Below are positions 1-64,000 of a DNA stretch of 64,000 bases, in pieces (positions within the stretch are counted from its first letter, which is position 1; each line of letters opens with the position of its first letter). A model generated the notes under the pieces. It was not told the origin of the DNA. It searched no databases and saw only the letters and a program-made list of their open reading frames with translations. The translations under genes and the position numbers were made by a program. Origin of the DNA: Phycisphaerales bacterium (GTDB taxonomy: Bacteria > Planctomycetota > Phycisphaerae > Phycisphaerales > UBA1924); contig JADZER010000017.1 in assembly GCA_020850415.1 (NCBI GenBank), positions 124,001-188,000 of the forward strand, read 5' to 3'.

Positions 1-196
1 TGACGATGGCCCACACCGGGACGCCGGCCGGCCTGTCGCCGACCGCGTGGCCGCAGTGCGGGCAGATCTCCGACTGGTCGTAGAACTCCCGCCCGCACTC
101 CGGGCACCTGGCGAACTCGTCGCCGAACCGGTCCAGGTCGGCGGCGGAGGGGCCCTCGGGGTGGAGGCCTTCGTCGATGTCGGGGTCGTGGGGCAT
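1..196 (-). CDS. Zinc-ribbon protein, N-terminal part only (runs off the window)
   Basis: This gene is too short for the ORF track. Read on the minus strand from an ATG at 196 it gives MPHDPDIDEGLHPEGPSAAD and continues to a two-knuckle zinc ribbon, CPECG...ICPHCG, at about residues 29-49. The last visible residues (PVWAIV) look like the start of a membrane segment. The ribbon pattern (CxxC, 12-residue gap, CxxC) is characteristic, and such small zinc-ribbon membrane proteins are common but of unknown function. There is no Shine-Dalgarno. A TAGTCT hexamer lies exactly 6 nt upstream of the ATG and overlaps the promoter of the divergent peptidase gene at 215. The C-terminus is outside the window. 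Confidence 0.7.
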   Translation of the reverse strand, partial: MPHDPDIDEGLHPEGPSAADLDRFGDEFARCPECGREFYDQSEICPHCGHAVGDRPAGVPVWAIV

Positions 197-201
197 CGCC
201 G

Positions 202-208
202 TAGACTA
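202..208. promoter_or_regulatory. Shared -10 element for two divergent, apparently leaderless genes
   Basis: Only 18 nt separate the two divergent ATGs (196 on minus, 215 on plus). The heptamer TAGACTA reads TAGACT on the plus strand, 7 nt before ATG 215. On the minus strand it reads TAGTCT, 6 nt before ATG 196. Neither gene has room for a Shine-Dalgarno. The symmetry of a TAxxxTA -10 is known to permit bidirectional initiation in bacteria; use in both directions is my inference. Confidence 0.55.
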
Positions 209-214
209 GCAGCC

Positions 215-1009
215 ATGAGCGACCCCGGACCCCTGCGCCTTCTCCTTCCCGTCGCGGCCTGCTGTGCCGTGCTCGCCGGCTGTGCGCAGCCGGCCTCCCG
301 GCGCGACGCCCCCCTCGCGCCGAGAGAGCCCGCCGCCCCGGCGACCCTAGAGCGAGAGGTCATCGGCCGCTCGGTCGAGGGCCGGCCCATCGAGGCCGTC
401 ACGCTCGGGCAAGGGGTCGGCCGACGCATCCTCATCATCGGCGGCATCCACGGCGACGAGCCCGAGGGCGGGCGGACGGTCGGCGCAGTCGCGGCGTTCC
501 TGCGGGCCCTCGAGCCCGAGGCGACGATCCGCCTTGTGCCCGATGTGAACCCCGACGGCACCCGCGCGGGCACACGCACCAACGCCCGCGGCGTGGACCT
601 CAACCGCAACTGGCCGGCCAGCAACTTCACGCCCGGCGAGGGGCGCGGGCCAGAGCCGCTGAGCGAGCCGGAGACACGAGCCCTCCACGAGGAGATCCGG
701 CGGTTCGCGCCCGAGCTGCTGCTGGTCTGCCACGCCGCACGCAACGGGCCCTTCGTGAACTTCGACGGCCCCGCCGAGGGCGAGGCCTCCGCGTTCGCCG
801 ACGCGGCCGCGCGGACCGACCCGCGCTGGCGCGTCGTCCCCTCCATGGGCTACCCCACCCCCGGCTCGCTCGGGTCCTACATGGGCGTCGACCGGGGCGT
901 GCCGATCCTGACGATCGAGTTCGCGCGAGGGCACGGGCCCGACGCGGCGTGGGCGGCGATGCGCGACGGGATCGGCGCGGTCCTCGAACGGTCACGCCTC
1001 GCCAGATAG
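215..1009 (+). CDS. M14-family zinc carboxypeptidase/amidase lipoprotein (MpaA-like)
   Basis: The 264-aa product probably hydrolyses peptides, perhaps murein peptides, in the periplasm. The track ORF begins at 47, but ATG 215 opens directly into a lipoprotein signal peptide (LLLPVAACCAVLAGC), so that start is preferred. M14 hallmarks are visible: the HxxE zinc motif in IHGDEPEGG, the substrate-binding stretch NPDGTRAGTRTNARGVDLNRN, a later zinc-ligand histidine in LVCHAARNG, and the catalytic glutamate region LTIEFARG. The order and spacing match the MpaA/succinylglutamate-desuccinylase-like part of M14. The substrate cannot be read from the sequence. The gene is transcribed from the shared leaderless-type promoter at 202-208. 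Confidence 0.85.
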   Translation: MSDPGPLRLLLPVAACCAVLAGCAQPASRRDAPLAPREPAAPATLEREVIGRSVEGRPIEAVTLGQGVGRRILIIGGIHGDEPEGGRTVGAVAAFLRALEPEATIRLVPDVNPDGTRAGTRTNARGVDLNRNWPASNFTPGEGRGPEPLSEPETRALHEEIRRFAPELLLVCHAARNGPFVNFDGPAEGEASAFADAAARTDPRWRVVPSMGYPTPGSLGSYMGVDRGVPILTIEFARGHGPDAAWAAMRDGIGAVLERSRLAR

Positions 1010-1010
1010 C

Positions 1011-1127
1011 TCAGTGCCGCTTGGTCTTGTCCACCGCCTTCAGGATGCGCAGGTTCAGCAGGACGAACCGCCACAGCTGGTAGGGCTTGAATCGCATCCA
1101 GAACCGGTCGCGGTCGGTGAACTCCAT
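1011..1127 (-). CDS. 38-aa basic/aromatic protein coupled to the SQR-like gene
   Basis: This ORF is missing from the track because of its size. It begins MEFTDRDRFWMRFKPYQLWR, contains FVLLNLRIL and ends in a basic tail (KAVDKTKRH). It starts 12 nt after the stop of the SQR-like gene and has a clear GGAGG about 7 nt before its ATG, as does its upstream neighbour. A short amphipathic or aromatic protein translated directly after a quinone-linked flavoprotein could be a membrane tether or small subunit. That role is inferred from position and composition; I do not recognise a named family. Confidence 0.6.
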   Translation of the reverse strand: MEFTDRDRFWMRFKPYQLWRFVLLNLRILKAVDKTKRH

Positions 1128-1139
1128 CGGCGGCCTCCG

Positions 1140-2576
1140 CTATTCGGGGATGATCTTCCAGCCCACGCGGGCCCGGAGCTTGTGCATGAAGGTCGTGTGG
1201 ATCATCCGCTTCATCCACGCGACCCCCAGGCCCGCCTCGAGGTGCGTCACGAACATGTCGCGCCCGAATTCGTTGGGGTACTTCGTGTGGTTCGGCACCA
1301 CGGGGTAGAGCACCAGCGCCGTCGCCGACCCGTCCCAGAGCGAGCCGCCCATCGAGGCGATGCACACCGCCAGCATCTCGCTCATCCGCTCGCCGTGGGT
1401 CATCCGCCCGCGATGGATCAGGTCGATGATGTTGCGGGCGACGACACGCCCGATGATGCCGGACATCATGCCCGTCCGCGGCGCCGCGGCGGTGATGTTC
1501 GTGCCGTTGGCGTTGATGTGAGGGCGCGAGATCGGGCCCGGCGGGGCGAACGCGATGCCGGCGCCGAAGATGTCCTTGTACACCAGGTGCTGGTAGACGC
1601 TGGGCCAGGCCTCGGGGTTGGCGGCGAGCTGCTCGTACGGCAGGCCGTACGCCGCGTCGACCTTGAGCAGACGCACCGGGTTGACCATCACCCCGGCGAT
1701 GTCCTGGCCGTCCCTGTCGAGCCACTTGATGTCACGCCCCATGGTCTTGGGGATCAGCATCGCGAAGTCAAACTCGGTCTGGCCCTTGTTGGCGTCGTAG
1801 TCCTCCCAGTGGACGCGCCCGGGCTCCACAAAGACCGCGGCCCTCTGGGTCAGGGGTCGGATGTCGGCGTCCCGGATGACCGCGCCGAAGAACTCCTTCC
1901 CCGTGAGCTGCCGGGCGCCGCGCCGGACGGTCACGCCCCCGACGCCGAAATCGCCCAGCTCCGGCTCGTTGGTCAGGTAGGTCAGCTCGGCCCTGTCGCG
2001 GACACCCCGCTTGATCAGGTCCTTGTGGATGTTCGTGACATACTCGAACGCGGCGCCCTGGCACGCGGCCTGGCCGTGCCCGGTGCCCACCACGAACCGC
2101 TGCCGCTCGCCGTGCTTCATGCGAGCAACACACTCGAGGTAGTGGTCGCGGGCCCGGACCGCGTGGTCGGGTGTGCAGATGCTCTCGGTGTGGCCCTTCT
2201 CGGGCCCCAGGCCGGGGGTGGCGTCGTAGTCCAGGTGCGGGCCGGTGGCGAGGATCATGTAGTCGTAGTCGACGCGGACGGCCTCGCCCGAGCCGCCGCG
2301 CCGGACCCCGATCGCGAACTTCTCGTCGGGGTGCACCTCCGTGCACTCGGCGTGCAGGAACCGCACATGCTTCTTCGCGTAGACCGGCCCGAGGGGGAAC
2401 TCGGTGTGGGCCGGGTCCATGCGCCCGACGCCGACCCAGACCAGCGAGGGGATGAAGACGAACCGCTCCGCCCGGTTCATGACCGTGATCTCGTGATGCC
2501 GGCCCAGCGCGTCTCCCAGGTACAACGCGGCGGTGTGCCCGGCGAACCCGGCGCCGATGACGAGGACCTTGGCCAT
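1140..2576 (-). CDS. FAD-dependent oxidoreductase, sulfide:quinone reductase-like
   Basis: This 478-aa flavoprotein starts at ATG 2576 with GGAGG 6 nt upstream; the longer track start has no support. It opens with the dinucleotide-binding motif VLVIGAGFAGHTAALYL. Further on are an ATG-type FAD loop (MILATGPHLDY) and GHGQAACQGAAFEY, which holds a cysteine where SQR/NDH-2-type enzymes carry a redox cysteine. A C-terminal region of about 60 residues rich in aromatic and basic residues could bind membrane. These features fit the SQR / type II NADH dehydrogenase / flavocytochrome c sulfide dehydrogenase superfamily, which passes electrons to quinone. Cysteines occur at AECTEV, LECVARM, SICTPD, AACQG and LAVCIAS, but I cannot confirm the SQR catalytic triad, so the substrate is left open. 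It forms an operon with the 38-aa ORF downstream. Confidence 0.75.
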   Translation of the reverse strand: MAKVLVIGAGFAGHTAALYLGDALGRHHEITVMNRAERFVFIPSLVWVGVGRMDPAHTEFPLGPVYAKKHVRFLHAECTEVHPDEKFAIGVRRGGSGEAVRVDYDYMILATGPHLDYDATPGLGPEKGHTESICTPDHAVRARDHYLECVARMKHGERQRFVVGTGHGQAACQGAAFEYVTNIHKDLIKRGVRDRAELTYLTNEPELGDFGVGGVTVRRGARQLTGKEFFGAVIRDADIRPLTQRAAVFVEPGRVHWEDYDANKGQTEFDFAMLIPKTMGRDIKWLDRDGQDIAGVMVNPVRLLKVDAAYGLPYEQLAANPEAWPSVYQHLVYKDIFGAGIAFAPPGPISRPHINANGTNITAAAPRTGMMSGIIGRVVARNIIDLIHRGRMTHGERMSEMLAVCIASMGGSLWDGSATALVLYPVVPNHTKYPNEFGRDMFVTHLEAGLGVAWMKRMIHTTFMHKLRARVGWKIIPE

Positions 2577-2785
2577 GGGAGACCTCCGCGCTTGAACCGC
2601 CCACTGTGTTGTGGACTCCGATCGGGGGGTGGTTTCAGGAATCGTTGTGGAGGGTTCGGGCCTGGTACGGGCCGCTCCCAAGCCCCTTGGATCCAGGGGC
2701 GAGCGGCTCTATCCTCATAATGGTGATTGAGATCCGGATTTGCCCGGGCACCCCGTCGCCGGGGAGCCACGCGAGGAGCACCGCC

Positions 2786-4087
2786 ATGCACGCAGCCGCC
2801 TGTGGGCTCTGGCCCGTCGTTCTTGGTCTGGCCTGCACCGCCGGGCTCGCCAGCGGGCAGTCGTTCCGGGGGATCGGGACCCACCCCCAGGGCCGCGAGA
2901 GCTACGCCGCGGGGGTCTCCGGCGACGGATCCGTCGTCGTCGGCGCCCAGTACGACCCCCTCGGCGGGTCGCACGGGCTCGGCGGGCTTGTCGCCATCCG
3001 GTGGACCGCAGGGGGCGGGCGCGTGCCGCTGGGCCTCCTCGACGGCGGCGATTCGAGCTTCGCCTACGGGGCCAGCCTGGATGGCTCGGTCATCGCCGGC
3101 CGCGCCTGCGCCGCGACCTGCGCGACCGTCCAGCCCTTCCGCTGGACCGACCCCGGGCCGATCCAGGGACTCGGCTGGATCCCCGGCAGCTCCTATGGCC
3201 TGGCCCAGGGCATCTCCGACGACGGGACCACCATCGTCGGATTCGGCGTCAACGACTCGTCGTTCGAGGTCTATCCGACCATGTGGCGGGAGGAACTGGG
3301 TGTCGTCGCGCTGGACCGGCTGCCCGGCGGCGGGGCGGCGTATGTGCAGGGAGCTTCCGCGAACGGCTCGACGCTGGCCGGGCGCGCATGGGACGCCGAT
3401 CACCACCAGCAGGCGGCGCTGTGGGCGGGCGATGGATCCATCACCCCCCTGGGGTTCCTGACCGACCCCGGGCCCCTGCCGTACAGCATGGCGCGGGCGA
3501 TCACCCCGACCGGGTCGGTGGTCGTCGGGATCGCGCATGGCGCCGACGGGATGGGCGGGTACACCTACCAGGGGTTCCGGTGGACACAGGCCGGTGGGAT
3601 GCAGGGGCTCGGCGTCTCGGGCCCGCACGGGAACCTGCTGACGACCGCGGCGATGGATGTCTCCGCCAGCGGGCGGATAGTCGTCGGCGCGTGGGGCGGG
3701 GTGATGGGCTGGGGCGACGGGTCCCAGGCCGCGGTCTGGCGCGAGGGCGAGGGCTGGCGCGACCTGGCGACCCTGCTCATCGACGACTACGGCCTCGACC
3801 AGGTCGGGGACTGGGTGCTCGTCGAGGCCCTGGGCGTGTCCAACGACGGCTCGGTGATCGTCGGCTGGGGGTTCAACCCCGGCGGCTTCGAGGAGGGCTT
3901 CGTCGCGACGCTCGTGCCCGACTGCCCGGGCGACTTCAACGGCGACGGCGCGGCGAACACGCTGGATGTGCTGGCCTTCCTGAACGCCTGGGCCGCGGGA
4001 GATCCGGCGGCAGACTTCAACGGCGACGGCGCCGTGAACACGCTGGATGTGCTGGCGTTCCTGAACGCCTGGGCGGGCGGGTGCTGA
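2786..4087 (+). CDS. Secreted HAF-repeat protein with GC-type dockerin tail
   Basis: The 433-aa exported protein starts at ATG 2786, where a GAGGAG lies 7 nt upstream and a signal peptide follows (LWPVVLGLACTAGLASG). The body is a chain of about seven HAF-type repeats (pattern 'G.S.DGSVVVG.....AFRWT..GG...LG'), probably a beta-propeller-like fold. The C-terminus carries two dockerin-like Ca-binding repeats, DFNGDGAANTLDVLAFLNAW and DFNGDGAVNTLDVLAFLNAW, and ends in GGC. In Phycisphaerae this tail occurs on many exported proteins and probably acts in surface sorting or anchoring. The ligand is unknown. The gene converges on fic with 7 nt between the two stop codons. Confidence 0.85.
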   Translation: MHAAACGLWPVVLGLACTAGLASGQSFRGIGTHPQGRESYAAGVSGDGSVVVGAQYDPLGGSHGLGGLVAIRWTAGGGRVPLGLLDGGDSSFAYGASLDGSVIAGRACAATCATVQPFRWTDPGPIQGLGWIPGSSYGLAQGISDDGTTIVGFGVNDSSFEVYPTMWREELGVVALDRLPGGGAAYVQGASANGSTLAGRAWDADHHQQAALWAGDGSITPLGFLTDPGPLPYSMARAITPTGSVVVGIAHGADGMGGYTYQGFRWTQAGGMQGLGVSGPHGNLLTTAAMDVSASGRIVVGAWGGVMGWGDGSQAAVWREGEGWRDLATLLIDDYGLDQVGDWVLVEALGVSNDGSVIVGWGFNPGGFEEGFVATLVPDCPGDFNGDGAANTLDVLAFLNAWAAGDPAADFNGDGAVNTLDVLAFLNAWAGGC

Positions 4088-4094
4088 GCGGGCG

Positions 4095-5306
4095 CTAGTC
4101 CTGATCAGCCAGATTGAGAATCTCGGAAGCCTCGTAGATCTGGTCTTTCTTTCGGCCCGTGATCTCCAGGAGAATGCCGGCCTCGACGAGCAGGTCGATG
4201 TAATTGTGGACCGTCTGTCGGGCGCCGCCCACCGCCTCGTGCAGAGACCGAGCGGTCACAACCGGTGACGCGAAGAGATGGTCGATGACCCGGTCGATCC
4301 TCGCGCTGAGCGGCCGATGCGAGACGCGTTGTCGATAGTCGTCTCGCAGCTCAAGGAGCCGGTGCATCCGCTGCGTCGTGTCTACCGCCTGTGAGCGGAC
4401 TGTCTCCAGGAAGAACCGCAGCCACCCCGCCCAGTCCCCTCGCTCGGAGACCGCCAGCAGCGCGTCGTAGTATGCCTGCTTGTTCGCGTCGATGTAGGCG
4501 CTCGGATAGATCAGCGGTGCCTCGAGCAGCCCATGATCACACAAGCCCAGTGTGATGAGCAGCCGGCCCACCCGCCCGTTCCCGTCGGCGAACGGATGGA
4601 TCGTCTCGAACTGATAGTGGGAGAGGCCGAGAGCCAACAGGGCTGAGAGGCCGCGCGGCGGCTCCCGGAGGTAGACCACGAGATCGTGCATAAGCCCGGG
4701 GACCTCCGCCGCCGGGGGAGGCACAAACCGCGCCCGGGTGAAGCCGAGCCGCTCATCGCCGATGTAGACCTGACGATCCCGGTATCTCCCGGGCAGCTTT
4801 CTCTCGGCGTCCGGGACATCCCGCAGGAGTTCCTCATGCATCGCCCTGATGCGGCTCTCGCTCATCGGGGCGGGCGCTTGGGCAGCCAGGTTCATCGCGC
4901 GGAGGTAGTTGCGGACTTCGAGCGGCTCGGGGCGCTCCGCGGGCCGGTGGGCCTGCATCGCGACCTCGCGGGCTGAGGCAATGGTGTTCTCGATCTTTGA
5001 CGACAGCCGCGCCTCGCGGAGTCTCAAGGGCTGAAAGAGGATCCAGGGATCGATATTGAAGCCCCCGGGTGCTTGGCGGAAGAACCCGTCGAGTTTCCCC
5101 ACCGCGTTGGAAGCGACTTCCAGAGGCCCGATAATCTCAGCGACATGCTCCCGGAGTTCAGGGACGCCCGGTGCCGGGTTGGGAATGAACGCGTACCCCT
5201 GTATGTGGTGTTGCTCGGGGCGACCGTTCGCTATCTGTACATCAACGAATTCCGCCCGGACCAATTTTCCAGGCGAGACACCAGCTTTGTAATTTGATGG
5301 ATCCAT
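4095..5306 (-). CDS. Fic family AMP-transferase with C-terminal winged helix
   Basis: Fic proteins transfer AMP (or related groups) from a nucleotide to target hydroxyls. The 403-aa product starts at ATG 5306; the track start is a TTG six codons earlier. The full catalytic motif HPFADGNGRVGR is at residues 237-248. An inhibitory motif of the SxxxE(G/N) type, SSKIEN, lies N-terminal to it at about 102-107, which makes this a class II, self-inhibited Fic protein. The C-terminal 80 residues form a winged helix (TARSLHEAVGGARQTVHNYI), typical of the chromosomal Fic/DUF4172-like group and suggesting DNA binding. There is no antitoxin partner. The promoter contains a strong inverted repeat that may be its own operator. 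Confidence 0.9.
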   Translation of the reverse strand: MDPSNYKAGVSPGKLVRAEFVDVQIANGRPEQHHIQGYAFIPNPAPGVPELREHVAEIIGPLEVASNAVGKLDGFFRQAPGGFNIDPWILFQPLRLREARLSSKIENTIASAREVAMQAHRPAERPEPLEVRNYLRAMNLAAQAPAPMSESRIRAMHEELLRDVPDAERKLPGRYRDRQVYIGDERLGFTRARFVPPPAAEVPGLMHDLVVYLREPPRGLSALLALGLSHYQFETIHPFADGNGRVGRLLITLGLCDHGLLEAPLIYPSAYIDANKQAYYDALLAVSERGDWAGWLRFFLETVRSQAVDTTQRMHRLLELRDDYRQRVSHRPLSARIDRVIDHLFASPVVTARSLHEAVGGARQTVHNYIDLLVEAGILLEITGRKKDQIYEASEILNLADQD

Positions 5307-5313
5307 TGTCCAA

Positions 5314-5342
5314 AGACTAGACAACGACGGGCCAATAGTCCA
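5314..5342 (-). promoter_or_regulatory. fic promoter (-35 TGGACT, 17 bp, -10 TAGTCT)
   Basis: Reading the minus strand, TGGACT (5342-5337) and TAGTCT (5319-5314) are 17 bp apart and the -10 ends 7 nt before ATG 5306. No Shine-Dalgarno is present, so the transcript could be leaderless. The -35 lies inside the right arm of the 5337-5363 inverted repeat. Confidence 0.5.
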
Positions 5343-5363
5343 TTCTACAACACAGAATGGACT
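5337..5363. repeat. Perfect 10-bp inverted repeat over the fic -35, likely operator
   Basis: AGTCCATTCT, 7-nt spacer, AGAATGGACT. The arms are perfectly complementary. The repeat fills the gap between the dnaE stop and the fic promoter. There is no T-tract in either direction, so an operator is more likely than an intrinsic terminator, although the hairpin could also protect the dnaE 3' end. Confidence 0.6.
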
Positions 5364-8300
5364 CTACCCCCGCTTCTCCCAAGGCTTCCGGTCCTTCTCC
5401 AGTTCCACCGCCACGCCCTTGTAGAGCTTCACGCCCCCCTCCCCCACCGCCGCCGTCAGCTCGCGGGCCAGATCGGGGGTGAGGGTGGTGCGGAGCTCCC
5501 GGGCCGGCTTGACCTCGCAGATCAGCTCGTCGGTCTCGACGACCAGCTCGATCGGGACCGTGCCGGGGGCGCGGGCCGCGTCGCCGCTGGTCGGCGCCAG
5601 GGCCGGGGCGAGGGTGGTGGCCAGGCGGTCGAGCGCCTGCCGGCTCGAGCCGTTGAGGCGCAGCTCGCTGACCGTGACGCGCAGGATCCCCCGGTCCAGC
5701 GGCAGGCCGTCGATCGGCACGAGCCTGTCCACGAGCACCTGCGGGTCGCCCCGCGAGAGATCGACCCGCCCGAGCAGGAACTTGGGCGCATCGTCCTCGA
5801 GCAGGTGCCCGTGCCGCGTGTAGCAGTCGGCGAACATCACCGCGTCCGCGGCGCCGGACAGGTCCTCCACCGTCAGGATCGCCATCTTCTGCCCGGCGTT
5901 CTTGCCCTGCTTGATCACGATCGCCCGCACCGAGTTGACCAGCACCGGGAGCACCACCCGCGCGTCCTGCCCGCGATCGCGCAGCTCGGCCAGCGTCGCG
6001 TTCGCGAAGATCGTGGACCAGTGCTTCCACTGCTCCAGGGGGTGGCTGGAGACATAGAACCCCAGCGTCTCCTTCTCCTGCGCCAGCGTCTCGCTCTCGC
6101 TCCAGGCCGGGGCGCGCACCAGGGGCGTCTCCGGCGCGGGGCCCGCCTCGTCGCCGCCCCCGAAGCCGAAAAGCTGGCTCTGCCCCGACGCCTTGTCCTG
6201 CGCCAGCTTCTGCCCCGCCGATACCGCCGCCTCGATCGACGCCACCAGCGACGCCCGGTCCGCACGCGAGTGCACGCTGTCGAACGCGCCGCCCTTGATC
6301 AACGCCTCGATCGTCGCCTTGTTCACCACGCCCTGGGGGACGCGTTCGCAGAAATCAAAGAGCGAGGTGTAGGGGCGGCGGGATTCGAGAGACGAAGAGA
6401 CCGAGAGACGAAGAGACGGAGTGCGCCCGGAATTCGGCGCCGCGTCCGGATGGGTGGCCACCACTTTGTCTCTTCGTCTCTCCGTCTCTCCGTCTCTTTC
6501 CGCGATCACCGCATCGATCGCCTTCTCCCCCGCCCCCTTCAGCGCCCGGATCCCGAACCGGATGTGCCCGTGCGCGCTGTCCCGCGCCTCGTCCTCGTCG
6601 TAGACGACCGTGAACGACGCCTGCGACAGGTTGATGTCCGGCGGGCGGACCTCGATCCCCTGGCGCGTGACGCGCCCGGTCCTCGGGTCGATCGAGCGAG
6701 TCCGGCGCGCGTCCTCCAGATACGAGATCCAATCGCTCACCTTCTGCGCCTGGCTCTCGTAGGTCAGGAACGCCGCCATGTAGTGCGCCGGGAAGTAGGT
6801 CTTGAGGTACGCCGTCTGGTACGCCACGATCGCGTAGCCGGTCGAGTGGCTCTTGTTGAAGCCGTAGCCGGCGAACTTGAGGATGAGCTCGAAGAGGCCC
6901 TCCGCGTCGGCCTTCTTCAGCCCGTGGCCGACCGCGCCCTCGATGAACCTTGGCCGGTTGGCCTCGATGACCTTCTCTTTCTTCTTGCTGATCGCCTTGA
7001 TGAGCGTGTACGCCGCACGCAGCGGGATGCCGCCCAGCTCGTGGACGATCTGCATCACCTGCTCCTGGTACACCATCACGCCGTAGGTCTCGCCCGTGAA
7101 CTTGTCCACGATCGGGTGGACGCTCGGCGCCTCCTGCTCGCCGTGCTTGCGCCGGTTGTAGTCGGGGATCAGGTCCATCGGCCCCGGCCGGAACAGCGCG
7201 TTCGCGGCGATCAGGTCCTCCAGCCGGTCGGGCTTCATCTCGACCAGCAACCGGCGCATCCCGCCCGACTCGAACTGGAACACCCCCGTCGTGTCGCCCC
7301 GCTGGAAAAGGTCGAACACCCGCGGGTCGTCGTAGGTGAGGCGGTCGAGGTCGAGGGGGTGGATGAAGGAGAGAGACGAAGAGACGGAGAGACGAAGAGA
7401 CGAAGTGCGCTCGGAATCAGACGCCGCGTCCGGTTTCGTGGCCCCCACTCCGTCTCTTCGTCTCTTTGTCTCTCCGTCTCTCGACCCAAACTCCCCCCCC
7501 CTCCCCACCGCCCGCCAGATCTCACCCTCCGGCATCGTCTCCCGGATCAACTGCTTCGCCCGCTCGATCACGCTGAGCGTCCGAAGGCCCAGGAAGTCCA
7601 TCTTCAGCAGGCCCATCTTCTCGCAGGTCGGCCCGTCCCACTGCGTCACGATCTCGTTCTCGGCCCCGCCCGTCTGGCGGTAGAGAGGCACCAGCTCGTG
7701 CAGCGGCTGGGTCGCGACGATCACCCCCGCGGCGTGGACCGAGCTGTGGCGGGCCTGGCCCTCCAGCACCCGCGCGTTGTCGATGAGCTGGCGGATCTGC
7801 TCGGCGCTGATGTGCTGGTGCGCCGGCAGGTTGGCGTTGATCTTCGCCAGCGCCGCCGCCCGCCCCTCGCACAGCTCGCGGAAGTCCGGCTCGGCCTCGA
7901 TCGCCTCGTCGAGCGTGATGTTGAGCGTCTCGGGGATCATCTTCGCGATCCGGTCGGCGACCGGCAGCGAGACCTCGAGCACGCGCGAGCAGTCGCGGAT
8001 CGCCGCCCGGGCCTTCATCGTTCCGAAGGTGATGATCTGGGCGACATGCCCGTACTTCTCGCGGACATAGTTGATGACCTCGCCCCGCCCGTCCTGGCAG
8101 AGGTCGATATCGATATCGGGGTACTCCGAGCGGTCGGGGTCGGTGAACCGCTCGAAGAGCAGGCCATACCGCACCGGGCAGGCGTTGGAGAGGCCGAGGA
8201 CATACCCGACCATCGTGCCGACGCCCGAGCCGCGGGCGTTGGCCGGGATGCCCCGCTGGCGCCCCCAGTTCACGAAGTCCCAGACGATGAGGAAGTAGGC

Positions 8301-9647
8301 GGAGATGTCCTTGTCGGCGAGGATGCCCAGCTCGCGCTCGAGCCTGGCCCGCTCGTCCGAGAGTGTGGTGGCACGGCTCTCCGAGCCGTCAGCCTCTGAG
8401 TCCGGAGGGGGATCCTGACTCACGGCTCGGAGAGCCGTGCCACCAGAAGGCCCGTACCTCCACACCATGCCCGCCTCGGCGAGCATCCGGAGCGCCTTGT
8501 CGCAGTCGGCCTTCAGCCTCCCCGCGTCGGCCTTGTCCCGCGTCGCGTCGAAGGGCTCGAGCTCGAACCGGGCGCAGTACGCCTTGTACCACGCCGTCAG
8601 GTCGCCGCCGAACGCCGGGTCGTCGTGCGCGGGGAGGTCCTTGGCCTTGGGGATCTTCACCCGCACCACCGGCGCGTGGTTCGCCCCGATCGGCAGCTCC
8701 ACCGCGCACCGCGCGGCGATCGAGCATGAGTTCGCCAGCGCCTCGAGCCCCGCCCCCGCGTACTCGCCCCCGCTGTACTCGCCCCTGTTGTACTCGCCGT
8801 CCCCGAAGATCTCCCGCATCTGCCCCGGGCTCTTGACATACAGCTCCGGCGTGTACTTCATCCGCGCCGTGTCGCTCTTGAGCTTGCCCGTCGAGATGCA
8901 GATCAGCGTGTCGTGCGCGTCGTGGTCCTCGGCCCTCAGAAAGTGGCTGTCGTTGTCGCACACCAGCGGCAGGCGCAGCTGGCGCGCCAGCCTCACCAGC
9001 AGCGGGTTGATCGCGTTCTGCTCCGGCACATGGTGCTGCATCTCGACGAAGAACCGCGGCCCCGTCCCCTCGTCCGCGAACACCCGCGCGTGCCACTCGG
9101 CGCTCTCGACCGCCCGCTCCCAGTGCCTGGCGTCCCCGCTCTGCACCCGCGCCAGCAGGTGCTCCCCGATCTCGCTCCCCAGGTGGCCGTTGATCGCGAT
9201 CAGGCCCGAGTTGTGCTTCTCCAGCAGCCCCCGGTCCATCCGCGGCTTGTAGTAAAAGCCCGTGAGGTACGCCTCCGAGCACAGGTACATCAGGTTGTTC
9301 CACCCGGTCAGATTCTCGGCCAGCAGCACCAGGTGATACCCGCCGTCCGAGACGCCCGTGTAGGTCCGGTCGGTCCGATCGCCCGGCGCGACATACGCCT
9401 CGACCCCCAGGATGGGCTTCACGCCGTGCTTGTGGCAGGTCTCGTAGAACGCCACCGCCCCGAACAGGTTGCCGTGGTCGGTCAGCGCGACCGCCGGCAT
9501 GCCCAGCTCCTTCACCCGCTGGACCAGCCGGTCGATCCGGTTGCCCCCGTCCAGGAGCGAGTACTCCGAGTGCAGGTGCAGATGGATAAACCCCGCCTGC
9601 GCGGGCGTAACCACCTGATCTACAACATCTTGTGGATCGCTGCCCAT
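5364..9647 (-). CDS. dnaE: DNA polymerase III alpha subunit with three in-frame repeat insertions
   Basis: This is the replicative polymerase catalytic subunit. The product is 1427 aa, against about 1160-1200 for typical DnaE. ATG 9647 is used; the track start three codons upstream is TTG. The N-terminal PHP domain is clear (FIHLHLHSEYSLLDGGNRID; ALTDHGNLFGA). The palm carries the catalytic acidic motif YPDIDIDLCQDGRGEVINYV. Later come GVFQFESGGMRR, the FNKSHSTGYAIVAYQTAYLK finger region, an OB-fold and a C-terminal tail. Three stretches have no counterpart in DnaE: about residues 402-427 (GGTALRAVS...GSESRATT), 723-760 (RDGETKRRRDGVGATKPDA...SLRLSVSSSL) and 1051-1088 (RDGETERRRDKVVATHPDA...SLRLSVSSSL). 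Each is encoded by a palindromic repeat element and lies in a variable loop between conserved blocks. All conserved motifs are intact, so the gene is probably functional. Confidence 0.95.
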   Translation of the reverse strand: MGSDPQDVVDQVVTPAQAGFIHLHLHSEYSLLDGGNRIDRLVQRVKELGMPAVALTDHGNLFGAVAFYETCHKHGVKPILGVEAYVAPGDRTDRTYTGVSDGGYHLVLLAENLTGWNNLMYLCSEAYLTGFYYKPRMDRGLLEKHNSGLIAINGHLGSEIGEHLLARVQSGDARHWERAVESAEWHARVFADEGTGPRFFVEMQHHVPEQNAINPLLVRLARQLRLPLVCDNDSHFLRAEDHDAHDTLICISTGKLKSDTARMKYTPELYVKSPGQMREIFGDGEYNRGEYSGGEYAGAGLEALANSCSIAARCAVELPIGANHAPVVRVKIPKAKDLPAHDDPAFGGDLTAWYKAYCARFELEPFDATRDKADAGRLKADCDKALRMLAEAGMVWRYGPSGGTALRAVSQDPPPDSEADGSESRATTLSDERARLERELGILADKDISAYFLIVWDFVNWGRQRGIPANARGSGVGTMVGYVLGLSNACPVRYGLLFERFTDPDRSEYPDIDIDLCQDGRGEVINYVREKYGHVAQIITFGTMKARAAIRDCSRVLEVSLPVADRIAKMIPETLNITLDEAIEAEPDFRELCEGRAAALAKINANLPAHQHISAEQIRQLIDNARVLEGQARHSSVHAAGVIVATQPLHELVPLYRQTGGAENEIVTQWDGPTCEKMGLLKMDFLGLRTLSVIERAKQLIRETMPEGEIWRAVGRGGEFGSRDGETKRRRDGVGATKPDAASDSERTSSLRLSVSSSLSFIHPLDLDRLTYDDPRVFDLFQRGDTTGVFQFESGGMRRLLVEMKPDRLEDLIAANALFRPGPMDLIPDYNRRKHGEQEAPSVHPIVDKFTGETYGVMVYQEQVMQIVHELGGIPLRAAYTLIKAISKKKEKVIEANRPRFIEGAVGHGLKKADAEGLFELILKFAGYGFNKSHSTGYAIVAYQTAYLKTYFPAHYMAAFLTYESQAQKVSDWISYLEDARRTRSIDPRTGRVTRQGIEVRPPDINLSQASFTVVYDEDEARDSAHGHIRFGIRALKGAGEKAIDAVIAERDGETERRRDKVVATHPDAAPNSGRTPSLRLSVSSSLESRRPYTSLFDFCERVPQGVVNKATIEALIKGGAFDSVHSRADRASLVASIEAAVSAGQKLAQDKASGQSQLFGFGGGDEAGPAPETPLVRAPAWSESETLAQEKETLGFYVSSHPLEQWKHWSTIFANATLAELRDRGQDARVVLPVLVNSVRAIVIKQGKNAGQKMAILTVEDLSGAADAVMFADCYTRHGHLLEDDAPKFLLGRVDLSRGDPQVLVDRLVPIDGLPLDRGILRVTVSELRLNGSSRQALDRLATTLAPALAPTSGDAARAPGTVPIELVVETDELICEVKPARELRTTLTPDLARELTAAVGEGGVKLYKGVAVELEKDRKPWEKRG
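6386..6497. repeat. Palindromic element, family A, inside dnaE
   Basis: About 112 bp. The left arm is GAGACGAAGAGACCGAGAGA and onward; the right arm is its near-perfect inverse, with about 35-bp arms around a 37-nt core (CGCCCGGAATTCGGCGCCGC...). It is inserted in frame in the loop before the conserved 'TSLFDFCERV' of DnaE and adds roughly 37 residues. The arms consist of degenerate GAGACGRA units. Confidence 0.85.
7369..7482. repeat. Palindromic element, family A, second copy inside dnaE
   Basis: About 114 bp. Inverted arms of GAGACG-type units flank a core (CTCGGAATCAGACGCCGCGT...) that is clearly homologous to the core of the 6386-6497 copy. It has the same orientation and reading frame as that copy. 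It is inserted just before the conserved DLDRLTYDDP block of DnaE and is followed by a run of C residues. Confidence 0.85.
8367..8444. repeat. Palindromic element, family B, inside dnaE
   Basis: The 23-bp arms are perfectly complementary (8367-8389 begins GGTGGCACGGCTCTCCGAGC; 8422-8444 is its inverse) around a 32-nt spacer. Each arm is itself a small palindrome (ACGGCTC TCC GAGCCGT). In DnaE it encodes SGGTALRAVS...GSESRATT just upstream of the conserved RLERELGIL. Confidence 0.9.
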
Positions 9648-9882
9648 GGAGCCCAACCCTTATCACATGCCGGTCCCCCGCATGATACCCACCACACGCC
9701 CGGATGGGACCCATCCGACAGCTTCTCCCCGGCACAACCCGCACAGGCGATCGCCACCGGGGGTTGCGTGGTTCACACCACTGGCGGCAGGGGCCGGCCC
9801 ATGCCATATCTCCCCCGACGGGGTCCGACCCGACGCTCCCGGAGGGGCGTCGACGCCGGCCTCACGCTGGGAAGGGTCTCAC

Positions 9883-10587
9883 ATGCACACCAGACTCGCC
9901 GCCGTCGCCCTCGCCGCCCTCGCCGCCGCCGCCCACGCCGACATCGTCGAGATGTACTACAGCGCCCGCGGCCAGGGCCAGAACCTCCAGCTCACGGCGG
10001 GCGACCGCGTGTTCAACAGCTTCGCGGGCCAGCTCCTCCACCAGGTCGTGAGCGGCACGGGCGCGGGCGAGGACCTCGTCGGCCTCAACCCGTTCTACTG
10101 CGTCGATGTCTTCGAGCACGCCACGGGGTCGGCCAGCGAGTTCGTAGTCTCCGCCCTCACCGAGGTGCCCGACTCACGCCCCATGACCCCCAGCGCCGCC
10201 GCCGCCATGCGCAGCATCTTCGCCGCGGCCGCCGAGGCCCAGTACGCCGCCGACGCCCCCGCCGCCTACGCCGCGGCGTTCCAGATCGCCGTCTGGGAGA
10301 TCGCCTCGGACTATGACGACCAGCTCGGGGCGGCGAGCCTCGACCTTGCCGACGGGTTCTTCCGTGCCGCGTCCTACGGCGGCGGGGCCCTGCCCAGCCA
10401 GGTGTCCTCCTACGCGGCCGGCTTCTTCGACGCCGTGGAGGCCGGGGCGCAGTACGACGGCGAGGTCTACGCGCTCCGCTCCGAGCGGTTCCAGGATCAG
10501 ATCACCTCGCGGACAATCCCGACCCCCGGCTCGACCGCCGCGGTTGCGCTCGGCATGGTCCTCGCCATCGGACGCCGGCGCGGCTGA
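9883..10587 (+). CDS. Exported protein with PEP-CTERM-like sorting tail
   Basis: The 234-aa protein starts at ATG 9883 with a short signal peptide ending in AHA. The body is acidic and Ala-rich and contains a single conserved-looking core (NPFYCVDVFEHATG ... AAYAAAFQIAVWEIASDYDD). The track start at 9646 only extends it through non-coding sequence. The C-terminus reads PTPGSTAAVALGMVLAIGRRRG: a PTPGS motif, a hydrophobic segment and an arginine cluster. This is the planctomycete variant of the PEP-CTERM exosortase signal. The 'AFQIAVWEI' core resembles exported proteins described in PEP-CTERM surveys, but I cannot assign a function. Confidence 0.75.
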   Translation: MHTRLAAVALAALAAAAHADIVEMYYSARGQGQNLQLTAGDRVFNSFAGQLLHQVVSGTGAGEDLVGLNPFYCVDVFEHATGSASEFVVSALTEVPDSRPMTPSAAAAMRSIFAAAAEAQYAADAPAAYAAAFQIAVWEIASDYDDQLGAASLDLADGFFRAASYGGGALPSQVSSYAAGFFDAVEAGAQYDGEVYALRSERFQDQITSRTIPTPGSTAAVALGMVLAIGRRRG

Positions 10588-10681
10588 ACCCACCCACCCC
10601 CGTGCAAGCGCGCCGCGGGCCCAGTGCCTGCGGCGTGCTGCGTTTTGCGGACTGTTGGGTGCGCGAGCCGCGGAGGGACAC

Positions 10682-12226
10682 TTACCGCAGCAGCGCCTCG
10701 CCCTGCCGCGAGTCCTCCGCGTCCGCCCCGGCCTGGCCGTCGAGCAGCCCCAGCATCAGCTTCCCGATCTCCGCCTGGTGAAAGTACGCCGGGCGCTCGA
10801 AGCTCCGGCCCCCGCCGATGAACACATCGGGCTTGGTCGGGATCTTCGCGAACCGCTCGGCCCCGGCCCCGCGCACGAACAGCGGCACCGGCGTGTTCGA
10901 GTGGCTGTCGGAGTGCCACCTGTACCCGGGCATCTTGCCCGGCCCGTTGTCCTTCAGCGGCTGGAACGGGTCGGTGTCGCTCTCGGGCCCCAGCAGCAGG
11001 TGGTCGTGGTCGCTGGTCACGATCACCAGCGTGTTCGACCAGTCATACCCGCGGTCGCCCGCGTCCAGGATCTCGCACACCGCCTCGATTGTCGAGTGGT
11101 AGTCCTCCATCTCCTCGATCATGCGCCCGAGCTGGTTGTCGTGCATCGCCCAATCCACCGCCCCGCCCTCGATCATCAGGAAGAACCCGTCCGGGTCGTC
11201 GTCGACCCCGTTCAGCGCCGCCAGCGCCATCTCACGCAGCGTCGGCATGCCCTCCACAGGCTCGTGCGCCCCGGGCGTCGTCGTCCGCGCCTCCTCGCGG
11301 GGCGAGCGCTGCTGCTGGAGCGTCTGCCCCGTCCGGGGCACGATCATCAGCGGCAACGGCACGCTGCCCTCCGCCAGCGAACGCACCCGCTCGGCGTCCT
11401 CGACCAGGGTCCAGGTACCCCCGTCGGGGTGGGCGAGCGTCCCCCCGGCGAGCTCCGACCAGTCCTCCTGCCCGACGAAGACATACGAGGCCTCCGTCCG
11501 CTTCACCCCGTTGTCGTCGTACTTGGGGTGCCCGCCGCCGGCGATCACATCGCACACGCCGCCGCTGAGCATCTGGTGCGCGATCGCCACGAACATCTCA
11601 CGCTTGGGCACATGCGCCCCGCCCGCGCACGCCGGCGTCGCGTGCGAGAACGGCACGCTCGACACGATGCCGACCGACATCCCCCGCTCGCTCGCGGCCT
11701 CCGCGGCCGAACGCGTCGGGTTGCCCTCGCCGTCGATATTGATCGCGCCCTTGTAGGTCGTCACCCCCGTGAAGATCGCGCTGGCCGTGTTCGCCGAGTC
11801 CGGCGCCGTCGCCCGCAGCCACCGGTACGCCGCGAAGTGGAACGGGTACCCGCCCGACTCCCCCTCCAGCGCCGTGGTGTCCCACGCCTTGGCCGGGTCG
11901 TACGCGAGCTTGGGATCCTGGATCAGCGGGTCAGGCCCGGTGGGCCGGACACCGCCCCGCAGCGCGTGCGTCGCGACGCTGTAGCGGTCCCAGCCCTCGC
12001 CCTGATACACCATCGGCCCACCGCGCCACAGCTCGTAGGCGCGGTGCGTGTTGTACCCGCCCCCGTCCGAGATGAAGACGACGATGTTCTTGGGCGAACC
12101 ACCCTGGTTCCCATTCTGATCCCCAGTCTGGGTCCCAATCTGGTCCCCGGTCTGGGCGACGAGCGGGGCCGCCAGAGCGGCGAGCAGGGCGAGCGGCATG
12201 AGCGGCAAGAGCGGCGTAACAGGCAT
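10682..12226 (-). CDS. Alkaline phosphatase (PhoA superfamily), exported
   Basis: The 514-aa phosphomonoesterase starts at ATG 12226 and has a signal peptide (LLPLMPLALLAALAAPLVAQ). The track ORF adds 95 implausible residues. Family motifs are present: the metal-binding start NIVVFISDGGG; the catalytic nucleophile region APDSANTASAIFTGV, matching the DSAxxATA pattern; HDNQLGRMIEEM; and VIVTSDHDHLLLG with late metal ligands. After the signal peptide is a short low-complexity linker (TGDQIGTQTGDQNGNQGG) encoded by a degenerate 9-12 nt tandem repeat. Such enzymes release phosphate from organic esters in the periplasm. No Pho-box was recognised. A TGGAG lies upstream of the start. Confidence 0.85.
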   Translation of the reverse strand: MPVTPLLPLMPLALLAALAAPLVAQTGDQIGTQTGDQNGNQGGSPKNIVVFISDGGGYNTHRAYELWRGGPMVYQGEGWDRYSVATHALRGGVRPTGPDPLIQDPKLAYDPAKAWDTTALEGESGGYPFHFAAYRWLRATAPDSANTASAIFTGVTTYKGAINIDGEGNPTRSAAEAASERGMSVGIVSSVPFSHATPACAGGAHVPKREMFVAIAHQMLSGGVCDVIAGGGHPKYDDNGVKRTEASYVFVGQEDWSELAGGTLAHPDGGTWTLVEDAERVRSLAEGSVPLPLMIVPRTGQTLQQQRSPREEARTTTPGAHEPVEGMPTLREMALAALNGVDDDPDGFFLMIEGGAVDWAMHDNQLGRMIEEMEDYHSTIEAVCEILDAGDRGYDWSNTLVIVTSDHDHLLLGPESDTDPFQPLKDNGPGKMPGYRWHSDSHSNTPVPLFVRGAGAERFAKIPTKPDVFIGGGRSFERPAYFHQAEIGKLMLGLLDGQAGADAEDSRQGEALLR

Positions 12227-12326
12227 GGCGTGCTCCAGGCGTGACGCCCGGAGGGTATCGCGCCCGCCCGCACACCCGCCGGCCGGCCCCGCCAAGCCGC
12301 GCAAAGATCGTGTTGCCGCCAGGCGC

Positions 12327-13697
12327 CTAGTGGGCCGCCGACGCCACCGGCCTGCACGAGGCGAGCACCGCCAGCCCCACGCCCGCCGAGACCGCCGAGG
12401 CCAGCAGGATGCCCAGCTTCGCGTGGTCGAGCTCCGCCGGCGCGTCCTTGAACGCGAGGTTGGCGATGAACAGCGCCATCGTGAACCCGATGCCGCCCAG
12501 GCACCCCACACCGAAGATGTGCCGCCAAGAGACCCCCGTGGGCAGCGCCGCCAGGCGCAGCCGCACGGCGAGCACGCACGCCAAGAAGATCCCGATCGGC
12601 TTGCCCAGGCACAGCCCCAGGATCACGCCGAGGGTGTTCCGGCTGCCCAGCGTCTCGCCCACCTCGCCCTGGATCTCCACCCCGGCGTTCGCCAGCGCAA
12701 AGATGGGGATCACGAAGAACGCCGTCCAAGGGTGCAGCGCGTCCTCCAGCCGGTGCAGCACCGGCATCACCTGCAGGCTCGACTTGTGCACCGCCCACAC
12801 CGCCGCCCGCTGCTCCGAGCTGGTCTTGACATCGTGGTCGGGGTCCTCGCTGAGGCGCTCAAAGGTCTCGAGCGCCCCGCGGCTGGCCCCCAGGTACCGG
12901 CCGGCGTCCACGCGGGCGCTCGCCGGGATCGTCATCGCCCCCAGCACGCCCGCGATCGTCGCGTGCACGCCGCTCTTGTACACCAGCACCCACAGCACCA
13001 CCCCCAGCAGGAAGTACACGATCGGCCAGCGCACCCGCAGCCGGTTGCACGCGAACATCACCGCGACAACACCGGCCGCATACAGCAGGTAGTCCGTCGC
13101 GAGGCTCTCGGTGTAGAACAGCGCGATCACCACAAGCGCGCCCAGATCGTCCGCGATCGCCAGCGAGGTCAGGAACACCTTCAGCGACGCCGGCACGCGA
13201 CGCCCCAGCAGCGACAGGATCCCCAGCGCGAACGCGATGTCTGTCGCCATCGGCACGCCCCAACCCCGGATCGTCGGCTCCCCCGCGTTCACCGCCGCGA
13301 AAATCACCGCCGGCCCGATCATCCCCCCCACCGCCGCGGCGATCGGCAACGCCGCCTTGCGGGGGCTCGCCAGCTCGCCCACCAGAACCTCCCGCTTGAT
13401 CTCCAGCCCCACCACGAAGAAAAACAACGCCATCAGCGCGTCGTTGATCCAGTGCCCGAGCGAGTAGCTGAAGTCCAACGCGCCGAACGCGATCTTCAGC
13501 TTCTCGCCGTGGAACAGGTGGTGGTACGACCCGTGCGCCGCCGAGTTGGCCCACACCATCGCGCACACCGTGCACAGGATCAGCACGATGCCCCCCGCCG
13601 AGCTCAGGCGAGAGAAGCGAAGGAACGGGCTCGTCAGACGCTCGATCGGCTCGGGGCTGGCCCGGTCGGCGGCGGTGGGGATTCTGGGTCCGGCCAT
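12327..13697 (-). CDS. nhaA: Na+/H+ antiporter NhaA
   Basis: The 456-aa inner-membrane antiporter exchanges Na+ (or Li+) for protons and maintains pH and sodium homeostasis. ATG 13697 has GGAGGA upstream, 11 nt away. NhaA landmarks are intact: WINDALMALFFFVVGLEIKRE, MATDIAFALGILSLLG, and LAIADDLGALVVIALFY, which carries the adjacent aspartates of the ion site. The C-terminal half follows with FGVGCLGGIGFTMALFIANLAF. A hydrophilic insert of about 40 residues (SARVDAGRYLGAS...SSEQRAAVWAVHK) separates the halves, as in many non-enteric NhaA proteins. The DUF1569 gene at 13788 is divergent. Confidence 0.95.
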   Translation of the reverse strand: MAGPRIPTAADRASPEPIERLTSPFLRFSRLSSAGGIVLILCTVCAMVWANSAAHGSYHHLFHGEKLKIAFGALDFSYSLGHWINDALMALFFFVVGLEIKREVLVGELASPRKAALPIAAAVGGMIGPAVIFAAVNAGEPTIRGWGVPMATDIAFALGILSLLGRRVPASLKVFLTSLAIADDLGALVVIALFYTESLATDYLLYAAGVVAVMFACNRLRVRWPIVYFLLGVVLWVLVYKSGVHATIAGVLGAMTIPASARVDAGRYLGASRGALETFERLSEDPDHDVKTSSEQRAAVWAVHKSSLQVMPVLHRLEDALHPWTAFFVIPIFALANAGVEIQGEVGETLGSRNTLGVILGLCLGKPIGIFLACVLAVRLRLAALPTGVSWRHIFGVGCLGGIGFTMALFIANLAFKDAPAELDHAKLGILLASAVSAGVGLAVLASCRPVASAAH

Positions 13698-13775
13698 GAT
13701 GGGTCGGTTCCTCCGGTGTGTACGCTCGTCAAGGGGGTCCGCGATCGTAGCGGCAAGGCCCGGGAACCGCTCGGA

Positions 13776-13781
13776 TATCCT
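13776..13781 (+). promoter_or_regulatory. Leaderless-type -10 hexamer (TATCCT) for the DUF1569 gene
   Basis: TATCCT ends exactly 6 nt before ATG 13788 and no Shine-Dalgarno lies between. It shares its geometry with the other sites listed for 14885, 17419, 25248, 59873, 60409 and 62210. Confidence 0.45.
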
Positions 13782-13787
13782 CACGCC

Positions 13788-14291
13788 ATGCCCATCATCG
13801 ACACCAGGCGAGTATCGAACCGCCGCGAAGTCCAGTTCAGCACACTCGACGAACTCGCCGCCGAGGCCGACCGCATCGCCCAGGCGGAGGCCGAGGGGCA
13901 CACCCGTGCCCTGGGCAACTGGTCGCCGGGCCAGAACCTCCAGCACCTGGCCCGCTTCATGACCTGCTCGCTCGACGGCTTCGGCAAGCCGCCCCCGCTC
14001 CCCGTGAGGCTCTTCGGGCGGGTCTTCCGGCTCATCCTCTGCGGGCGCATGCTCAAAAAGCCCGCCCCCGCGGGCTTCAAACTGCCCAAAGGCCTCCCAT
14101 TCCTCCCCGACGATCACACCACCGCCGCCGACGGCGCACGCGAGCTCCGCGACGTCATCGACCGCGTGCGCCGCGCCGACCCGTTCATCCCCGCCAGCCC
14201 GCTGTTCGGCAAACTAAATCGCGAGCAATGGATCGCGCTGCATTTGCGCCATGCGGAGTTACACCTGAGCTTTGTGGCCCTCGATCGCTGA
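13788..14291 (+). CDS. DUF1569 family protein (DinB-like four-helix fold)
   Basis: The 167-aa cytoplasmic protein has recognisable DUF1569 features: NWSPGQNLQHLARFMTCSLDG near the N-terminus, KKPAPAGFKLPKGLPFLPD in the middle, and a C-terminal HxxLHxRHAELHLSF-type block (QWIALHLRHAELHLSFV). The histidines at both ends match the putative metal-binding positions of the DinB/YfiT-like superfamily to which DUF1569 belongs. The biochemical role is unknown; thiol-transferase-like chemistry is known for relatives only. The start is ATG 13788, because the track ORF from 12198 is an antisense shadow of nhaA. Confidence 0.85.
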   Translation: MPIIDTRRVSNRREVQFSTLDELAAEADRIAQAEAEGHTRALGNWSPGQNLQHLARFMTCSLDGFGKPPPLPVRLFGRVFRLILCGRMLKKPAPAGFKLPKGLPFLPDDHTTAADGARELRDVIDRVRRADPFIPASPLFGKLNREQWIALHLRHAELHLSFVALDR

Positions 14292-14477
14292 TCCTGCGCG
14301 ATCCGGGGGGGTCGCACGCCACCACAACATGCGGAAGTCCGCTGACGCCCGCGCGCCCCCCGCGATCCGCCGCCGGCGCGCCTGCACCGAAGCACCCGCA
14401 GGCCCGTACAGTGGAGCAGTTGCGGGCCCGCTCGTTCGCCGCGTACGCGTCGCCGGGCCCGAAGCAGGAGAACTCGC

Positions 14478-14627
14478 ATGGTCCGGATTCCGAAGCTCCG
14501 AACGACACACATCGTGCTGATGTTGCTGGGGATCGGCGCTCTCGCGCTGGCGTCCTGCAAAACCTCCGAGGGCCTCGGCAAGGATGTCGAGAACCTCGGC
14601 GAGAACATCCAGGACGCGGCGGACTGA
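14478..14627 (+). CDS. Entericidin-like small lipoprotein
   Basis: The gene is too short for the track and encodes 49 aa. A lipobox signal peptide (VLMLLGIGALALASC) is followed by KTSEGLGKDVENLGENIQDA, which fits the entericidin A/B family pattern (GxGxDxxxxGxxIxxAA). Entericidins are small cell-envelope lipoproteins associated with stress or stationary phase. AGCAGGAG lies 8 nt before ATG 14478. A strong GC hairpin starts at the stop codon. Confidence 0.8.
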   Translation: MVRIPKLRTTHIVLMLLGIGALALASCKTSEGLGKDVENLGENIQDAAD

Positions 14628-14649
14628 CGGGGCGCACACGCGCCCCGTC
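14626..14649 (+). terminator. Strong GC hairpin at the 3' end of the entericidin-like gene
   Basis: GACGGGGCGC, ACAC loop, GCGCCCCGTC: a perfect 10-bp stem starting within the TGA. There is no U-tract, so it may be a 3'-stabilising hairpin or attenuator rather than a classic intrinsic terminator. Confidence 0.5.
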
Positions 14650-14687
14650 CCCGTTGCCCACCCAACCACATCACAAGGAGACTTCAC

Positions 14688-14867
14688 ATGGAATACGGCA
14701 TCATCGGGACCATCGTCCTCATCCTCGACATCATCGCGATCGTCAGCGTCCTCGCCGGACGCGGCTCGGTCGGCCACAAGCTCCTCTGGACGCTCCTGAT
14801 CCTCCTCCTCCCCGTCATCGGCATGATCCTCTACTTCCTCATCGGACGCAGCGCCGCCGACGCCTGA
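14688..14867 (+). CDS. Small two-helix membrane protein, PLDc_N-like
   Basis: The 59-aa protein is missing from the track. It has two hydrophobic helices (GIIGTIVLILDIIAIVSVLAG and LLWTLLILLLPVIGMILYFLIG) separated by RGSVGHK. The second helix and its LPVIGMILYFLIGR ending match the phospholipase D N-terminal (PLDc_N) module found free-standing in many bacteria. AAGGAG lies 8 nt upstream. It follows the entericidin-like gene by 60 nt, so both may be envelope-stress proteins; that link is inference from position. Confidence 0.8.
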   Translation: MEYGIIGTIVLILDIIAIVSVLAGRGSVGHKLLWTLLILLLPVIGMILYFLIGRSAADA

Positions 14868-14884
14868 CCCCACCCGCCCCCGCG

Positions 14885-14890
14885 TAGACT
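14885..14890 (+). promoter_or_regulatory. Leaderless-type -10 hexamer (TAGACT) for gamma-glutamyltransferase
   Basis: TAGACT, then GGGGGC, then ATG 14897: spacing of 6 nt. No Shine-Dalgarno is visible. Confidence 0.5.
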
Positions 14891-14896
14891 GGGGGC

Positions 14897-16663
14897 ATGA
14901 CCATCACCCGTCTCGCCGCAGCACTCGTGGCGATCGCCTGCGTGGCGGCCCCGGCCAGCGCCCAGCCCCACGCCGGCGATTTCCAACTCGGCGCCGTCGC
15001 CGCCGACCACCCACTCGCCTCAGAGGCCGGCGCCCAGATGCTCCGCCTCGGCGGCAACGCCGTCGACGCCGCAGTCGCCACCAGCTTCACCCTCAGCGTC
15101 GTCCGCCCGCAGTCCTGCGGCATCGGCGGCGGGGGCTTCATGGTCATCTACCTGCCCGACGACCCCACACACGGGCGCGTCCTCACCGCCATCAACTACC
15201 GCGAGACCGCCCCCGCCGGTGCGACCCCCGACATGTTCGAGACCACCGAACTCCCCGACGCCAGCACCCGCAGCGCCCTGGCCGTCGCGGTCCCCGGCAC
15301 CGTCGCCGGGCTCCTCTACGCCCTCGACCACTACGGCACGCTCGACCGCGCCACCATCCTCCGGCCGGCGATCGACGCGGGCGAGGCCGGCTTCACCGCC
15401 GACGCGTCCTATGTCCAGGCCGCCCGCACCACCGCCAAGAAGCTCACCCCCGAGCAGCGCACCGACAGACCCGCGCTCTGGGAAACTCTGCTCCACGAGG
15501 GCCAAATCACCGAGGGCGACCTCGTCCGCAACCCCCAGCAGGCCGCGGCCCTCGCCGCGATCGCCGAGCACGGACGCGACGGCTTCTACGCCGGCACCGT
15601 CGCCGAGCACATACTCCGCGCCTGCGCAGCGCACGGCGGCATCATCACCGCCGCAGACCTCCGCGACTACCAGCCCGCCGAGATCAAACCGCTCCTGTTC
15701 ACCTTCGACGGCAAGACCATCCTCGCCATGCCCCCACCCTCCTCCGGCGGCGTCACCCTCTGCGAGGCCCTCGGCATCGCCGAGCGGCTCGGATACGCCG
15801 GCCTCGGCTCCCCAGCGCCCAACCCGCCCGCGCCCGGCCCCGACAACACCCACCTCCTCGTCGAGAGCCTCAAGCACGCCTTCGCCGACCGCGCCGAATG
15901 GCTCGCCGACCCGGCCTTCTGCGCCGTCCCCACCGACACACTCATCTGCGCCCCCTACCTCACCGTCCGCGCCGCCACCGTCGACCCCGCGCACACGCAA
16001 CCCCCCGCCTCCTACGGCACCCGCAACGGCGACACCGCGCGGGCCCTGCCCGAGGACTCGGGCACCAGCCACCTCAGCGTCATCGACCAGTGGGGCGGCG
16101 CCGTCGCCTGCACCGAAACCATCAACCTCGAGTTCGGCTCCATGATCCCCGCCGAGGGCGCCGGCTTCTGCCTCAACAACGAGATGGACGACTTCACCAC
16201 CATCCGGGGCCAGCCCAACGCCTTCGGCCTCGTCCAGTCCGACCGCAACCTCCCCCAGCCCGGCAAACGCCCGCTCAGCAGCATGAGCCCCACGATCGTC
16301 CTCGACGCCCACGGCCAGGTCATCGCCGTCGCCGGCGCCTCCGGCGGCCCGCGCATCATCACCGGGACCATGCAGGTGCTCCTCAACGCCCTCGTCCACG
16401 ACATGCCCGCCGCCGACGCGGTCGCCGCCCCCCGACTCCATCACCAGTGGATGCCCGACCAGGTCCGTCTCGAACCCCGCCTCTGCGCCGGCGGCCCCGA
16501 CGAAGCCACCAACGCCGCCGCCCTCCGCGAAGCCCTGATCTCCCGCGGCCACACCCTCGGCGCCATCGACGCCGTCGGCGTCGTCCAGCTCATCACCCGC
16601 GACGACTCCGGCCTCCACGCCGCCTGCGACCCGCGAAAGGGCGGCCGCCCCGCAGGCCACTGA
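14897..16663 (+). CDS. ggt: Gamma-glutamyltransferase
   Basis: The 588-aa periplasmic enzyme of the Ntn-hydrolase superfamily cleaves or transfers the gamma-glutamyl group of glutathione and related peptides. A signal peptide (ALVAIACVAAPASA) precedes the mature start. Family motifs are AADHPLASEAGAQMLRLGGNAVDAAVA, the glycine-rich SCGIGGGGFMV, and the autoprocessing site DSGTSHLSVID, whose threonine at about residue 390 would become the N-terminal nucleophile of the small subunit. Downstream are LNNEMDDFT and PGKRPLSSMSPTIV, which supply the serine pair of the oxyanion region, and GGPRIITG. Length is typical. Confidence 0.95.
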   Translation: MTITRLAAALVAIACVAAPASAQPHAGDFQLGAVAADHPLASEAGAQMLRLGGNAVDAAVATSFTLSVVRPQSCGIGGGGFMVIYLPDDPTHGRVLTAINYRETAPAGATPDMFETTELPDASTRSALAVAVPGTVAGLLYALDHYGTLDRATILRPAIDAGEAGFTADASYVQAARTTAKKLTPEQRTDRPALWETLLHEGQITEGDLVRNPQQAAALAAIAEHGRDGFYAGTVAEHILRACAAHGGIITAADLRDYQPAEIKPLLFTFDGKTILAMPPPSSGGVTLCEALGIAERLGYAGLGSPAPNPPAPGPDNTHLLVESLKHAFADRAEWLADPAFCAVPTDTLICAPYLTVRAATVDPAHTQPPASYGTRNGDTARALPEDSGTSHLSVIDQWGGAVACTETINLEFGSMIPAEGAGFCLNNEMDDFTTIRGQPNAFGLVQSDRNLPQPGKRPLSSMSPTIVLDAHGQVIAVAGASGGPRIITGTMQVLLNALVHDMPAADAVAAPRLHHQWMPDQVRLEPRLCAGGPDEATNAAALREALISRGHTLGAIDAVGVVQLITRDDSGLHAACDPRKGGRPAGH

Positions 16664-16732
16664 CCAGCTCCAAGCCCCGCGAAGGCCACCCCCACACCCG
16701 CACCGCCCCGTCCCCGGGCGACAATCTGCACC

Positions 16733-16768
16733 CTATGTCCACATCTGTGCGCTGTATCGTGGACATAG
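16733..16768. repeat. 10-bp inverted repeat, possible operator
   Basis: CTATGTCCAC, 16-nt spacer, GTGGACATAG: perfect arms 26 bp apart centre to centre, close to 2.5 helical turns. It lies between ggt and the HTH-like ORF at 16818. Without a T-run it reads better as a binding site than as a terminator. Confidence 0.45.
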
Positions 16769-16817
16769 CAACATCCCCACTTGTCCCCGCCTGACGATCG
16801 CCCACAATGCGGTCGCC

Positions 16818-17430
16818 ATGGACGAACTCCTCCTCCAGCACATCCTCGACCCCACCCTCTCGCTCTTCGATATCGCCGACCGCGCCGGCCGTGCCCTCGA
16901 CGAGATCCTCGACGCCGTCGAGTCCCCGGACGCCGCGGCCATCCTCGACAACCTCGGCGCGATCGCCCACTACCAGTCCGCCCTCATCCTCGCCACCGCC
17001 CGCCCCCGCGCACTCGCGGCCCTCGCCGCGATCGCCGCACAACAACCCACAACCCCCGCCCACACCGAGACCATCCGCAAGGCCGCGTCCCTGCTCGCCC
17101 GCCTCGCCGACCCTACGGACGCCTACCCGCGAGACGACGACCCGCAAGGCGACCCGTACGGCCCAACCGATCCCAACGACCCAACCGATCCCTACGACCC
17201 AACCGACCCCGACGCGCCCGACATCACCGACACCCCGGACCTCCCGCCACCGCCCGACGAGCCCGCCCCGCGCCGGCGTCCGCACGAAGCGCACCACGCG
17301 GCGGTCTCCGCGCCCCCGCGCCAATCACCCGCCGCCGACCACGCCGCCCGGCGCGTCGCCGCCTCCAGCCTCCCGCCTCAGCCCTCAACCTCCCCCCTTC
17401 AGCCCGCTCCCCCACCCCTACACTCCCCCC
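16818..17430 (+). CDS. HTH-like helical protein, 3' end unresolved (open into metG)
   Basis: The N-terminal 100 residues look like a genuine protein: DPTLSLFDIADRAGRALDEILDAVESPDAAAILDNL suggests a helix-turn-helix, followed by further Ala-rich helices. Next is an acidic proline-rich linker of repeated DPNDPTDPYDPTDP units. The frame has no stop until 18653, deep inside metG, and the other two forward frames are also open into metG. The true end is therefore unknown and the coordinates here stop at the metG start by choice. A sequencing or real frameshift, or a very long overlap, are the options. No function is recognised beyond the HTH resemblance. Confidence 0.45.
17419..17424 (+). promoter_or_regulatory. 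Leaderless-type -10 hexamer (TACACT) for metG
   Basis: TACACT, CCCCCC, ATG 17431: spacing of 6 nt. The identical hexamer and spacing recur at 60409. The stretch upstream is pyrimidine-only and has no Shine-Dalgarno. Confidence 0.5.
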
Positions 17431-19194
17431 ATGTCCCAGCCCTACTACATCACGACCCCCATTTACTATGTCAACGACCGACCCCACATCGGCCACTGCT
17501 ACACCACGACCGTCGCCGATGTCGCGGCACGGTTCGCCCGCCTGCTCGGACGCGACACCTTCTTCCTGACCGGCACCGACGAGCACGCCGAGAAGGTCGT
17601 CAAGACCGCGCTCGAGCGCGGCAAGACTCCCCAGGAGTGGGCCGACATCAACGCCGCGGAGTTCCAGAAGGCGTTCGACCTGATGTCGATCGACGCCGAC
17701 GACTTCATGCGCACCAGCCAGGAGCGCCACAAGGCCCGGGCCAGCGCCTACATCCAGCAGCTCAAGGACTCCGGCGACATCTACCTCGGCGACTACGAGG
17801 GCTGGTACGACCCCTCGCAGGAGGAGTACCTCACCGAGACCGTCGCCAAGGAGGCCGGCTACAACAGCCCCGTCACCGGCAGGCCCCTCGAGAAGCGCAC
17901 CGAGAAGAACTGGTTCTTCCGGCTCAGCGACTACGAGGAGCGATTGCTCAAGGCCATCGAAGCAGGCGAGAGGGGCGAGGACGGCGGGTACCGAATCCTG
18001 CCGGACGCTCGGAAGAACGAGGTGTTGGGGCGGCTGAAGCAGGCCCTGAACAATGTGCCGGTCAGTCGAGCGGTGAAGGAGGGCGACGCCGACTGGGGCA
18101 TCCTCATGCCCGGCGACCCGGAGCACCGCGTCTATGTCTGGATCGAGGCGCTCTGCAACTACCTCAGCGCCGTCGACAACGAGCGCGAGCCCTCGACCGC
18201 CGACGCCGAGGGCGGCAGCCGCGAGAAATACTGGCCCGCGTCCGTGCATGTGATGGCCAAGGACATCCTCTGGTTCCACGCCGTGATCTGGCCGGCGATG
18301 CTGATGGCGCTGGGCAAGCCCCTGCCCAAGGTCATCTACGCCCACGCCTACTTCGTCGCCGAAGGGCGCAAGATGTCCAAGAGCCTCGGCAACTTCATCG
18401 AGATCGACCAGCTCCGGGCGTACAGCGAGTGGGTGCTCGAGAGCGAGAAGAAGCAGGCCGAAAAGGAAAGCCGCGAGGCCCGCCCCCTCGGCATCGACGC
18501 CGTCCGCTGGTACCTCGCGACCCAGGGCCCCCTCGGCGCCAACGACGCCGACTTCGCGCACTCGAAGTTCGTCGAGGTCTACAACGCCGACCTCGCCAAC
18601 GGCATCGGCAACTGCGCAAGCCGCGTGGGGAACATGGTGGACAAGTACTTTGAGGGCAAGATGCCCGCGCCGGCGAGGAAGCCCGACGGCGTCGACCAGA
18701 GCCGGTGGGACGCGGTCTTCCATTTCCCCGGCATGGTCAACGGGTGCGCCGGCATCGCCGCCCACATCGACGCGTGCGCGATCGACCAAGCACTCCAGCT
18801 CGGCGGCTGCTATGTCACAGCCATCGACCAGTTCATCGCGCAGCACCGCCCGTTCTCGATCGCCAAGGAGGACCCGAGCGGCAGGTGGAGCGAGCTGGGC
18901 GGCGGCCTCACCAACGCCGAAGCCCTCGCCACCATCCTCTACCACAGCGCCGAGGCCGTCCGTATCGCCTCCCTCCTCCTCGCCCCCGCCCTCCCCAACA
19001 AGATGGCCGAACTCTGGCGCAACTGGCACTGCTCGCCGCTGAAAGACCCCGACGACCCCAACTCCGGCTTCATCGCCCCGCTGTCCGAACTCGCCACTTG
19101 GGGCGGCCCGCACTCCCTCAAGCCCGGCCAGAAGATCGAAAAAGGCGCCGCCCTCTTCATGCGCGCCGGACCCGACGAAACGCCCCCGAAGTAG
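17431..19194 (+). CDS. metG: Methionyl-tRNA synthetase
   Basis: This essential class I aminoacyl-tRNA synthetase charges tRNA-Met. The 587-aa product starts MSQPYYITTPIYYVNDRPHI. The HIGH signature is present as HIGHCYTTT and KMSKS as GRKMSKSLGNFIEID. The zinc-knuckle region found in the larger MetRS class is not obvious: the corresponding part (YEGWYDPSQEEYLTE) lacks the cysteines, as in the MetG type of many Gram-positives. There is no C-terminal tRNA-binding (Trbp111-like) domain. The upstream ORF at 16818 is open across the metG start, but the sudden onset of family sequence at 17431 and the -10 hexamer 6 nt before it support this start. Confidence 0.95.
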   Translation: MSQPYYITTPIYYVNDRPHIGHCYTTTVADVAARFARLLGRDTFFLTGTDEHAEKVVKTALERGKTPQEWADINAAEFQKAFDLMSIDADDFMRTSQERHKARASAYIQQLKDSGDIYLGDYEGWYDPSQEEYLTETVAKEAGYNSPVTGRPLEKRTEKNWFFRLSDYEERLLKAIEAGERGEDGGYRILPDARKNEVLGRLKQALNNVPVSRAVKEGDADWGILMPGDPEHRVYVWIEALCNYLSAVDNEREPSTADAEGGSREKYWPASVHVMAKDILWFHAVIWPAMLMALGKPLPKVIYAHAYFVAEGRKMSKSLGNFIEIDQLRAYSEWVLESEKKQAEKESREARPLGIDAVRWYLATQGPLGANDADFAHSKFVEVYNADLANGIGNCASRVGNMVDKYFEGKMPAPARKPDGVDQSRWDAVFHFPGMVNGCAGIAAHIDACAIDQALQLGGCYVTAIDQFIAQHRPFSIAKEDPSGRWSELGGGLTNAEALATILYHSAEAVRIASLLLAPALPNKMAELWRNWHCSPLKDPDDPNSGFIAPLSELATWGGPHSLKPGQKIEKGAALFMRAGPDETPPK

Positions 19195-19209
19195 CGAAGC
19201 CCCACGCCC

Positions 19210-19320
19210 GTGTGCCACGGCTCTGTGAGCCGTGCTTTCGCCCTACCCCCGCTCCTCGCCTCGGCACGACAACCCGGATCCGCTTGACCCACCACACGGC
19301 CGACACGGCCGTGGCACACA
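19210..19320. repeat. Palindromic element, family B, hybrid copy upstream of the ABC-F gene
   Basis: The left arm (GTGTGCCACGGCTCTGTGAG...) resembles the GGCTC subtype found in dnaE and clpB. The right arm (...CACGGCCGTGGCACACA) is the GGCCG subtype. Only the outer TGTGCCACGG is shared as an inverted repeat, so this may be a recombined or decayed copy. It ends 13 nt before the ABC-F start. Confidence 0.65.
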
Positions 19321-19333
19321 GGCCTCCCCCCAC

Positions 19334-21199
19334 ATGCTCCTCACCGCCCGAGACATCACCAAGGCCCTCGCCCTCCGCACCCTCTTCGAGGGCGTGTCGC
19401 TAACCATCCACGAAGGCGACCGCCTCGGCCTGATCGGCCCCAACGGCGCGGGCAAGAGCACGCTGCTCCGCCTCCTCGCCGGCCTCGCCGAGCCCGACGG
19501 GGGGACGATCACCACCCCCAAGGGCATGCGCGCCGTCTATGTCCCCCAGCACGACCGGTTCGACGAGGCCCACTCCGCCCGCGACGCGGTCATCGCCAAC
19601 GCCTTCACCTGCATCGGCGAGATCGGAGAAACCCACGACCACCACGAGGCCGAGACCCTCGCCGACATGATCCTCCCCCGCGTCGGCTTCGACGAGGCGC
19701 TCGCGCACACCAACGCCGGCGCGCTCTCCGGCGGCTGGCGCAAGCGCCTGTCGGTCGCGTGCGCGATGGCCAGCGCCGGCGCCGAGCCCGACCTCATCCT
19801 CCTCGACGAGCCGACAAACCACCTCGACCTCGACGGCGTCGCCTGGCTCGAGGACTTCACCCGGCGCCCGCCCGGCGCGGGGGCCGACACCGCCTCGGTC
19901 TTCGTCACCCACGACCGTTCCTTCCTCGAACGCATCGCCACCCGCGTCGCCGAGCTCAGCCCCGCCTACCCCGGCGGCATCTTCATGGTCGAGGGCAACT
20001 ACTCCGAGTTCCTGCGGCGTAAGGAGGAGTTCCTCACCGCGCAGACCGTCGCGGAACGCTCGGTCGCCGGGCTCGTCCGCCAAGACCTCAAGTGGCTCGG
20101 GCGCGGGGCCCAGGGGCGGCAGACCAAGGCCAAGGGACGCATCCAGGAGAGCCACGCCCGGATGGACGAGCTCGCCGAGCTCAAGGCCCGCAACGCCGCC
20201 GCGGCCACCGGCGGGGCCAAGGTCGGGTTCGACGCCTCCGACCGACGCACCAAGAAGCTCATCGCCGCCAAGGGCGTCAGCAAGTCGTACGGGGGGCGCA
20301 CGCTGTTCAGCGATCTCTCGCTCACCCTCGGCGTCGGGGACTGCCTGGGCCTGCTCGGCGCCAACGGCAGCGGGAAGACCACGCTCATCCGCGTCCTCAC
20401 CGGCGAGACCACGCCCGACACGGGGCTGATCGACCTCGCCGAGCCGCGCCCGAGGGTCGCCGTCTTCAGCCAGCACCGCCAGGACTTCCCCCCCACCACC
20501 CTGCTCAGCGAGGCCCTGTGCCCGGTCAGCGACCAGGTCCGCTACCGGGGCCAGGCGATGCACATCAAGACCTGGTCGCGCCGGTTCCTCTTCCGCGACG
20601 AGCAGCTCGACCAGCCGATCCAATCCCTCAGCGGCGGCGAGCTGGCCCGCATCCACATCGCCCGCCTCATGCTCGCGCCGGCCGATGTGCTCGTCCTCGA
20701 CGAGCCGACCAACGACCTGGACATCCCCACGCTCGAGACGCTCGAGGAGGCGATGGAGAGCTTCCCCGGCGCGATCATCCTCGTCACCCACGACCGCGCG
20801 ATGCTCGAACGGCTCGCCACCGAGGTCCTCGCCCTCGACGGACGCGGCGCCTGGGCGATGCACGCCTCGCTCGGGCAGGCCGAGGCGTGGCGGCGCAGGC
20901 AGGCGTCCGGCGCGAACGGCGCGGGCGCGGCCAAAACCGAGAGCGCCAAGCCGGCGCCTGAAGCGCCGAAGGCCCGCAAGAAGCTCGGCTACATGGACCA
21001 GCGCGACCTCGAGACGATCGAGCAGCGGATCCAGGAGGCCGAGAACGCCGCCGCCGCGCTGGAGGCCAGGCTCGCCGACCCCAGGCTCCTCGCCGATCAC
21101 GAGGCGATGACCCGCGCGTGCGCCGAACTCGGCGCGGCCCAGGGGCTGGTCGCCAGGCTCTACGCCCGGTGGCAGGAGTTAGAGGCGATGCAGGGGTAG
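19334..21199 (+). CDS. ABC-F family ATPase (Uup-like, with C-terminal coiled coil)
   Basis: The 621-aa protein has two fused nucleotide-binding domains and no membrane part. NBD1 has Walker A GPNGAGKST, signature LSGGWRKRLSVA and Walker B LILLDEPTNHLDLDG. NBD2 has GANGSGKTT, LSGGELARIHIA and VLVLDEPTNDLDIPT. The inter-domain linker (VAERSVAGLVRQDLKWLGRG...) is the ribosome-facing P-site tRNA interaction motif of ABC-F proteins. The last 80 residues are charged and helical, as in Uup. ABC-F proteins act on ribosomes (stalling relief, antibiotic protection) or in DNA metabolism (Uup). No Shine-Dalgarno is visible; a palindromic repeat occupies the 5' flank. Confidence 0.9.
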   Translation: MLLTARDITKALALRTLFEGVSLTIHEGDRLGLIGPNGAGKSTLLRLLAGLAEPDGGTITTPKGMRAVYVPQHDRFDEAHSARDAVIANAFTCIGEIGETHDHHEAETLADMILPRVGFDEALAHTNAGALSGGWRKRLSVACAMASAGAEPDLILLDEPTNHLDLDGVAWLEDFTRRPPGAGADTASVFVTHDRSFLERIATRVAELSPAYPGGIFMVEGNYSEFLRRKEEFLTAQTVAERSVAGLVRQDLKWLGRGAQGRQTKAKGRIQESHARMDELAELKARNAAAATGGAKVGFDASDRRTKKLIAAKGVSKSYGGRTLFSDLSLTLGVGDCLGLLGANGSGKTTLIRVLTGETTPDTGLIDLAEPRPRVAVFSQHRQDFPPTTLLSEALCPVSDQVRYRGQAMHIKTWSRRFLFRDEQLDQPIQSLSGGELARIHIARLMLAPADVLVLDEPTNDLDIPTLETLEEAMESFPGAIILVTHDRAMLERLATEVLALDGRGAWAMHASLGQAEAWRRRQASGANGAGAAKTESAKPAPEAPKARKKLGYMDQRDLETIEQRIQEAENAAAALEARLADPRLLADHEAMTRACAELGAAQGLVARLYARWQELEAMQG

Positions 21200-21204
21200 T
21201 CGAT

Positions 21205-21275
21205 GTGTGCCACGGCCGTGCCGGCCGTGCGTCAGCACCCGGACCCTTCGCACGGCCGGCACGGCCGTGGCAGAC
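21205..21275. repeat. Palindromic element, family B (GGCCG subtype), intergenic
   Basis: 27-bp arms (21205-21231 and 21249-21275) are complementary except for one base, around a 17-nt spacer. It lies 5 nt after the ABC-F stop and before the convergent oxidoreductase gene, so any transcript from either side would fold into a very stable hairpin. Confidence 0.85.
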
Positions 21276-21280
21276 AAGCC

Positions 21281-22645
21281 TCAGACCGACGGCATCACAA
21301 ACGGCTCGCGGTAGCTCCGCGAGAGCAGCCGGTTGGCGGCGTCGGCGTTGTGGCCGGTGAACCGCTCGGCCGCGGGGTCGAACTCCAGGCCCGAGCCCAC
21401 GCGGTAGGAGATGTTCGCCATGTGCGGCAGGACGCACGAGGTATACCCCGACTCGATCGGCGAGTTCACGAGGGCCTGGTTGCCGGCCCGCACCGCCTCG
21501 ATGAAGTTGGCGAAGGGGTCGCCCGCGCCGGGCGGCGGGTCGGTCTCGGCCCATTCCTTGACCGAGTCGGGGGTGTCGGTCGTCGGCCCCGGCTCGTTCT
21601 TGCGCCCGAGGTAGGTGCGCCAGGTGCTCCCGTTGAGGTGCATCCAGCCGTCCTCGGCGTAGAAGAGGTTGCCGATGCCGATGCCGTTCTCGTCGTTGGT
21701 GTAGAGCCCGCGGACCTCGAAGACCATCTGGCGCCCGTCGGCGTAGTCGTAGGTGGCGCTCTGGGTGTTGGGGGTCTCCTGGTCGGACTGCCACTTGAAG
21801 TAGCCGCCGGTGGAGTGGACGCGGGTCGGGTGTCCGGGGTCGCCGAGGCCCCACCGGGCGACATCGTACTGGTGCGGGCCCTGGTTGCCGATGTCGCCGC
21901 TGCCGTACTCCCAGAGCCAGTGCCACTCGTAGTGGAAGTGGTTGGGGTTGAACGGGCGTGCGGGCGCGGGGCCGAGCCAGAGGTTGTAATCGACGCCGTC
22001 GGGGGTGGGCTCGTCGGGCTTGACGCCGATCGAGTCGCGCGGCTTGTAGCACAAGCCCCGCGCCTGGTAGACCTTGCCCAGCGCCCCCGAGTGCAGGAAC
22101 CGCATCGCCGAGCGGACATTCGGGATCGACCGGTTCTGGAACCCGACCGCGACGACCTTGCCGTACCGCTCCGCGGCCTTCACCATCAGCCGCCCCTCGG
22201 CGATCGCGTGGCAGCAGGGCTTCTCGACATACACATGCTTGCCGGCCTGGCAGCCCCAGACGGTGGCGAGCGCGTGCCAGTGGTCGGGCGTGGCGATGGA
22301 GATCGCGTCGATCGAGGGGTCGTCGAGGACGCGGCGCAGGTCCTGGTGAGTAGCAGGCGTAGACCCCTGCAACTCCTCGACCTTCTTCACCCGCTCGGCG
22401 AAGAGGCGCGAGTCGGGGTCCACCAGGGCCGCAACGCGGACGCCGTCCATGCGGGCGAAGGCCTGGATGTGCTCGTTGCCGCGGCCGCGGATGCCGAGGA
22501 CGGCGATGTTCAGCTCGTCGGACCGGCGTCCGCGCCGGCGGCCCCAGGGGCTGATCGAGGGGGCGGCCCCGGCCAGAGCCCCCGCCGCGGCGAGCCCGGC
22601 CCCGGCGGCGAGAAACTGACGGCGGCTTGCGTGCGGCGTGTCCAT
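21281..22645 (-). CDS. Gfo/Idh/MocA family oxidoreductase with Tat signal
   Basis: The 454-aa NAD(P)-dependent oxidoreductase is exported by the Tat pathway: SRRQFLAAGAGLAAAGALAGA is a textbook twin-arginine signal. The Rossmann fold starts at LNIAVLGIRGRGNEHIQAFA. The catalytic-lysine motif appears as HVYVEKPCCHAIAEGRLM (EKP). The C-terminal domain carries the family's SGDIGNQGPHQYDVARWGLG (metal/substrate histidine) motif. Planctomycetes carry many exported paralogues of this type, presumed to act on sugars or cyclitols; the substrate is not deducible. GGAG precedes ATG 22645. Confidence 0.9.
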   Translation of the reverse strand: MDTPHASRRQFLAAGAGLAAAGALAGAAPSISPWGRRRGRRSDELNIAVLGIRGRGNEHIQAFARMDGVRVAALVDPDSRLFAERVKKVEELQGSTPATHQDLRRVLDDPSIDAISIATPDHWHALATVWGCQAGKHVYVEKPCCHAIAEGRLMVKAAERYGKVVAVGFQNRSIPNVRSAMRFLHSGALGKVYQARGLCYKPRDSIGVKPDEPTPDGVDYNLWLGPAPARPFNPNHFHYEWHWLWEYGSGDIGNQGPHQYDVARWGLGDPGHPTRVHSTGGYFKWQSDQETPNTQSATYDYADGRQMVFEVRGLYTNDENGIGIGNLFYAEDGWMHLNGSTWRTYLGRKNEPGPTTDTPDSVKEWAETDPPPGAGDPFANFIEAVRAGNQALVNSPIESGYTSCVLPHMANISYRVGSGLEFDPAAERFTGHNADAANRLLSRSYREPFVMPSV

Positions 22646-22695
22646 GGTGGGGCTCCGAGGTTGGTGCGTCCCGATAGCCTACCGCGCCGGCGCTG

Positions 22696-22794
22696 TTGTG
22701 GTGCAGGCTTCCAGCCTGCTTGCCCCTGGGCCCCGTGCGCACCCCCGGCCACCGAGCGCTCCGATCCCGTGCAGGCTGGAAGCCTTCACCACAA
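22696..22794. repeat. Palindromic element, family C, intergenic
   Basis: Left arm TTGTGGTGCAGGCTTCCAGC... and right arm GCTGGAAGCCTTCACCACAA are inverted copies with a single internal mismatch. The inner AGGCTTCCAGCCT is itself near-palindromic, and about 50 nt separate the arms. The architecture matches family B but the sequence is different. It sits between the oxidoreductase start and the stop of the next gene. Confidence 0.8.
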
Positions 22795-22796
22795 GC

Positions 22797-25157
22797 TCAG
22801 CAGCCGGCGTTCCAGTGATTGAGGAAGCCGATCACATCCCGCGTGTCGGTGTAGCCGTCGAGGTCTAGGTCCGCCGCCGTATCGCCGATCTCCCACAGCC
22901 CCATGAACTCGACGAAGTCGGCCTCGTCGGCGTCGCCGTCGGCGTCGAAGTCTGCCGGGCAGTGCGGGCAGCCGTAGCGGGCGAAGCCGTCGGAGGGGAT
23001 GCCGTCCACGCTCGTTGGTCCCGCAAGGAACACCGACTCGCTGCCGCCGACTGTTCCCATCGCGACCGCGTTGGCCCCGTAGTCCAACTCCCCCGGCATG
23101 GGGTGCCAGACATCGCCGTCGCACACGGCCACATCCGGCTCACTCGATCTGGAGTTGTTGATGAAAGTTATCAGCCGACCGTCTCGTGCGACGCTGGTTG
23201 TCAGCCAGTACGGGTGGTATGGCATGTAGTCCAAGTCCTTATGCCACACGCCGCCGTCGAGTACCGCCAACTGCTCGACATCGAAGATCTCGCTGTCGTC
23301 GACATAGAAGTCGCCAAATACCGTGAGCAGCCGCCGGCCGCCGACCTCGATGACCTCCAGCCGAGCGCCGGAGCCGACATGATCGGACATGAAGTAGTAC
23401 AGGTTGTTTCCCGCCAACTCCCACCCGTCGTCGGCGTGCTTGATCACGGGTCCGATGAGACCAGCTCCGAAGTCGGCGCCCCCGGCGACGGCCGCGTAGA
23501 GCGTTTGTCCTCCTCCGTCGTTGTAGACCTCAAGGTCGTAGACGGCGCCTGGTGTGATCACAAGATACGGCTCCCATCGGCCACCCTCGAATCGGGCGAT
23601 CGAAGCCGGTACCGAGCCATCGATGACCAAATCCCCGCTCGCGTAGAGCCTCTCGCCCGACCCATCATCGAACATCATGAGACTCGTCGCCCATCCGGAG
23701 AGCTGCCCGATTTCGCCCACTGTTGACCAGGAGACGCCGTCCCACTGGAGCACGGGTGTCGGATCATACTGAGCGTTCACAAGCTCCCCAGCCAGGAGGA
23801 TGCGCGGGCCATCACCCAGGTCCGCGAGCCGCACCGTGTAGGTAAACCAGAGCGGATTGTCCCACCGCATGGGCGGCGGAGCGATCTTCTCCCATCGCAC
23901 GCCGTCCCACGCAGCGACGGGGCCCATCTCCTCCCACCCCCGGAGCAGATCGCCCGCGGCGTACAGCCGGTTGCCCAGCAGCGGGCCGCCCTCCTCGCCC
24001 ACGGCCAGCATCGAGCGGATGCCCCAGAGCCCGTCCGTCGGCTTCGCGTTTCCGACGGGCCTCCAACGCGCTCCATCGAACCGGGCTATACCGATCGCGG
24101 GCTGGTCATCGATGGCCGTGAACGCGCCGCACACATAGAGTCCGGCATCGCCGCCGATGTCGTACACACCGGCGTCGAGCACATCGTCGTTGAACTCACC
24201 GGGCAGCATCGTCCAGTCGTGCCCATCCCACGCACGAAGCCCGAACGGCGGCGCGTGGCCCTGCTCGGGGTGCTCAAACAGCAGGACATCCCGACCAAGA
24301 AGGTCGTGCCGCCCGAGCAGCGTCATCGTCCACGGCCAGGTGTCGTCGGAGGCCCTGGTCCAGTTGCCGCCGGAGAAGAACCACCCGCTGTACCCGTCAT
24401 ACGCGAACAACCCGGGCCCATTGCCCAGATCGAATACCACCGCTTCGTCGATGTACGGCGCGAGACCATCGCCGAGGGGATGCCAGGCCTGCCCATCCCA
24501 CTCCGCGGCATGAAGAAGCGGCTGGCCGGCGATCTCCTCGAACCGCCCGAACGCGTACAAGTGCGGGCCCGCGCCGAGGTCCGCCCAGAGCATCGCGCGA
24601 ATGTCCCGACCATCCTCGATCGTCCCGATGGTGTGCCAGCCGTTCTCGTCGCGCACGACGATGGGGTCTGGTCCGCCAGACGGCCCGTGCCCGACGACCG
24701 CCAATAGCTCGGCGCCGTCCGAGTCGCCGACCGCCAACAGGTCCGCGCCGTGCGGGGTTTCAACCGCCTCCCAAGTGCGCCCGTCCCACCGAGCCATGGT
24801 GCCGAGCTGCTTCCCGTCGAGCGTCAGTTGGCCGCGATAGGCGTAGACCGCACCCGTCGCCGGACTCCGCACGAAGCGTGTATGGGAAGGCCAGCTCGAT
24901 TCAAGGCCGTCCGGGGCTTGGGTCCAGGCGGCCCCATCCCACCGGGCCACGCCTCCCCCGTCTCGGCTGTAGGTCGCGCTCTCCATGTCGCCGACCGTGA
25001 ACAGCACGCGCTCGCCGTCGAGTTCCGCCGCGGCCATGGAGTGCGGCGGGTAGCGCACCACCGCGGGCCCGAACCGCTCATCCCACCCCTGCTCGCACTG
25101 TCCCCACGCCCCCGCCGCCAGGAGGGCGAACGCCGCCGCGGCTGTTCGGTTGGTCAT
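22797..25157 (-). CDS. Secreted beta-propeller-like protein with GC-type dockerin tail
   Basis: The 786-aa exported protein has AAGGAG upstream of ATG 25157 and a signal peptide ending GAWGQ. The body consists of about ten repeats of the form 'lY..G.......g....ia.wDG..W..vg', resembling Kelch/galactose-oxidase-like propeller blades seen in exported planctomycete proteins. The C-terminus carries two degenerate dockerin-like repeats (DFDADGDADEADFVEFMGLW; LDLDGYTDTRDVIGFLNHW) and ends AGC. The function is unknown; surface binding or structural roles are likely by analogy. The base composition seems less extreme than that of its neighbours. Confidence 0.8.
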   Translation of the reverse strand: MTNRTAAAAFALLAAGAWGQCEQGWDERFGPAVVRYPPHSMAAAELDGERVLFTVGDMESATYSRDGGGVARWDGAAWTQAPDGLESSWPSHTRFVRSPATGAVYAYRGQLTLDGKQLGTMARWDGRTWEAVETPHGADLLAVGDSDGAELLAVVGHGPSGGPDPIVVRDENGWHTIGTIEDGRDIRAMLWADLGAGPHLYAFGRFEEIAGQPLLHAAEWDGQAWHPLGDGLAPYIDEAVVFDLGNGPGLFAYDGYSGWFFSGGNWTRASDDTWPWTMTLLGRHDLLGRDVLLFEHPEQGHAPPFGLRAWDGHDWTMLPGEFNDDVLDAGVYDIGGDAGLYVCGAFTAIDDQPAIGIARFDGARWRPVGNAKPTDGLWGIRSMLAVGEEGGPLLGNRLYAAGDLLRGWEEMGPVAAWDGVRWEKIAPPPMRWDNPLWFTYTVRLADLGDGPRILLAGELVNAQYDPTPVLQWDGVSWSTVGEIGQLSGWATSLMMFDDGSGERLYASGDLVIDGSVPASIARFEGGRWEPYLVITPGAVYDLEVYNDGGGQTLYAAVAGGADFGAGLIGPVIKHADDGWELAGNNLYYFMSDHVGSGARLEVIEVGGRRLLTVFGDFYVDDSEIFDVEQLAVLDGGVWHKDLDYMPYHPYWLTTSVARDGRLITFINNSRSSEPDVAVCDGDVWHPMPGELDYGANAVAMGTVGGSESVFLAGPTSVDGIPSDGFARYGCPHCPADFDADGDADEADFVEFMGLWEIGDTAADLDLDGYTDTRDVIGFLNHWNAGC

Positions 25158-25247
25158 CGTCCACGCTCCTTGTCGCTCGCCCGCTCGGCCCGTCCCATAA
25201 TCCTCTCATCGGCTCGCCTCCCGCTCCGCCTCCACCGTCGGGCGCGG

Positions 25248-25253
25248 TAGAGT
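25248..25253 (+). promoter_or_regulatory. Leaderless-type -10 hexamer (TAGAGT) for the class IV aminotransferase
   Basis: TAGAGT, CGGCGC, ATG 25260: spacing of 6 nt, no Shine-Dalgarno. Confidence 0.45.
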
Positions 25254-25259
25254 CGGCGC

Positions 25260-26309
25260 ATGGCGACCGTCTTTCTCAACGGCAGGTTTCTCGACCAAGG
25301 GGAAGCCCGCGTCTCGGCGTTCGACGCGGGGCTGCAGCACGGGGTCGGGCTCTTCGAGACCATGCTCGGCGGCACGACCGCGCTCGACGAGACCTGGGTC
25401 TACCGGCTCGATGAGCACCTCGAACGCCTCGCGGGCAGCGCCAGCGAGCTGGGGCTGGCCGCGCAGCTGCGCGTGCAGGGGCTGTACGACGCGGTGATGG
25501 AGACGGTGGCGCGGGCGGGGCACGCGCGGACGCGGGTGAGGGTGACGGTGACGGGGGGGGATTTGAACTTGCTCAACGCGGCGCGGGGGGGACAGAGAGA
25601 CGAAGAGACGGAGAGACGAAGAGACGGAGTGGGGGATGGGGATAGAGACGAAGAGACGGAGAGACGGAGAGACGGGGTGGGTGGGGGGCCGACGGTGTTG
25701 GTTGTGGCGCAGCCGGCGACGGTGTACCCGGAGGGGATGTTTGAGCGCGGGGTGATGGTGGGTCTGGCGGATGCGCGGGCGAACCCGCTGAACCCGTTCG
25801 AGGGGCACAAGTGCCTGAACTACTGGTGGCGCTTGCGCGAGCTGCAGAGCGCCAGCGCGAAGGGGGCGGCGGAGGCGGTCGTCATGCAGGTGAGCAACCA
25901 CCTGGCGGGCGGGTGCGTGAGCAACCTCTTCCTGGTGAAGGATGGGGAGCTGCTGACGCCGATCGCGCGGGGGGAGGAGGGGGGCGCGGTCCCCGACGAC
26001 TCGGGCATTGATGGGCCCGGCGGCACGCGGGCGCGGACGAGGGGGGCGCTGCCGAGCCCCGTCCTGCCGGGGATCACGCGCGGCGCGGTGATCGACATGG
26101 CGGAGATGCGGTCGATCCCGGTGACGCGCCGGATGCTCTCGATCGACGACCTGCTCGCGGCCGACGAGGTGTTCCTCACCAACTCGAGCTGGGGCGTGCT
26201 GCCGGTGGCGGCGGTCGAGGCGCACCCGCTCGGCGCGGGCAGACCGGGGGAGATCACGCGGGCGCTGCGCGAGGCGTGGATGCTCGCGATCAGCGGCGGA
26301 GCGGAGTAG
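25260..26309 (+). CDS. Class IV PLP aminotransferase (IlvE / aminodeoxychorismate lyase family) with repeat insertion
   Basis: This PLP-dependent enzyme (349 aa) belongs to fold-type IV: branched-chain aminotransferase, D-amino-acid aminotransferase and PabC. The PLP lysine lies in FEGHKCLNYWWRL, and VMQVSNHLAGGCVSNLFLVKDG plus EVFLTNSSWGVLPV carry the family's cofactor-phosphate contacts. Members are usually about 280-300 aa. Two extra stretches are seen: RDEETERRRDGVG repeated twice (about residues 112-140), encoded by family A repeat arms, and GIDGPGGTRARTRGALPSP at about residue 245. Both lie in loops. Substrate choice among the three activities cannot be settled here. Confidence 0.8.
   Translation: MATVFLNGRFLDQGEARVSAFDAGLQHGVGLFETMLGGTTALDETWVYRLDEHLERLAGSASELGLAAQLRVQGLYDAVMETVARAGHARTRVRVTVTGGDLNLLNAARGGQRDEETERRRDGVGDGDRDEETERRRDGVGGGPTVLVVAQPATVYPEGMFERGVMVGLADARANPLNPFEGHKCLNYWWRLRELQSASAKGAAEAVVMQVSNHLAGGCVSNLFLVKDGELLTPIARGEEGGAVPDDSGIDGPGGTRARTRGALPSPVLPGITRGAVIDMAEMRSIPVTRRMLSIDDLLAADEVFLTNSSWGVLPVAAVEAHPLGAGRPGEITRALREAWMLAISGGAE
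25594..25680. repeat. Family A repeat arms in direct orientation inside the aminotransferase gene
   Basis: Two arms of about 37 bp, each built of GAGACGRA units and ending GGRGTGGG, lie head to tail with only a short spacer. In dnaE the arms are inverted. Both arms are read in the frame RDEETERRRDGVG, the same frame as the first arms of the dnaE copies. The core sequence is absent. Confidence 0.8.
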
Positions 26310-26316
26310 GAGGCCG

Positions 26317-26399
26317 GTGTGCCACGGCCGTGCCGGCCGTGCGGGAGACACCCTGGGCGACGGTCACGCTGCCGCACGGCCGAGACGGCCGTGGCACAC
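26317..26399. repeat. Palindromic element, family B (GGCCG subtype), intergenic
   Basis: 28-bp arms (26317-26344 and 26372-26399) match with two mismatches around a 27-nt spacer. It lies 7 nt after the aminotransferase stop. The outer arm sequence is near-identical to the copy at 21205-21275. Confidence 0.85.
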
Positions 26400-26438
26400 G
26401 AGCCGCATGGGCCGCATGGGCCACACCGGGCGCACGCG

Positions 26439-26972
26439 TCAGCGCGGGCCCTCGCGCTTCGGCAGCATGTCCACCAGCTCGGCGGTGAGGTCGATGCCCT
26501 CGACGCCCGGACCCTTCTCGACGACGCGCGAGAGGTCGTGCCGGCGCATCAGCTCGCGCAGCTCGGGCTCGACGCCGAGGAGGATGGTGTACAGCGGCTC
26601 GTCGCCGGCGAGCTGGCGGTGGGCGATCTCCTGGCTTTCGGCCCCGAGCGCCTCGATGGCGCTCGCGGCGTCGGCCCGGCCCTCGGCCTGGGCCTGGCCG
26701 CGGAGGGCGCGGAGCGAGTCGATGTCCGCGCCGTGGCGGGCCGAGCCGATGTAGCCGACCATGAGCGGGGTGCGGTCGAGCACCCCCACGGCCCCGGTGG
26801 GGTTGGTGTAGTCCACCATCAGCGTCGGGGCGGCCGTGGGGTTCAGGGCGGTCGGGCCGGCGTGGTGCTGGGCGCTGCACGCGCTGAGGGCGAGCAGGCC
26901 GGCGCCGGCGGCGGCGAGGGTCGTGCGGGTGCGGGTCCAGGTGCGGGTCCGAGTGCGGGTCTGGGACTTCAT
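26439..26972 (-). CDS. Lipoprotein of unknown function
   Basis: The 177-aa product starts at ATG 26972, with AGGAGGAA upstream; the track start 16 codons earlier is not supported. The positively charged n-region of the signal peptide is an (RT)n run, TRTRTRTWTRTRT, encoded by a degenerate GTGCGGGTC-type tandem repeat. The lipobox follows (AAGAGLLALSAC). The mature part begins with Pro/Ala-rich sequence, then LMVDYTNPTGAVGVLDRTPLMVGYIGSARHG and a long helical region. I do not recognise a family. An AT-rich stretch at about 27005-27030 probably holds the promoter. Confidence 0.65.
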   Translation of the reverse strand: MKSQTRTRTRTWTRTRTTLAAAGAGLLALSACSAQHHAGPTALNPTAAPTLMVDYTNPTGAVGVLDRTPLMVGYIGSARHGADIDSLRALRGQAQAEGRADAASAIEALGAESQEIAHRQLAGDEPLYTILLGVEPELRELMRRHDLSRVVEKGPGVEGIDLTAELVDMLPKREGPR

Positions 26973-27089
26973 GGCGTTCCTCCTCGTGTACGGGACAGAC
27001 AAACTAGCGTACACTAACATATTAGGGAGAGCAAGGGCCTCTTTGCGGGGAAGAGGGTCAAAGGCCGTAAATGGTTGTTTGGCCGCGGC

Positions 27090-27368
27090 TTACTGGCGGA
27101 CGATCACGCGGACATTCCGCCGGCCGGAGGATTCAAAACCGAACAACGACCGCACCCAGAGCCAGGCCCGCCGGGCGAGGACGAGGGCGAAGAAGACCGC
27201 CGCCGCGAGGAGGAGGGCGGGCACCACGAGGAGCAGGACGATCGCGGCGAAGGCGGCGACCATGACGGTGAGGGCGGCCCTGGTGATCCAGGAGGGCTGC
27301 CTGCCGATGACGGTGAACACCCGTCCGGTGCTCCCGGCCTGCTCTCGGATGGTGGTGAAATTCCACAT
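27090..27368 (-). CDS. Small membrane protein
   Basis: The 92-aa protein has an N-terminal soluble stretch (MWNFTTIREQAGSTGRVFTVIG), then one long or two closely spaced hydrophobic helices (AALTVMVAAFAAIVLLLVVPALLLAAAVFFALVLA), then an arginine-rich tail (RRAWLWVRSLFGFESSGRRNVRVIVRQ). Positive charges after the membrane segment predict a cytoplasmic C-terminus. No known domain was seen. It may be co-transcribed with the downstream lipoprotein gene on the minus strand. Confidence 0.6.
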   Translation of the reverse strand: MWNFTTIREQAGSTGRVFTVIGRQPSWITRAALTVMVAAFAAIVLLLVVPALLLAAAVFFALVLARRAWLWVRSLFGFESSGRRNVRVIVRQ

Positions 27369-27431
27369 GCCTCAGCCCATAGTACGGATTGGGGGGCGTG
27401 GTCGTTCAGTCGGGGGGGGGCGTCGGTCGGG

Positions 27432-28466
27432 CTACTCGGCCCGCTCGCCGGCGAAGTCGATGCCGCGGAGGCCGCGGCGGGTCCATTTGTAGTGGGTTTC
27501 GATGTCGTTGTCCCGGGGGGTCCCGCTGAGGGTGGGCACCTCGAAGATCGGGTTTGGCAGATAGTCCGTGATGCTGACGCGATCCGGGTCATCCGCGCCG
27601 TTCGGATGGAAGCTTGAGTTGGCCTCTCCGGTCGTTCTGGGCGACGCCGACCCGTCCGCCATCAGCACGGGGACGCGGGCCTGCGGCAGCATGTAGAACA
27701 CAGGTTTGGGACCGAAGAAGAACGACGCCCGCTCGGCCATCTGCACTTTGTGGCCGGGGAAAGAGATTTCACTGACGCGGCGCGAACCGTTCACCATCAC
27801 ATTTGGCACCGTGGTGATGCTGTGCTGTCCGGCGTATTGGGCGAGGGTATTTTGGGAGTTCGCTCGCTCGTCCGGGGCGAAGAACGCCGGCATGTACTCG
27901 TACGAACTCCCGAAGCCGCAGAACACCCGGGCCCACGCGGTGCCCCCCTGGTCGTCTAGGTCCGGCGGGTTGTCGGGGTCGGCCTGCCACTCCAGCCGCA
28001 CCTCGTCGCCGGGTGAGACCACCCACTCCATCGGCAGCGACTCGCCGAGATAGTCGGCGAGCACGAGTGTGGAGATCCAGTACGGGCCGTAGCGGTCGGA
28101 GTAACTATCGACGGACTCGTCGTACAAGCGTCGGAGGATGTCGGTCGCCTGGTACGCCGTCGCGGCCATTGCGTTGTAAGGGTCGCGGAGATCCTGGTAC
28201 TGGCTCGAGGTGTCCCCGGCCTGCCAACTGAAGGCCCAGATGAAGTCCTCGTAGTCCGCGGCGTAGTTCGCCCCGACCTCGCCGATCCGCTTGAGGTTGG
28301 CCAGTGAGCCGGCGAGCCCGGCGCTCTTGCGACTCTGGCCCGCCCCCACCATCAGCATCGAGAGCCCCACGGCCGCGATGCCGACAACCACGAACACCTC
28401 GCGCAGCACGAACGCCCCGCGTCTTCCACCAGCTTGCCTGGTTTGCCCAATCTCTCTTGTGATCAT
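27432..28466 (-). CDS. Prepilin-like exported protein, paralogue 1
   Basis: The 344-aa product starts at ATG 28466 (MITREIGQTRQAGG). One N-terminal membrane helix (VFVVVGIAAVGLSMLMVGAG) is followed by QSRKSAGLAGSLANLKRIGEVGANYAADY, which has the layout of the planctomycete DUF1559/type II pseudopilins, though the canonical GFTLIE cleavage site is missing. Toward the end are ARVPVLMADGSASPRTTGEAN, which resembles the H-X9-DG motif of this group, and the terminal ETHYKWTRRGLRGIDFAGERAE. The protein is about 50% identical to its neighbour at 28623. The role is unknown; a pseudopilus or surface assembly role is family-based inference. Confidence 0.7.
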   Translation of the reverse strand: MITREIGQTRQAGGRRGAFVLREVFVVVGIAAVGLSMLMVGAGQSRKSAGLAGSLANLKRIGEVGANYAADYEDFIWAFSWQAGDTSSQYQDLRDPYNAMAATAYQATDILRRLYDESVDSYSDRYGPYWISTLVLADYLGESLPMEWVVSPGDEVRLEWQADPDNPPDLDDQGGTAWARVFCGFGSSYEYMPAFFAPDERANSQNTLAQYAGQHSITTVPNVMVNGSRRVSEISFPGHKVQMAERASFFFGPKPVFYMLPQARVPVLMADGSASPRTTGEANSSFHPNGADDPDRVSITDYLPNPIFEVPTLSGTPRDNDIETHYKWTRRGLRGIDFAGERAE

Positions 28467-28622
28467 CCCGGCCCCCGTTTTGCGATTGCCTCCTGAAGTG
28501 CCGGAGAACATACCGGGCCTGATCCGGTGGTGCAAGGGGTTTGTGTTGTGAACGGTGCGGGCGTGGCAGCCCCGGGCAAGTGCTCGCCAGGGCCGCCAAC
28601 CGCGAGCTTGCACCCGCGTCCG

Positions 28623-29675
28623 CTACTCGGCGCGCTCGCCGGCGAAGTCGATGCCGCGGAGGCCGCGGCGGGTCCATTTGTAGTGGGTCTCGAGGTTGGA
28701 GTCCTCGCTGGCGCCGCTGAGGGTGGGAGGGTCGTAGAGGGGGTGGGGTCGATAGTTGGCCAGGGTGCTGCCGGGGCTGTCGGGGTTGTTGGGCTTGAAG
28801 GAGTGGTTGGCATCGGCGCTGGTCCGAGGCGCTGCCGACCCATCGGCCATCAGCACCGGCACGCGGGCCTCTCGGTGGAGGAAGTACACCGGGCGGGGAC
28901 CGAAGAAGGACGCGCGCTCGGCCATGTGGACCTTCCGCGAGGGTGAGGCGATCTCGGCGACGCGCCGGCCGCCGAAAAGGACACCGCTGGGTACATTGTA
29001 CAGGTCGTGGTGCCCGGTGCTTTGGGAGATGGCCGCCTGATCTCCGAGCTTCTCCTCAGGCGCGAAGTACGCCGGCATGAGCATGTACGAACTGCCGAAG
29101 GAGCTGAACAGCCAGCTCCACGCGTCGCCGCCCTGCTCGTTGAGGTCGGGCGGGTTGGAGGGGTCGGCCTGCCAGCCGAGGCGGACCGCGTCGCCGGGCG
29201 AGACGGCCCACTCGGCCGGGAGCGGATCGTCGAGATAGTCGGCGAGTACGAGCGTCGAAAGCCACGGCGCGGCGAGCCGGTCGCGCAGCGCGGGGATCGA
29301 CTCGTCGAACCGGCGCCGGGCGATGTCGGTGGCCTGGAAGGCGATCGCATCGCTGTTGCTCGCGGGGTTCCGCAGGTCCTCGTACTGGCTCGGGCAGTTG
29401 CCGACCGACCATGTGAACGACCAGAGATGGTCGTCGAAGTCCGCGGCGTACGCCCCCGTCGTCTCGCCGATCTTGCGCAGATTCGCCAGAGACCCGGCGA
29501 GGCCCGCGGCCTTTCGGCCCTGGCCCATGCCCACGGCGCCGACGCAGCAGACCAGTGCGCCCGCCAGCGTGAGTGCCGCGGCTTCGCGGGCGACGAACGC
29601 CCTGGCTTGTCCGCGCGCCGCTGCCCGCCGGGCCCGCGCCTCGCCCCGACCAACCCAGGTTGAATCCCGTGTCAT
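28623..29675 (-). CDS. Prepilin-like exported protein, paralogue 2
   Basis: The 350-aa product starts at ATG 29675 behind GGAGGAA. An arginine-rich N-terminus leads into one membrane helix (LTLAGALVCCVGAVGMGQG), then GRKAAGLAGSLANLRKIGETTGAYAADF, colinear with paralogue 1. The pseudopilin cleavage motif is missing here too. The body matches its neighbour throughout (LSTLVLADYL, EWAVSPGDAVRLGWQADPSNPPDL, ARVPVLMADGSAAPRTSADAN) and the last 20 residues are identical. The tandem pair arose by duplication and the 3' ends have stayed almost identical in DNA. Confidence 0.7.
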   Translation of the reverse strand: MTRDSTWVGRGEARARRAAARGQARAFVAREAAALTLAGALVCCVGAVGMGQGRKAAGLAGSLANLRKIGETTGAYAADFDDHLWSFTWSVGNCPSQYEDLRNPASNSDAIAFQATDIARRRFDESIPALRDRLAAPWLSTLVLADYLDDPLPAEWAVSPGDAVRLGWQADPSNPPDLNEQGGDAWSWLFSSFGSSYMLMPAYFAPEEKLGDQAAISQSTGHHDLYNVPSGVLFGGRRVAEIASPSRKVHMAERASFFGPRPVYFLHREARVPVLMADGSAAPRTSADANHSFKPNNPDSPGSTLANYRPHPLYDPPTLSGASEDSNLETHYKWTRRGLRGIDFAGERAE

Positions 29676-29818
29676 GTGTTTCCTCCGCGACTTCTCCTTT
29701 TTCAGCTTGCCCTTGGCCTGGGTTGCAACCTCGGGTATAAGGAGCCTGAAAGAGCAGATGTCGCAGCCCGGGCCCGGTTCGGGGCCCCCAGGATCAAGGG
29801 GTCGGAAAGGGGATCGTC

Positions 29819-31522
29819 ATGCTCGGACACCGCAACGCTCGCCCGGCGTCTTGTTTGCTGTCTCTCTGCGCTCTCGCGGGTCTGGCCGCCGCGGCCGGCG
29901 CGCAGGGCATCACCGCGATCGCGCTCACCGGCCAGCAGGCACCGGGGGTCGAGGCTGGGGTGGGGTTCGCCAGGCTCTCGCCGCCGGCGCTTGCGGCCGA
30001 CGGGTCGGTGGTGTTCTTCGCGACGCTCGCGGGCGACGGGCTCTCGGCGGAGTTGGACGAGGGGCTGTTCTCGTTTGACGCGGGGGTGGGGTCGCTGATC
30101 GTGCGTGAGTCGGACGCGGCGCCGTGGTACGCGCCGGACACGCGGTTCGTCGGGCTCTCGGACTTTGCGATCGACGCGGGCGGCTCGGTGGTGCTCGCGG
30201 CGTCGGTCGACGACCCGGCGGTGGTCGACGCGGCGCAGAAGGCCCGGGCGCTGGGCGTCTTCACGCAGGTTGCGCCCGGGGTGTTCGCGGCGTTGGCGCG
30301 CATCGACGAGCAGGCGACGGGGATGCCGGAGGGTGACCTCTACGAGACGCTCGACTCGGCGGCGGTCGCGCCGGACGGGAGCTCGCTGTTCGTCGGCGGG
30401 CGTCCTGGCGACGGGTTCGACTCCCAGCCCAAGGGCCTGTGGAGCGACCGCACGGGGGCGACGACGCTGCTGCTCGCGCCCGGCGACGCGGCCCCGGGAA
30501 CCGGCGGGCTGTTCGCGCACTTCGAGACGCCCACGCCGGTGGGCGACGGGTTTGTGATCCGCGGGTCGTTCAAGCCCGAGGGCTCGCAGGACCGGGGCGC
30601 GCAGGGGCTGTGGCGCGAGACCGGCGGCGGGCTCGCGGCGCTGGCGCTCGAGGGCCACCCGGCGCCGGGCACGACGGCGGGGTTCGCAGGGTTCGCACCG
30701 CGGGTCGGCGCGGGCGAGGCCGCGGCCGCGTTCCGGGCGGAGCTCGACAGCGCCGATGCGGCGGTGGACTCCGGGCTGTGGACCGACCGCGCCGGCGGGC
30801 TGGGGCTGCTGGTGCGCGAGGGGGACTCGGCGCCGGGGGCGGCCGACGCGACGATCGGCGAGATCTCTCGCTCGCTCTCGATGAACGGAGCGGGGGACAT
30901 CGCCTTCCGGTGCGCGCTCGCCGGCACGACGACCGACGCCAACACCGCGGTGTATCTCGCCCAGGCGGGCGGGTGGTTCCTGCTGATCGCTCGGGAGGGC
31001 GACTCGATCGACGACGAGCCGGGCGATGTGCGCATCGCGGGGCTGGGCGACCCGCTGGTGAACGACGCGGGCGAGATGATCATCCCGGCGCACCTGGCCG
31101 GGGCGCAGGTGACGGCGACGACCAACGACGCGCTGCTCGGCGTGGACGGGGACGGGCGGGTGTACACGATCGTCCGCGAGGGGGACGAGATCGACCCCGA
31201 CGGCAGCGGGGCGCGGGTGGTCAAGAGCATCGTGGCCGACACCTCGGCCCACGAGCGTGGGCGCGACGCGCTGGACAACAACGGGCGGGCGGGCTTCGCG
31301 CTGTCCTTCACCGACGGTTCGTCCGGGGTCTTCACTTCGGCGATCGGCTACGCGAGCCCGGCCGACCTGACCGGCGACGGCGTGGTGAATACCCAGGACT
31401 TCGTCGCGTACCTGAACCTGTGGGCCAACAGCCTGCCGGGGGCGGACTTCAACCGCGACGGCGGGATCGACACACAGGACTTCATCGCGTTCCTCGCGGC
31501 GTGGTCGCGGGACCGGACCTGA
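29819..31522 (+). CDS. Secreted repeat protein with dockerin-like tail lacking the final Cys
   Basis: The 567-aa exported protein has a signal peptide ending AAAAGAQ. The body is a series of seven or so repeats built around '..LW.d..G.....l..EGD.APG', an architecture known from exported 'choice-of-anchor' proteins of Phycisphaerae and probably a beta-propeller. Two dockerin-like repeats follow (DLTGDGVVNTQDFVAYLNLW; DFNRDGGIDTQDFIAFLAAW). Unlike the six other such proteins here it ends WSRDRT, without the usual Gly-Cys. If the Cys is used for anchoring, this one would be released. Confidence 0.8.
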   Translation: MLGHRNARPASCLLSLCALAGLAAAAGAQGITAIALTGQQAPGVEAGVGFARLSPPALAADGSVVFFATLAGDGLSAELDEGLFSFDAGVGSLIVRESDAAPWYAPDTRFVGLSDFAIDAGGSVVLAASVDDPAVVDAAQKARALGVFTQVAPGVFAALARIDEQATGMPEGDLYETLDSAAVAPDGSSLFVGGRPGDGFDSQPKGLWSDRTGATTLLLAPGDAAPGTGGLFAHFETPTPVGDGFVIRGSFKPEGSQDRGAQGLWRETGGGLAALALEGHPAPGTTAGFAGFAPRVGAGEAAAAFRAELDSADAAVDSGLWTDRAGGLGLLVREGDSAPGAADATIGEISRSLSMNGAGDIAFRCALAGTTTDANTAVYLAQAGGWFLLIAREGDSIDDEPGDVRIAGLGDPLVNDAGEMIIPAHLAGAQVTATTNDALLGVDGDGRVYTIVREGDEIDPDGSGARVVKSIVADTSAHERGRDALDNNGRAGFALSFTDGSSGVFTSAIGYASPADLTGDGVVNTQDFVAYLNLWANSLPGADFNRDGGIDTQDFIAFLAAWSRDRT

Positions 31523-31558
31523 CCGGGATCGGGCGGGGCCTGAACGGGATCCGCGGGG

Positions 31559-32632
31559 TCAGCGGCGCCAGGCGAGGCGGGCGAAGATCGGCTTGTGGTC
31601 CGAGCCCGTGTCCTCGCCGGCCCACGCCTGCAGACACTCGAGCTGCGCCGGGAAGGCGATGTGATCGAGGGTGATGCCGGGCGCGTACTTCAGGGGCGTG
31701 ATCCGCGGCCAGGTCGCGCCGGGGCCCTCGCCGGCGGCGCGGTGGGCCTCCCGGTAGCCGCGGGTGCGGAGGGCGTCGAGCGGCTGGGCGCCCCACGGGG
31801 CGTTGAAATCGCCGCCGACGATGGCCGGAGCGCCGCGTGCGGCGAGGTCATCGAGATACGCCCCCATCCGCCAGGCCATGGCCGCCTGCTCGGCGGTGCG
31901 GGTGAGGTTGAGCGGGGAGGTGAGGTGGATGTTCCAGAGGCAGAGCTCGCGGCCCTCGAACTCGATGAAGGCGGAGATCTGGGGGAGCGGGTTCGAGTCG
32001 TCGAGTGGGGCGATCACGGGGTCGCGGGTGAACGGGAGGCGGCTGAAGACGGCCTGGCCGAAGTTGTCTTCGCGCAGGATCGCGACGGAGTGGTACTCGT
32101 CGTCGAGGGCGGCGTGGAGGCGGGCGGCGGAGGCGTCGCGGACCTCCTGCACGAGGATGACATCGGGGCGGTGCTCGCGGATCTGGGCGAACAGCTGCTC
32201 CTCGGAGCGTGTTGAGGCGAGGAGGTTCGCGCTCAGGACGAGGAGGGAGCCGTCGGGAGTGGGCGGCGTGGGGGGCGTGCGGGGTCCGGGCGGCGCGAAG
32301 GAAAGGAGCCAGGGGCCGAGGCTGATCGCGAGCAGCGGGAGGCCGGCGAGGGCGGCTTTGCGGGCGCGGAGGAGGAGCAGGATGCACAGGGCCACGAGCA
32401 GCGCCATGCCCGCGTGGGGCAGGAAGGTGGTGCCCATGAGGCTGCACCAGGTGAGGAGTGTTTCGACCGGGCCCATCCCGTCGGCGGGCGAGGGCCGGTA
32501 GAGCAGGGCGAGGGCCAGGGCGGCGTAGCCGGCGAGGACGCCGATGGCCCCGAGCCTCGCCGCGGCTCGGCGGATGGGTGCGGGGCGCATGGGATTGGGT
32601 TGTTCGTGGTGGTCGCGTTCAGGCGGCGGCAT
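31559..32632 (-). CDS. Endonuclease/exonuclease/phosphatase (EEP) family membrane protein
   Basis: The product is 357 aa from the ATG at 32632, or 343 aa from the alternative ATG at 32590. Three predicted membrane helices at the N-terminus (IGVLAGYAALALALLY, TTFLPHAGMALLVALCILLLL, LAGLPLLAISLGPWLLSF) are followed by an EEP domain: LLVLSANLLAST, VILVQEVRDA, IVGGDFNAPW and the catalytic GSDHKPIFARLAW. This is the YafD/DUF-type membrane EEP group with presumed phosphodiesterase activity; the substrate is unknown. The upstream start overlaps the end of hpf by 14 nt, which suggests translational coupling in a clpB-hpf-EEP operon. Confidence 0.85.
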   Translation of the reverse strand: MPPPERDHHEQPNPMRPAPIRRAAARLGAIGVLAGYAALALALLYRPSPADGMGPVETLLTWCSLMGTTFLPHAGMALLVALCILLLLRARKAALAGLPLLAISLGPWLLSFAPPGPRTPPTPPTPDGSLLVLSANLLASTRSEEQLFAQIREHRPDVILVQEVRDASAARLHAALDDEYHSVAILREDNFGQAVFSRLPFTRDPVIAPLDDSNPLPQISAFIEFEGRELCLWNIHLTSPLNLTRTAEQAAMAWRMGAYLDDLAARGAPAIVGGDFNAPWGAQPLDALRTRGYREAHRAAGEGPGATWPRITPLKYAPGITLDHIAFPAQLECLQAWAGEDTGSDHKPIFARLAWRR

Positions 32633-32936
32633 CGGCCTTCTCGAACCTCTTTCCGACGGCCCGCGCGAGCTTGCGCGAGGCGTCGGTCACGACCTGGTAG
32701 AGGTCGTCTCCGTCTTCGGTGACGGCGATGGGGTCCATGCCGCGCGGGCGGGCCTCGAGCACGCACCGCTTATCCGCCCTGCCGTGCTTGCCCCCGTTGC
32801 CATCGCCGACATGGGCCTCGATGCGGGTCAGCCGATCAAGGAAGTGCTTGCAGTCGCGTTCGACCTGGGTGCGCACATGCGCGTCGAGCGCGTCTGACCG
32901 ATCGGTGCCCGAGTACGAGATCTCCAGGTGCAGCAT
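32619..32936 (-). CDS. hpf: Ribosome hibernation-promoting factor, short form (HPF/RaiA family)
   Basis: The 105-aa protein binds the 30S subunit and promotes ribosome inactivation in stationary phase. AAAGGAG lies 5 nt before ATG 32936. The family layout is recognisable: the opening strand LHLEISYSGTDRSDALDAHVRTQVERD, the central HGRADKRCVLEARPRGMDPIAVTEDGDDLYQVVTDASRKLARAVGKRFEK helix, and no C-terminal dimerisation domain. It therefore belongs to the short HPF/YfiA type. Its position between clpB and an EEP gene fits a stress-response cluster. Confidence 0.85.
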   Translation of the reverse strand: MLHLEISYSGTDRSDALDAHVRTQVERDCKHFLDRLTRIEAHVGDGNGGKHGRADKRCVLEARPRGMDPIAVTEDGDDLYQVVTDASRKLARAVGKRFEKADAAA

Positions 32937-33031
32937 GGTCGTCTCCTTTGTCCCCTCCCATCGGCTATACGGGCGGGGCGGACACAGAGTTCGCCGGTCC
33001 GGGTCGGGGCAGGTATCGGTTTGTGCGGGCT

Positions 33032-35785
<2,754 letters not shown>

Positions 35786-36282
35786 GGCAAGCCTCCCGGC
35801 GCTGGAGCGCGCCGCCACCCGGCCCTATGCAACCCGCGCGCCAGATCCATCGGGCGCCGAACAGGGCCCCGGGATCGCGTTCGCTGGCGAACCCGCGGCC
35901 GCCTGCCAACCTGGCAGTAAGCTCGCAGCGCCGCACGCCCCCGGTGTCCGACGGATCGCGCGAGGCCGTCGCGCCGGGAGAGCTCGAGTGCTCGGGGCTG
36001 GCGAGCCTCTGCCCGGCGACAACAACCGCGTGCCGGTCTGTTTCCTGGGTGCCCGGGCCGCGGGCTGTTGAGCGCGGCGGGCGATCAGCGGACACAAGAG
36101 GGTGTAATCACCAGCGGGCCGAAGTGTCCTAGATTGCCAATCTTGCATCGGGCGTCAGCGGCTTGGGCGGGCAGGTACGCGCCCCGGGGGGGTCCACAGA
36201 GATTCCCCTTGCCTGGCGAACACCTTCCGATAGACTCCGCTCAGACCCGTAAGTGTCTGCTGCGGGCCAGGAGAGAGCGCCC
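35786..36282. other. Intergenic region between divergent clpB and the beta-helix cluster
   Basis: 497 bp. The ORFs shown on both strands here lack coding character. I see no CIRCE element for clpB. The plus-strand half holds a clear promoter for the beta-helix operon (36209-36236) and a small AGATT/AATCT inverted repeat near 36131. Nothing else could be supported. Confidence 0.6.
36209..36236 (+). promoter_or_regulatory. Promoter of the beta-helix operon (TTGCCT-16-TAGACT)
   Basis: -35 TTGCCT (36209-36214), 16-bp spacer, -10 TAGACT (36231-36236). A leader of about 40 nt with GGAGAG precedes ATG 36283, so this is a conventional Shine-Dalgarno gene. Confidence 0.55.
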
Positions 36283-37530
36283 ATGTTCCGTCAACTCGCC
36301 ACTCCCGCCGCCCTGGGCGGAGCCGTTGTTCTCGCGCTGGTGTCGATGGCCCTGTTCGCCGGCCCGTTGGACCCGCCCTCGGGCCCGGTCGCGCCCACCT
36401 ACAAGACCCTCGCCGAGGTCGAGCCACGCATCGCCATCAACTCCACCAACACCCCCGGCGACGACGACAGCGCGTACAGAATCACCAAATCGGGAAGCTA
36501 CTACCTGACGGCGAACATGCTGATCGGGGGCGAGCGGGGGATCGAGATCGCCGCCAGCGGCGTGACGATCGATCTCAACGGGTTCCAGATCTCGGGGTTC
36601 GGCGGGCTGGAGGCCATCGCCGCGTCCAGCACGGCGCTGGAGCGCGTCACCATCCGCAACGGCTTCATCGCGACATGCAACCAGGGAATCTACCTGCCGG
36701 ACACCCCCGGCGTGATCGTCGACCGGGTCACCGTCGAGGATAGCCTCAATGGCGACGGGATCAATGTGGGCGAGTACTCCGTCGTGCGCGACTGCATCGC
36801 GGTCGGGAACTCAGACTACGGGATCTACGCCGGGGAGGGCAGCTCCGTGGTCGGCTGCGTCGCGAGCGACAACTCCGAGGCGGGCATCGTCGGCCTGGAC
36901 GGGTGCACCATCAGCGCCTGCTCCGCGATCTCCAACGGCGACGCAGGCATCATCGCCCAGTCCCGGTGCATCATCGTCGACTGCACCTCCGCCTTGAACA
37001 CCACCAACGGCATCAGTACCCTTAGCGGCTGCACCATCACCAACTGCTCGGCGGCCGGCAACGGAAGCCAGGGCATCAACGCCCAGGCCGGCTGCACCAT
37101 CACCAACTGCTCGGCGTCCGAGAACGGCGCCGTCGGCATCGCCGCCCTTAACGGCTCCGTGATCGTCGGCTGCTCGGCGACCGAGAACGACAGGGACGGC
37201 ATCGATGTGAGCTTCTCCTGCACCGTCCGCGGCAACACCTGCGCCTACAACGGCTGGCTGAGCGGCAGCGGTGCGGGGATCCGTGTTCAGAACGACGGCA
37301 ACCGCATCGAGGGCAACACATGCATCGGCGCCGACCGCGGCATCGATGTGGACGGCGCCGACAACATCATCGTCCGCAACACCTGCTCGGGCAACACCAC
37401 CAACTGGACCATCGTCGCCGGCAACGCCTACGGCCCGATCGTCGTCACCCCCTCGGGCGGCGCCGTCAGCGGCAACTCGGCCGCCGCGGCCCTGGGCTCG
37501 ACAGATCCCAACGCGAACTTCACCTATTGA
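36283..37530 (+). CDS. Exported right-handed beta-helix protein, cluster copy 1
   Basis: The 415-aa protein has a signal peptide (LGGAVVLALVSMALFAG) and starts at ATG 36283 behind GGAGAG. A conserved head follows (LDPPSGPVAPTYKTLAEVEP, then NTPGDDDSAYRITKSGSYYL). The body is a ladder of about 20-23-residue rungs of the form 'GxxIxxCSAxxNGxxGI', typical of parallel beta-helix (Pbl/PbH1) proteins. The terminal part TTNWTIVAGNAYGPIV and DPNANFTY is shared with copies 3 and 4. Beta-helix proteins often bind or cut polysaccharide, but I see no catalytic residues of a polysaccharide lyase, so the activity is open. Confidence 0.85.
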   Translation: MFRQLATPAALGGAVVLALVSMALFAGPLDPPSGPVAPTYKTLAEVEPRIAINSTNTPGDDDSAYRITKSGSYYLTANMLIGGERGIEIAASGVTIDLNGFQISGFGGLEAIAASSTALERVTIRNGFIATCNQGIYLPDTPGVIVDRVTVEDSLNGDGINVGEYSVVRDCIAVGNSDYGIYAGEGSSVVGCVASDNSEAGIVGLDGCTISACSAISNGDAGIIAQSRCIIVDCTSALNTTNGISTLSGCTITNCSAAGNGSQGINAQAGCTITNCSASENGAVGIAALNGSVIVGCSATENDRDGIDVSFSCTVRGNTCAYNGWLSGSGAGIRVQNDGNRIEGNTCIGADRGIDVDGADNIIVRNTCSGNTTNWTIVAGNAYGPIVVTPSGGAVSGNSAAAALGSTDPNANFTY

Positions 37531-37545
37531 ACGGAAGGACAGACC

Positions 37546-38796
37546 ATGCACCACCCCACACCGTCCGACACCCCCATCCCCGCCGCCCGGGCCCCGGAGC
37601 GCCGCGCGATGCTCGCCGGCCTCGGCGGGCTGGCCGCCGGAGCCATGCTGGCGGGCGGGAGGGCGGCGCAGGCCGGCCCCCTCGACCCGCCCGCGGGCCC
37701 GGTGACCAGCACCGGCAAGACCCTGACGGAGGTCGAGCCGCGGATCGCGGTCAACGCGGCCAACACCCCCGGCGACGCGGACAACCAGTACAGGATCAGC
37801 CAGCCGGGCTCCTACTACCTCACCGGCAACATCACCGGCGCCTCGGGCAAGACCTGCATCTACATCGCCAGCTCGCGCGTGACGCTCGATCTCAACGGGT
37901 TCGCGCTCAACGGGGTCGCGGGGGCGGTGAACGGCGTCCGCGCCAACGCCAACCACGGCGTCGCGATCCGCAACGGGAGCGTGCTGGACTTCGCCACAGG
38001 CATCGACGCGCAGGAGACCAACGGCTCGCGCCTCGACAACCTCTGCGCCACCTCCAACAACATCGGCTTCAAGATCGGGCTTACCGCCGTCGTGACCGAC
38101 TGCACATCGGTGGACAATGCCTCCACCGGCTTCACGGTGTTCTCGACCTCCTCGCTGACCCGCTGCAGCTCCCGCGGCGGGGGCTCGCGCGGGTTCAGCA
38201 TCGGGCGCGGGTGCACGCTCACCGACTGCAACGCGTGGACCGCCGCGACCGGGTTCTTCATCGACGGCGAGAGCGTGCTTGAGAAGTGCAGCTCCCGCGA
38301 GAATTCCAGCCACGGCTTCAATATCCAGGAGTCGTGCGTGCTCATCGGGTGCAACGCATATGACAACGGCGGCATCGGCTTCTTCGCGACGGCCCGGTCG
38401 CGCATGACCAACTGCGTCTCGAGGGCCAACGCCTACGGCTTCAGCATGGTCGAGGCGAACGCGCTCGTGGAGTGCACCTCCGCGAGCAACACCACCGACG
38501 GGCTCTTCATCGACGGCAACGCCAACACCGTCGAGCGGTCCACCTTCCACGAGAACACCCGCTACGGCATCAACCTCACCAGCGGCGTCGGCAACACCAT
38601 CGACGGCAACCTGATCACCTACAACGGCGACACCGGGCTCCGCGTGAACGCCTCCAACAACCTCGCCACCCGCAACCGGGCCCGCGGCAACGGTGCGAAC
38701 TACACCTTCGTCAGCGGCGCCGACTACGGCGTCGTCCTCACCAACCCGGGCGCGGGGTTCACCTCCTCGGCCGCGTGGGCCAATTTCGCGTACTGA
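37546..38796 (+). CDS. Exported beta-helix protein, cluster copy 2 (Tat-like leader)
   Basis: The 416-aa protein begins 15 nt after copy 1. Its leader differs from the other three: a longer n-region with APERRAMLAGLGGLAAGAMLAGG, a plausible twin-arginine signal. After cleavage the same head module appears (GPLDPPAGPVTSTGKTLTEV ... NTPGDADNQYRISQPGSYYL), then 'GF.I...C.L..C.a' rungs of beta-helix type. The end WANFAY corresponds to NFTY in the others. Export of one copy by Tat while its sisters use Sec would be unusual; the exact route needs a predictor. Confidence 0.8.
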   Translation: MHHPTPSDTPIPAARAPERRAMLAGLGGLAAGAMLAGGRAAQAGPLDPPAGPVTSTGKTLTEVEPRIAVNAANTPGDADNQYRISQPGSYYLTGNITGASGKTCIYIASSRVTLDLNGFALNGVAGAVNGVRANANHGVAIRNGSVLDFATGIDAQETNGSRLDNLCATSNNIGFKIGLTAVVTDCTSVDNASTGFTVFSTSSLTRCSSRGGGSRGFSIGRGCTLTDCNAWTAATGFFIDGESVLEKCSSRENSSHGFNIQESCVLIGCNAYDNGGIGFFATARSRMTNCVSRANAYGFSMVEANALVECTSASNTTDGLFIDGNANTVERSTFHENTRYGINLTSGVGNTIDGNLITYNGDTGLRVNASNNLATRNRARGNGANYTFVSGADYGVVLTNPGAGFTSSAAWANFAY

Positions 38797-38853
38797 CCAC
38801 CCCACCACCGACCCCGCCACCATCCCCCCCCCCGACCCCCGAGAAGCCCACCC

Positions 38854-40167
38854 ATGCACCGCCACACCGCACCCATCATCGCCGCCCTCGCCCTCGGCTC
38901 CGCGGCCCTGCTCCTCGCCGGCCCGCTCGACCCGCCCGCGGGCCCCGTCGCGCCCACCTACAAGACCCTCGCCGAGGTCGAGCCGCGCACCGCCATCAAC
39001 TCCACCAACACCCCCGGCGACGCCGACTCACTCTACAGAATTACCCAGCCCGGCTCGTACTACCTGCCCGGCAACATCACCGGCGTTGCCGGCAAGCAAG
39101 GCATCCAGATCGAGGCGTCCAGCGTCACGGTCGACCTCGGCGGGTTTGCATTGACGGGAGTGCCCGGATCGCTCGCGGGGATATCGGTCGAGGGCACACG
39201 CACGGGCGTCGCGGTCACCAACGGGACGGTGGGCGGCTGGGGCGGGGAGGGTGTGATGCTGATCAACCCGGCCTCGGGCAGCGGTGAGCAGCAGCGTGTC
39301 GAGCGGATCAACTCGGTCGGGAACGCGGAGGAGGGCATCGTCGTGGGCGACGGGTCCGTCGTGCGGAACTGCCAGGTCCGCGACTGCATGGGCTCGCAGG
39401 GCATCCGGGCGCGGGGCACCGCGCTGGTCGACTCGTGCGTCGTGATCGATAACAACGGGGTCGGGATCGACGCGGGCAGCGGGTCCACCGTGACCAACTG
39501 CACGGTCTCCGGGAGTTCGACATCGGGGATCATCGTCGGCGACGGCGCGACCGTCACGGCGTGCACCTCTCGCGGCAACGGCGCAGGGGGCATCATCGGC
39601 GGGTTCGGGTGCACGCTCTCTCACTGCAACACATCGCTCAACGACGCCATGGGCGTGAGGATCGACTTCGAGGGCAACATCACGGCATGCAGCTCGGTGG
39701 GCAACGGGACATTCGGCTTCCAGCTGGGCTACCGCTCCCTGATCGTGGGCTCCTCGGCCGAAACGAATGTCGCCGACGGGATCTACGCGTTCGGAACCTG
39801 CACGATCCGGGCGAACAACTGCTCCTCCAACGGCTCGGGCGGCGACGGCGCCGGCATCCACACCACCGGCGATGACTCCGTCATCGAAGGCAATCACTGC
39901 GAGTCCAACGACCGGGGCATCGACATCGACGGCGACGGCGCCCGCGTCGAGGCCAACATGTGCGCCGGCAACGGCATCGGCTACGCCATCAACGGCGTCG
40001 ATAACTTCTTCTCACGCAACACGGCGCGGGGCAACGCCACGAACTGGGCGGTCGTCGCGGGCAATGTGATCTTCGTCGTCGAGGCCGCCACGGCGGGGAT
40101 CGTCGTGGGCGACAGCGGCGGCGTCTCGCCCGGCAGCACCAACCCCAACGCGAACTACTCGCACTGA
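38854..40167 (+). CDS. Exported beta-helix protein, cluster copy 3
   Basis: The 437-aa protein has the signal peptide IIAALALGSAALLLAG and the head LDPPAGPVAPTYKTLAEVEP, which is nearly identical at the DNA level to that of copy 1. The rungs run GGxxxCxxRGNGAGGIIGG and similar. The C-terminal part includes RGNATNWAVVAGN and NPNANYSH. A 57-nt C-rich gap separates it from copy 2. The near-identity of the head with copy 1, against diverged rungs, points to repeated duplication with selection or conversion on the head. Confidence 0.8.
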   Translation: MHRHTAPIIAALALGSAALLLAGPLDPPAGPVAPTYKTLAEVEPRTAINSTNTPGDADSLYRITQPGSYYLPGNITGVAGKQGIQIEASSVTVDLGGFALTGVPGSLAGISVEGTRTGVAVTNGTVGGWGGEGVMLINPASGSGEQQRVERINSVGNAEEGIVVGDGSVVRNCQVRDCMGSQGIRARGTALVDSCVVIDNNGVGIDAGSGSTVTNCTVSGSSTSGIIVGDGATVTACTSRGNGAGGIIGGFGCTLSHCNTSLNDAMGVRIDFEGNITACSSVGNGTFGFQLGYRSLIVGSSAETNVADGIYAFGTCTIRANNCSSNGSGGDGAGIHTTGDDSVIEGNHCESNDRGIDIDGDGARVEANMCAGNGIGYAINGVDNFFSRNTARGNATNWAVVAGNVIFVVEAATAGIVVGDSGGVSPGSTNPNANYSH

Positions 40168-40200
40168 TCGTCGAACACCACCAACCACCCGGAACCACAC

Positions 40201-41523
40201 ATGAAGCGCAACACCATCACCTGCACCGCCATCGCGTCGCTCACCCTCCTCGCCGGCGCCGCCCTCCTCCTCGCGGGCCCGCTGGACCCGCCGAACGGGC
40301 CGGTGTCGCCGACATACAAGACCCTCGCCGAGGTCGAGCCGCGGATCGCCGTCAACGCGACCAATACCCCCGGCGACGCCGACAGTGTCTTCAGGATCAC
40401 CCAATCCGGCTCGTACTACCTGACCGCCAATGTGTTGGGGGAGAGCGGCAAGCACGGCATCCAGATCGCCGCGAGCAATGTCACGCTCGACCTCGCCGGC
40501 TTCGCGCTCCGCGGGGCCGCCGGGTCGCTCGACGGGATCAATGTCGCTACCTCCCGCGGGGTGGGCATCACCATCCGCAACGGGACGATCAGCAACTGGG
40601 GCGACTGCGGGCTTGAATGCGAGTACAACGCGGGAAACCCGCCGCAGGTCGCCCTCCACGATCTGCACGCCGACGGGAACGCCACCGAGGGCTTCCGCCT
40701 CGAACGCGACAATGTTGTCACCGCGTGTTTCGCGCTCGAGAACGGCGGCGATGGCTTCAATGCCGTCGCCAACACCACCTTCGCCCTGTGTATGGCCAAG
40801 TTCAACGGCGGGACGGGCCTGGATTCCGGGAGCGGTTCGGTCGTCAACGGGTGCATCGCGGCCGCCAACGCCGGCAACGGCTTCGCCCTCGCCCTCCAGA
40901 GCACGCTCGCCGATTCGATCGCCGAGGGCAACGCGATCGGCATCACCGCCCAGGCCAGCGTCATCCGCGACTGCGTCGTCTCCAGCAGCGACAGCCACGG
41001 CGCCTCCGTCTTCGGGGCGTGCACCATCGCCGATTCCACCTTCTACCGCAACGGCGGGAACGGCGTCGACCTCAACGGCGGCACCAACATCAAGAACTGC
41101 ACCGCCACCGAGAACGACGGCAGCGGCTTCAGCATCGGCACGACCTCCTCCATCCAGGGCTGCACCGCCCGCGACAACGGCAGCCACGGCATCAAGGCCA
41201 CCAACGCGGCGATCATCCTCCAGAACCAGTGCTACAACAACGGCCAGGGTCTGCTCGCGGGCGCCGGCATCAGCGTCGACGGGTCGGACAACCGCGTCGA
41301 GGGCAACAACTGCTCGAGCCAGGACCTCGGCATCGATGTCAACGCCGGCGGCAACATCATCATCCGAAACACCTGCTCGGGCAACACCACCAACTGGACC
41401 CTCACGAGCGGAAACTCGATCGCCCCGATCGTCGCCGCCTCCACCAACCTCTTCGGGGTCAGCGGCGACACCTACGCCGGCAGCCTCGGCTCCACCGACC
41501 CCAACGCCAATTTCACATACTGA
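40201..41523 (+). CDS. Exported beta-helix protein, cluster copy 4
   Basis: The 440-aa protein has the signal peptide TAIASLTLLAGAALLLAG and the head LDPPNGPVSPTYKTLAEVEP ... NTPGDADSVFRITQSGSYYL. Beta-helix rungs follow to the shared tail CSGNTTNWTLTSGNSIAPIV and DPNANFTY. The tail DNA around CSGNTTNWT matches copy 1 over about 30 nt. The short intergenic distances (15, 57, 33 nt) indicate one transcript for all four, and probably for the WGENIGW-repeat gene 33 nt further on. Confidence 0.8.
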   Translation: MKRNTITCTAIASLTLLAGAALLLAGPLDPPNGPVSPTYKTLAEVEPRIAVNATNTPGDADSVFRITQSGSYYLTANVLGESGKHGIQIAASNVTLDLAGFALRGAAGSLDGINVATSRGVGITIRNGTISNWGDCGLECEYNAGNPPQVALHDLHADGNATEGFRLERDNVVTACFALENGGDGFNAVANTTFALCMAKFNGGTGLDSGSGSVVNGCIAAANAGNGFALALQSTLADSIAEGNAIGITAQASVIRDCVVSSSDSHGASVFGACTIADSTFYRNGGNGVDLNGGTNIKNCTATENDGSGFSIGTTSSIQGCTARDNGSHGIKATNAAIILQNQCYNNGQGLLAGAGISVDGSDNRVEGNNCSSQDLGIDVNAGGNIIIRNTCSGNTTNWTLTSGNSIAPIVAASTNLFGVSGDTYAGSLGSTDPNANFTY

Positions 41524-41556
41524 TCCCATACGCGCGCAAGCGAAAAGGACCGAACC

Positions 41557-42225
41557 ATGAACCGTATCCACCAGACTACAGCCGCCGTCGCGCTCGCCCT
41601 CGCAACCCTCCTCGCCGCACCCGCCCTCGCCCAGTCCGACATCCTCCCCAAGTACAAGCACGCCTGGGGCGAGAACATCGGCTGGCTCAACTGGCGGGAC
41701 GCCGGAGACCCCGAAGGCCAGCAGGGCGTCGCCTACTACGGCAAGTACCTCGGCGGCTATGTCTGGGGCGAGAACACCGGCTGGATCACCGTCGGCGACG
41801 GCTCACCCGCCAACGGCTCCGCCTACGCCAACACCGCCGGCGCCGACTGCGGCGTCAACATCAACACCTCCACCGGACACCTCACCGGCATGGCCTGGGG
41901 CGAGAACATCGGCTGGATCAACTTCAACGGCGGCGCACTCGCCACCCCGCCGCAGCCCGCCCGCCTCGACTTCGACGCCTTCCGACTCCGCGGCTACGCG
42001 TGGGCCGAGAATGTCGGCTGGATCAACCTCGACGACGACGAGCATTATGTCGCCTTCTTCTGCCCGGCCGACTTCAACCAGGACTTCCTCGTCAACACCC
42101 TCGATGTCCTGGCGTTCCTCAACGCGTGGGCCAACGGCCAGCCCGGAGGCGACTTCAACAACGACGGCACCATCAACACCATCGATGTCCTGGCCTTCCT
42201 CAACGCCTGGGCCGCGGGCTGCTGA
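41557..42225 (+). CDS. Secreted WGENIGW-repeat protein with GC-type dockerin tail
   Basis: The 222-aa protein has the signal peptide ALALATLLAAPALAQ. The core carries a tryptophan-rich repeat four times: HAWGENIGWLNW, YVWGENTGWITV, MAWGENIGWINF and YAWAENVGWINL, spaced about 35-45 residues. Two dockerin-like repeats (DFNQDFLVNTLDVLAFLNAW; DFNNDGTINTIDVLAFLNAW) and a terminal AGC follow. The first dockerin loop reads QDF where Gly is normal, so its Ca site may be weak. The W-repeat suggests a carbohydrate- or surface-interacting fold; no function is assigned. Confidence 0.8.
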   Translation: MNRIHQTTAAVALALATLLAAPALAQSDILPKYKHAWGENIGWLNWRDAGDPEGQQGVAYYGKYLGGYVWGENTGWITVGDGSPANGSAYANTAGADCGVNINTSTGHLTGMAWGENIGWINFNGGALATPPQPARLDFDAFRLRGYAWAENVGWINLDDDEHYVAFFCPADFNQDFLVNTLDVLAFLNAWANGQPGGDFNNDGTINTIDVLAFLNAWAAGC

Positions 42226-42282
42226 GCCCGCCGCCCACGCGCCGTCCCCCCGCCGACCGACCCAGAACCCCCGTCAAGAGGG

Positions 42283-42311
42283 TTGGTCAGCGCCCCGGGG
42301 CCCGATAGACT
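42283..42311 (+). promoter_or_regulatory. Promoter for the FG-GAP gene pair (TTGGTC-17-TAGACT)
   Basis: -35 TTGGTC (42283-42288), 17-bp spacer, -10 TAGACT (42306-42311). AAGGAGG lies in the leader before ATG 42343. Confidence 0.55.
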
Positions 42312-42342
42312 CTGGTCGGTCCGGCTCGTGAAGGAGGGGCGC

Positions 42343-44685
42343 ATGTCCAGCTATCGGTCCTTAGCAGCAGCGTTTTTCCTCGCCGTCGGCCTCGCCTTCG
42401 GCGCCGGCAGTGCCGCGGCACAGTGCGAGCACCCCTGGTTCCCGCACCGCGCCGTGCCCGATACCTTCGACCTGCAGACGGCGCTCGACCTCAACGGCCG
42501 GGGCCTGCTCGAGCTCGTCGGGCTCCGCACCGACACGCACCGGCTTGAGCTGGTCACCTTCGACGACGCCCCGCAACCCACCGGGACGGTCCTCTTCGCC
42601 AGCGATGTCGGCCTCGCGCTCGCCGCGGCGGATTTCGACGGCGACGGCGACGCCGATCTGATGATCCACCGCCCCAGCGCCGGCGCCCTCCGGATCCTCT
42701 TCAACGACGCCGGCACGCTCGTCGAAGGGCCGGACATCGACGCCCCCGACGGCTACATCTGCGCCACCGACTTCGACACCGACGGCGATCAGGACATCGC
42801 CCTGGCGAGCAACGGCCTCGTCAGCGTCTACCTGAACGACGGGGCCGCGGGCTTCGCCGCCGGACCGAGCATCCCGCTCGGCGAGTTCGCCCTGGGCGTC
42901 CACCCCGCGGCCCTGGACGCGGACGGCCGCCCCGACCTGATCGCCTACCTCTCGGTCGCCGGTGTGGCGACGGCCTTCCCCGTCCGCCAGACCGTCGCGG
43001 GTCAGCTCGAGGCGGGGCCCGGCGTCGCCGCCAGGCTCCGCGCCGTCGGCGATGCCGACGCCGACGGATACACCGACATCGTCGCCCTGCCGGTCAACCT
43101 CCACCGGGGCAACGGCGCGGGCGGCTTCCTCGGCCCTGCCCAGATCGCGCCGGGCTACGACGAGGCCAAGCACCTCGCCGACCTCGACCACGACGGCGAC
43201 CCGGACCTGATCGCCAACACGCTCGACGGCGACCTCCGCGTCCTCGCCAACAACGGCTCGGGCGCCTTCACCGAGATGCCCGGCGATGTCGGCCGAGACC
43301 CGGCGTGGGGCCCGGTGATCACCCCCGATATGGACGGCGACGGCAACCCCGACCTCGTCACCGGACGCTACGCCGGGACCGACATCTGGACCGGCAACGG
43401 CGACGGGACCTTCGCGGGCAACCCGCCCGTCCCGCTGTTCGGGGGCCAGATCCGGCGCATCGCCTGCGCCGATCTCGACGGCGACGGCGACACCGATGTC
43501 ATCGCCGTCGGCGACCCGGTGATGAACGGCAGCCAACGCTCGCTCGTCGCGCTCGCCAACAACGGCGACGGGGTCCTCACGCAGTTCGCCGGCACGGCGC
43601 TCCCCGCGGCGGACTACCTCGAGACCCCGGTGCTCGCCGACCTCGACGCCGACGGCGACCCCGACGCCGCGCTCATCGTCAACGACCAGGTCGTCATCCT
43701 GGAGAACACCCCCGCCGACCCGTTCACCACCACGCACACCCTCGCCTACGAGTTCGACGCCGACCCCGGCCTGGTGCTCTTCGGCACGGACCTGAACAAC
43801 GACGGCCTCACCGACCTCGTGGCCCCGGGGCGCGACGGCCCGCTGGGCGGCGTGAGGATCTTCCTGAACGACGGCGGGCTCGCGTTCACCCCGTCCCTCG
43901 CCCCGACCACCAACGGCTACGACACCGTCCTCGCCGCCGCCGACTTCGACCGCGACGGCAACGCCGATGTCTTGCTCGGCGATTCCGGTCGCGGCCCGAT
44001 CGCGATCTGCTTCGGCAACGGCGACGGCACGCTCACGCCCCGCTTCCTCTACGAGAACACCAACTACGACTTCTCGCACGGCTACACCGCCGACCTCAAC
44101 GCCGACGACGCCCCCGACCTCGTGCTCCAAGAGGTCGCACGCGACCGCTTCTATGTGCTCCTCAACGACGGTTTCGGCGGCCTCTACGCCTCGCAGAACC
44201 ACCGCGGGTACAACCAGGCCCGCGGCATCGGCGTCGGCGACCTGAACGGCGACGGCCCCGACGACCTCGCCGTCGGCCAGGCCCTCGTCTACGACGCCGC
44301 CGGCGTCTTCCTCGCCGACACCACCGGGCACCTCGACGAGCCCATCCCCTTCACCACCGGCCTCGTCGAGCTCCGCGGCACGCAGATCGCCGACATGAAC
44401 GGGGACGGGGCCGGCGACATCGTCATCGCCGGGAACGCCAGCCAGTACGGCGGCGGCGCCGTCGCGATCTCCATGAACCCCTGCACGCCCCCGCCCTGCC
44501 CCGCCGACTTCAACCACGACGGTGCGGTGAACACCTCCGACTTCGTCGCCTTCCTCAACGCCTGGGCCCACCAGCGCAACCAGGACTGCACCGGCGGCGG
44601 CTGCAGCGCCGACTTCAACGACGACGGGCAGGTCGATACCAGCGACTTCGTCGCGTTCCTCAACACCTGGGCACAGGGGTGCTGA
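42343..44685 (+). CDS. Secreted FG-GAP/VCBS beta-propeller protein with GC-type dockerin tail
   Basis: The 780-aa protein starts at ATG 42343 behind AAGGAGG; the track start is 20 codons too early. After the signal peptide (FFLAVGLAFGAGSAAAQ) the body has a dozen or more FG-GAP/VCBS-type calcium loops (for example DFDGDGDADLMI, DLDHDGDPDLIA, DLNGDGPDDLAV), typical of integrin-like seven-bladed propellers. The C-terminus has two dockerin-like repeats split by a cysteine-containing insert (RNQDCTGGGCSADFNDDG), a feature not seen in the other tails here, and ends QGC. The function is unknown. Two nucleotides separate its stop from the next ATG. Confidence 0.85.
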   Translation: MSSYRSLAAAFFLAVGLAFGAGSAAAQCEHPWFPHRAVPDTFDLQTALDLNGRGLLELVGLRTDTHRLELVTFDDAPQPTGTVLFASDVGLALAAADFDGDGDADLMIHRPSAGALRILFNDAGTLVEGPDIDAPDGYICATDFDTDGDQDIALASNGLVSVYLNDGAAGFAAGPSIPLGEFALGVHPAALDADGRPDLIAYLSVAGVATAFPVRQTVAGQLEAGPGVAARLRAVGDADADGYTDIVALPVNLHRGNGAGGFLGPAQIAPGYDEAKHLADLDHDGDPDLIANTLDGDLRVLANNGSGAFTEMPGDVGRDPAWGPVITPDMDGDGNPDLVTGRYAGTDIWTGNGDGTFAGNPPVPLFGGQIRRIACADLDGDGDTDVIAVGDPVMNGSQRSLVALANNGDGVLTQFAGTALPAADYLETPVLADLDADGDPDAALIVNDQVVILENTPADPFTTTHTLAYEFDADPGLVLFGTDLNNDGLTDLVAPGRDGPLGGVRIFLNDGGLAFTPSLAPTTNGYDTVLAAADFDRDGNADVLLGDSGRGPIAICFGNGDGTLTPRFLYENTNYDFSHGYTADLNADDAPDLVLQEVARDRFYVLLNDGFGGLYASQNHRGYNQARGIGVGDLNGDGPDDLAVGQALVYDAAGVFLADTTGHLDEPIPFTTGLVELRGTQIADMNGDGAGDIVIAGNASQYGGGAVAISMNPCTPPPCPADFNHDGAVNTSDFVAFLNAWAHQRNQDCTGGGCSADFNDDGQVDTSDFVAFLNTWAQGC

Positions 44686-44687
44686 CC

Positions 44688-47120
44688 ATGCGGGGCAAAC
44701 TCCCGGCCGTCGTGCTCGCGTGCCTCGCCGCCCGCGCTGGTGCGCAGGACTCGTTCCCCTTCTTCGGCTACCGCGCGCTGGACGCGACCGGCGCCGCGGC
44801 CGTCGTCGATCTCGACGGCGACGGGCTCCCCGAGGTCGTCGCCCGGGGCGCCCAGTTCATGACCCGCGTCTTCCACAACGCCGGCAACGCCCGGCTCGAC
44901 GCCTTCACCGACTACGCAAGCCCCGAGTACCCAGCGCGCCCCTCCGGCGCCGATGTCACCGGCGACGGCATCCCCGACCTCACGGTCCTCGGCCTCGGGG
45001 AACACATGCTCTGCGTGCGCCAGGGCCAGGGCGCCGGACAGTTCGGCGCCCGCACGGATTCACCCGTCCCCGCCGGGGCACGCCTGTTCGTGCTCGCCGA
45101 CCTCACCGGCGACAACCTGCCCGACGCCGTCGCCGACGACGGCGCGCAGCTCATCCTGTTCCCGGGCGACGGGTCGGGCGCGTTCGGCGCACCCCAGCCC
45201 CTCGGCGCGGCCGCCGCAAAGATCACCGCCCTCGCCGCCGCCGACCTCAACGCCGACGGCCTCACCGACATCGTCGCCCTCTCCGCCGACACCCCCGACT
45301 GCCTCATCCTCCTCGCCACGCCCGGGGGAGGGACCGACGCCCCCATCCACCTCGCCGCCCAGGACGGCGCGACCTCCCTGGCCCTCGCCGACGCCGACGC
45401 CGACGGCGCGACAGATATCCTCATCGGTCAGACCAACGAGGGCGGAGGGCACCCCCGCGGCGTGTGGCTGTACACCAACGACGGACTCGGCGCCTTCGCC
45501 CAGCCCGGCGCCTTCACCTCAACCGGCGTCCCCGACGCCTCGACGCAGCCCCTCGCCATCGGCGTCGCCGAACTCTCCGGCGACGGCCTGCCCGACCTGG
45601 TCGTCGCCGGCGCCGAGCTCCTCCTCTTCCGCGGCACGGGCGAGCCGCAGGCCCCCTTCGCCGACGCCGTCGTCTGGGGCAGGCTCGACGAGCCGACCTC
45701 CGTCGCGTTCGGCGATCTCAACGGCGACGGCAGCACCGACATGGTCACCGCCGGGCGCGACTGCAACGCCTTCCTCAACGACGGCGCCGGGCGATTCCTC
45801 GCCCGGTGGACCACCCTGCCCTTCGTCCAACCCGCGAAGCTCGCGCCCGGGGACCTCAACGCCGACGGCACGCCGGACCTCGGTATCCTCGCCGAGGTCG
45901 GGCGCGACGACGACCATTCCTCCAGCCTCACCGTGCTCCTCTCCGACGGGGCCGGCGGCTACGCGCAGACCGAACCGGTCAGCCTCCCCGCCGACGCGAG
46001 GCTGTTCAGCCTCCAGCCGATCGACCAGAACGCCCCCGGCGAGCTGGACATCGTCGTCGCCGACCTGAACGGCTTCCTCTGGCTCCCCAACCTCGGGGGC
46101 TACGGGCAGCAGTGGCTCGGCCTGGGGCAGCCGAGCATCATCAACCACAACTACAACGACATGCCCCTCGCCATCGTGCACGCCGACTTCGAGTTCTACG
46201 GCAACGAGCAGAACACGCCCGACCCGGACCTGCTCCTCGTCAGCACGCACCGGGGCGGCTCGGCCTCCGAGACCTACTTCCACACCTTCCGCAACGACGG
46301 CGCCGGCGGATACAACGCGGAGCCGACGGTGACGCTCCCCTACGGCGCGATCTGCGCCGCCGGCGCAGACACCGACGCCGACGGCGATACCGATATCGTC
46401 TACGCATCGAACAGCCCCTCCTCCGCCCTGCGGACGCGGCTGAACCAGGTCAACGGAAGTGTTATCAAGGACCGGCAGGACTACGCCGGGATCAGCGACC
46501 TGGCCGATGTCCGCATGCTCGACAGCAACGAAGACGGCGCCCCCGACGCGGTCGTCTACTCCGCCAGAGACAACGACTACAGCGGCGGCGCCACCCTCCT
46601 GCTCAACCGAGGCGACGGCAAGTTCGAGTCGCCCCGGGGGCTCTTCGAGCGCGCCGGCATCGCCTTCGACCTCGGACTCATCAACGACGACCAGTGGGCC
46701 GACGCGGTCGTTCTCAGCGGCGTGGCGTCGTGGAACTTCCCGGAGCTGGCCGTCTTCCTCGGCGATGAGTACGGCGGCTTCTCCGGCCCCTATGTCACCA
46801 CGCTCCAGACCTTACCGGCCGGTTGGCAGGCCGAGGATGTCGCCATCGTTGACATCGACGCCGACGGCCAGGGCGAGGTCGCCGCGGCGGTCTCCCACAC
46901 CGACTACCCCTCCCTCGGCGCCGTGCTCCTCCTCGAGCCCCGCGCCCCCGACCCCTGCCCCGCCGACTTCAACCAGGACGGGGCCGTCAACACCATCGAT
47001 GTCATCGCCTTCCTCGGCGCGTGGTCCGCCGGGGACCCCAGCGCCGATGTCAACCACGATGGCCTGGTCAACACCCAGGATGTGATCGCCTTCCTCGGCG
47101 CCTGGGCCGCCGGCTGCTAG
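44688..47120 (+). CDS. Secreted FG-GAP/VCBS beta-propeller protein with GC-type dockerin tail
   Basis: The 810-aa protein starts 2 nt after the previous stop codon, so translation is probably coupled. The track ORF from 43305 runs through the preceding gene out of frame and is not used. The signal peptide is KLPAVVLACLAARAGAQ. FG-GAP loops run throughout (DLDGDGLPEVVA, DLTGDNLPDAVA, DLNADGLTDIVA, DADADGATDILI). The tail is DFNQDGAVNTIDVIAFLGAW / DVNHDGLVNTQDVIAFLGAW ending AGC. It shares general layout with its upstream neighbour but little sequence outside the loops. The function is unknown. Confidence 0.85.
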   Translation: MRGKLPAVVLACLAARAGAQDSFPFFGYRALDATGAAAVVDLDGDGLPEVVARGAQFMTRVFHNAGNARLDAFTDYASPEYPARPSGADVTGDGIPDLTVLGLGEHMLCVRQGQGAGQFGARTDSPVPAGARLFVLADLTGDNLPDAVADDGAQLILFPGDGSGAFGAPQPLGAAAAKITALAAADLNADGLTDIVALSADTPDCLILLATPGGGTDAPIHLAAQDGATSLALADADADGATDILIGQTNEGGGHPRGVWLYTNDGLGAFAQPGAFTSTGVPDASTQPLAIGVAELSGDGLPDLVVAGAELLLFRGTGEPQAPFADAVVWGRLDEPTSVAFGDLNGDGSTDMVTAGRDCNAFLNDGAGRFLARWTTLPFVQPAKLAPGDLNADGTPDLGILAEVGRDDDHSSSLTVLLSDGAGGYAQTEPVSLPADARLFSLQPIDQNAPGELDIVVADLNGFLWLPNLGGYGQQWLGLGQPSIINHNYNDMPLAIVHADFEFYGNEQNTPDPDLLLVSTHRGGSASETYFHTFRNDGAGGYNAEPTVTLPYGAICAAGADTDADGDTDIVYASNSPSSALRTRLNQVNGSVIKDRQDYAGISDLADVRMLDSNEDGAPDAVVYSARDNDYSGGATLLLNRGDGKFESPRGLFERAGIAFDLGLINDDQWADAVVLSGVASWNFPELAVFLGDEYGGFSGPYVTTLQTLPAGWQAEDVAIVDIDADGQGEVAAAVSHTDYPSLGAVLLLEPRAPDPCPADFNQDGAVNTIDVIAFLGAWSAGDPSADVNHDGLVNTQDVIAFLGAWAAGC

Positions 47121-47243
47121 CCACCACCACGCGAACAACCACCGACACCCGCGCCCCCCAGAAACCACAATCGCCCCGCGCCCCCTTGCCCGCCCCCGCC
47201 CCCCGGTGCAACCGCCGGCTGCTGACCGAGCAGCCCTCACCGC

Positions 47244-49367
47244 TCACTCATCCACCGCCACAAGCTGCACCGCGTCGGCGACCACGAACCCATCGGCCCC
47301 CCCGCCCCCGACGCGCACCACGACCAACGCACCGGGAGTAACGGCGACCCGCCCCACCGGCGCCCACAGCCCGTCGATCGGCGGGCGCTGCCGCTGATCC
47401 AACCACCGCACCTGCCGCGCGTCCCCCCACTCCACCGCCACCGGCACGCGGCTCGCCCGGTTCTCATGCGCCGAGTACGACACCCGCACCTCGTACACCC
47501 CCGCGGGCGCCGACGCGACAAATGTCACCGCGCCCGCCCCGTTGCCGCCCCCGCCGCCGCCCCCGTCGTGCAAATACCCCCGCCCGACGAATAGCCCGAC
47601 CGAGTTGCTCGCCGTCCAGCTCCCCTCCAGCACCGCCTCCCCGTCGTCGATCACGATCCCCCCGAGCGACGAGACCGCGACCCCCCGCGCCCGGGCCTCC
47701 CCGTGCCCGAGCACCTGCCCATCCGCGAGCAGTTGCTCCCGCAGCGCCGCGTACTCCAGGTCCTGCACCGCGACGCCGCGACGCATCGCCATCACCCCCG
47801 CCGTCGCCGCCGACTGCCCCAGCACCATGAACACCGGCTCCATCCGGATCGACCCGTACGCGATGTGCGACGCGCTCACGCACACCGGCACGAGCAGGTT
47901 CTCGCACTCGCCCCTCCGCGGCACGATCGCCCCGTACGCGATCGGGTACGCCCCGCCCGGGCTCACCTGCACATCGCCCTCGTTGCGCACCACCGCGCGC
48001 CCGCCCTCCCCCACCGCCGCATGCCGCCGCACATGGTGGGAGTCCATGTTGTACGACCCCATCCCCACCGACCCCGGCGTCGGGTCGATCCCCCGCAGCA
48101 TCGGCTCGGTCATCACCACCTCCCCCACCATCCGCCTCGCCTCGCGCACATAGATCTGGCGGGGCCAGTTCGCGTTGCCCCGGAACTCGTCGGCCGCGAG
48201 CCCCCACTCACGCATGCTCGCCCGCACGCTCTCGGGCACGCGCGGGTCGCTCACCAGGAACCAGAAGAACCCGCGCTGGTACCGCTCGTGCTCGGCGAGG
48301 ATCTCCGCCCGCTCGGCATAGGTCGCCTCGGGGTAGGCATAGTTCATCCCGATGTTGTCCGTGCTGAACGCCCCGTTGTTGTTCGTGTCCGTCTTGCCGT
48401 TGGGCATCGGGTCGGGCTTCATCAGCGTCGCGTCGGGCTTGGCGACCAGGTACCGCAGCAGCAGCTCGTACTGCCCAGGGTCGTACCCCGCGGGCTCGGT
48501 GAACGGCACGCGGTTCTCCGGCACGCGGGTCATGCACAGCCTGTAGGTGTACGCCTGCACTCGGTGGTCGCCCCCGCCCTCCACCCCCGGCCCGCCCGCG
48601 TCCACCCGCGCCAAGAGCCCGCTCGACGGATCCCCCTCGACGACATACGGATCGACACCGACCTCAAACTGATGCTTCACCGCGTTCGCCGCCTGCACGC
48701 CGTTGAGTGTCTCACCGTACACGCCGTTCGCCTCGCGCCCCACGGCGTACGACACCCCCGCCGCCGCCATCAGGTCGCCCTCATAGGTCGCGTCGATGAA
48801 CACCCGCCCCGCGAACCGCTCCCCCGAGAGCATCCGGATCGACCCGATCCGCCCGCCCCGCAGGCGCACCCCACGCTCGCGATCGAGCCACCGCCCGTGG
48901 AACACCGGGACCCCCGCCTCGGCGAGCATGGTCCCCATCACCCACTCGGCCGCGTGCGGCTCAAACACCCACATCGCGTCCTCACCCGGCCGGTACCGCG
49001 CAAACCCGTCGCGATCCTCCCACCGCCACGCCCCGTCACTCTCGTAGTGCAGCCTGATCCGCCGGTAGAACTCGCGCGAGATGCCGCCGATCACCGCCTT
49101 GTCCCCCGAGTCGGTCCAGCCCAGCCCGTTGGTCGTCATCCCGCCGACATGGTCCTCCGGGCACACGATGGCGACGGTCGCCCCCATCCGCGACGCCTGC
49201 ACCGCCGCCGCCACCCCCGCGGCTGTCCCGCCGTACACCACGAGATCGAACTCTCGCCGTGCCGGCCGCTCCCCCGTCGCGCACCCGCCCAGCACGCAGG
49301 CGGCGGCCGCGACGACCCACACCCGCACATTTCGCAGACACGCCCACCTCGCACAACGATCGCTCAT
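47244..49367 (-). CDS. FAD-dependent oxidoreductase lipoprotein (PF12831 type)
   Basis: The 707-aa protein is targeted by a lipobox signal (WVVAAAACVLGGC). The FAD-binding start is FDLVVYGGTAAGVAAAVQASRMGATVAIV, followed by DHVGGMTTNGLGWTD and later the FIDATYEGDLMAAAGVSYAVGREANGVYGE motif, all characteristic of the exported 'FAD-dependent oxidoreductase' family common in Planctomycetes. The last 140 residues form a separate beta-rich domain (VYEVRVSYSAHENRASRVPVAVEW) resembling a golvesin/CBM-like module. The substrate is unknown. A TAGGCT hexamer lies 7 nt before ATG 49367 with no Shine-Dalgarno, so this may be another leaderless gene. Confidence 0.85.
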   Translation of the reverse strand: MSDRCARWACLRNVRVWVVAAAACVLGGCATGERPARREFDLVVYGGTAAGVAAAVQASRMGATVAIVCPEDHVGGMTTNGLGWTDSGDKAVIGGISREFYRRIRLHYESDGAWRWEDRDGFARYRPGEDAMWVFEPHAAEWVMGTMLAEAGVPVFHGRWLDRERGVRLRGGRIGSIRMLSGERFAGRVFIDATYEGDLMAAAGVSYAVGREANGVYGETLNGVQAANAVKHQFEVGVDPYVVEGDPSSGLLARVDAGGPGVEGGGDHRVQAYTYRLCMTRVPENRVPFTEPAGYDPGQYELLLRYLVAKPDATLMKPDPMPNGKTDTNNNGAFSTDNIGMNYAYPEATYAERAEILAEHERYQRGFFWFLVSDPRVPESVRASMREWGLAADEFRGNANWPRQIYVREARRMVGEVVMTEPMLRGIDPTPGSVGMGSYNMDSHHVRRHAAVGEGGRAVVRNEGDVQVSPGGAYPIAYGAIVPRRGECENLLVPVCVSASHIAYGSIRMEPVFMVLGQSAATAGVMAMRRGVAVQDLEYAALREQLLADGQVLGHGEARARGVAVSSLGGIVIDDGEAVLEGSWTASNSVGLFVGRGYLHDGGGGGGGNGAGAVTFVASAPAGVYEVRVSYSAHENRASRVPVAVEWGDARQVRWLDQRQRPPIDGLWAPVGRVAVTPGALVVVRVGGGGADGFVVADAVQLVAVDE

Positions 49368-49487
49368 ACCCGGCAGCCTACCCGCAGACGGCCCGGCATT
49401 TCTCCGAGTCCGCTACCGGAGCGCGCCCCCGCGATCTCGCGTCTCTTCCAGAGACGAGACCCATAACCCAGCACACCGGAGCACGCC

Positions 49488-50645
49488 ATGCGCACCGCAG
49501 CCATCGCCGTCCTCGCCACCGCCGCACTCAACGCCCACGCCCAGCCCACCTTCCAGGGCCTCGGCGACTTCCCCGGCGGCGGGTTCTACTCCGACGCCTG
49601 GCGCGTCTCCAACGACGGCCGGGCCGTCGCCGGCGCCGGCGAGCCCGCCTCCGGCCTCACCGCCCAACGCTGGACCGCCACCGACGCCCTCGTCCGCCTC
49701 GGCACACTCCCCGGCTTCGAGGATTCCAGCTTCGCCACCGGCCTCTCCGCCACCGGCCGCGCCGTCTGCGGCTACAGCTCCGGCGCCGGCGGCACGGAGG
49801 CCTTCCGCTGGACCGCCGACTCCGGCATGACCGGCCTCGGCGACCTCCCCGGCGCGCCCCACGCCAGCGCCGCCAACTACATCGCCGCCGACGGCGCGAC
49901 CGTCGTCGGCACAGGCAACCAGGACTACAACGCCGGCGCCATGGAAGCCTTCCGCTGGACCGAGGCCACAGGCATCGTCGGCCTCGGCCACGCCCGACAG
50001 AACCACGACTGGAGCGAGGCATGGTGCTGCTCGGCCGACGGCGCCATCGTCGCCGGGCTCAGCATGCAGAACTTCGTCGGAGGCGAGGCCTTCCTCTGGA
50101 CGCAGGCCAACGGCATGACAGGGCTCGGCGATGTCGTCGGCGGCGAGGACTTCAGCGTCGCCGTCGACATGACCCCCGACGGCGCGGTCCTCACCGGCAC
50201 CTGCGCCCCCGACGCCGGCTACGAGGCCTTCCGCTGGACACAGGCCACCGGCATGACCCCCCTCGGCGACCTCCCCGGCGGCGGCCACTACTCCACCGGC
50301 ATCGGAGTCACCGACGACGGCAACACCATCGTCGGCCTCGCCGACTGGGACGGCGGCTTCGGCGCCTCCAACGCCTTCATCTGGGACCCCGCCAACGGCA
50401 TGCGCAACCTCCAGACCGTCCTCGAAACCGAGCACGACCTCGACCTCACCGGCTGGCATCTGCTCTACGCCTACGACATCTCAGGCGACGGCCGCTACAT
50501 CTGCGGCCAGGGCATCAACCCCGCCGGCGACTACGAGGCCTGGCTCGTCGACCTCGGCGCCTGCCCCGCCGACTTCAACGGCGACGGCGCGGTCAACACC
50601 CTCGATGTCCTCACCTTCCTCAACGCCTGGAACGACGGCTGCTGA
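49488..50645 (+). CDS. Secreted HAF-repeat protein with GC-type dockerin tail
   Basis: The 385-aa protein has a signal peptide ending NAHAQ. Seven HAF-type repeats follow: PGGGFYSDAWRVSNDGRAVAG, then several 'EAFRWT..TGM.gLGDLPGG' blocks. The end is DFNGDGAVNTLDVLTFLNAWNDGC, so only one complete dockerin-like repeat is present where its homologue at 2786 has two. The repeat layout is otherwise like the 2786 gene, and the pair are probably paralogues. A small GTCTC/GAGAC hairpin lies in the 5' leader, and CGGAG precedes the ATG. The function is unknown. Confidence 0.85.
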   Translation: MRTAAIAVLATAALNAHAQPTFQGLGDFPGGGFYSDAWRVSNDGRAVAGAGEPASGLTAQRWTATDALVRLGTLPGFEDSSFATGLSATGRAVCGYSSGAGGTEAFRWTADSGMTGLGDLPGAPHASAANYIAADGATVVGTGNQDYNAGAMEAFRWTEATGIVGLGHARQNHDWSEAWCCSADGAIVAGLSMQNFVGGEAFLWTQANGMTGLGDVVGGEDFSVAVDMTPDGAVLTGTCAPDAGYEAFRWTQATGMTPLGDLPGGGHYSTGIGVTDDGNTIVGLADWDGGFGASNAFIWDPANGMRNLQTVLETEHDLDLTGWHLLYAYDISGDGRYICGQGINPAGDYEAWLVDLGACPADFNGDGAVNTLDVLTFLNAWNDGC

Positions 50646-50746
50646 GCCCCGATCCCGCGCGCGAAGCCCCGATCGCACCAGAGCCGCCGACCCGCTCTCG
50701 CTGGGGCATCGGCCATTCCGAGTACTTTGCCGGAAGTCGTCGGTCA

Positions 50747-51160
50747 TCACGAGTCGCTGGCGAACCGGTGCAGGCGGGCGGTGAGGCGATCGGCATCTAG
50801 CGTCTGACACTCCCAGACGATCAGCACCCGCCATCCCAGACGCCTGAGCGCCGCGGCGGTGCGTTTGTCCCGGGCTTGGTTGCGAGCGACTTTCTCTGAC
50901 CAGTACCCGGCATTCTGCTTGGGACGGCGAATGCCGCGGGAGCACCCGTGCCCGTGCCAGAAGCAGCCATGCACAAGCACGATGCGCGATCGTGCGGGCA
51001 TGACGATGTCGGGCTTCCCCGGCAGGTCGGCGCGGTGGAGTGTGAACCGACACCCGAGGCGGTGGAGCGCCGATCGCACGATGCACTCAGGCGTTGTGTT
51101 CCGACTTCGAACAGCTTGCATGCACGCGCGACGCTGGTCGTTTGAGAGGTTGTCGGGCAT
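50747..51160 (-). CDS. vsr: Very-short-patch-repair endonuclease (Vsr)
   Basis: The 137-aa enzyme nicks DNA at T:G mismatches produced by deamination of 5-methylcytosine. The family signature is complete: RRACMQAVRSRNTTPECIVRSALHRLGCRF, the catalytic LPGKPDIVMPARSRIVLVHGCFWHGHGC, and NAGYWSEKVARNQARDKR. It begins 3 nt after the stop of the m5C methyltransferase gene, the usual Vsr arrangement. Base composition here, and across the island to 53475, is visibly less GC-rich than the neighbouring genes. Confidence 0.95.
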   Translation of the reverse strand: MPDNLSNDQRRACMQAVRSRNTTPECIVRSALHRLGCRFTLHRADLPGKPDIVMPARSRIVLVHGCFWHGHGCSRGIRRPKQNAGYWSEKVARNQARDKRTAAALRRLGWRVLIVWECQTLDADRLTARLHRFASDS

Positions 51161-51163
51161 GGT

Positions 51164-52378
51164 TCACGCCGAGATCTTCTTGGTCCGGCCGGTCGACCGG
51201 GCAGTGGAACCGGAACGCACGCACTCGTCAAACACCGGCGTTAAGATGTTCTGATCAAGCCACCGGATGACCGGTACGCACACGCCGTCACCGAAACCAA
51301 ACAGGGACTGGACCGTGTTGGGCGCGAGCTTGAAGCGGGGTGCGCCCTGGAGCCTGGCGTACTCCCGGGGCGACATCCAGCGAAACCGCACCTCGCCTTC
51401 GTGAATCACCATGACGATCTGCCTCGCACTCCCCCCGCGCGGTGTTCTCAAGCACCCGGCCAGATTGTCAAACCTCACCTCCGCTCGCATGACATCGTTG
51501 CGGCAGCGCCGATACACGGTGCCGACATGGAGTCCGCCGGCCGTACGGCGATGTTCCACCTCTCGACGGTGCAGATCGCTCAACATCCCGTAGTGCTTCG
51601 CCGTCGCCGTCTCGTCCCACCACTCCTGATCCGAGTCCGTGTCAATGACCGCACTGAGCGAGTATTTGGCCTGCTTTGGGGCGCGAGGACCTAGCGTCGC
51701 CCAGCCCGTGGCCAGCTCAGTGCGCTCCATCAAACGCCTGAGCACCGGCGGGCGCAGCGCCCCACCGACCTCGATCGCCGCCCGCCATGGGTCATCGAGG
51801 CCTCTCACTCCAGAGCCCTGCCGGATGACCCGCCCTGAGTCGACCGTTTCGTGGACGCCAATGACAAACACTCGCGGTCGGCTCTGCGGGACGAACCACT
51901 TCGCATCCACCACGACGCAATCAAGCCAATAGCCTTCTGCCGCCAAGGTTGTCACCGCTGCCGCAAAATCCGCCCCCCCCTTCGAGGTCAGAAAGCCTGG
52001 GACATTCTCCAGCATCACCAGTTTCGGTCGCCGCCGTCCCAGCGCCTGGAGCGCCTTGATGAACCCGAAATATGTCGACGACTGAGATCCCTCAAACCCT
52101 TGCCAGTGTCCGGCGAGCGACAGATCCGTACATGGGAATGAAGCGGTGGCCAAGAACGGTTCGCCGCTGATCTCCGAGATGATCCGGTCAGTCTGCCAGA
52201 CATCCTCGAGGTGGAAATATGGACTCTCGCCAAACTGGCCCTTGTACATCGCCTCCTTCTTGGGGTCGATGTCATTGGCGTACACACACTCCCAGCCCGA
52301 ACTCTTGAGCGCTTCATGAACCAGGCCGATCCCGGCGAAGAACTCCAAAAAGCACTTTGCAGGACTGTGTTGCGCCAT
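51164..52378 (-). CDS. DNA (cytosine-5-)-methyltransferase of a Type II R-M system
   Basis: The 404-aa enzyme methylates cytosine at C5 in its target site. ATG 52378 has GAGGAG 7 nt upstream; the track start six codons earlier is a GTG. C5-MTase motifs: I, FLEFFAGIGLVHEAL (FAGIG at 14-18); IV, SFPCTDLSLAG (catalytic Cys83); VI, ENVPGF (124-126); VIII, QSRPR (165-169); and a C-terminal target-recognition domain before motif X. Specificity cannot be inferred. Its promoter (52400-52427) lies back to back with that of the controller gene. It forms one R-M island with Vsr, the controller protein and the nuclease. Confidence 0.95.
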   Translation of the reverse strand: MAQHSPAKCFLEFFAGIGLVHEALKSSGWECVYANDIDPKKEAMYKGQFGESPYFHLEDVWQTDRIISEISGEPFLATASFPCTDLSLAGHWQGFEGSQSSTYFGFIKALQALGRRRPKLVMLENVPGFLTSKGGADFAAAVTTLAAEGYWLDCVVVDAKWFVPQSRPRVFVIGVHETVDSGRVIRQGSGVRGLDDPWRAAIEVGGALRPPVLRRLMERTELATGWATLGPRAPKQAKYSLSAVIDTDSDQEWWDETATAKHYGMLSDLHRREVEHRRTAGGLHVGTVYRRCRNDVMRAEVRFDNLAGCLRTPRGGSARQIVMVIHEGEVRFRWMSPREYARLQGAPRFKLAPNTVQSLFGFGDGVCVPVIRWLDQNILTPVFDECVRSGSTARSTGRTKKISA

Positions 52379-52399
52379 CGATCGACTCCTCACCACCGC

Positions 52400-52427
52400 A
52401 GCATAACACCGGACAGATCCCTGTCAA
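52400..52427 (-). promoter_or_regulatory. Methyltransferase promoter (TTGACA-16-TATGCT)
   Basis: On the minus strand TTGACA (52427-52422), 16-bp spacer, TATGCT (52405-52400). The -35 is the consensus hexamer. It starts 17 bp from the controller box at 52444-52478. Confidence 0.65.
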
Positions 52428-52443
52428 GTCGATGGGGACATGA

Positions 52444-52478
52444 ATGGTACTCATAGTCCGTGGACTGATCGATACCAT
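52444..52478 (+). promoter_or_regulatory. C-box operator for the restriction controller protein
   Basis: The core reads ACTCATAGTCCGTGGACTGA, which matches the classic C-box arrangement (ACTnATAGTCCGTGGACT) known from PvuII-type systems. It is framed by ATGGTA and TACCAT, making a longer inverted repeat. It lies about 7-12 bp upstream of the -10 of the controller gene, where C protein dimers activate and then repress the C-R operon. Confidence 0.8.
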
Positions 52479-52484
52479 CAGTGA

Positions 52485-52490
52485 GTATAT
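52485..52490 (+). promoter_or_regulatory. -10 region of the controller/nuclease operon (leaderless type)
   Basis: GTATAT (or TATATG shifted by one) ends 5-6 nt before ATG 52497, leaving no room for a Shine-Dalgarno. Leaderless C-gene transcripts have been reported for other controller-type R-M systems. Confidence 0.5.
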
Positions 52491-52496
52491 GGGGCG

Positions 52497-52718
52497 ATGG
52501 CAGACCGTGATGTACTCAAGGAGTTTGGTGCCAGAGTGCGGGTGATTCGCCTGGAGCGGGGCAGGAGCCAGGAGGACTTGGCCCGCTTGGCTGGCATGGA
52601 TCGGACCTACATCGGCGGGATCGAGCGCGGCGAGCGCAACGCCGGGATCAAGAACATCTGGCGGATTGCCGACGCGCTCGGGGTCCCCGCCGCTGCGCTC
52701 TTCCAAGGGGGGGCGTAG
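52497..52718 (+). CDS. R-M controller protein (C protein, XRE-type HTH)
   Basis: The 73-aa DNA-binding regulator times restriction enzyme production after the system enters a new host. The helix-turn-helix is SQEDLARLAGMDRTYIGGIERGERN, the sequence style of C.PvuII/C.AhdI proteins; length and position before the nuclease gene are also standard. A canonical C-box lies upstream. Its stop is followed after one nucleotide by the GTG start of the nuclease gene, so the two are translated together. Confidence 0.9.
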   Translation: MADRDVLKEFGARVRVIRLERGRSQEDLARLAGMDRTYIGGIERGERNAGIKNIWRIADALGVPAAALFQGGA

Positions 52719-52719
52719 C

Positions 52720-53475
52720 GTGTCCGAGCATTCCGCATTGACCGGGGTGCTGGCCCAACTCCAAGGGGCCAAACCGGAGTTGGACGCCTATGACCCCCCT
52801 GTGTGTGATTGGTATCAGCGAGCATGCCGCACAGTCGGCGAGCTGGTGCCTTGGCTTGCCCGTGAAGCTCCGGGACTGCGAAGCCACACCGAATGCGTGT
52901 TGAATTCACCCTGCGACCTGCGAGAGGCTTGGCAGCGGGCGCGTGAAGCTGTCCCGGATGCGACCCTTGTCGCAACGATTGATCAGAAGCTGCGCGAGGA
53001 GCTGGTCCTCCTCGACTTTATCGCGGGCGACACGGTCAGCAGCGTGGTCACAAAGTACCTGATCGAGCGGTATCCCGATCAGCAGTTGGCGGGCAACAGC
53101 AAGAGCGACTACCCCGACCTCTACCTCGTGGATCGCGACTATTCAGGGTTGCCCGCGCGCCGTCGCGCCGGCGAGGGCGCCATCGGCGCCGCTGTTCGAG
53201 GCCCGCAAAGGAAGCCGGTCCGCGTTCCGGACGGCCTGGAGATTAAGACCTCTCGCAACGGCGCAAACATCGACTGTCACTTCCCCCATCCCGGTCTGCA
53301 CCTGATGCTCTCGTTCCACACGACGGCCGGGGCGGTGCGTGTGGATGATGTGCTGGTCGCGTATCTCAAGGCCGCCGACTATCGAGTTGCCCGGCGCAGC
53401 ACCGAAGCCACAACCGTGAAGGCATCGTTCACCCGAGCGCCGTTCATCTCCTTGATTGAACAGGGCGCGGCCTAG
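52720..53475 (+). CDS. Type II restriction endonuclease (PD-(D/E)XK fold), specificity unknown
   Basis: The product is 251 aa from GTG 52720. The ATG at 52666 in the track lies inside the controller gene and is not used. A PD-(D/E)XK core is visible: YPDLYLV with Asp133, then GLEIKTSRNG with Glu164 and Lys166. The rest has no similarity I can name, as is usual for Type II nucleases. Identification rests on the nuclease motif plus its place directly after a C gene and beside a C5-methyltransferase. The site cut should be the one methylated by the 51164-52378 enzyme. Confidence 0.85.
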   Translation: MSEHSALTGVLAQLQGAKPELDAYDPPVCDWYQRACRTVGELVPWLAREAPGLRSHTECVLNSPCDLREAWQRAREAVPDATLVATIDQKLREELVLLDFIAGDTVSSVVTKYLIERYPDQQLAGNSKSDYPDLYLVDRDYSGLPARRRAGEGAIGAAVRGPQRKPVRVPDGLEIKTSRNGANIDCHFPHPGLHLMLSFHTTAGAVRVDDVLVAYLKAADYRVARRSTEATTVKASFTRAPFISLIEQGAA

Positions 53476-54000
53476 TCCGGTGTGTTCGAGACCCCGGTTT
53501 GGCCCGACCCCAGCCCCCCGGCCGGTCCGCGTGTGTCCGAGCGACGACTTGTTGCCCAAACCCTGCTTCAAGGTGGGCCCCTCGCCCCGGATCCGGGCCC
53601 TCCCCTCGTCGGGGGCTCGGCCGTCGCCCGGGAATGCTCTGGGGCCCGAGGGTTGGCACAAAGGTTGGACAAACCGCTGCGCCGCCCGGACACCTCCGCG
53701 GACCGGCCGCAAGGCCGGCGGCCCGTGCCGAGGTATTCCCCAGAACGAGCCGCGATCAATCTACCACACGATGCCCCCCCACCGCCACCGATCCGCCCGA
53801 TCAACCCCGCTCGCGGGACTTTCCACACCCGGTCCCCAGCCACAAACGGCCGGGAACCCAACGCCCCCGCCCGGCGGATATGCTCGGTGGCAGGCCCACC
53901 GCGTATTGACGCCCCCGCCCGGGCCCGCTACAACATCCCTCCCGGAGGGGCCGCCCGGTGGGGCCGCCCCGACGGCGATGTGTCAACAGGAGTGAACGCC
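53476..54000. other. Intergenic region after the R-M island
   Basis: 525 bp. The ORFs in the track here are not coding in character: they overlap one another in several frames and have poor codon pattern. GC-rich inverted stretches around 53700-53730 (GGACCGGCCGCAAGGCCGGC) may form hairpins. A promoter for the next gene is at 53906-53934. Nothing mobile (no transposase remnant or terminal repeat) was seen at this edge of the island. Confidence 0.5.
53906..53934 (+). promoter_or_regulatory. Promoter (TTGACG-17-TACAAC) of the small lipoprotein gene
   Basis: -35 TTGACG (53906-53911), 17-bp spacer, -10 TACAAC (53929-53934). A leader with ACAGGAG before ATG 54001 follows. Confidence 0.6.
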
Positions 54001-54288
54001 ATGACCGCACGCGTGCCGCGCACCATCATCCTCGCCCTCGGCTGTCTCGGCGTCGCATCGCTGGTCGGCTGCAACACCGCCTCCAGCCAGGCCGACCACG
54101 CCCAGGCCGAGCGTATCCGGGCCGACCTGACGCCCGAGCTCGACACCCTGCACCAGCGCCCGGACGACATGTCCAACGCCATGACCATCATGGCCGACGA
54201 GAACGGCCGCATGTTCTGGCAGGACATGGGCCGCGTGTTCTACACCGACCGCCCCAGCCGCCTCACCCGAGAGCCGGTGCCGTGGTGA
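54001..54288 (+). CDS. Small lipoprotein of unknown function
   Basis: The 95-aa protein starts at ATG 54001 behind ACAGGAG. Lipobox signal peptide: ILALGCLGVASLVGC. The mature part is hydrophilic (NTASSQADHAQAERIRADLTPELDTLHQRP) with a C-terminal GRMFWQDMGRVFYTDRPSRL. The last segment is aromatic and basic and could associate with the cell wall or membrane. I do not recognise a family. It is a single-gene unit, with its own promoter and an intrinsic terminator 21 nt after the stop. Confidence 0.7.
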   Translation: MTARVPRTIILALGCLGVASLVGCNTASSQADHAQAERIRADLTPELDTLHQRPDDMSNAMTIMADENGRMFWQDMGRVFYTDRPSRLTREPVPW

Positions 54289-54309
54289 TCCACGCGATCT
54301 GAACCAGCG

Positions 54310-54334
54310 ACCCACCCAGGCGGGTGGGTTTTTT
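54310..54334 (+). terminator. Intrinsic terminator
   Basis: ACCCACCC, AGGC loop, GGGTGGGT, then six T: a perfect 8-bp stem with U-tract. It terminates the lipoprotein gene and overlaps the stop codon of the convergent CheW-CZB gene. Confidence 0.9.
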
Positions 54335-55166
54335 ATTGCGCCAGATGCTCCACCGCCGGCAGGACCGTGGAGTACAGCCCCTCCACATCCATCACCGCCA
54401 CAGGGGCCTCGCCGGCCGACGGCATCGCCATCCCCGTGATCATGCGGCTGTCCACCGTGACGCTCTGCATGTGCTCGGGCAGCAGGGCCCGCATGTTCTG
54501 CACCTGATCGATCAGCACGCCGATCCGCTCGCCCCGCAGCTCGAGGATCAACAGCAGCGTCCGGCGCAGCGACACGAACATGTCCTTCGCCCGGTCGAAC
54601 AGGCTGACCATCGTGGACAGGTCGCCGTTCCGCGAGTGCTGGATCACGCCCAGCGCCCCGTGCTGATCGCCGGTCTCCATCAGCCGCGCGACATCGAGCG
54701 CGATCGCGTGGATCCGCTGGTGCGGCTGGTCGAACGCGCGCAGCACGCCCTCCAGCGGGCCGCTCCCGTTGGTGAAGCGCTGCACCGCCGGAACGCTCGA
54801 CATCAGCGAGTCGTACCACTTCCCGAACTTGCACGCGTGCGGGTCCGTCGTCAGCCGGAACGCCCGGTTCTCGTGCACCGAGGTCTCCAGCTCGTCAAGC
54901 CAGTTGATGTGGTCCTGCTTGCGCTGCTCCAGCGTCGCCAGGACTTCCTCGCTCTCGGTCGCCATCGAACGCATCCCCAGCAGCGTCCGAAGCTCCACCA
55001 CCGGGATCACCCGCCCCTGATGCACGAGGAACCCCGCGAGGGCCTCCCCCTCACCGAACGGGCGCCGGAGCTCCCGCGGCTCGTACTTGATCAGACCAAG
55101 CACATGCCCGACGGGAACCGCAAAGCGCTCGCCGCCAAGCTCGAAGACCAGGTGCTCGTTGGCCAT
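54333..55166 (-). CDS. CheW-like protein interrupted by a CZB zinc-binding domain
   Basis: The 277-aa cytoplasmic signalling protein starts at ATG 55166 behind GGGAGG. Residues 1-70 are the first half of a CheW fold (LVFELGGERFAVPVGHVLGLI ... VIPVVELRTLLG). Residues about 75-185 are a CZB domain with zinc ligands His86 (DHINW), Cys112 (ACKFGKWYDS), His139 and His143 (QPHQRIHAIA). Residues 190-277 complete CheW (LLLILELRGERIGVLIDQVQNM ... AVMDVEGLYSTV). CZB domains sense zinc or hypochlorous acid in chemoreceptors and diguanylate cyclases; insertion inside CheW is unusual. No chemoreceptor or CheA gene is nearby. Confidence 0.85.
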   Translation of the reverse strand: MANEHLVFELGGERFAVPVGHVLGLIKYEPRELRRPFGEGEALAGFLVHQGRVIPVVELRTLLGMRSMATESEEVLATLEQRKQDHINWLDELETSVHENRAFRLTTDPHACKFGKWYDSLMSSVPAVQRFTNGSGPLEGVLRAFDQPHQRIHAIALDVARLMETGDQHGALGVIQHSRNGDLSTMVSLFDRAKDMFVSLRRTLLLILELRGERIGVLIDQVQNMRALLPEHMQSVTVDSRMITGMAMPSAGEAPVAVMDVEGLYSTVLPAVEHLAQ

Positions 55167-55280
55167 GCGGACCTCCCACAGCCGCATCGGCCTCCGGGGC
55201 CCGCCGCTTCAGCCCAGCCGGCCCGATCACCCAGATCTTCCCACAACATCTCCCGACAACATCTACCCACAACGCGCGGA

Positions 55281-55303
55281 GCCCGCCGGGTCTGCCGGCG
55301 GGC
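55281..55303. terminator. GC-rich hairpin between convergent-side genes
   Basis: GCCCGCCGG, GTCTG loop, CCGGCGGGC: a 9-bp perfect stem downstream of the H1-like gene on the minus strand. No U-tract, so termination is only possible, not shown. Confidence 0.4.
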
Positions 55304-55357
55304 CCCTCGCGATGGGACTCTGTCTGACGCGCCCCGCGGCGCCGGGGGACGCCCGCC

Positions 55358-55867
55358 CTACTTGGCGGTGTAGGCGCCGCGACCGATCTTCTTGATCAGC
55401 TCGCTGCGGATCAGCGTCTGATTCACGATCGTGCGGAAGTTCGGGCTGGTGGTCCGATACCCGGCCTTCTGCACCGCCTCGGCCACCTCGGTCACGCCCA
55501 TCGTCTTGCCCTTGAGCACCTCGGAGAGCGCGACCTCGAGGCTCTTCTCGTTGCGGGGGCGCTTGCGACCCGGGACCGCGCGGCCCCGGCGGACAGCCCC
55601 GGCACGACGCGCCGGCGCACGAGACGCGCCGCCGAGCGCCGCGCTCAGGAACGCGATCTCGCCGTCGATCTCCGCGACCTCCGCCATCAACGCCTCACGC
55701 TTCGCCTCGAGCGGGCCAAGCTCCGAAGCACGACGCTTCAGCTCGGCCTGGAGGTCCGTGGTCGTCACGCCGCGAAGCGACGCGCCACGCCGGGAAGCGC
55801 CCTTGCCGCCCGCCTTGCGGCCAGCAACCTTGCGACGCGCGGTCTTCTTCCTTGCCTTCTTCGCCAT
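55358..55867 (-). CDS. Lysine/arginine-rich protein with C-terminal winged-helix-like domain (H1-like)
   Basis: The 169-aa protein has three parts. Residues 1-33 are a histone-H1-like basic tail (MAKKARKKTARRKVAGRKAG). Residues 36-85 form a coiled coil (LQAELKRRASELGPLEAKREALMAEVAEIDGEIAFL). After a second basic linker, residues about 107-169 form a winged-helix-like domain (SLEVALSEVLKGKTMGVTEVAEAVQKAGY ... LIKKIGRGAYTAK) of the HARE-HTH/H1 style. A nucleoid or transcription-associated role is likely from composition; family members are common and uncharacterised in Planctomycetes. GAGAGG precedes ATG 55867. It follows parB on the same strand but is 257 bp away. Confidence 0.7.
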   Translation of the reverse strand: MAKKARKKTARRKVAGRKAGGKGASRRGASLRGVTTTDLQAELKRRASELGPLEAKREALMAEVAEIDGEIAFLSAALGGASRAPARRAGAVRRGRAVPGRKRPRNEKSLEVALSEVLKGKTMGVTEVAEAVQKAGYRTTSPNFRTIVNQTLIRSELIKKIGRGAYTAK

Positions 55868-56124
55868 GTTCAGAACACCTCTCAGTTATGCTTGTGTGTT
55901 TGGGGAGTGGCACACGCCTGAAAGAAACACATAACCAGCGAGGGATCTTACGGCAAAAACCTGAAGAAACAAGGGAACGCGCCCCACGAATGCCCCGCGT
56001 TCCCCACGGGCCGATCCGCACCGCACGCACGAGCCGGCGCAGAGCGCCGGCGCGGACCAGCCCGCACGACAGCGCGCCAGCGCGATCACCCGCCGGCCCT
56101 GAGTGATCTCACGCAACCGACCGG

Positions 56125-57099
56125 CTACAGCGAGCCGTCGTCGGCCAGACCGATGCGCTCCATCAGGCCCTCGAACTGCTCAAGGCTGTAGAACTCTACC
56201 TGCATCCGACCCTTCGTGCCGCTCGCCCCCAGCGTGATGCGCACCTTCGTCCCCAGGTGTTCACACAGGCGACGCTCGATGTCCGCGATCACCGCCTCGC
56301 GCTGTGTTGGGGTCGGGTGCGCGATCTGTGCGGGGTTTTGGGCTTTGTCCCCTGCGATCGAACCCCGCACCGCGGCTTCCACCTGCCGCACAGACCACAA
56401 ACCATCCGCCGCACGCTTCGCCAGCGCCAGACGCGCCGCACCGCCCGGCATCCCCAGCAACGCGCGCGCGTGACCCATCTGCAACACGCCCGCCGACACC
56501 ATCGACTGCAGCTCCTCCTCAAGCTCGGTCAGCCGGATCAGGTTCGCGACCGTCGAACGCTCGAGCCCCACACGCTCGCCGAGCTGCGCGTGGCTCAGCC
56601 CGAACCGCGCGCCCAGGCCCGCCAGCCCGTGCGCGCGCTCCATCGGGTTCAGATCCTCACGCTGGATGTTCTCGACCAGCGCCCACTCCGCCGCGTCCCC
56701 GTCGGCCAGCTCGCGCACCACCGCCGGCACCTCGCTCAGCCCGGCAAGCGTCGCCGCCCGCCACCGCCGCTCCCCGGCCACAAGCTCGTACCGGCCCCCC
56801 GCCCCCGGGCGCACGATGATCGGCTGCATCAGCCCCGAGCGCGAGATCGACGCCGCCAAACGCACCAGCGACGCCTCGTCGAACGCCCGACGAGGCTGGA
56901 ACGCGCTGGGATCAATCTCCCCCACCGCGATCATCCGAACCAACGACCCGGTGCTTCCCACGGAGTTATCGGACGACAACACAACGCCAGGTGTTTCTCT
57001 AGGTGCTGCCGGCCCCACGCTCGCGACCTGCGCCGGCGCCCCGCCCTGGATCAGGCTGCTCAACCCCCGCCCCAACCGCCGCTGCTTCTGTGCCGCCAT
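56125..57099 (-). CDS. parB: Chromosome partitioning protein ParB
   Basis: The 324-aa CTPase/DNA-binding protein loads at parS and spreads to aid origin segregation. AAGGAGG lies 6 nt before ATG 57099; the track extension to 57939 has no support. After the typical N-terminal QRRLGRGLSSLI (the ParA-stimulating peptide), the ParB/Srx domain carries FQPRRAFDEASL, GLMQPIIVRP and the CTP-binding box VAGERRWRAA. The HTH is LSHAQLGERVGLERSTVANLIRL, followed by the linker and a C-terminal dimer domain. parA is not in this window. Two parS-like sites lie just upstream, inside the neighbouring genes. Confidence 0.95.
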   Translation of the reverse strand: MAAQKQRRLGRGLSSLIQGGAPAQVASVGPAAPRETPGVVLSSDNSVGSTGSLVRMIAVGEIDPSAFQPRRAFDEASLVRLAASISRSGLMQPIIVRPGAGGRYELVAGERRWRAATLAGLSEVPAVVRELADGDAAEWALVENIQREDLNPMERAHGLAGLGARFGLSHAQLGERVGLERSTVANLIRLTELEEELQSMVSAGVLQMGHARALLGMPGGAARLALAKRAADGLWSVRQVEAAVRGSIAGDKAQNPAQIAHPTPTQREAVIADIERRLCEHLGTKVRITLGASGTKGRMQVEFYSLEQFEGLMERIGLADDGSL

Positions 57100-57141
57100 C
57101 GCCGCCTCCTTGCGAACCCGGGACCCGGACCGATCCGACCT

Positions 57142-57149
57142 GTTATAAC
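57142..57149. promoter_or_regulatory. Palindromic GTTATAAC between divergent parB and Nudix genes
   Basis: The octamer is its own reverse complement and contains TATAAC on both strands. It lies midway between ATG 57099 and GTG 57196, and could be the -10 for both genes. Confidence 0.4.
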
Positions 57150-57195
57150 ACACCTCCCCCACCGCCGACCACCCACGCCACCGGAGAATCGCCGC

Positions 57196-57660
57196 GTGCC
57201 GCCCGGAACACCCAAGTCGATCGAGCTCATCTCCCGCGGCTTGGCCGCCCGCGACGGCCGGGTCCTCCTCTGCCGAAGCCTCAAGCACGACTACGCCTAC
57301 CTGCCGGGCGGCCATGTCGAGCCCGGCGAGACCGCCGCCGAGGCCCTCGCCCGCGAGTTCCTGGAAGAGACCGGGCTCCGCGTGCGGGTAGGGGGGTTCC
57401 TGCTCGCGCACGAGAACCTCTTCGAACAGCAGGGCAAGCCCCGGCACGAGTACTCCCTCCTGTTCCATGTGGAACACGCCGAGGGGCCCTGGCTGGACGA
57501 AGTCCCCAGCCTCGAGGGCAAGATCAGCTTCGAATGGGCCGAAGTCGCGGCCCTGCCCGAGACCGGGCTGGTCCCGCCCGCCATGCTGGCCTGGCTCACC
57601 GCCGGAGGCCCGGACAACCCGGACCAGCCGCCCTGGGTCAGCCAACGCCAGGGCGCCTAA
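57196..57660 (+). CDS. Nudix hydrolase
   Basis: The 154-aa hydrolase starts at GTG 57196, which fits both the family length and the divergent promoter; the track ORF from 56257 is a shadow of parB. The complete Nudix box is GGHVEPGETAAEALAREFLEETGL (Gx5Ex7REUxEExGU), at about residues 38-61. Downstream is the LFEQQGKPRHEYSLLFHVEH segment. Nudix enzymes cleave nucleoside diphosphates linked to X; the substrate is not predictable. A parS-like 16-mer at 57461-57476 encodes LFHVEHA within this gene. Confidence 0.85.
   Translation: MPPGTPKSIELISRGLAARDGRVLLCRSLKHDYAYLPGGHVEPGETAAEALAREFLEETGLRVRVGGFLLAHENLFEQQGKPRHEYSLLFHVEHAEGPWLDEVPSLEGKISFEWAEVAALPETGLVPPAMLAWLTAGGPDNPDQPPWVSQRQGA
57461..57476. 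promoter_or_regulatory. parS-like site 1 (inside the Nudix gene)
   Basis: TGTTCCATGTGGAACA: 14 of 16 bases match the Bacillus parS TGTTCCACGTGAAACA. It is 362 bp from the parB start. The 16-mer is the exact reverse complement of the site at 58337. Confidence 0.7.
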
Positions 57661-57775
57661 ACCCCCCCGCCGACCCTCACCCCCGGGCTGGTGCCGGTTT
57701 TGAGGCCAATCCCGACTGCCGCCGAAGTCGCCCCCCCACTGGCCCGATATCCACGCCGGAGGTTCCCCAACCGGC

Positions 57776-58615
57776 ATGGCCCAACCCCAGCAGCTCAACC
57801 CGCAGGCCAACGACCTGCTCCGGCGCATCGACGAGCTGGAGCAGCGCCTGGACCACACCAAGTCCGAGCTGGAGACCTCCGGCCAGCTCCGGACGCTGGG
57901 CCTGCTCGCCGGCGCCATCGCCCACGAGTTCAACAACATCCTGACCCCCGTGCTCAGCTACGCCCGGGTGGCGCTGGACGCCCCCGAGGACGCGGAGCTC
58001 AGCCGCCGGGCCCTCGAGAAGGCCGCCGACGGCGTGGAGCGGGCGTCCCGACTGGCCAAGTCGGTGCTGAACCTCGCCGGACGGGGCTCCGACGCGGGGC
58101 TTCCCCCCCGCTGTCACCCGGCCTCAGCCCTGCGGGCGGCCCTGGACTGCCTGGACAAGCCCCTCGCCGCCCGGGGTATCGCGCTCAAGACCGAGATCGA
58201 CAGCGCCGTCGAGGTCACCATCCATCAGACCGACCTGGAGCATGTGCTCCTGAACCTGCTGATCAATGCCGTGCGTGCCCTCGGCGACGGTGGGGGGGTG
58301 ATCGAGGTCGCCTGCCGGGCGGCGACCGGCGCCGAGTGTTCCACATGGAACACACCCGCCGCCGGCGCGCTGCTCGAGGTCCGGGACTCCGGGCCCGGTG
58401 TCGACCCAGCCCTTCTCCCGACCCTCTTCGAGCCGTTCCAGAAGCGGGCCAGCCGGTCTCTTCCGCGCCAGGGCAACGGGCTCGGCCTCGCCATCTGCCG
58501 ACACCTCGTCGAGGCCGTGGGGGGCAGCATCGCCCTCCGCACCGATGTGCCCCAGGGTGCCGCGTTTGTGGTCATGCTGCCCACGCCCGCGGCCTCGGCC
58601 CAGCGTGCGGCGTAG
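57776..58615 (+). CDS. Sensorless soluble histidine kinase
   Basis: The 279-aa cytoplasmic kinase has no transmembrane or PAS segment, only an N-terminal coiled coil (LLRRIDELEQRLDHTKSELE). The H-box is LLAGAIAHEFNNILTPV, followed by the N-box HVLLNLLINAVRAL, G1 DSGPGVD, F-box and G2 GNGLGLAICRHL. This is the NtrB-like HisKA family layout without a sensor, so the signal probably comes through a partner protein; no response regulator lies nearby. CGGAGG lies 12 nt before the ATG. A parS-like 16-mer lies within it at 58337-58352. Confidence 0.85.
   Translation: MAQPQQLNPQANDLLRRIDELEQRLDHTKSELETSGQLRTLGLLAGAIAHEFNNILTPVLSYARVALDAPEDAELSRRALEKAADGVERASRLAKSVLNLAGRGSDAGLPPRCHPASALRAALDCLDKPLAARGIALKTEIDSAVEVTIHQTDLEHVLLNLLINAVRALGDGGGVIEVACRAATGAECSTWNTPAAGALLEVRDSGPGVDPALLPTLFEPFQKRASRSLPRQGNGLGLAICRHLVEAVGGSIALRTDVPQGAAFVVMLPTPAASAQRAA
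58337..58352. promoter_or_regulatory. parS-like site 2 (inside the histidine kinase gene)
   Basis: TGTTCCACATGGAACA, the same 16-mer as at 57461 read from the other strand. It is 876 bp from site 1. It encodes ECSTWNT in the variable part of the ATPase domain. Confidence 0.7.
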
Positions 58616-58691
58616 AGCGACCCGCCAAGCCCCCAATCGCGCAGGCAACCCCCACACCGGCCTGGCAACAGAACAAAACCCAAATAGTAAG

Positions 58692-59783
58692 CTACGACGG
58701 CAGCACGATCACATCCGCCGGATCGGTCGAGATGTGCACCGTCTCGCCGGGGCGGGCCTCGGGCGCCAGCGCCGGGTTCAGCACGCTCGCGTGGATCCGC
58801 GTGCCGCCGGGCAGCTCCAGCGCGTGCTGGGCCAATTCGCCCAGGTAAGTCGTCTGGACGACCCTCGCCCGCAGCGCGCCTAACACACTGTCAGAGCAGA
58901 ACTTCCAGCTCTCCGGGCGGACGCAGACGGTGACCTTCTGTCCGGCGGTGGGGGGGTGCTCCCCCACGATCGTCGCCGCCAGCCGCCCCGCGGCGGTCTC
59001 GAGCCGCACCGTCCCGCCCTCCTGCCCCGCCACCGTGGCCTCCAGGAAGTCCGCCTCGCCCAGGAACTCCGCGACGAACCGGCTCCGCGGCCTGCGGTAC
59101 AGCTCGCGCGGCGTGCCGGTCTGCCGGACCACCCCGTCCCGCATGATCGCCACCCGGTCCGCCATGCTCAGCGCTTCCTTCTGGTCGTGCGTCACATAGA
59201 CCGTCGTCAGCCCCGAGTCCTTGCACACCTGGCGGATCTGCGACCGAAGCTCCAGGCGCAGCTTGGCGTCAAGGTTGCTCAGGGGCTCATCAAGCAGCAG
59301 CACATCGGGGCGGACGACCAGCGCCCGCGCCAGAGCCACCCGCTGCTGCTGCCCGCCGGACAGCTGCGTCGGCTTGCGCCCCTCGTACCCATCCATCTGC
59401 ACCTGGGCCAGAGCCTCGGCCACACGCTTGGCCTTCTCCTGGGCCCCGACCTTCCGCACCCCCAGCCCGAACGCGACATTCTGCGCCACGGTCATGTGGG
59501 GCCAGAGGGCGTAGCTCTGGAACACCATGCCGGTGTTCCGCTTGTTCGGCGCCGTGCGGGTGACATCCCGGCCGTTGAAGGCGATCGAGCCGGCCGTGGG
59601 CTCGATGAACCCGGCGATCATCCGGAGCAGCGTGGTCTTGCCGCAGCCGGAGGGGCCGAGCAGAAAGAACAGCTCCCCGGGCTCGACAGCGAGGCTGACC
59701 TCGTTGACGGCGCGGGTGACGCCGGCCCTGCCGATGGCGGGGTACTCCTTGACCAGGCCCTTGATGTCGATGGTGGTGGACAC
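58692..59783 (-). CDS. ABC transporter ATP-binding protein (FbpC/PotA/MalK-like, orphan)
   Basis: The 363-aa NBD starts at GTG 59783 (VSTTIDIKGLVKEYPAIG); the ATG at 59852 in the track would add 23 residues of family A repeat and low-complexity sequence. Walker A GPSGCGKTTL, Q-loop FQSYALWPH, signature LSGGQQQRVALARAL, Walker B VLLLDEPLSNLD and switch VTHDQ are all intact. A C-terminal TOBE domain follows (WKFCSDSVLGALRARVVQTTYLG ...). These features identify the CUT1-like/FbpC group for sugars, iron or polyamines. No permease or binding-protein gene is adjacent, so the transporter and substrate are unknown. Confidence 0.85.
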   Translation of the reverse strand: MSTTIDIKGLVKEYPAIGRAGVTRAVNEVSLAVEPGELFFLLGPSGCGKTTLLRMIAGFIEPTAGSIAFNGRDVTRTAPNKRNTGMVFQSYALWPHMTVAQNVAFGLGVRKVGAQEKAKRVAEALAQVQMDGYEGRKPTQLSGGQQQRVALARALVVRPDVLLLDEPLSNLDAKLRLELRSQIRQVCKDSGLTTVYVTHDQKEALSMADRVAIMRDGVVRQTGTPRELYRRPRSRFVAEFLGEADFLEATVAGQEGGTVRLETAAGRLAATIVGEHPPTAGQKVTVCVRPESWKFCSDSVLGALRARVVQTTYLGELAQHALELPGGTRIHASVLNPALAPEARPGETVHISTDPADVIVLPS

Positions 59784-59820
59784 GGGCAGGTAGGGTAGCG
59801 GGTGCGGGCGGATGGGGGGA

Positions 59821-59864
59821 GAGACCGACAGCCAGAGAGACGGAGAGACCAAGAGACGGAGTGG
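59821..59864. repeat. Single family A repeat arm, intergenic
   Basis: One arm of GAGACG-type units (GAGACGGAGAGACCAAGAGA..., ending GGAGTGGGG) lies in the gap between the divergent ABC ATPase and DUF721 genes. The second arm and core are missing. It provides part of the upstream region of both genes. Confidence 0.65.
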
Positions 59865-59872
59865 GGGGGTGG

Positions 59873-59878
59873 TAGGAT
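59873..59878 (+). promoter_or_regulatory. Leaderless-type -10 hexamer (TAGGAT) for the DUF721 gene
   Basis: TAGGAT, GGCGGC, ATG 59885: spacing of 6 nt. Confidence 0.45.
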
Positions 59879-59884
59879 GGCGGC

Positions 59885-60232
59885 ATGGGCGATCGTGAGA
59901 TCCAGCAGGCCGCGGCGGCGATCGAGAAGGCGCGGTCGTTCCGCGTGCGTCCGCCCCGCGAGACCCTGGTCGCCGGGGCGGTGGGGGAGCTGCGCGACAA
60001 GCTCGAGCGCGACATCAAACAAACCGGCGGCATGGGGGAGGCCTGGCGCACCGTGGCGCCGGACACCCTGCGCGACAAGGCCCGCATCGTCAGCTTCCAG
60101 CGCGGCGTGCTGATCATCGAGACGCCCGACGCGGGCGTGCGCTACCTCGTCGAGCAGTGGCTGCGGGGCGGGGGGGAACGGATGCTCGCGGGGTGTGCGC
60201 CGAGCACGGTCAAGCGGGTGGTCGTGCGGTAG
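59885..60232 (+). CDS. DUF721/DciA-like protein
   Basis: The 115-aa protein has the DUF721 pattern: a helical N-terminus, then GEAWRTVAPDTLRDKARIVSFQRGVLIIETPDAGVRYLVEQWLRGGGERML. In other bacteria DciA (DUF721) binds the replicative helicase DnaB and helps load it. The long conserved W..v.p..l....r...f..G.L.I.t........L.......l pattern supports the call, but only the C-terminal half is clear. A family A repeat arm and a leaderless-type -10 lie just upstream. Confidence 0.7.
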   Translation: MGDREIQQAAAAIEKARSFRVRPPRETLVAGAVGELRDKLERDIKQTGGMGEAWRTVAPDTLRDKARIVSFQRGVLIIETPDAGVRYLVEQWLRGGGERMLAGCAPSTVKRVVVR

Positions 60233-60312
60233 GCGGCGCGGTAGATGGCGCGGCGGGGCCAGCGCGGGGCCTTCACTCCGCTGCGCTCCGCTCAGACCCC
60301 GGCACCCACTGG

Positions 60313-60400
60313 TTCACCCACTCACCCACTCACCCACTCATCCACTCATCCACTCACCCACTCCTCCACTCACTCCCTCACCCCCTCACCCCCTCACCCA
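60313..60400. repeat. Octanucleotide tandem repeat (CTCACCCA x 11) upstream of a TPR-sulfotransferase
   Basis: Eleven 8-bp units, six of them perfect or one-off, from TTCACCCA at 60313 to CTCACCCA at 60400. The array ends 9 nt before the -10 hexamer at 60409, so its length sets the spacing between any upstream element and that -10. It is entirely non-coding. Confidence 0.8.
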
Positions 60401-60408
60401 CGCCCCCC

Positions 60409-60414
60409 TACACT
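60409..60414 (+). promoter_or_regulatory. Leaderless-type -10 hexamer (TACACT) for the first TPR-sulfotransferase
   Basis: TACACT, CGCCCC, ATG 60421: spacing of 6 nt, with the same hexamer as metG. Confidence 0.5.
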
Positions 60415-60420
60415 CGCCCC

Positions 60421-62202
60421 ATGTCCCGTGCGCAGCTGACGAACGCCCAGAACCTGTACGCCGCCCGCAAGTACGCCGAGGCGGAGAAGGTCTGTCGGGA
60501 GGCGCTCAAGGCGCGGCCGAACGACACCGCGGCGACGCGCCTGCTGGGGCAGATCACCCGGCACACGGGCAGGGCCCCGGAGAGCGTGCAGATCTTCCAG
60601 CAGCTCCGCCAGGCGCGCCCGAACGATGTGCAGCTGCTCGGCGAGCTCGGGGCCAGCCTCGTGATGGCCAACATGCACCCCCAGGCGTTCGGGATGCTGT
60701 CGCAGGCGGTGAAGGCGATGCCCGCGGCGGCGCCGTGGCGGATGTGGATGGGGCGGGCCCTCACCGGCCTGTTCCAGCTCGAGGCGGCGGTGCGCACGCT
60801 GGAGCAGGCGCACGAGATGGCCCCGGACGACCCGGACATCTCGTTCCACCTGGCCAACGCGCTGCTGAACGCGGCAAGGGAGAAGTTCGCCGAACCGCAC
60901 GCGAGGGCCTACCTCGAGAAGTTCCCCGACTCGGTCGCGGGCCGCACGATGCTCGCGAAGATCCTCGAGCACCAGGCGCGGCTCGACGAGTCGATCGCGC
61001 TGCTGCGCGAGATCCTGGGCGAAGCGCCGGGCGCTTCGCACGACGCGAACTTCGACCAAGCGGTGGGGGGGCTGATCCGGTGTCTGAACGCCAAGGGCGA
61101 TCGGGCGGGGGCGATGGCGATCTGCGAGGGTGTGGCCGCGGGCTCCCCGCGCCCGAACCTGCTCGCGGCGATGGCGCCGGTCTATCTGCAGCAGCACCGG
61201 TACCAGGAGATCCACGACCTGCTTGGGTCGGTGCTCGACGGGCAGCGGATGCCCGAGCCGGTGCGCGCGGGGCTGCTCTTCTCCCAGGCCGAGGCGCTGC
61301 GCGGGCTGAAGGAGCACGACCGGTCGTTCGAGGCGTTCGTCCGCGCCAACGGCTGCTACCCCGACAGCTACGACCGGGCGCAGAAGGCCCGGGTGTACGA
61401 CGCGCTGATCGAGACCTTCAGCGCCGAGCGCATCGGGGGCCCGCGGGCGACGGTCGACGGCTCGCGGTTCGTGTTCATCGTCGGCATGCCGCGCTCGGGC
61501 ACCTCGCTGGTCGAACAGATCATCGACGCGCACCCGCGGGCGTTCGGGGCGGGGGAGCTGGGCACGCTGCCGACGATCGTGGACGCGCTGGCGCGGCGGA
61601 TCGGCACGCCGCCGCCGATGTGCTTCGCCAGGGCGCGGTCGGACATGCTCGACGAGGGCGCGAGGATGTACGCCGATCAGGTGGGCGCTCTGGCCCCGGG
61701 GGCGGCGATCATCACCGACAAGCTGCCGCACAACTTCGAGCTGGTGGGGCTGATCAACATCATGCTCCCCGGGGCGCGGGTGATCCACTGCACGCGCGAC
61801 CCGATCGACAACTGCGTATCGGCCTTCTGCACGCAGCTGTCGGCGTGGCACAGCTACTCCAACCGCCTGGACACCCTGGGCTGGGCGTACGCCGAGTATG
61901 TGCGTCTCATGGCCCACTACCGGCGTGCCTGCGACCTGCCGCTGCTGGAGGTGGGCTACGAGGCGGTGGTGGGCGACCTGGAGGCCCAGGCCCGGCGGAT
62001 CATCGGCTTCGTGGGGCTGGAGTGGGACGACCGGTGCCTGCGGTTCTACGAGACCGACCGGGCGGTGACCACGGCGAGCGTCGACCAGGTCCGCCAACCG
62101 ATCTATACGAGCTCGGTCGCGAGGTGGAGGCGGTACGAGCGCCACCTGGGCCCGCTGATCGAGTCGCTCCGGGCCGGGGGGGTGACGCTGGAGGGGGTGT
62201 GA
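60421..62202 (+). CDS. TPR-domain sulfotransferase, tandem copy 1
   Basis: The 593-aa protein starts at ATG 60421; the track ORF from 60157 runs through the octamer repeats. Residues 1-300 are tetratricopeptide repeats (YAARKYAEAEKVCREALKARPNDTAATRLLGQI ...). The second half is a sulfotransferase domain: the PAPS 5'-phosphate loop FIVGMPRSGTSLVEQII, KLPHNFELVGLINIMLPGARVIHCTRDPIDNC (3'-phosphate binding region), and LLEVGYEAVVGDLEAQARRII. TPR-sulfotransferases are common in planctomycetes and proteobacteria; acceptors are unknown, though tyrosine or glycan sulfation is typical. Copy 2 follows after 19 nt. Confidence 0.9.
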   Translation: MSRAQLTNAQNLYAARKYAEAEKVCREALKARPNDTAATRLLGQITRHTGRAPESVQIFQQLRQARPNDVQLLGELGASLVMANMHPQAFGMLSQAVKAMPAAAPWRMWMGRALTGLFQLEAAVRTLEQAHEMAPDDPDISFHLANALLNAAREKFAEPHARAYLEKFPDSVAGRTMLAKILEHQARLDESIALLREILGEAPGASHDANFDQAVGGLIRCLNAKGDRAGAMAICEGVAAGSPRPNLLAAMAPVYLQQHRYQEIHDLLGSVLDGQRMPEPVRAGLLFSQAEALRGLKEHDRSFEAFVRANGCYPDSYDRAQKARVYDALIETFSAERIGGPRATVDGSRFVFIVGMPRSGTSLVEQIIDAHPRAFGAGELGTLPTIVDALARRIGTPPPMCFARARSDMLDEGARMYADQVGALAPGAAIITDKLPHNFELVGLINIMLPGARVIHCTRDPIDNCVSAFCTQLSAWHSYSNRLDTLGWAYAEYVRLMAHYRRACDLPLLEVGYEAVVGDLEAQARRIIGFVGLEWDDRCLRFYETDRAVTTASVDQVRQPIYTSSVARWRRYERHLGPLIESLRAGGVTLEGV

Positions 62203-62209
62203 GGGCTGC

Positions 62210-62215
62210 TATAGT
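62210..62215 (+). promoter_or_regulatory. Leaderless-type -10 hexamer (TATAGT) for the second TPR-sulfotransferase
   Basis: TATAGT, CGGCCC, ATG 62222: spacing of 6 nt. It lies within the 19-nt gap after copy 1, so copy 2 appears to have its own start signal despite the tight spacing. Confidence 0.5.
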
Positions 62216-62221
62216 CGGCCC

Positions 62222-63991
62222 ATGCAACTCCCGGTGGAAGAACAACTTCCGGCGTGCCTGGCGCTGCTGCGCCAGGACCGGATCGACGAGGCGGCCGAGG
62301 TCGCCGGGGCGATGGCCCGGGAGCACCCCCACGACCCGCGGACACGGTTCGCGATGGCCCTGGTCGACCGGCATCGGGGGAAGGCCGAGAGCGCGCTGGC
62401 CTCGCTGGAACGGCTGACCAAGGAGCTGCCCCAGAACCCGCTGATTCTCTTGGAATACGCGAGCACGCTGGTGATGACCGGCCGGCCGGACGAGGCGGTC
62501 CCGATCCTCAGCTCGATGTCCGCGGCGTCGCCGGGACAGGTGCTCCCGGTGTTCTGGCTGGGCCAGGCACACCTCCGTGCGTTCCGGGGCCCGGACGCGG
62601 TGGAGTGCTTCGAACGGGTGCGCCAGATCGCGCCGCAGAACCAGCAGGTGCTCCAGCCTCTCGGCGCGGCGTACCTGGCCTCCGGGCGTCCGACCGACGC
62701 CGAACGGGTGCTCCGGGGGATCCTGGCGCAGCGACCGGCAGACCTCGAGGCTCTGGGCACGCTCGCGGCGACGCTCGAGCAGCAGGACCGGCTGGGGGAG
62801 GCGATCCCGGTGTTCCGCAAGATGCTTGAGTACCAGCCCGGCCACCCCCGTGCGGTGGCGGGCCTCGCGAGGGCGCTCCAGGCCGAGGGCAAGCGGGCCG
62901 AGGCGGTCGCGCTGCTGCGCCCGGCGTTCGAGAGCGACCGTCCGACGCCGGTCGTGGTGTCCACCTTCGCCGGCCTGTGCGAGAGCCCCGAGGACCGGCG
63001 CGCCTGCGCAATGGTCGCCGACCGGCTGCTGGGCGATCGGACCATCCCCGCGCCAGACCGGGCCGGGCTTTGCTTCGCGTCCGGGCGCCTGCTGGAGCAG
63101 GACGGCAGGTTCGAGGAGGCGTTCGCGTTCTTCCAGCAGGGCAACCTCATGACGGCGCCCAGCGTCCGCGAGGTCGATCGGGCCCAGCTGACCGACGAGC
63201 TGATCGCGACCTTTACGCCCGAGGCGATGAAAGCTCTGCCGCGGGCGACGGGCTCGTCGGACCGGCCGGTGTTCATCCTCGGCATGCCGCGGTCGGGCAC
63301 GACGCTGGTGGAGCAGATCCTCGCCGCACACCCCGGGGTGCACGCCGCCGGGGAGCTCCAGGAACTGCGTCGGATCTGGCGCGACCTTGTCAAGTCCCGC
63401 GCCGGGGTGCTGGGGCTCTCGCGTCTGACGGCGATCGATGTGAACGGCGCGGCGGACCGGTACCTCAAACACCTGGAGCGGTTGGACGCCCGGGCGCGCC
63501 GGGTGACCGACAAGATGCCGCACAACTTCGAGCAGCTCGGGCTGATCAACCTGTGCTTCCCGAACGCGCGGGTGATCCACTGCGTCCGGGACCCGATGGA
63601 CACCTGCCTGTCGTGCTACACGACGCAGTTCGGCCTGGCGCACGGGTACTCGACCGACCTCGGGGCGCTCGGGCGGGCGTACGGCCAGTACCGCAGGCTC
63701 ATGGCGCACTGGCGCGGGGTGCTGGATGTGCCGATGATGGAGGTTGTGTACGAGGAGCTGGTGGGCGATCTGGAGACGCACGCGCGCCGGATCGTGGAGC
63801 ACGCGGGCCTGGCGTGGGACGACGCATGCCTGCGGTTCTACGAGGCCGGGCGGCGCGTGACGACCGCGAGCGTGAACCAGGTGCGCAGGCCGATCTACAC
63901 CACCTCGGTGGGGCGGTGGAGGGCGTACGCCGAGTATCTTCGCCCGCTGCGCGAGGCCCTCGCCGGCGCGGGCGTGCCGTTGTCCGAATGA
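62222..63991 (+). CDS. TPR-domain sulfotransferase, tandem copy 2
   Basis: The 589-aa paralogue of the preceding gene has TPR repeats (ALASLERLTKELPQNPLILLEYASTLVMTGRPDEAV ...) then the sulfotransferase domain with FILGMPRSGTTLVEQILAAHPGV, KMPHNFEQLGLINLCFPNARVIHCVRDPMDTC and MMEVVYEELVGDLETHARRIV. Both PAPS-binding motifs are intact. The domain order is the same as copy 1 but the TPR halves are much more diverged than the catalytic halves, as expected if the two recognise different substrates. The gene ends 9 nt before the window edge and no following gene is visible. Confidence 0.9.
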   Translation: MQLPVEEQLPACLALLRQDRIDEAAEVAGAMAREHPHDPRTRFAMALVDRHRGKAESALASLERLTKELPQNPLILLEYASTLVMTGRPDEAVPILSSMSAASPGQVLPVFWLGQAHLRAFRGPDAVECFERVRQIAPQNQQVLQPLGAAYLASGRPTDAERVLRGILAQRPADLEALGTLAATLEQQDRLGEAIPVFRKMLEYQPGHPRAVAGLARALQAEGKRAEAVALLRPAFESDRPTPVVVSTFAGLCESPEDRRACAMVADRLLGDRTIPAPDRAGLCFASGRLLEQDGRFEEAFAFFQQGNLMTAPSVREVDRAQLTDELIATFTPEAMKALPRATGSSDRPVFILGMPRSGTTLVEQILAAHPGVHAAGELQELRRIWRDLVKSRAGVLGLSRLTAIDVNGAADRYLKHLERLDARARRVTDKMPHNFEQLGLINLCFPNARVIHCVRDPMDTCLSCYTTQFGLAHGYSTDLGALGRAYGQYRRLMAHWRGVLDVPMMEVVYEELVGDLETHARRIVEHAGLAWDDACLRFYEAGRRVTTASVNQVRRPIYTTSVGRWRAYAEYLRPLREALAGAGVPLSE

Positions 63992-64000
63992 ACGACCGGC

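Follow-up and report, generated by a model that had tools for sequence, protein, structure and literature searches.

Exported beta-helix proteins that share both ends and differ in their rungs, and a co-inherited candidate surface adaptor, in an uncultured planctomycete

Phycisphaerae genomes are rich in exported proteins of unexplained role. The repeats of the proteins described here are covered by three models, Beta_helix (PF13229), NosD (PF05048) and TIGR03804. For related freshwater Phycisphaerae (Nemodlikiaceae), a cohesin-dockerin system named the planctosome has been proposed to hold peptidases (PMC6461901). Finally, the ChW repeat (PF07538) of Clostridium acetobutylicum and other Firmicutes carries a GW motif and has been predicted to anchor proteins at the surface or to mediate protein-protein interaction (PMC5817068). 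We compared these systems with an array of four genes and its downstream neighbor in the 4.4-Mb genome of an uncultured planctomycete, starting from a single stretch of 64,000 nt (the window). The rungs of the array proteins match the beta-helix models and their predicted fold is likewise a parallel beta-helix, but these models include neither the head, the common ends, the array organization nor the partner gene described below. Like the planctosome, the locus belongs to the same class of bacteria and encodes exported proteins and a dockerin, which is here carried by the candidate partner. In contrast to the planctosome, whose cargo consists of peptidases, the beta-helix proteins have no dockerin, and no Pfam cohesin (PF00963) was detected in the genome by a search that covered an assembly of 93% completeness and might overlook distant cohesins. 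The candidate partner shares with ChW proteins its export and its short GW-containing tandem repeats; there is a weak similarity between its first repeat and the ChW repeat (best E-value 2e-6, for one member), and one homologue scores above the PF07538 cut-off (27.8 bits against 22). However, its repeat has the form WxENxGWxN, it occurs in a different phylum, and most partner proteins score below the cut-off (10.4 bits for the one in the window).

The array consists of four ORFs on the forward strand (window positions 36283-41523), which encode exported proteins of 415-440 residues and are separated by 15, 57 and 33 bp. Copy 1 (36283-37530; 415 residues; alternative GTG start at 36253) has a Sec-type leader, a head at 36361-36597 and a tail at about 37360-37527. 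Copy 2 (37546-38796; 416 residues) carries a Tat-type leader, its head spans 37675-37914, its tail lies at about 38656-38793, and Pfam Beta_helix and NosD match its rungs. Copies 3 (38854-40167; 437 residues; head 38920-39159; tail about 40000-40164) and 4 (40201-41523; 440 residues; head 40276-40515; tail about 41350-41520) both have Sec-type leaders; copy 4 has no Pfam match and is matched by the TIGR03804 repeat. Classic promoters and terminators were sought within the array and none was found above chance. The alignment of the four copies yields the head consensus GPLDPPxGPVxPTYKTLxEVEPR...NTPGDxDSxxRITxxGSYYL...VTxDLxGF and the tail consensus RNxxxGNxxNW...NPNANFTY. Pairwise identity is 61-75% in the head, 35-61% in the tail and 28-40% in the middle. 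The ORFs, the alignment and these identities confirm the first-pass annotation of this DNA, which had described four exported beta-helix paralogues with a common head and tail and diverged rungs. With the E-values of the head profile given below, this resemblance lies well outside what chance would produce.

The head comprises 80 residues and combines a conserved arm, rich in proline and glycine, with an N-terminal cap. It is followed by a variable number of rungs, mostly of 21 residues each (a spacing of 63 bp in the DNA), and by the tail, which seals the helix with a last strand that terminates in N-hydrophobic-x-aromatic. Mature copy 1 was modeled with AlphaFold from 90 family sequences as a continuous parallel beta-helix (mean pLDDT 95.4, pTM 0.92) with head and tail at opposite ends. 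The best PDB fold matches found by Foldseek are beta-helix proteins, namely the mannuronan C5-epimerase AlgE4 and phage tailspikes, with TM-scores of about 0.5 or lower. The predicted fold and the Beta_helix/NosD-type repeats place the array proteins among the right-handed parallel beta-helix proteins; this includes copy 4, which aligns throughout and is linked to them by its TIGR03804 match. All Pfam and NCBIfam matches to the whole proteins fall in the rungs, and head and tail matched nothing in Pfam or the PDB (for the head, nothing significant in Pfam). Conservation is 0.74 in the arm (residues 1-16), 0.77 in the folded cap and 0.43 in the rungs. The arm was modeled with a pLDDT of only 72-78; being conserved yet poorly ordered in the model, it behaves as expected of a recognition motif. 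Across 229 head-plus-tail proteins, the well-conserved charged residues lie mostly in the head and tail and hardly in the variable rungs. None of these 229 proteins presents a dockerin-like loop or a PEP motif, and no anchor of a known kind was found on the beta-helix proteins.

One possibility was that the head is simply the generic start of beta-helix proteins, without a common tail. We rejected this: across the whole genome, the head profile identified only five loci (the four array copies and one on contig 37; E-values of 1e-37 or better), whereas Pfam Beta_helix scored above its cut-off at no fewer than eight further loci, all without the head. The fifth copy (L010, G000:C37:284000-294000) is solitary, has no partner gene and adjoins a dockerin protein of 600 residues; a family of CxxCH (cytochrome-like) proteins recurs near this copy and at loci L131, L134 and L185. 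Outside this genome, searches with the head profile revealed a coherent head-rungs-tail architecture in hundreds of proteins. Together, the head and tail profiles recovered 229 distinct head-plus-tail proteins in the collected loci, mostly from Phycisphaerales, where arrays are frequent and reach eight genes. Among 61 relatives, the family is patchily distributed over 21 genomes, with tandem arrays in several of them and up to about 50 matches per genome; iterated head and tail profiles identified 119 head ORFs in the DNA of these relatives, and a tail was present in 89. Scanning genome contigs yielded 73 loci that encode 177 distinct head proteins, of which 156 possess a tail; nearly all of these loci belong to metagenome-assembled genomes of Phycisphaerales or other Planctomycetota, in a scan that was itself queried with planctomycete-like peptides. 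Beyond the class, a small number of other planctomycete families also encode head proteins, and some of these proteins possess the tail. Two family members (L127 and L183) carry the labels Dehalococcoidia and "Leptolyngbya", which are probably mis-binned or misnamed planctomycete contigs.

The tail mostly ends exactly at the C-terminus, and N-hydrophobic followed by one to three residues terminates 221 of the 229 proteins; some head proteins below the tail threshold still finish in a similar pattern. Ten tail-less head proteins were scanned for other architectures and presented beta-helix domains or no match at all. A very large expansion was observed in a relative in which many copies occupy both strands of a single 60-kb stretch (L041-L043, G024:C14:10000-69999), with more on other contigs; the partner genes of this genome are located elsewhere. 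Genes for an ECF-type sigma factor and a Ser/Thr kinase adjoin the arrays at some loci only (L054, L141, L155, L178 and L180) and are possibly array regulators. A literature search returned nothing specific on this beta-helix family. As judged from these sequence comparisons, the array is one locus of a large, undescribed and lineage-specific family with constant ends and variable rungs.

The first-pass annotation had proposed that the shared ends serve a common partner. Neighbor analysis of the family loci singled out a concrete candidate, the gene directly downstream of copy 4 (41557-42225, forward strand). Its product combines a signal peptide with four W-x-E-N-x-G-W repeats (about 41656-42060), followed by a GC-type dockerin (about 42061-42222; dockerin_GC NF041540, E-value 4e-13), a domain found in the partner and not in the beta-helix proteins. 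The AlphaFold model of this protein is of moderate quality (pLDDT 80, from 18 sequences) and matches no solved structure in the PDB. Among the 61 relatives, 20 possess both families, one the head only, one the partner only and 39 neither (Fisher 7e-14); the same co-occurrence holds within the window's own taxonomic family (Fisher 1e-9), and both values are optimistic since related genomes were treated as independent. Across 294 genomes of the phylum, the repeat domain occurs in seven of the eight genomes with a strong head and on its own in three (Fisher 3e-11, likewise optimistic with kinship ignored). Of the 73 contig loci, which had been identified solely through the head, 21 contain partner genes, 22 in total. 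All 22 are oriented like the array, and a head gene precedes 21 of them; in the remaining case (L144), a tail-only fragment at the contig start lies upstream. Other families of the class and of the phylum (L190, L191, L193 and L195) retain this order of a beta-helix gene followed by a repeat gene. Partner genes usually number one or two per genome, against one to about 50 beta-helix matches.

We therefore consider, at a probability of roughly 0.4, that these genes form an exported beta-helix family with a co-inherited partner whose constant product serves as the surface adaptor of the variable beta-helix proteins. The dockerin would fix the WxENxGW-repeat protein to the cell surface, and this protein would capture the beta-helix proteins by their head arm (residues 1-16), their tail or both, so that several interchangeable faces could be displayed on one adaptor. 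These faces would probably bind extracellular polysaccharide or other surfaces, given the beta-helix fold and the lack of conservation of any enzyme motif tested. The scheme in its full form, in which one dockerin-anchored adaptor displays a variable set encoded by one to dozens of genes per genome, is a rather doubtful extension of this reading. Of the partner proposed earlier, a co-inherited candidate encoded beside the arrays has thus been found, and its physical interaction with the beta-helix proteins is what we infer. Two modules (head and tail) and one partner repeat, all uncatalogued, travel together across the phylum, and hundreds of "beta-helix repeat" annotations are thereby turned into one testable system. 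If the adaptor idea is true, this system would constitute a modular scheme of surface display without cellulosome-type cohesins.

Alternatively, it is quite conceivable that the beta-helix proteins and the repeat/dockerin proteins are secreted products that share their regulation but do not interact physically, for instance matrix or carbohydrate-binding proteins, and that head and tail are folding caps only. Every parallel beta-helix needs caps, any capped beta-helix would also be expected to have conserved ends, and in the model the head indeed sits at one end and the tail at the other. Moreover, some head proteins encoded beside the partner gene have a diverged tail or none (for example L191 and L193). 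The partner gene is also located elsewhere in the genome in about half of the partner-bearing relatives, which favors independent products and, like the lack of a Pfam cohesin in the array's own genome, counts against an adaptor. Independent products nevertheless do not readily account for the nearly one-to-one presence and absence of both families, for a gene order that is fixed across families of the phylum, or for the conservation of a poorly ordered N-terminal arm that a cap does not need.

It is improbable that the array encodes polysaccharide-modifying enzymes, i.e., lyases or C5-epimerases of variable specificity. This reading draws on AlgE4 and phage tailspikes being the best fold matches, but TM-scores of only about 0.5 reflect a common fold, and few of the well-conserved charged residues lie in the rungs. 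The catalytic DPH motif of C5-epimerases is present in 11 of the 229 proteins and never with a nearby preceding K or R; we therefore rejected an identification as mannuronan C5-epimerase (AlgE/AlgG).

The similarity between the four copies had previously been ascribed to gene conversion, based on DNA described as near-identical in the heads of copies 1 and 3 and in the tails of copies 1 and 4. Exact stretches do exist in these heads (38 nt) and tails (33 nt), but overall identity is only 76% and 74%, respectively. We compared the number of identical codons at common amino acids to the expectation from codon usage, separately for head, middle and tail. Synonymous-codon sharing was close to this expectation in nearly all pairs and regions, and the clearest excess, in the heads of copies 1 and 3 (43 of 57 codons against 34.5 expected), was mild. 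We also built a tree from head and tail, based on few columns and with many forks left open; measured by path, each of the four copies, including copies 1 and 3, has its nearest relatives in other genomes. These two results suggest that the copies are probably old lineages, and their likeness in DNA is probably explained by strong protein constraint combined with biased codon usage. A recent local expansion whose heads and tails were kept alike by gene conversion would fit the two exact stretches and the mild codon excess, but it is very improbable with the other synonymous sites near saturation and the closest relatives of every copy in other genomes.

The history of the locus as a whole was inferred by searching its flanks (tblastn and blastn) against two congeners (G001 and G002). 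A block of 13.6 kb (35845-49487) between clpB and the gene at 49488 comprises the array and the partner as well as an FAD oxidoreductase gene and two FG-GAP/dockerin genes. This block is missing at the same site in both congeners, where about 0.3 kb separates clpB from the orthologue of the 49488 gene. Both genomes also lack the head family and the partner family altogether, which suggests that the pair was gained or lost together. No convincing direct repeats were found at the block borders, and a search for a plasmid or phage origin returned no match. A gene for a C-5 cytosine DNA methylase (51164-52396) lies just past the block.

Finally, each array protein has a signal-peptide-like leader, and that of copy 2, PERRAMLAGLGGLAAGAMLAGGRAAQA, reads directly as twin-arginine (RR-x-M-L). 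TatC is encoded in the genome (C17:112874), and copy 2 is thus predicted to be exported as a Tat substrate. It had been suggested that this copy switched to a Tat-type leader; indeed, on the head-plus-tail tree it groups with five proteins that have Sec leaders, and this set of six is supported. The switch was not a one-off, however, as nearly the same leader is found in many family members of other genomes. The Tat label requires 10 changes on the tree (shuffled mean 19.4), with at least four of them forced, on starred branches, in a tree where some rows are overlapping copies of one locus and favor clustering. Sec and Tat leader classes have probably been exchanged several times within the family.
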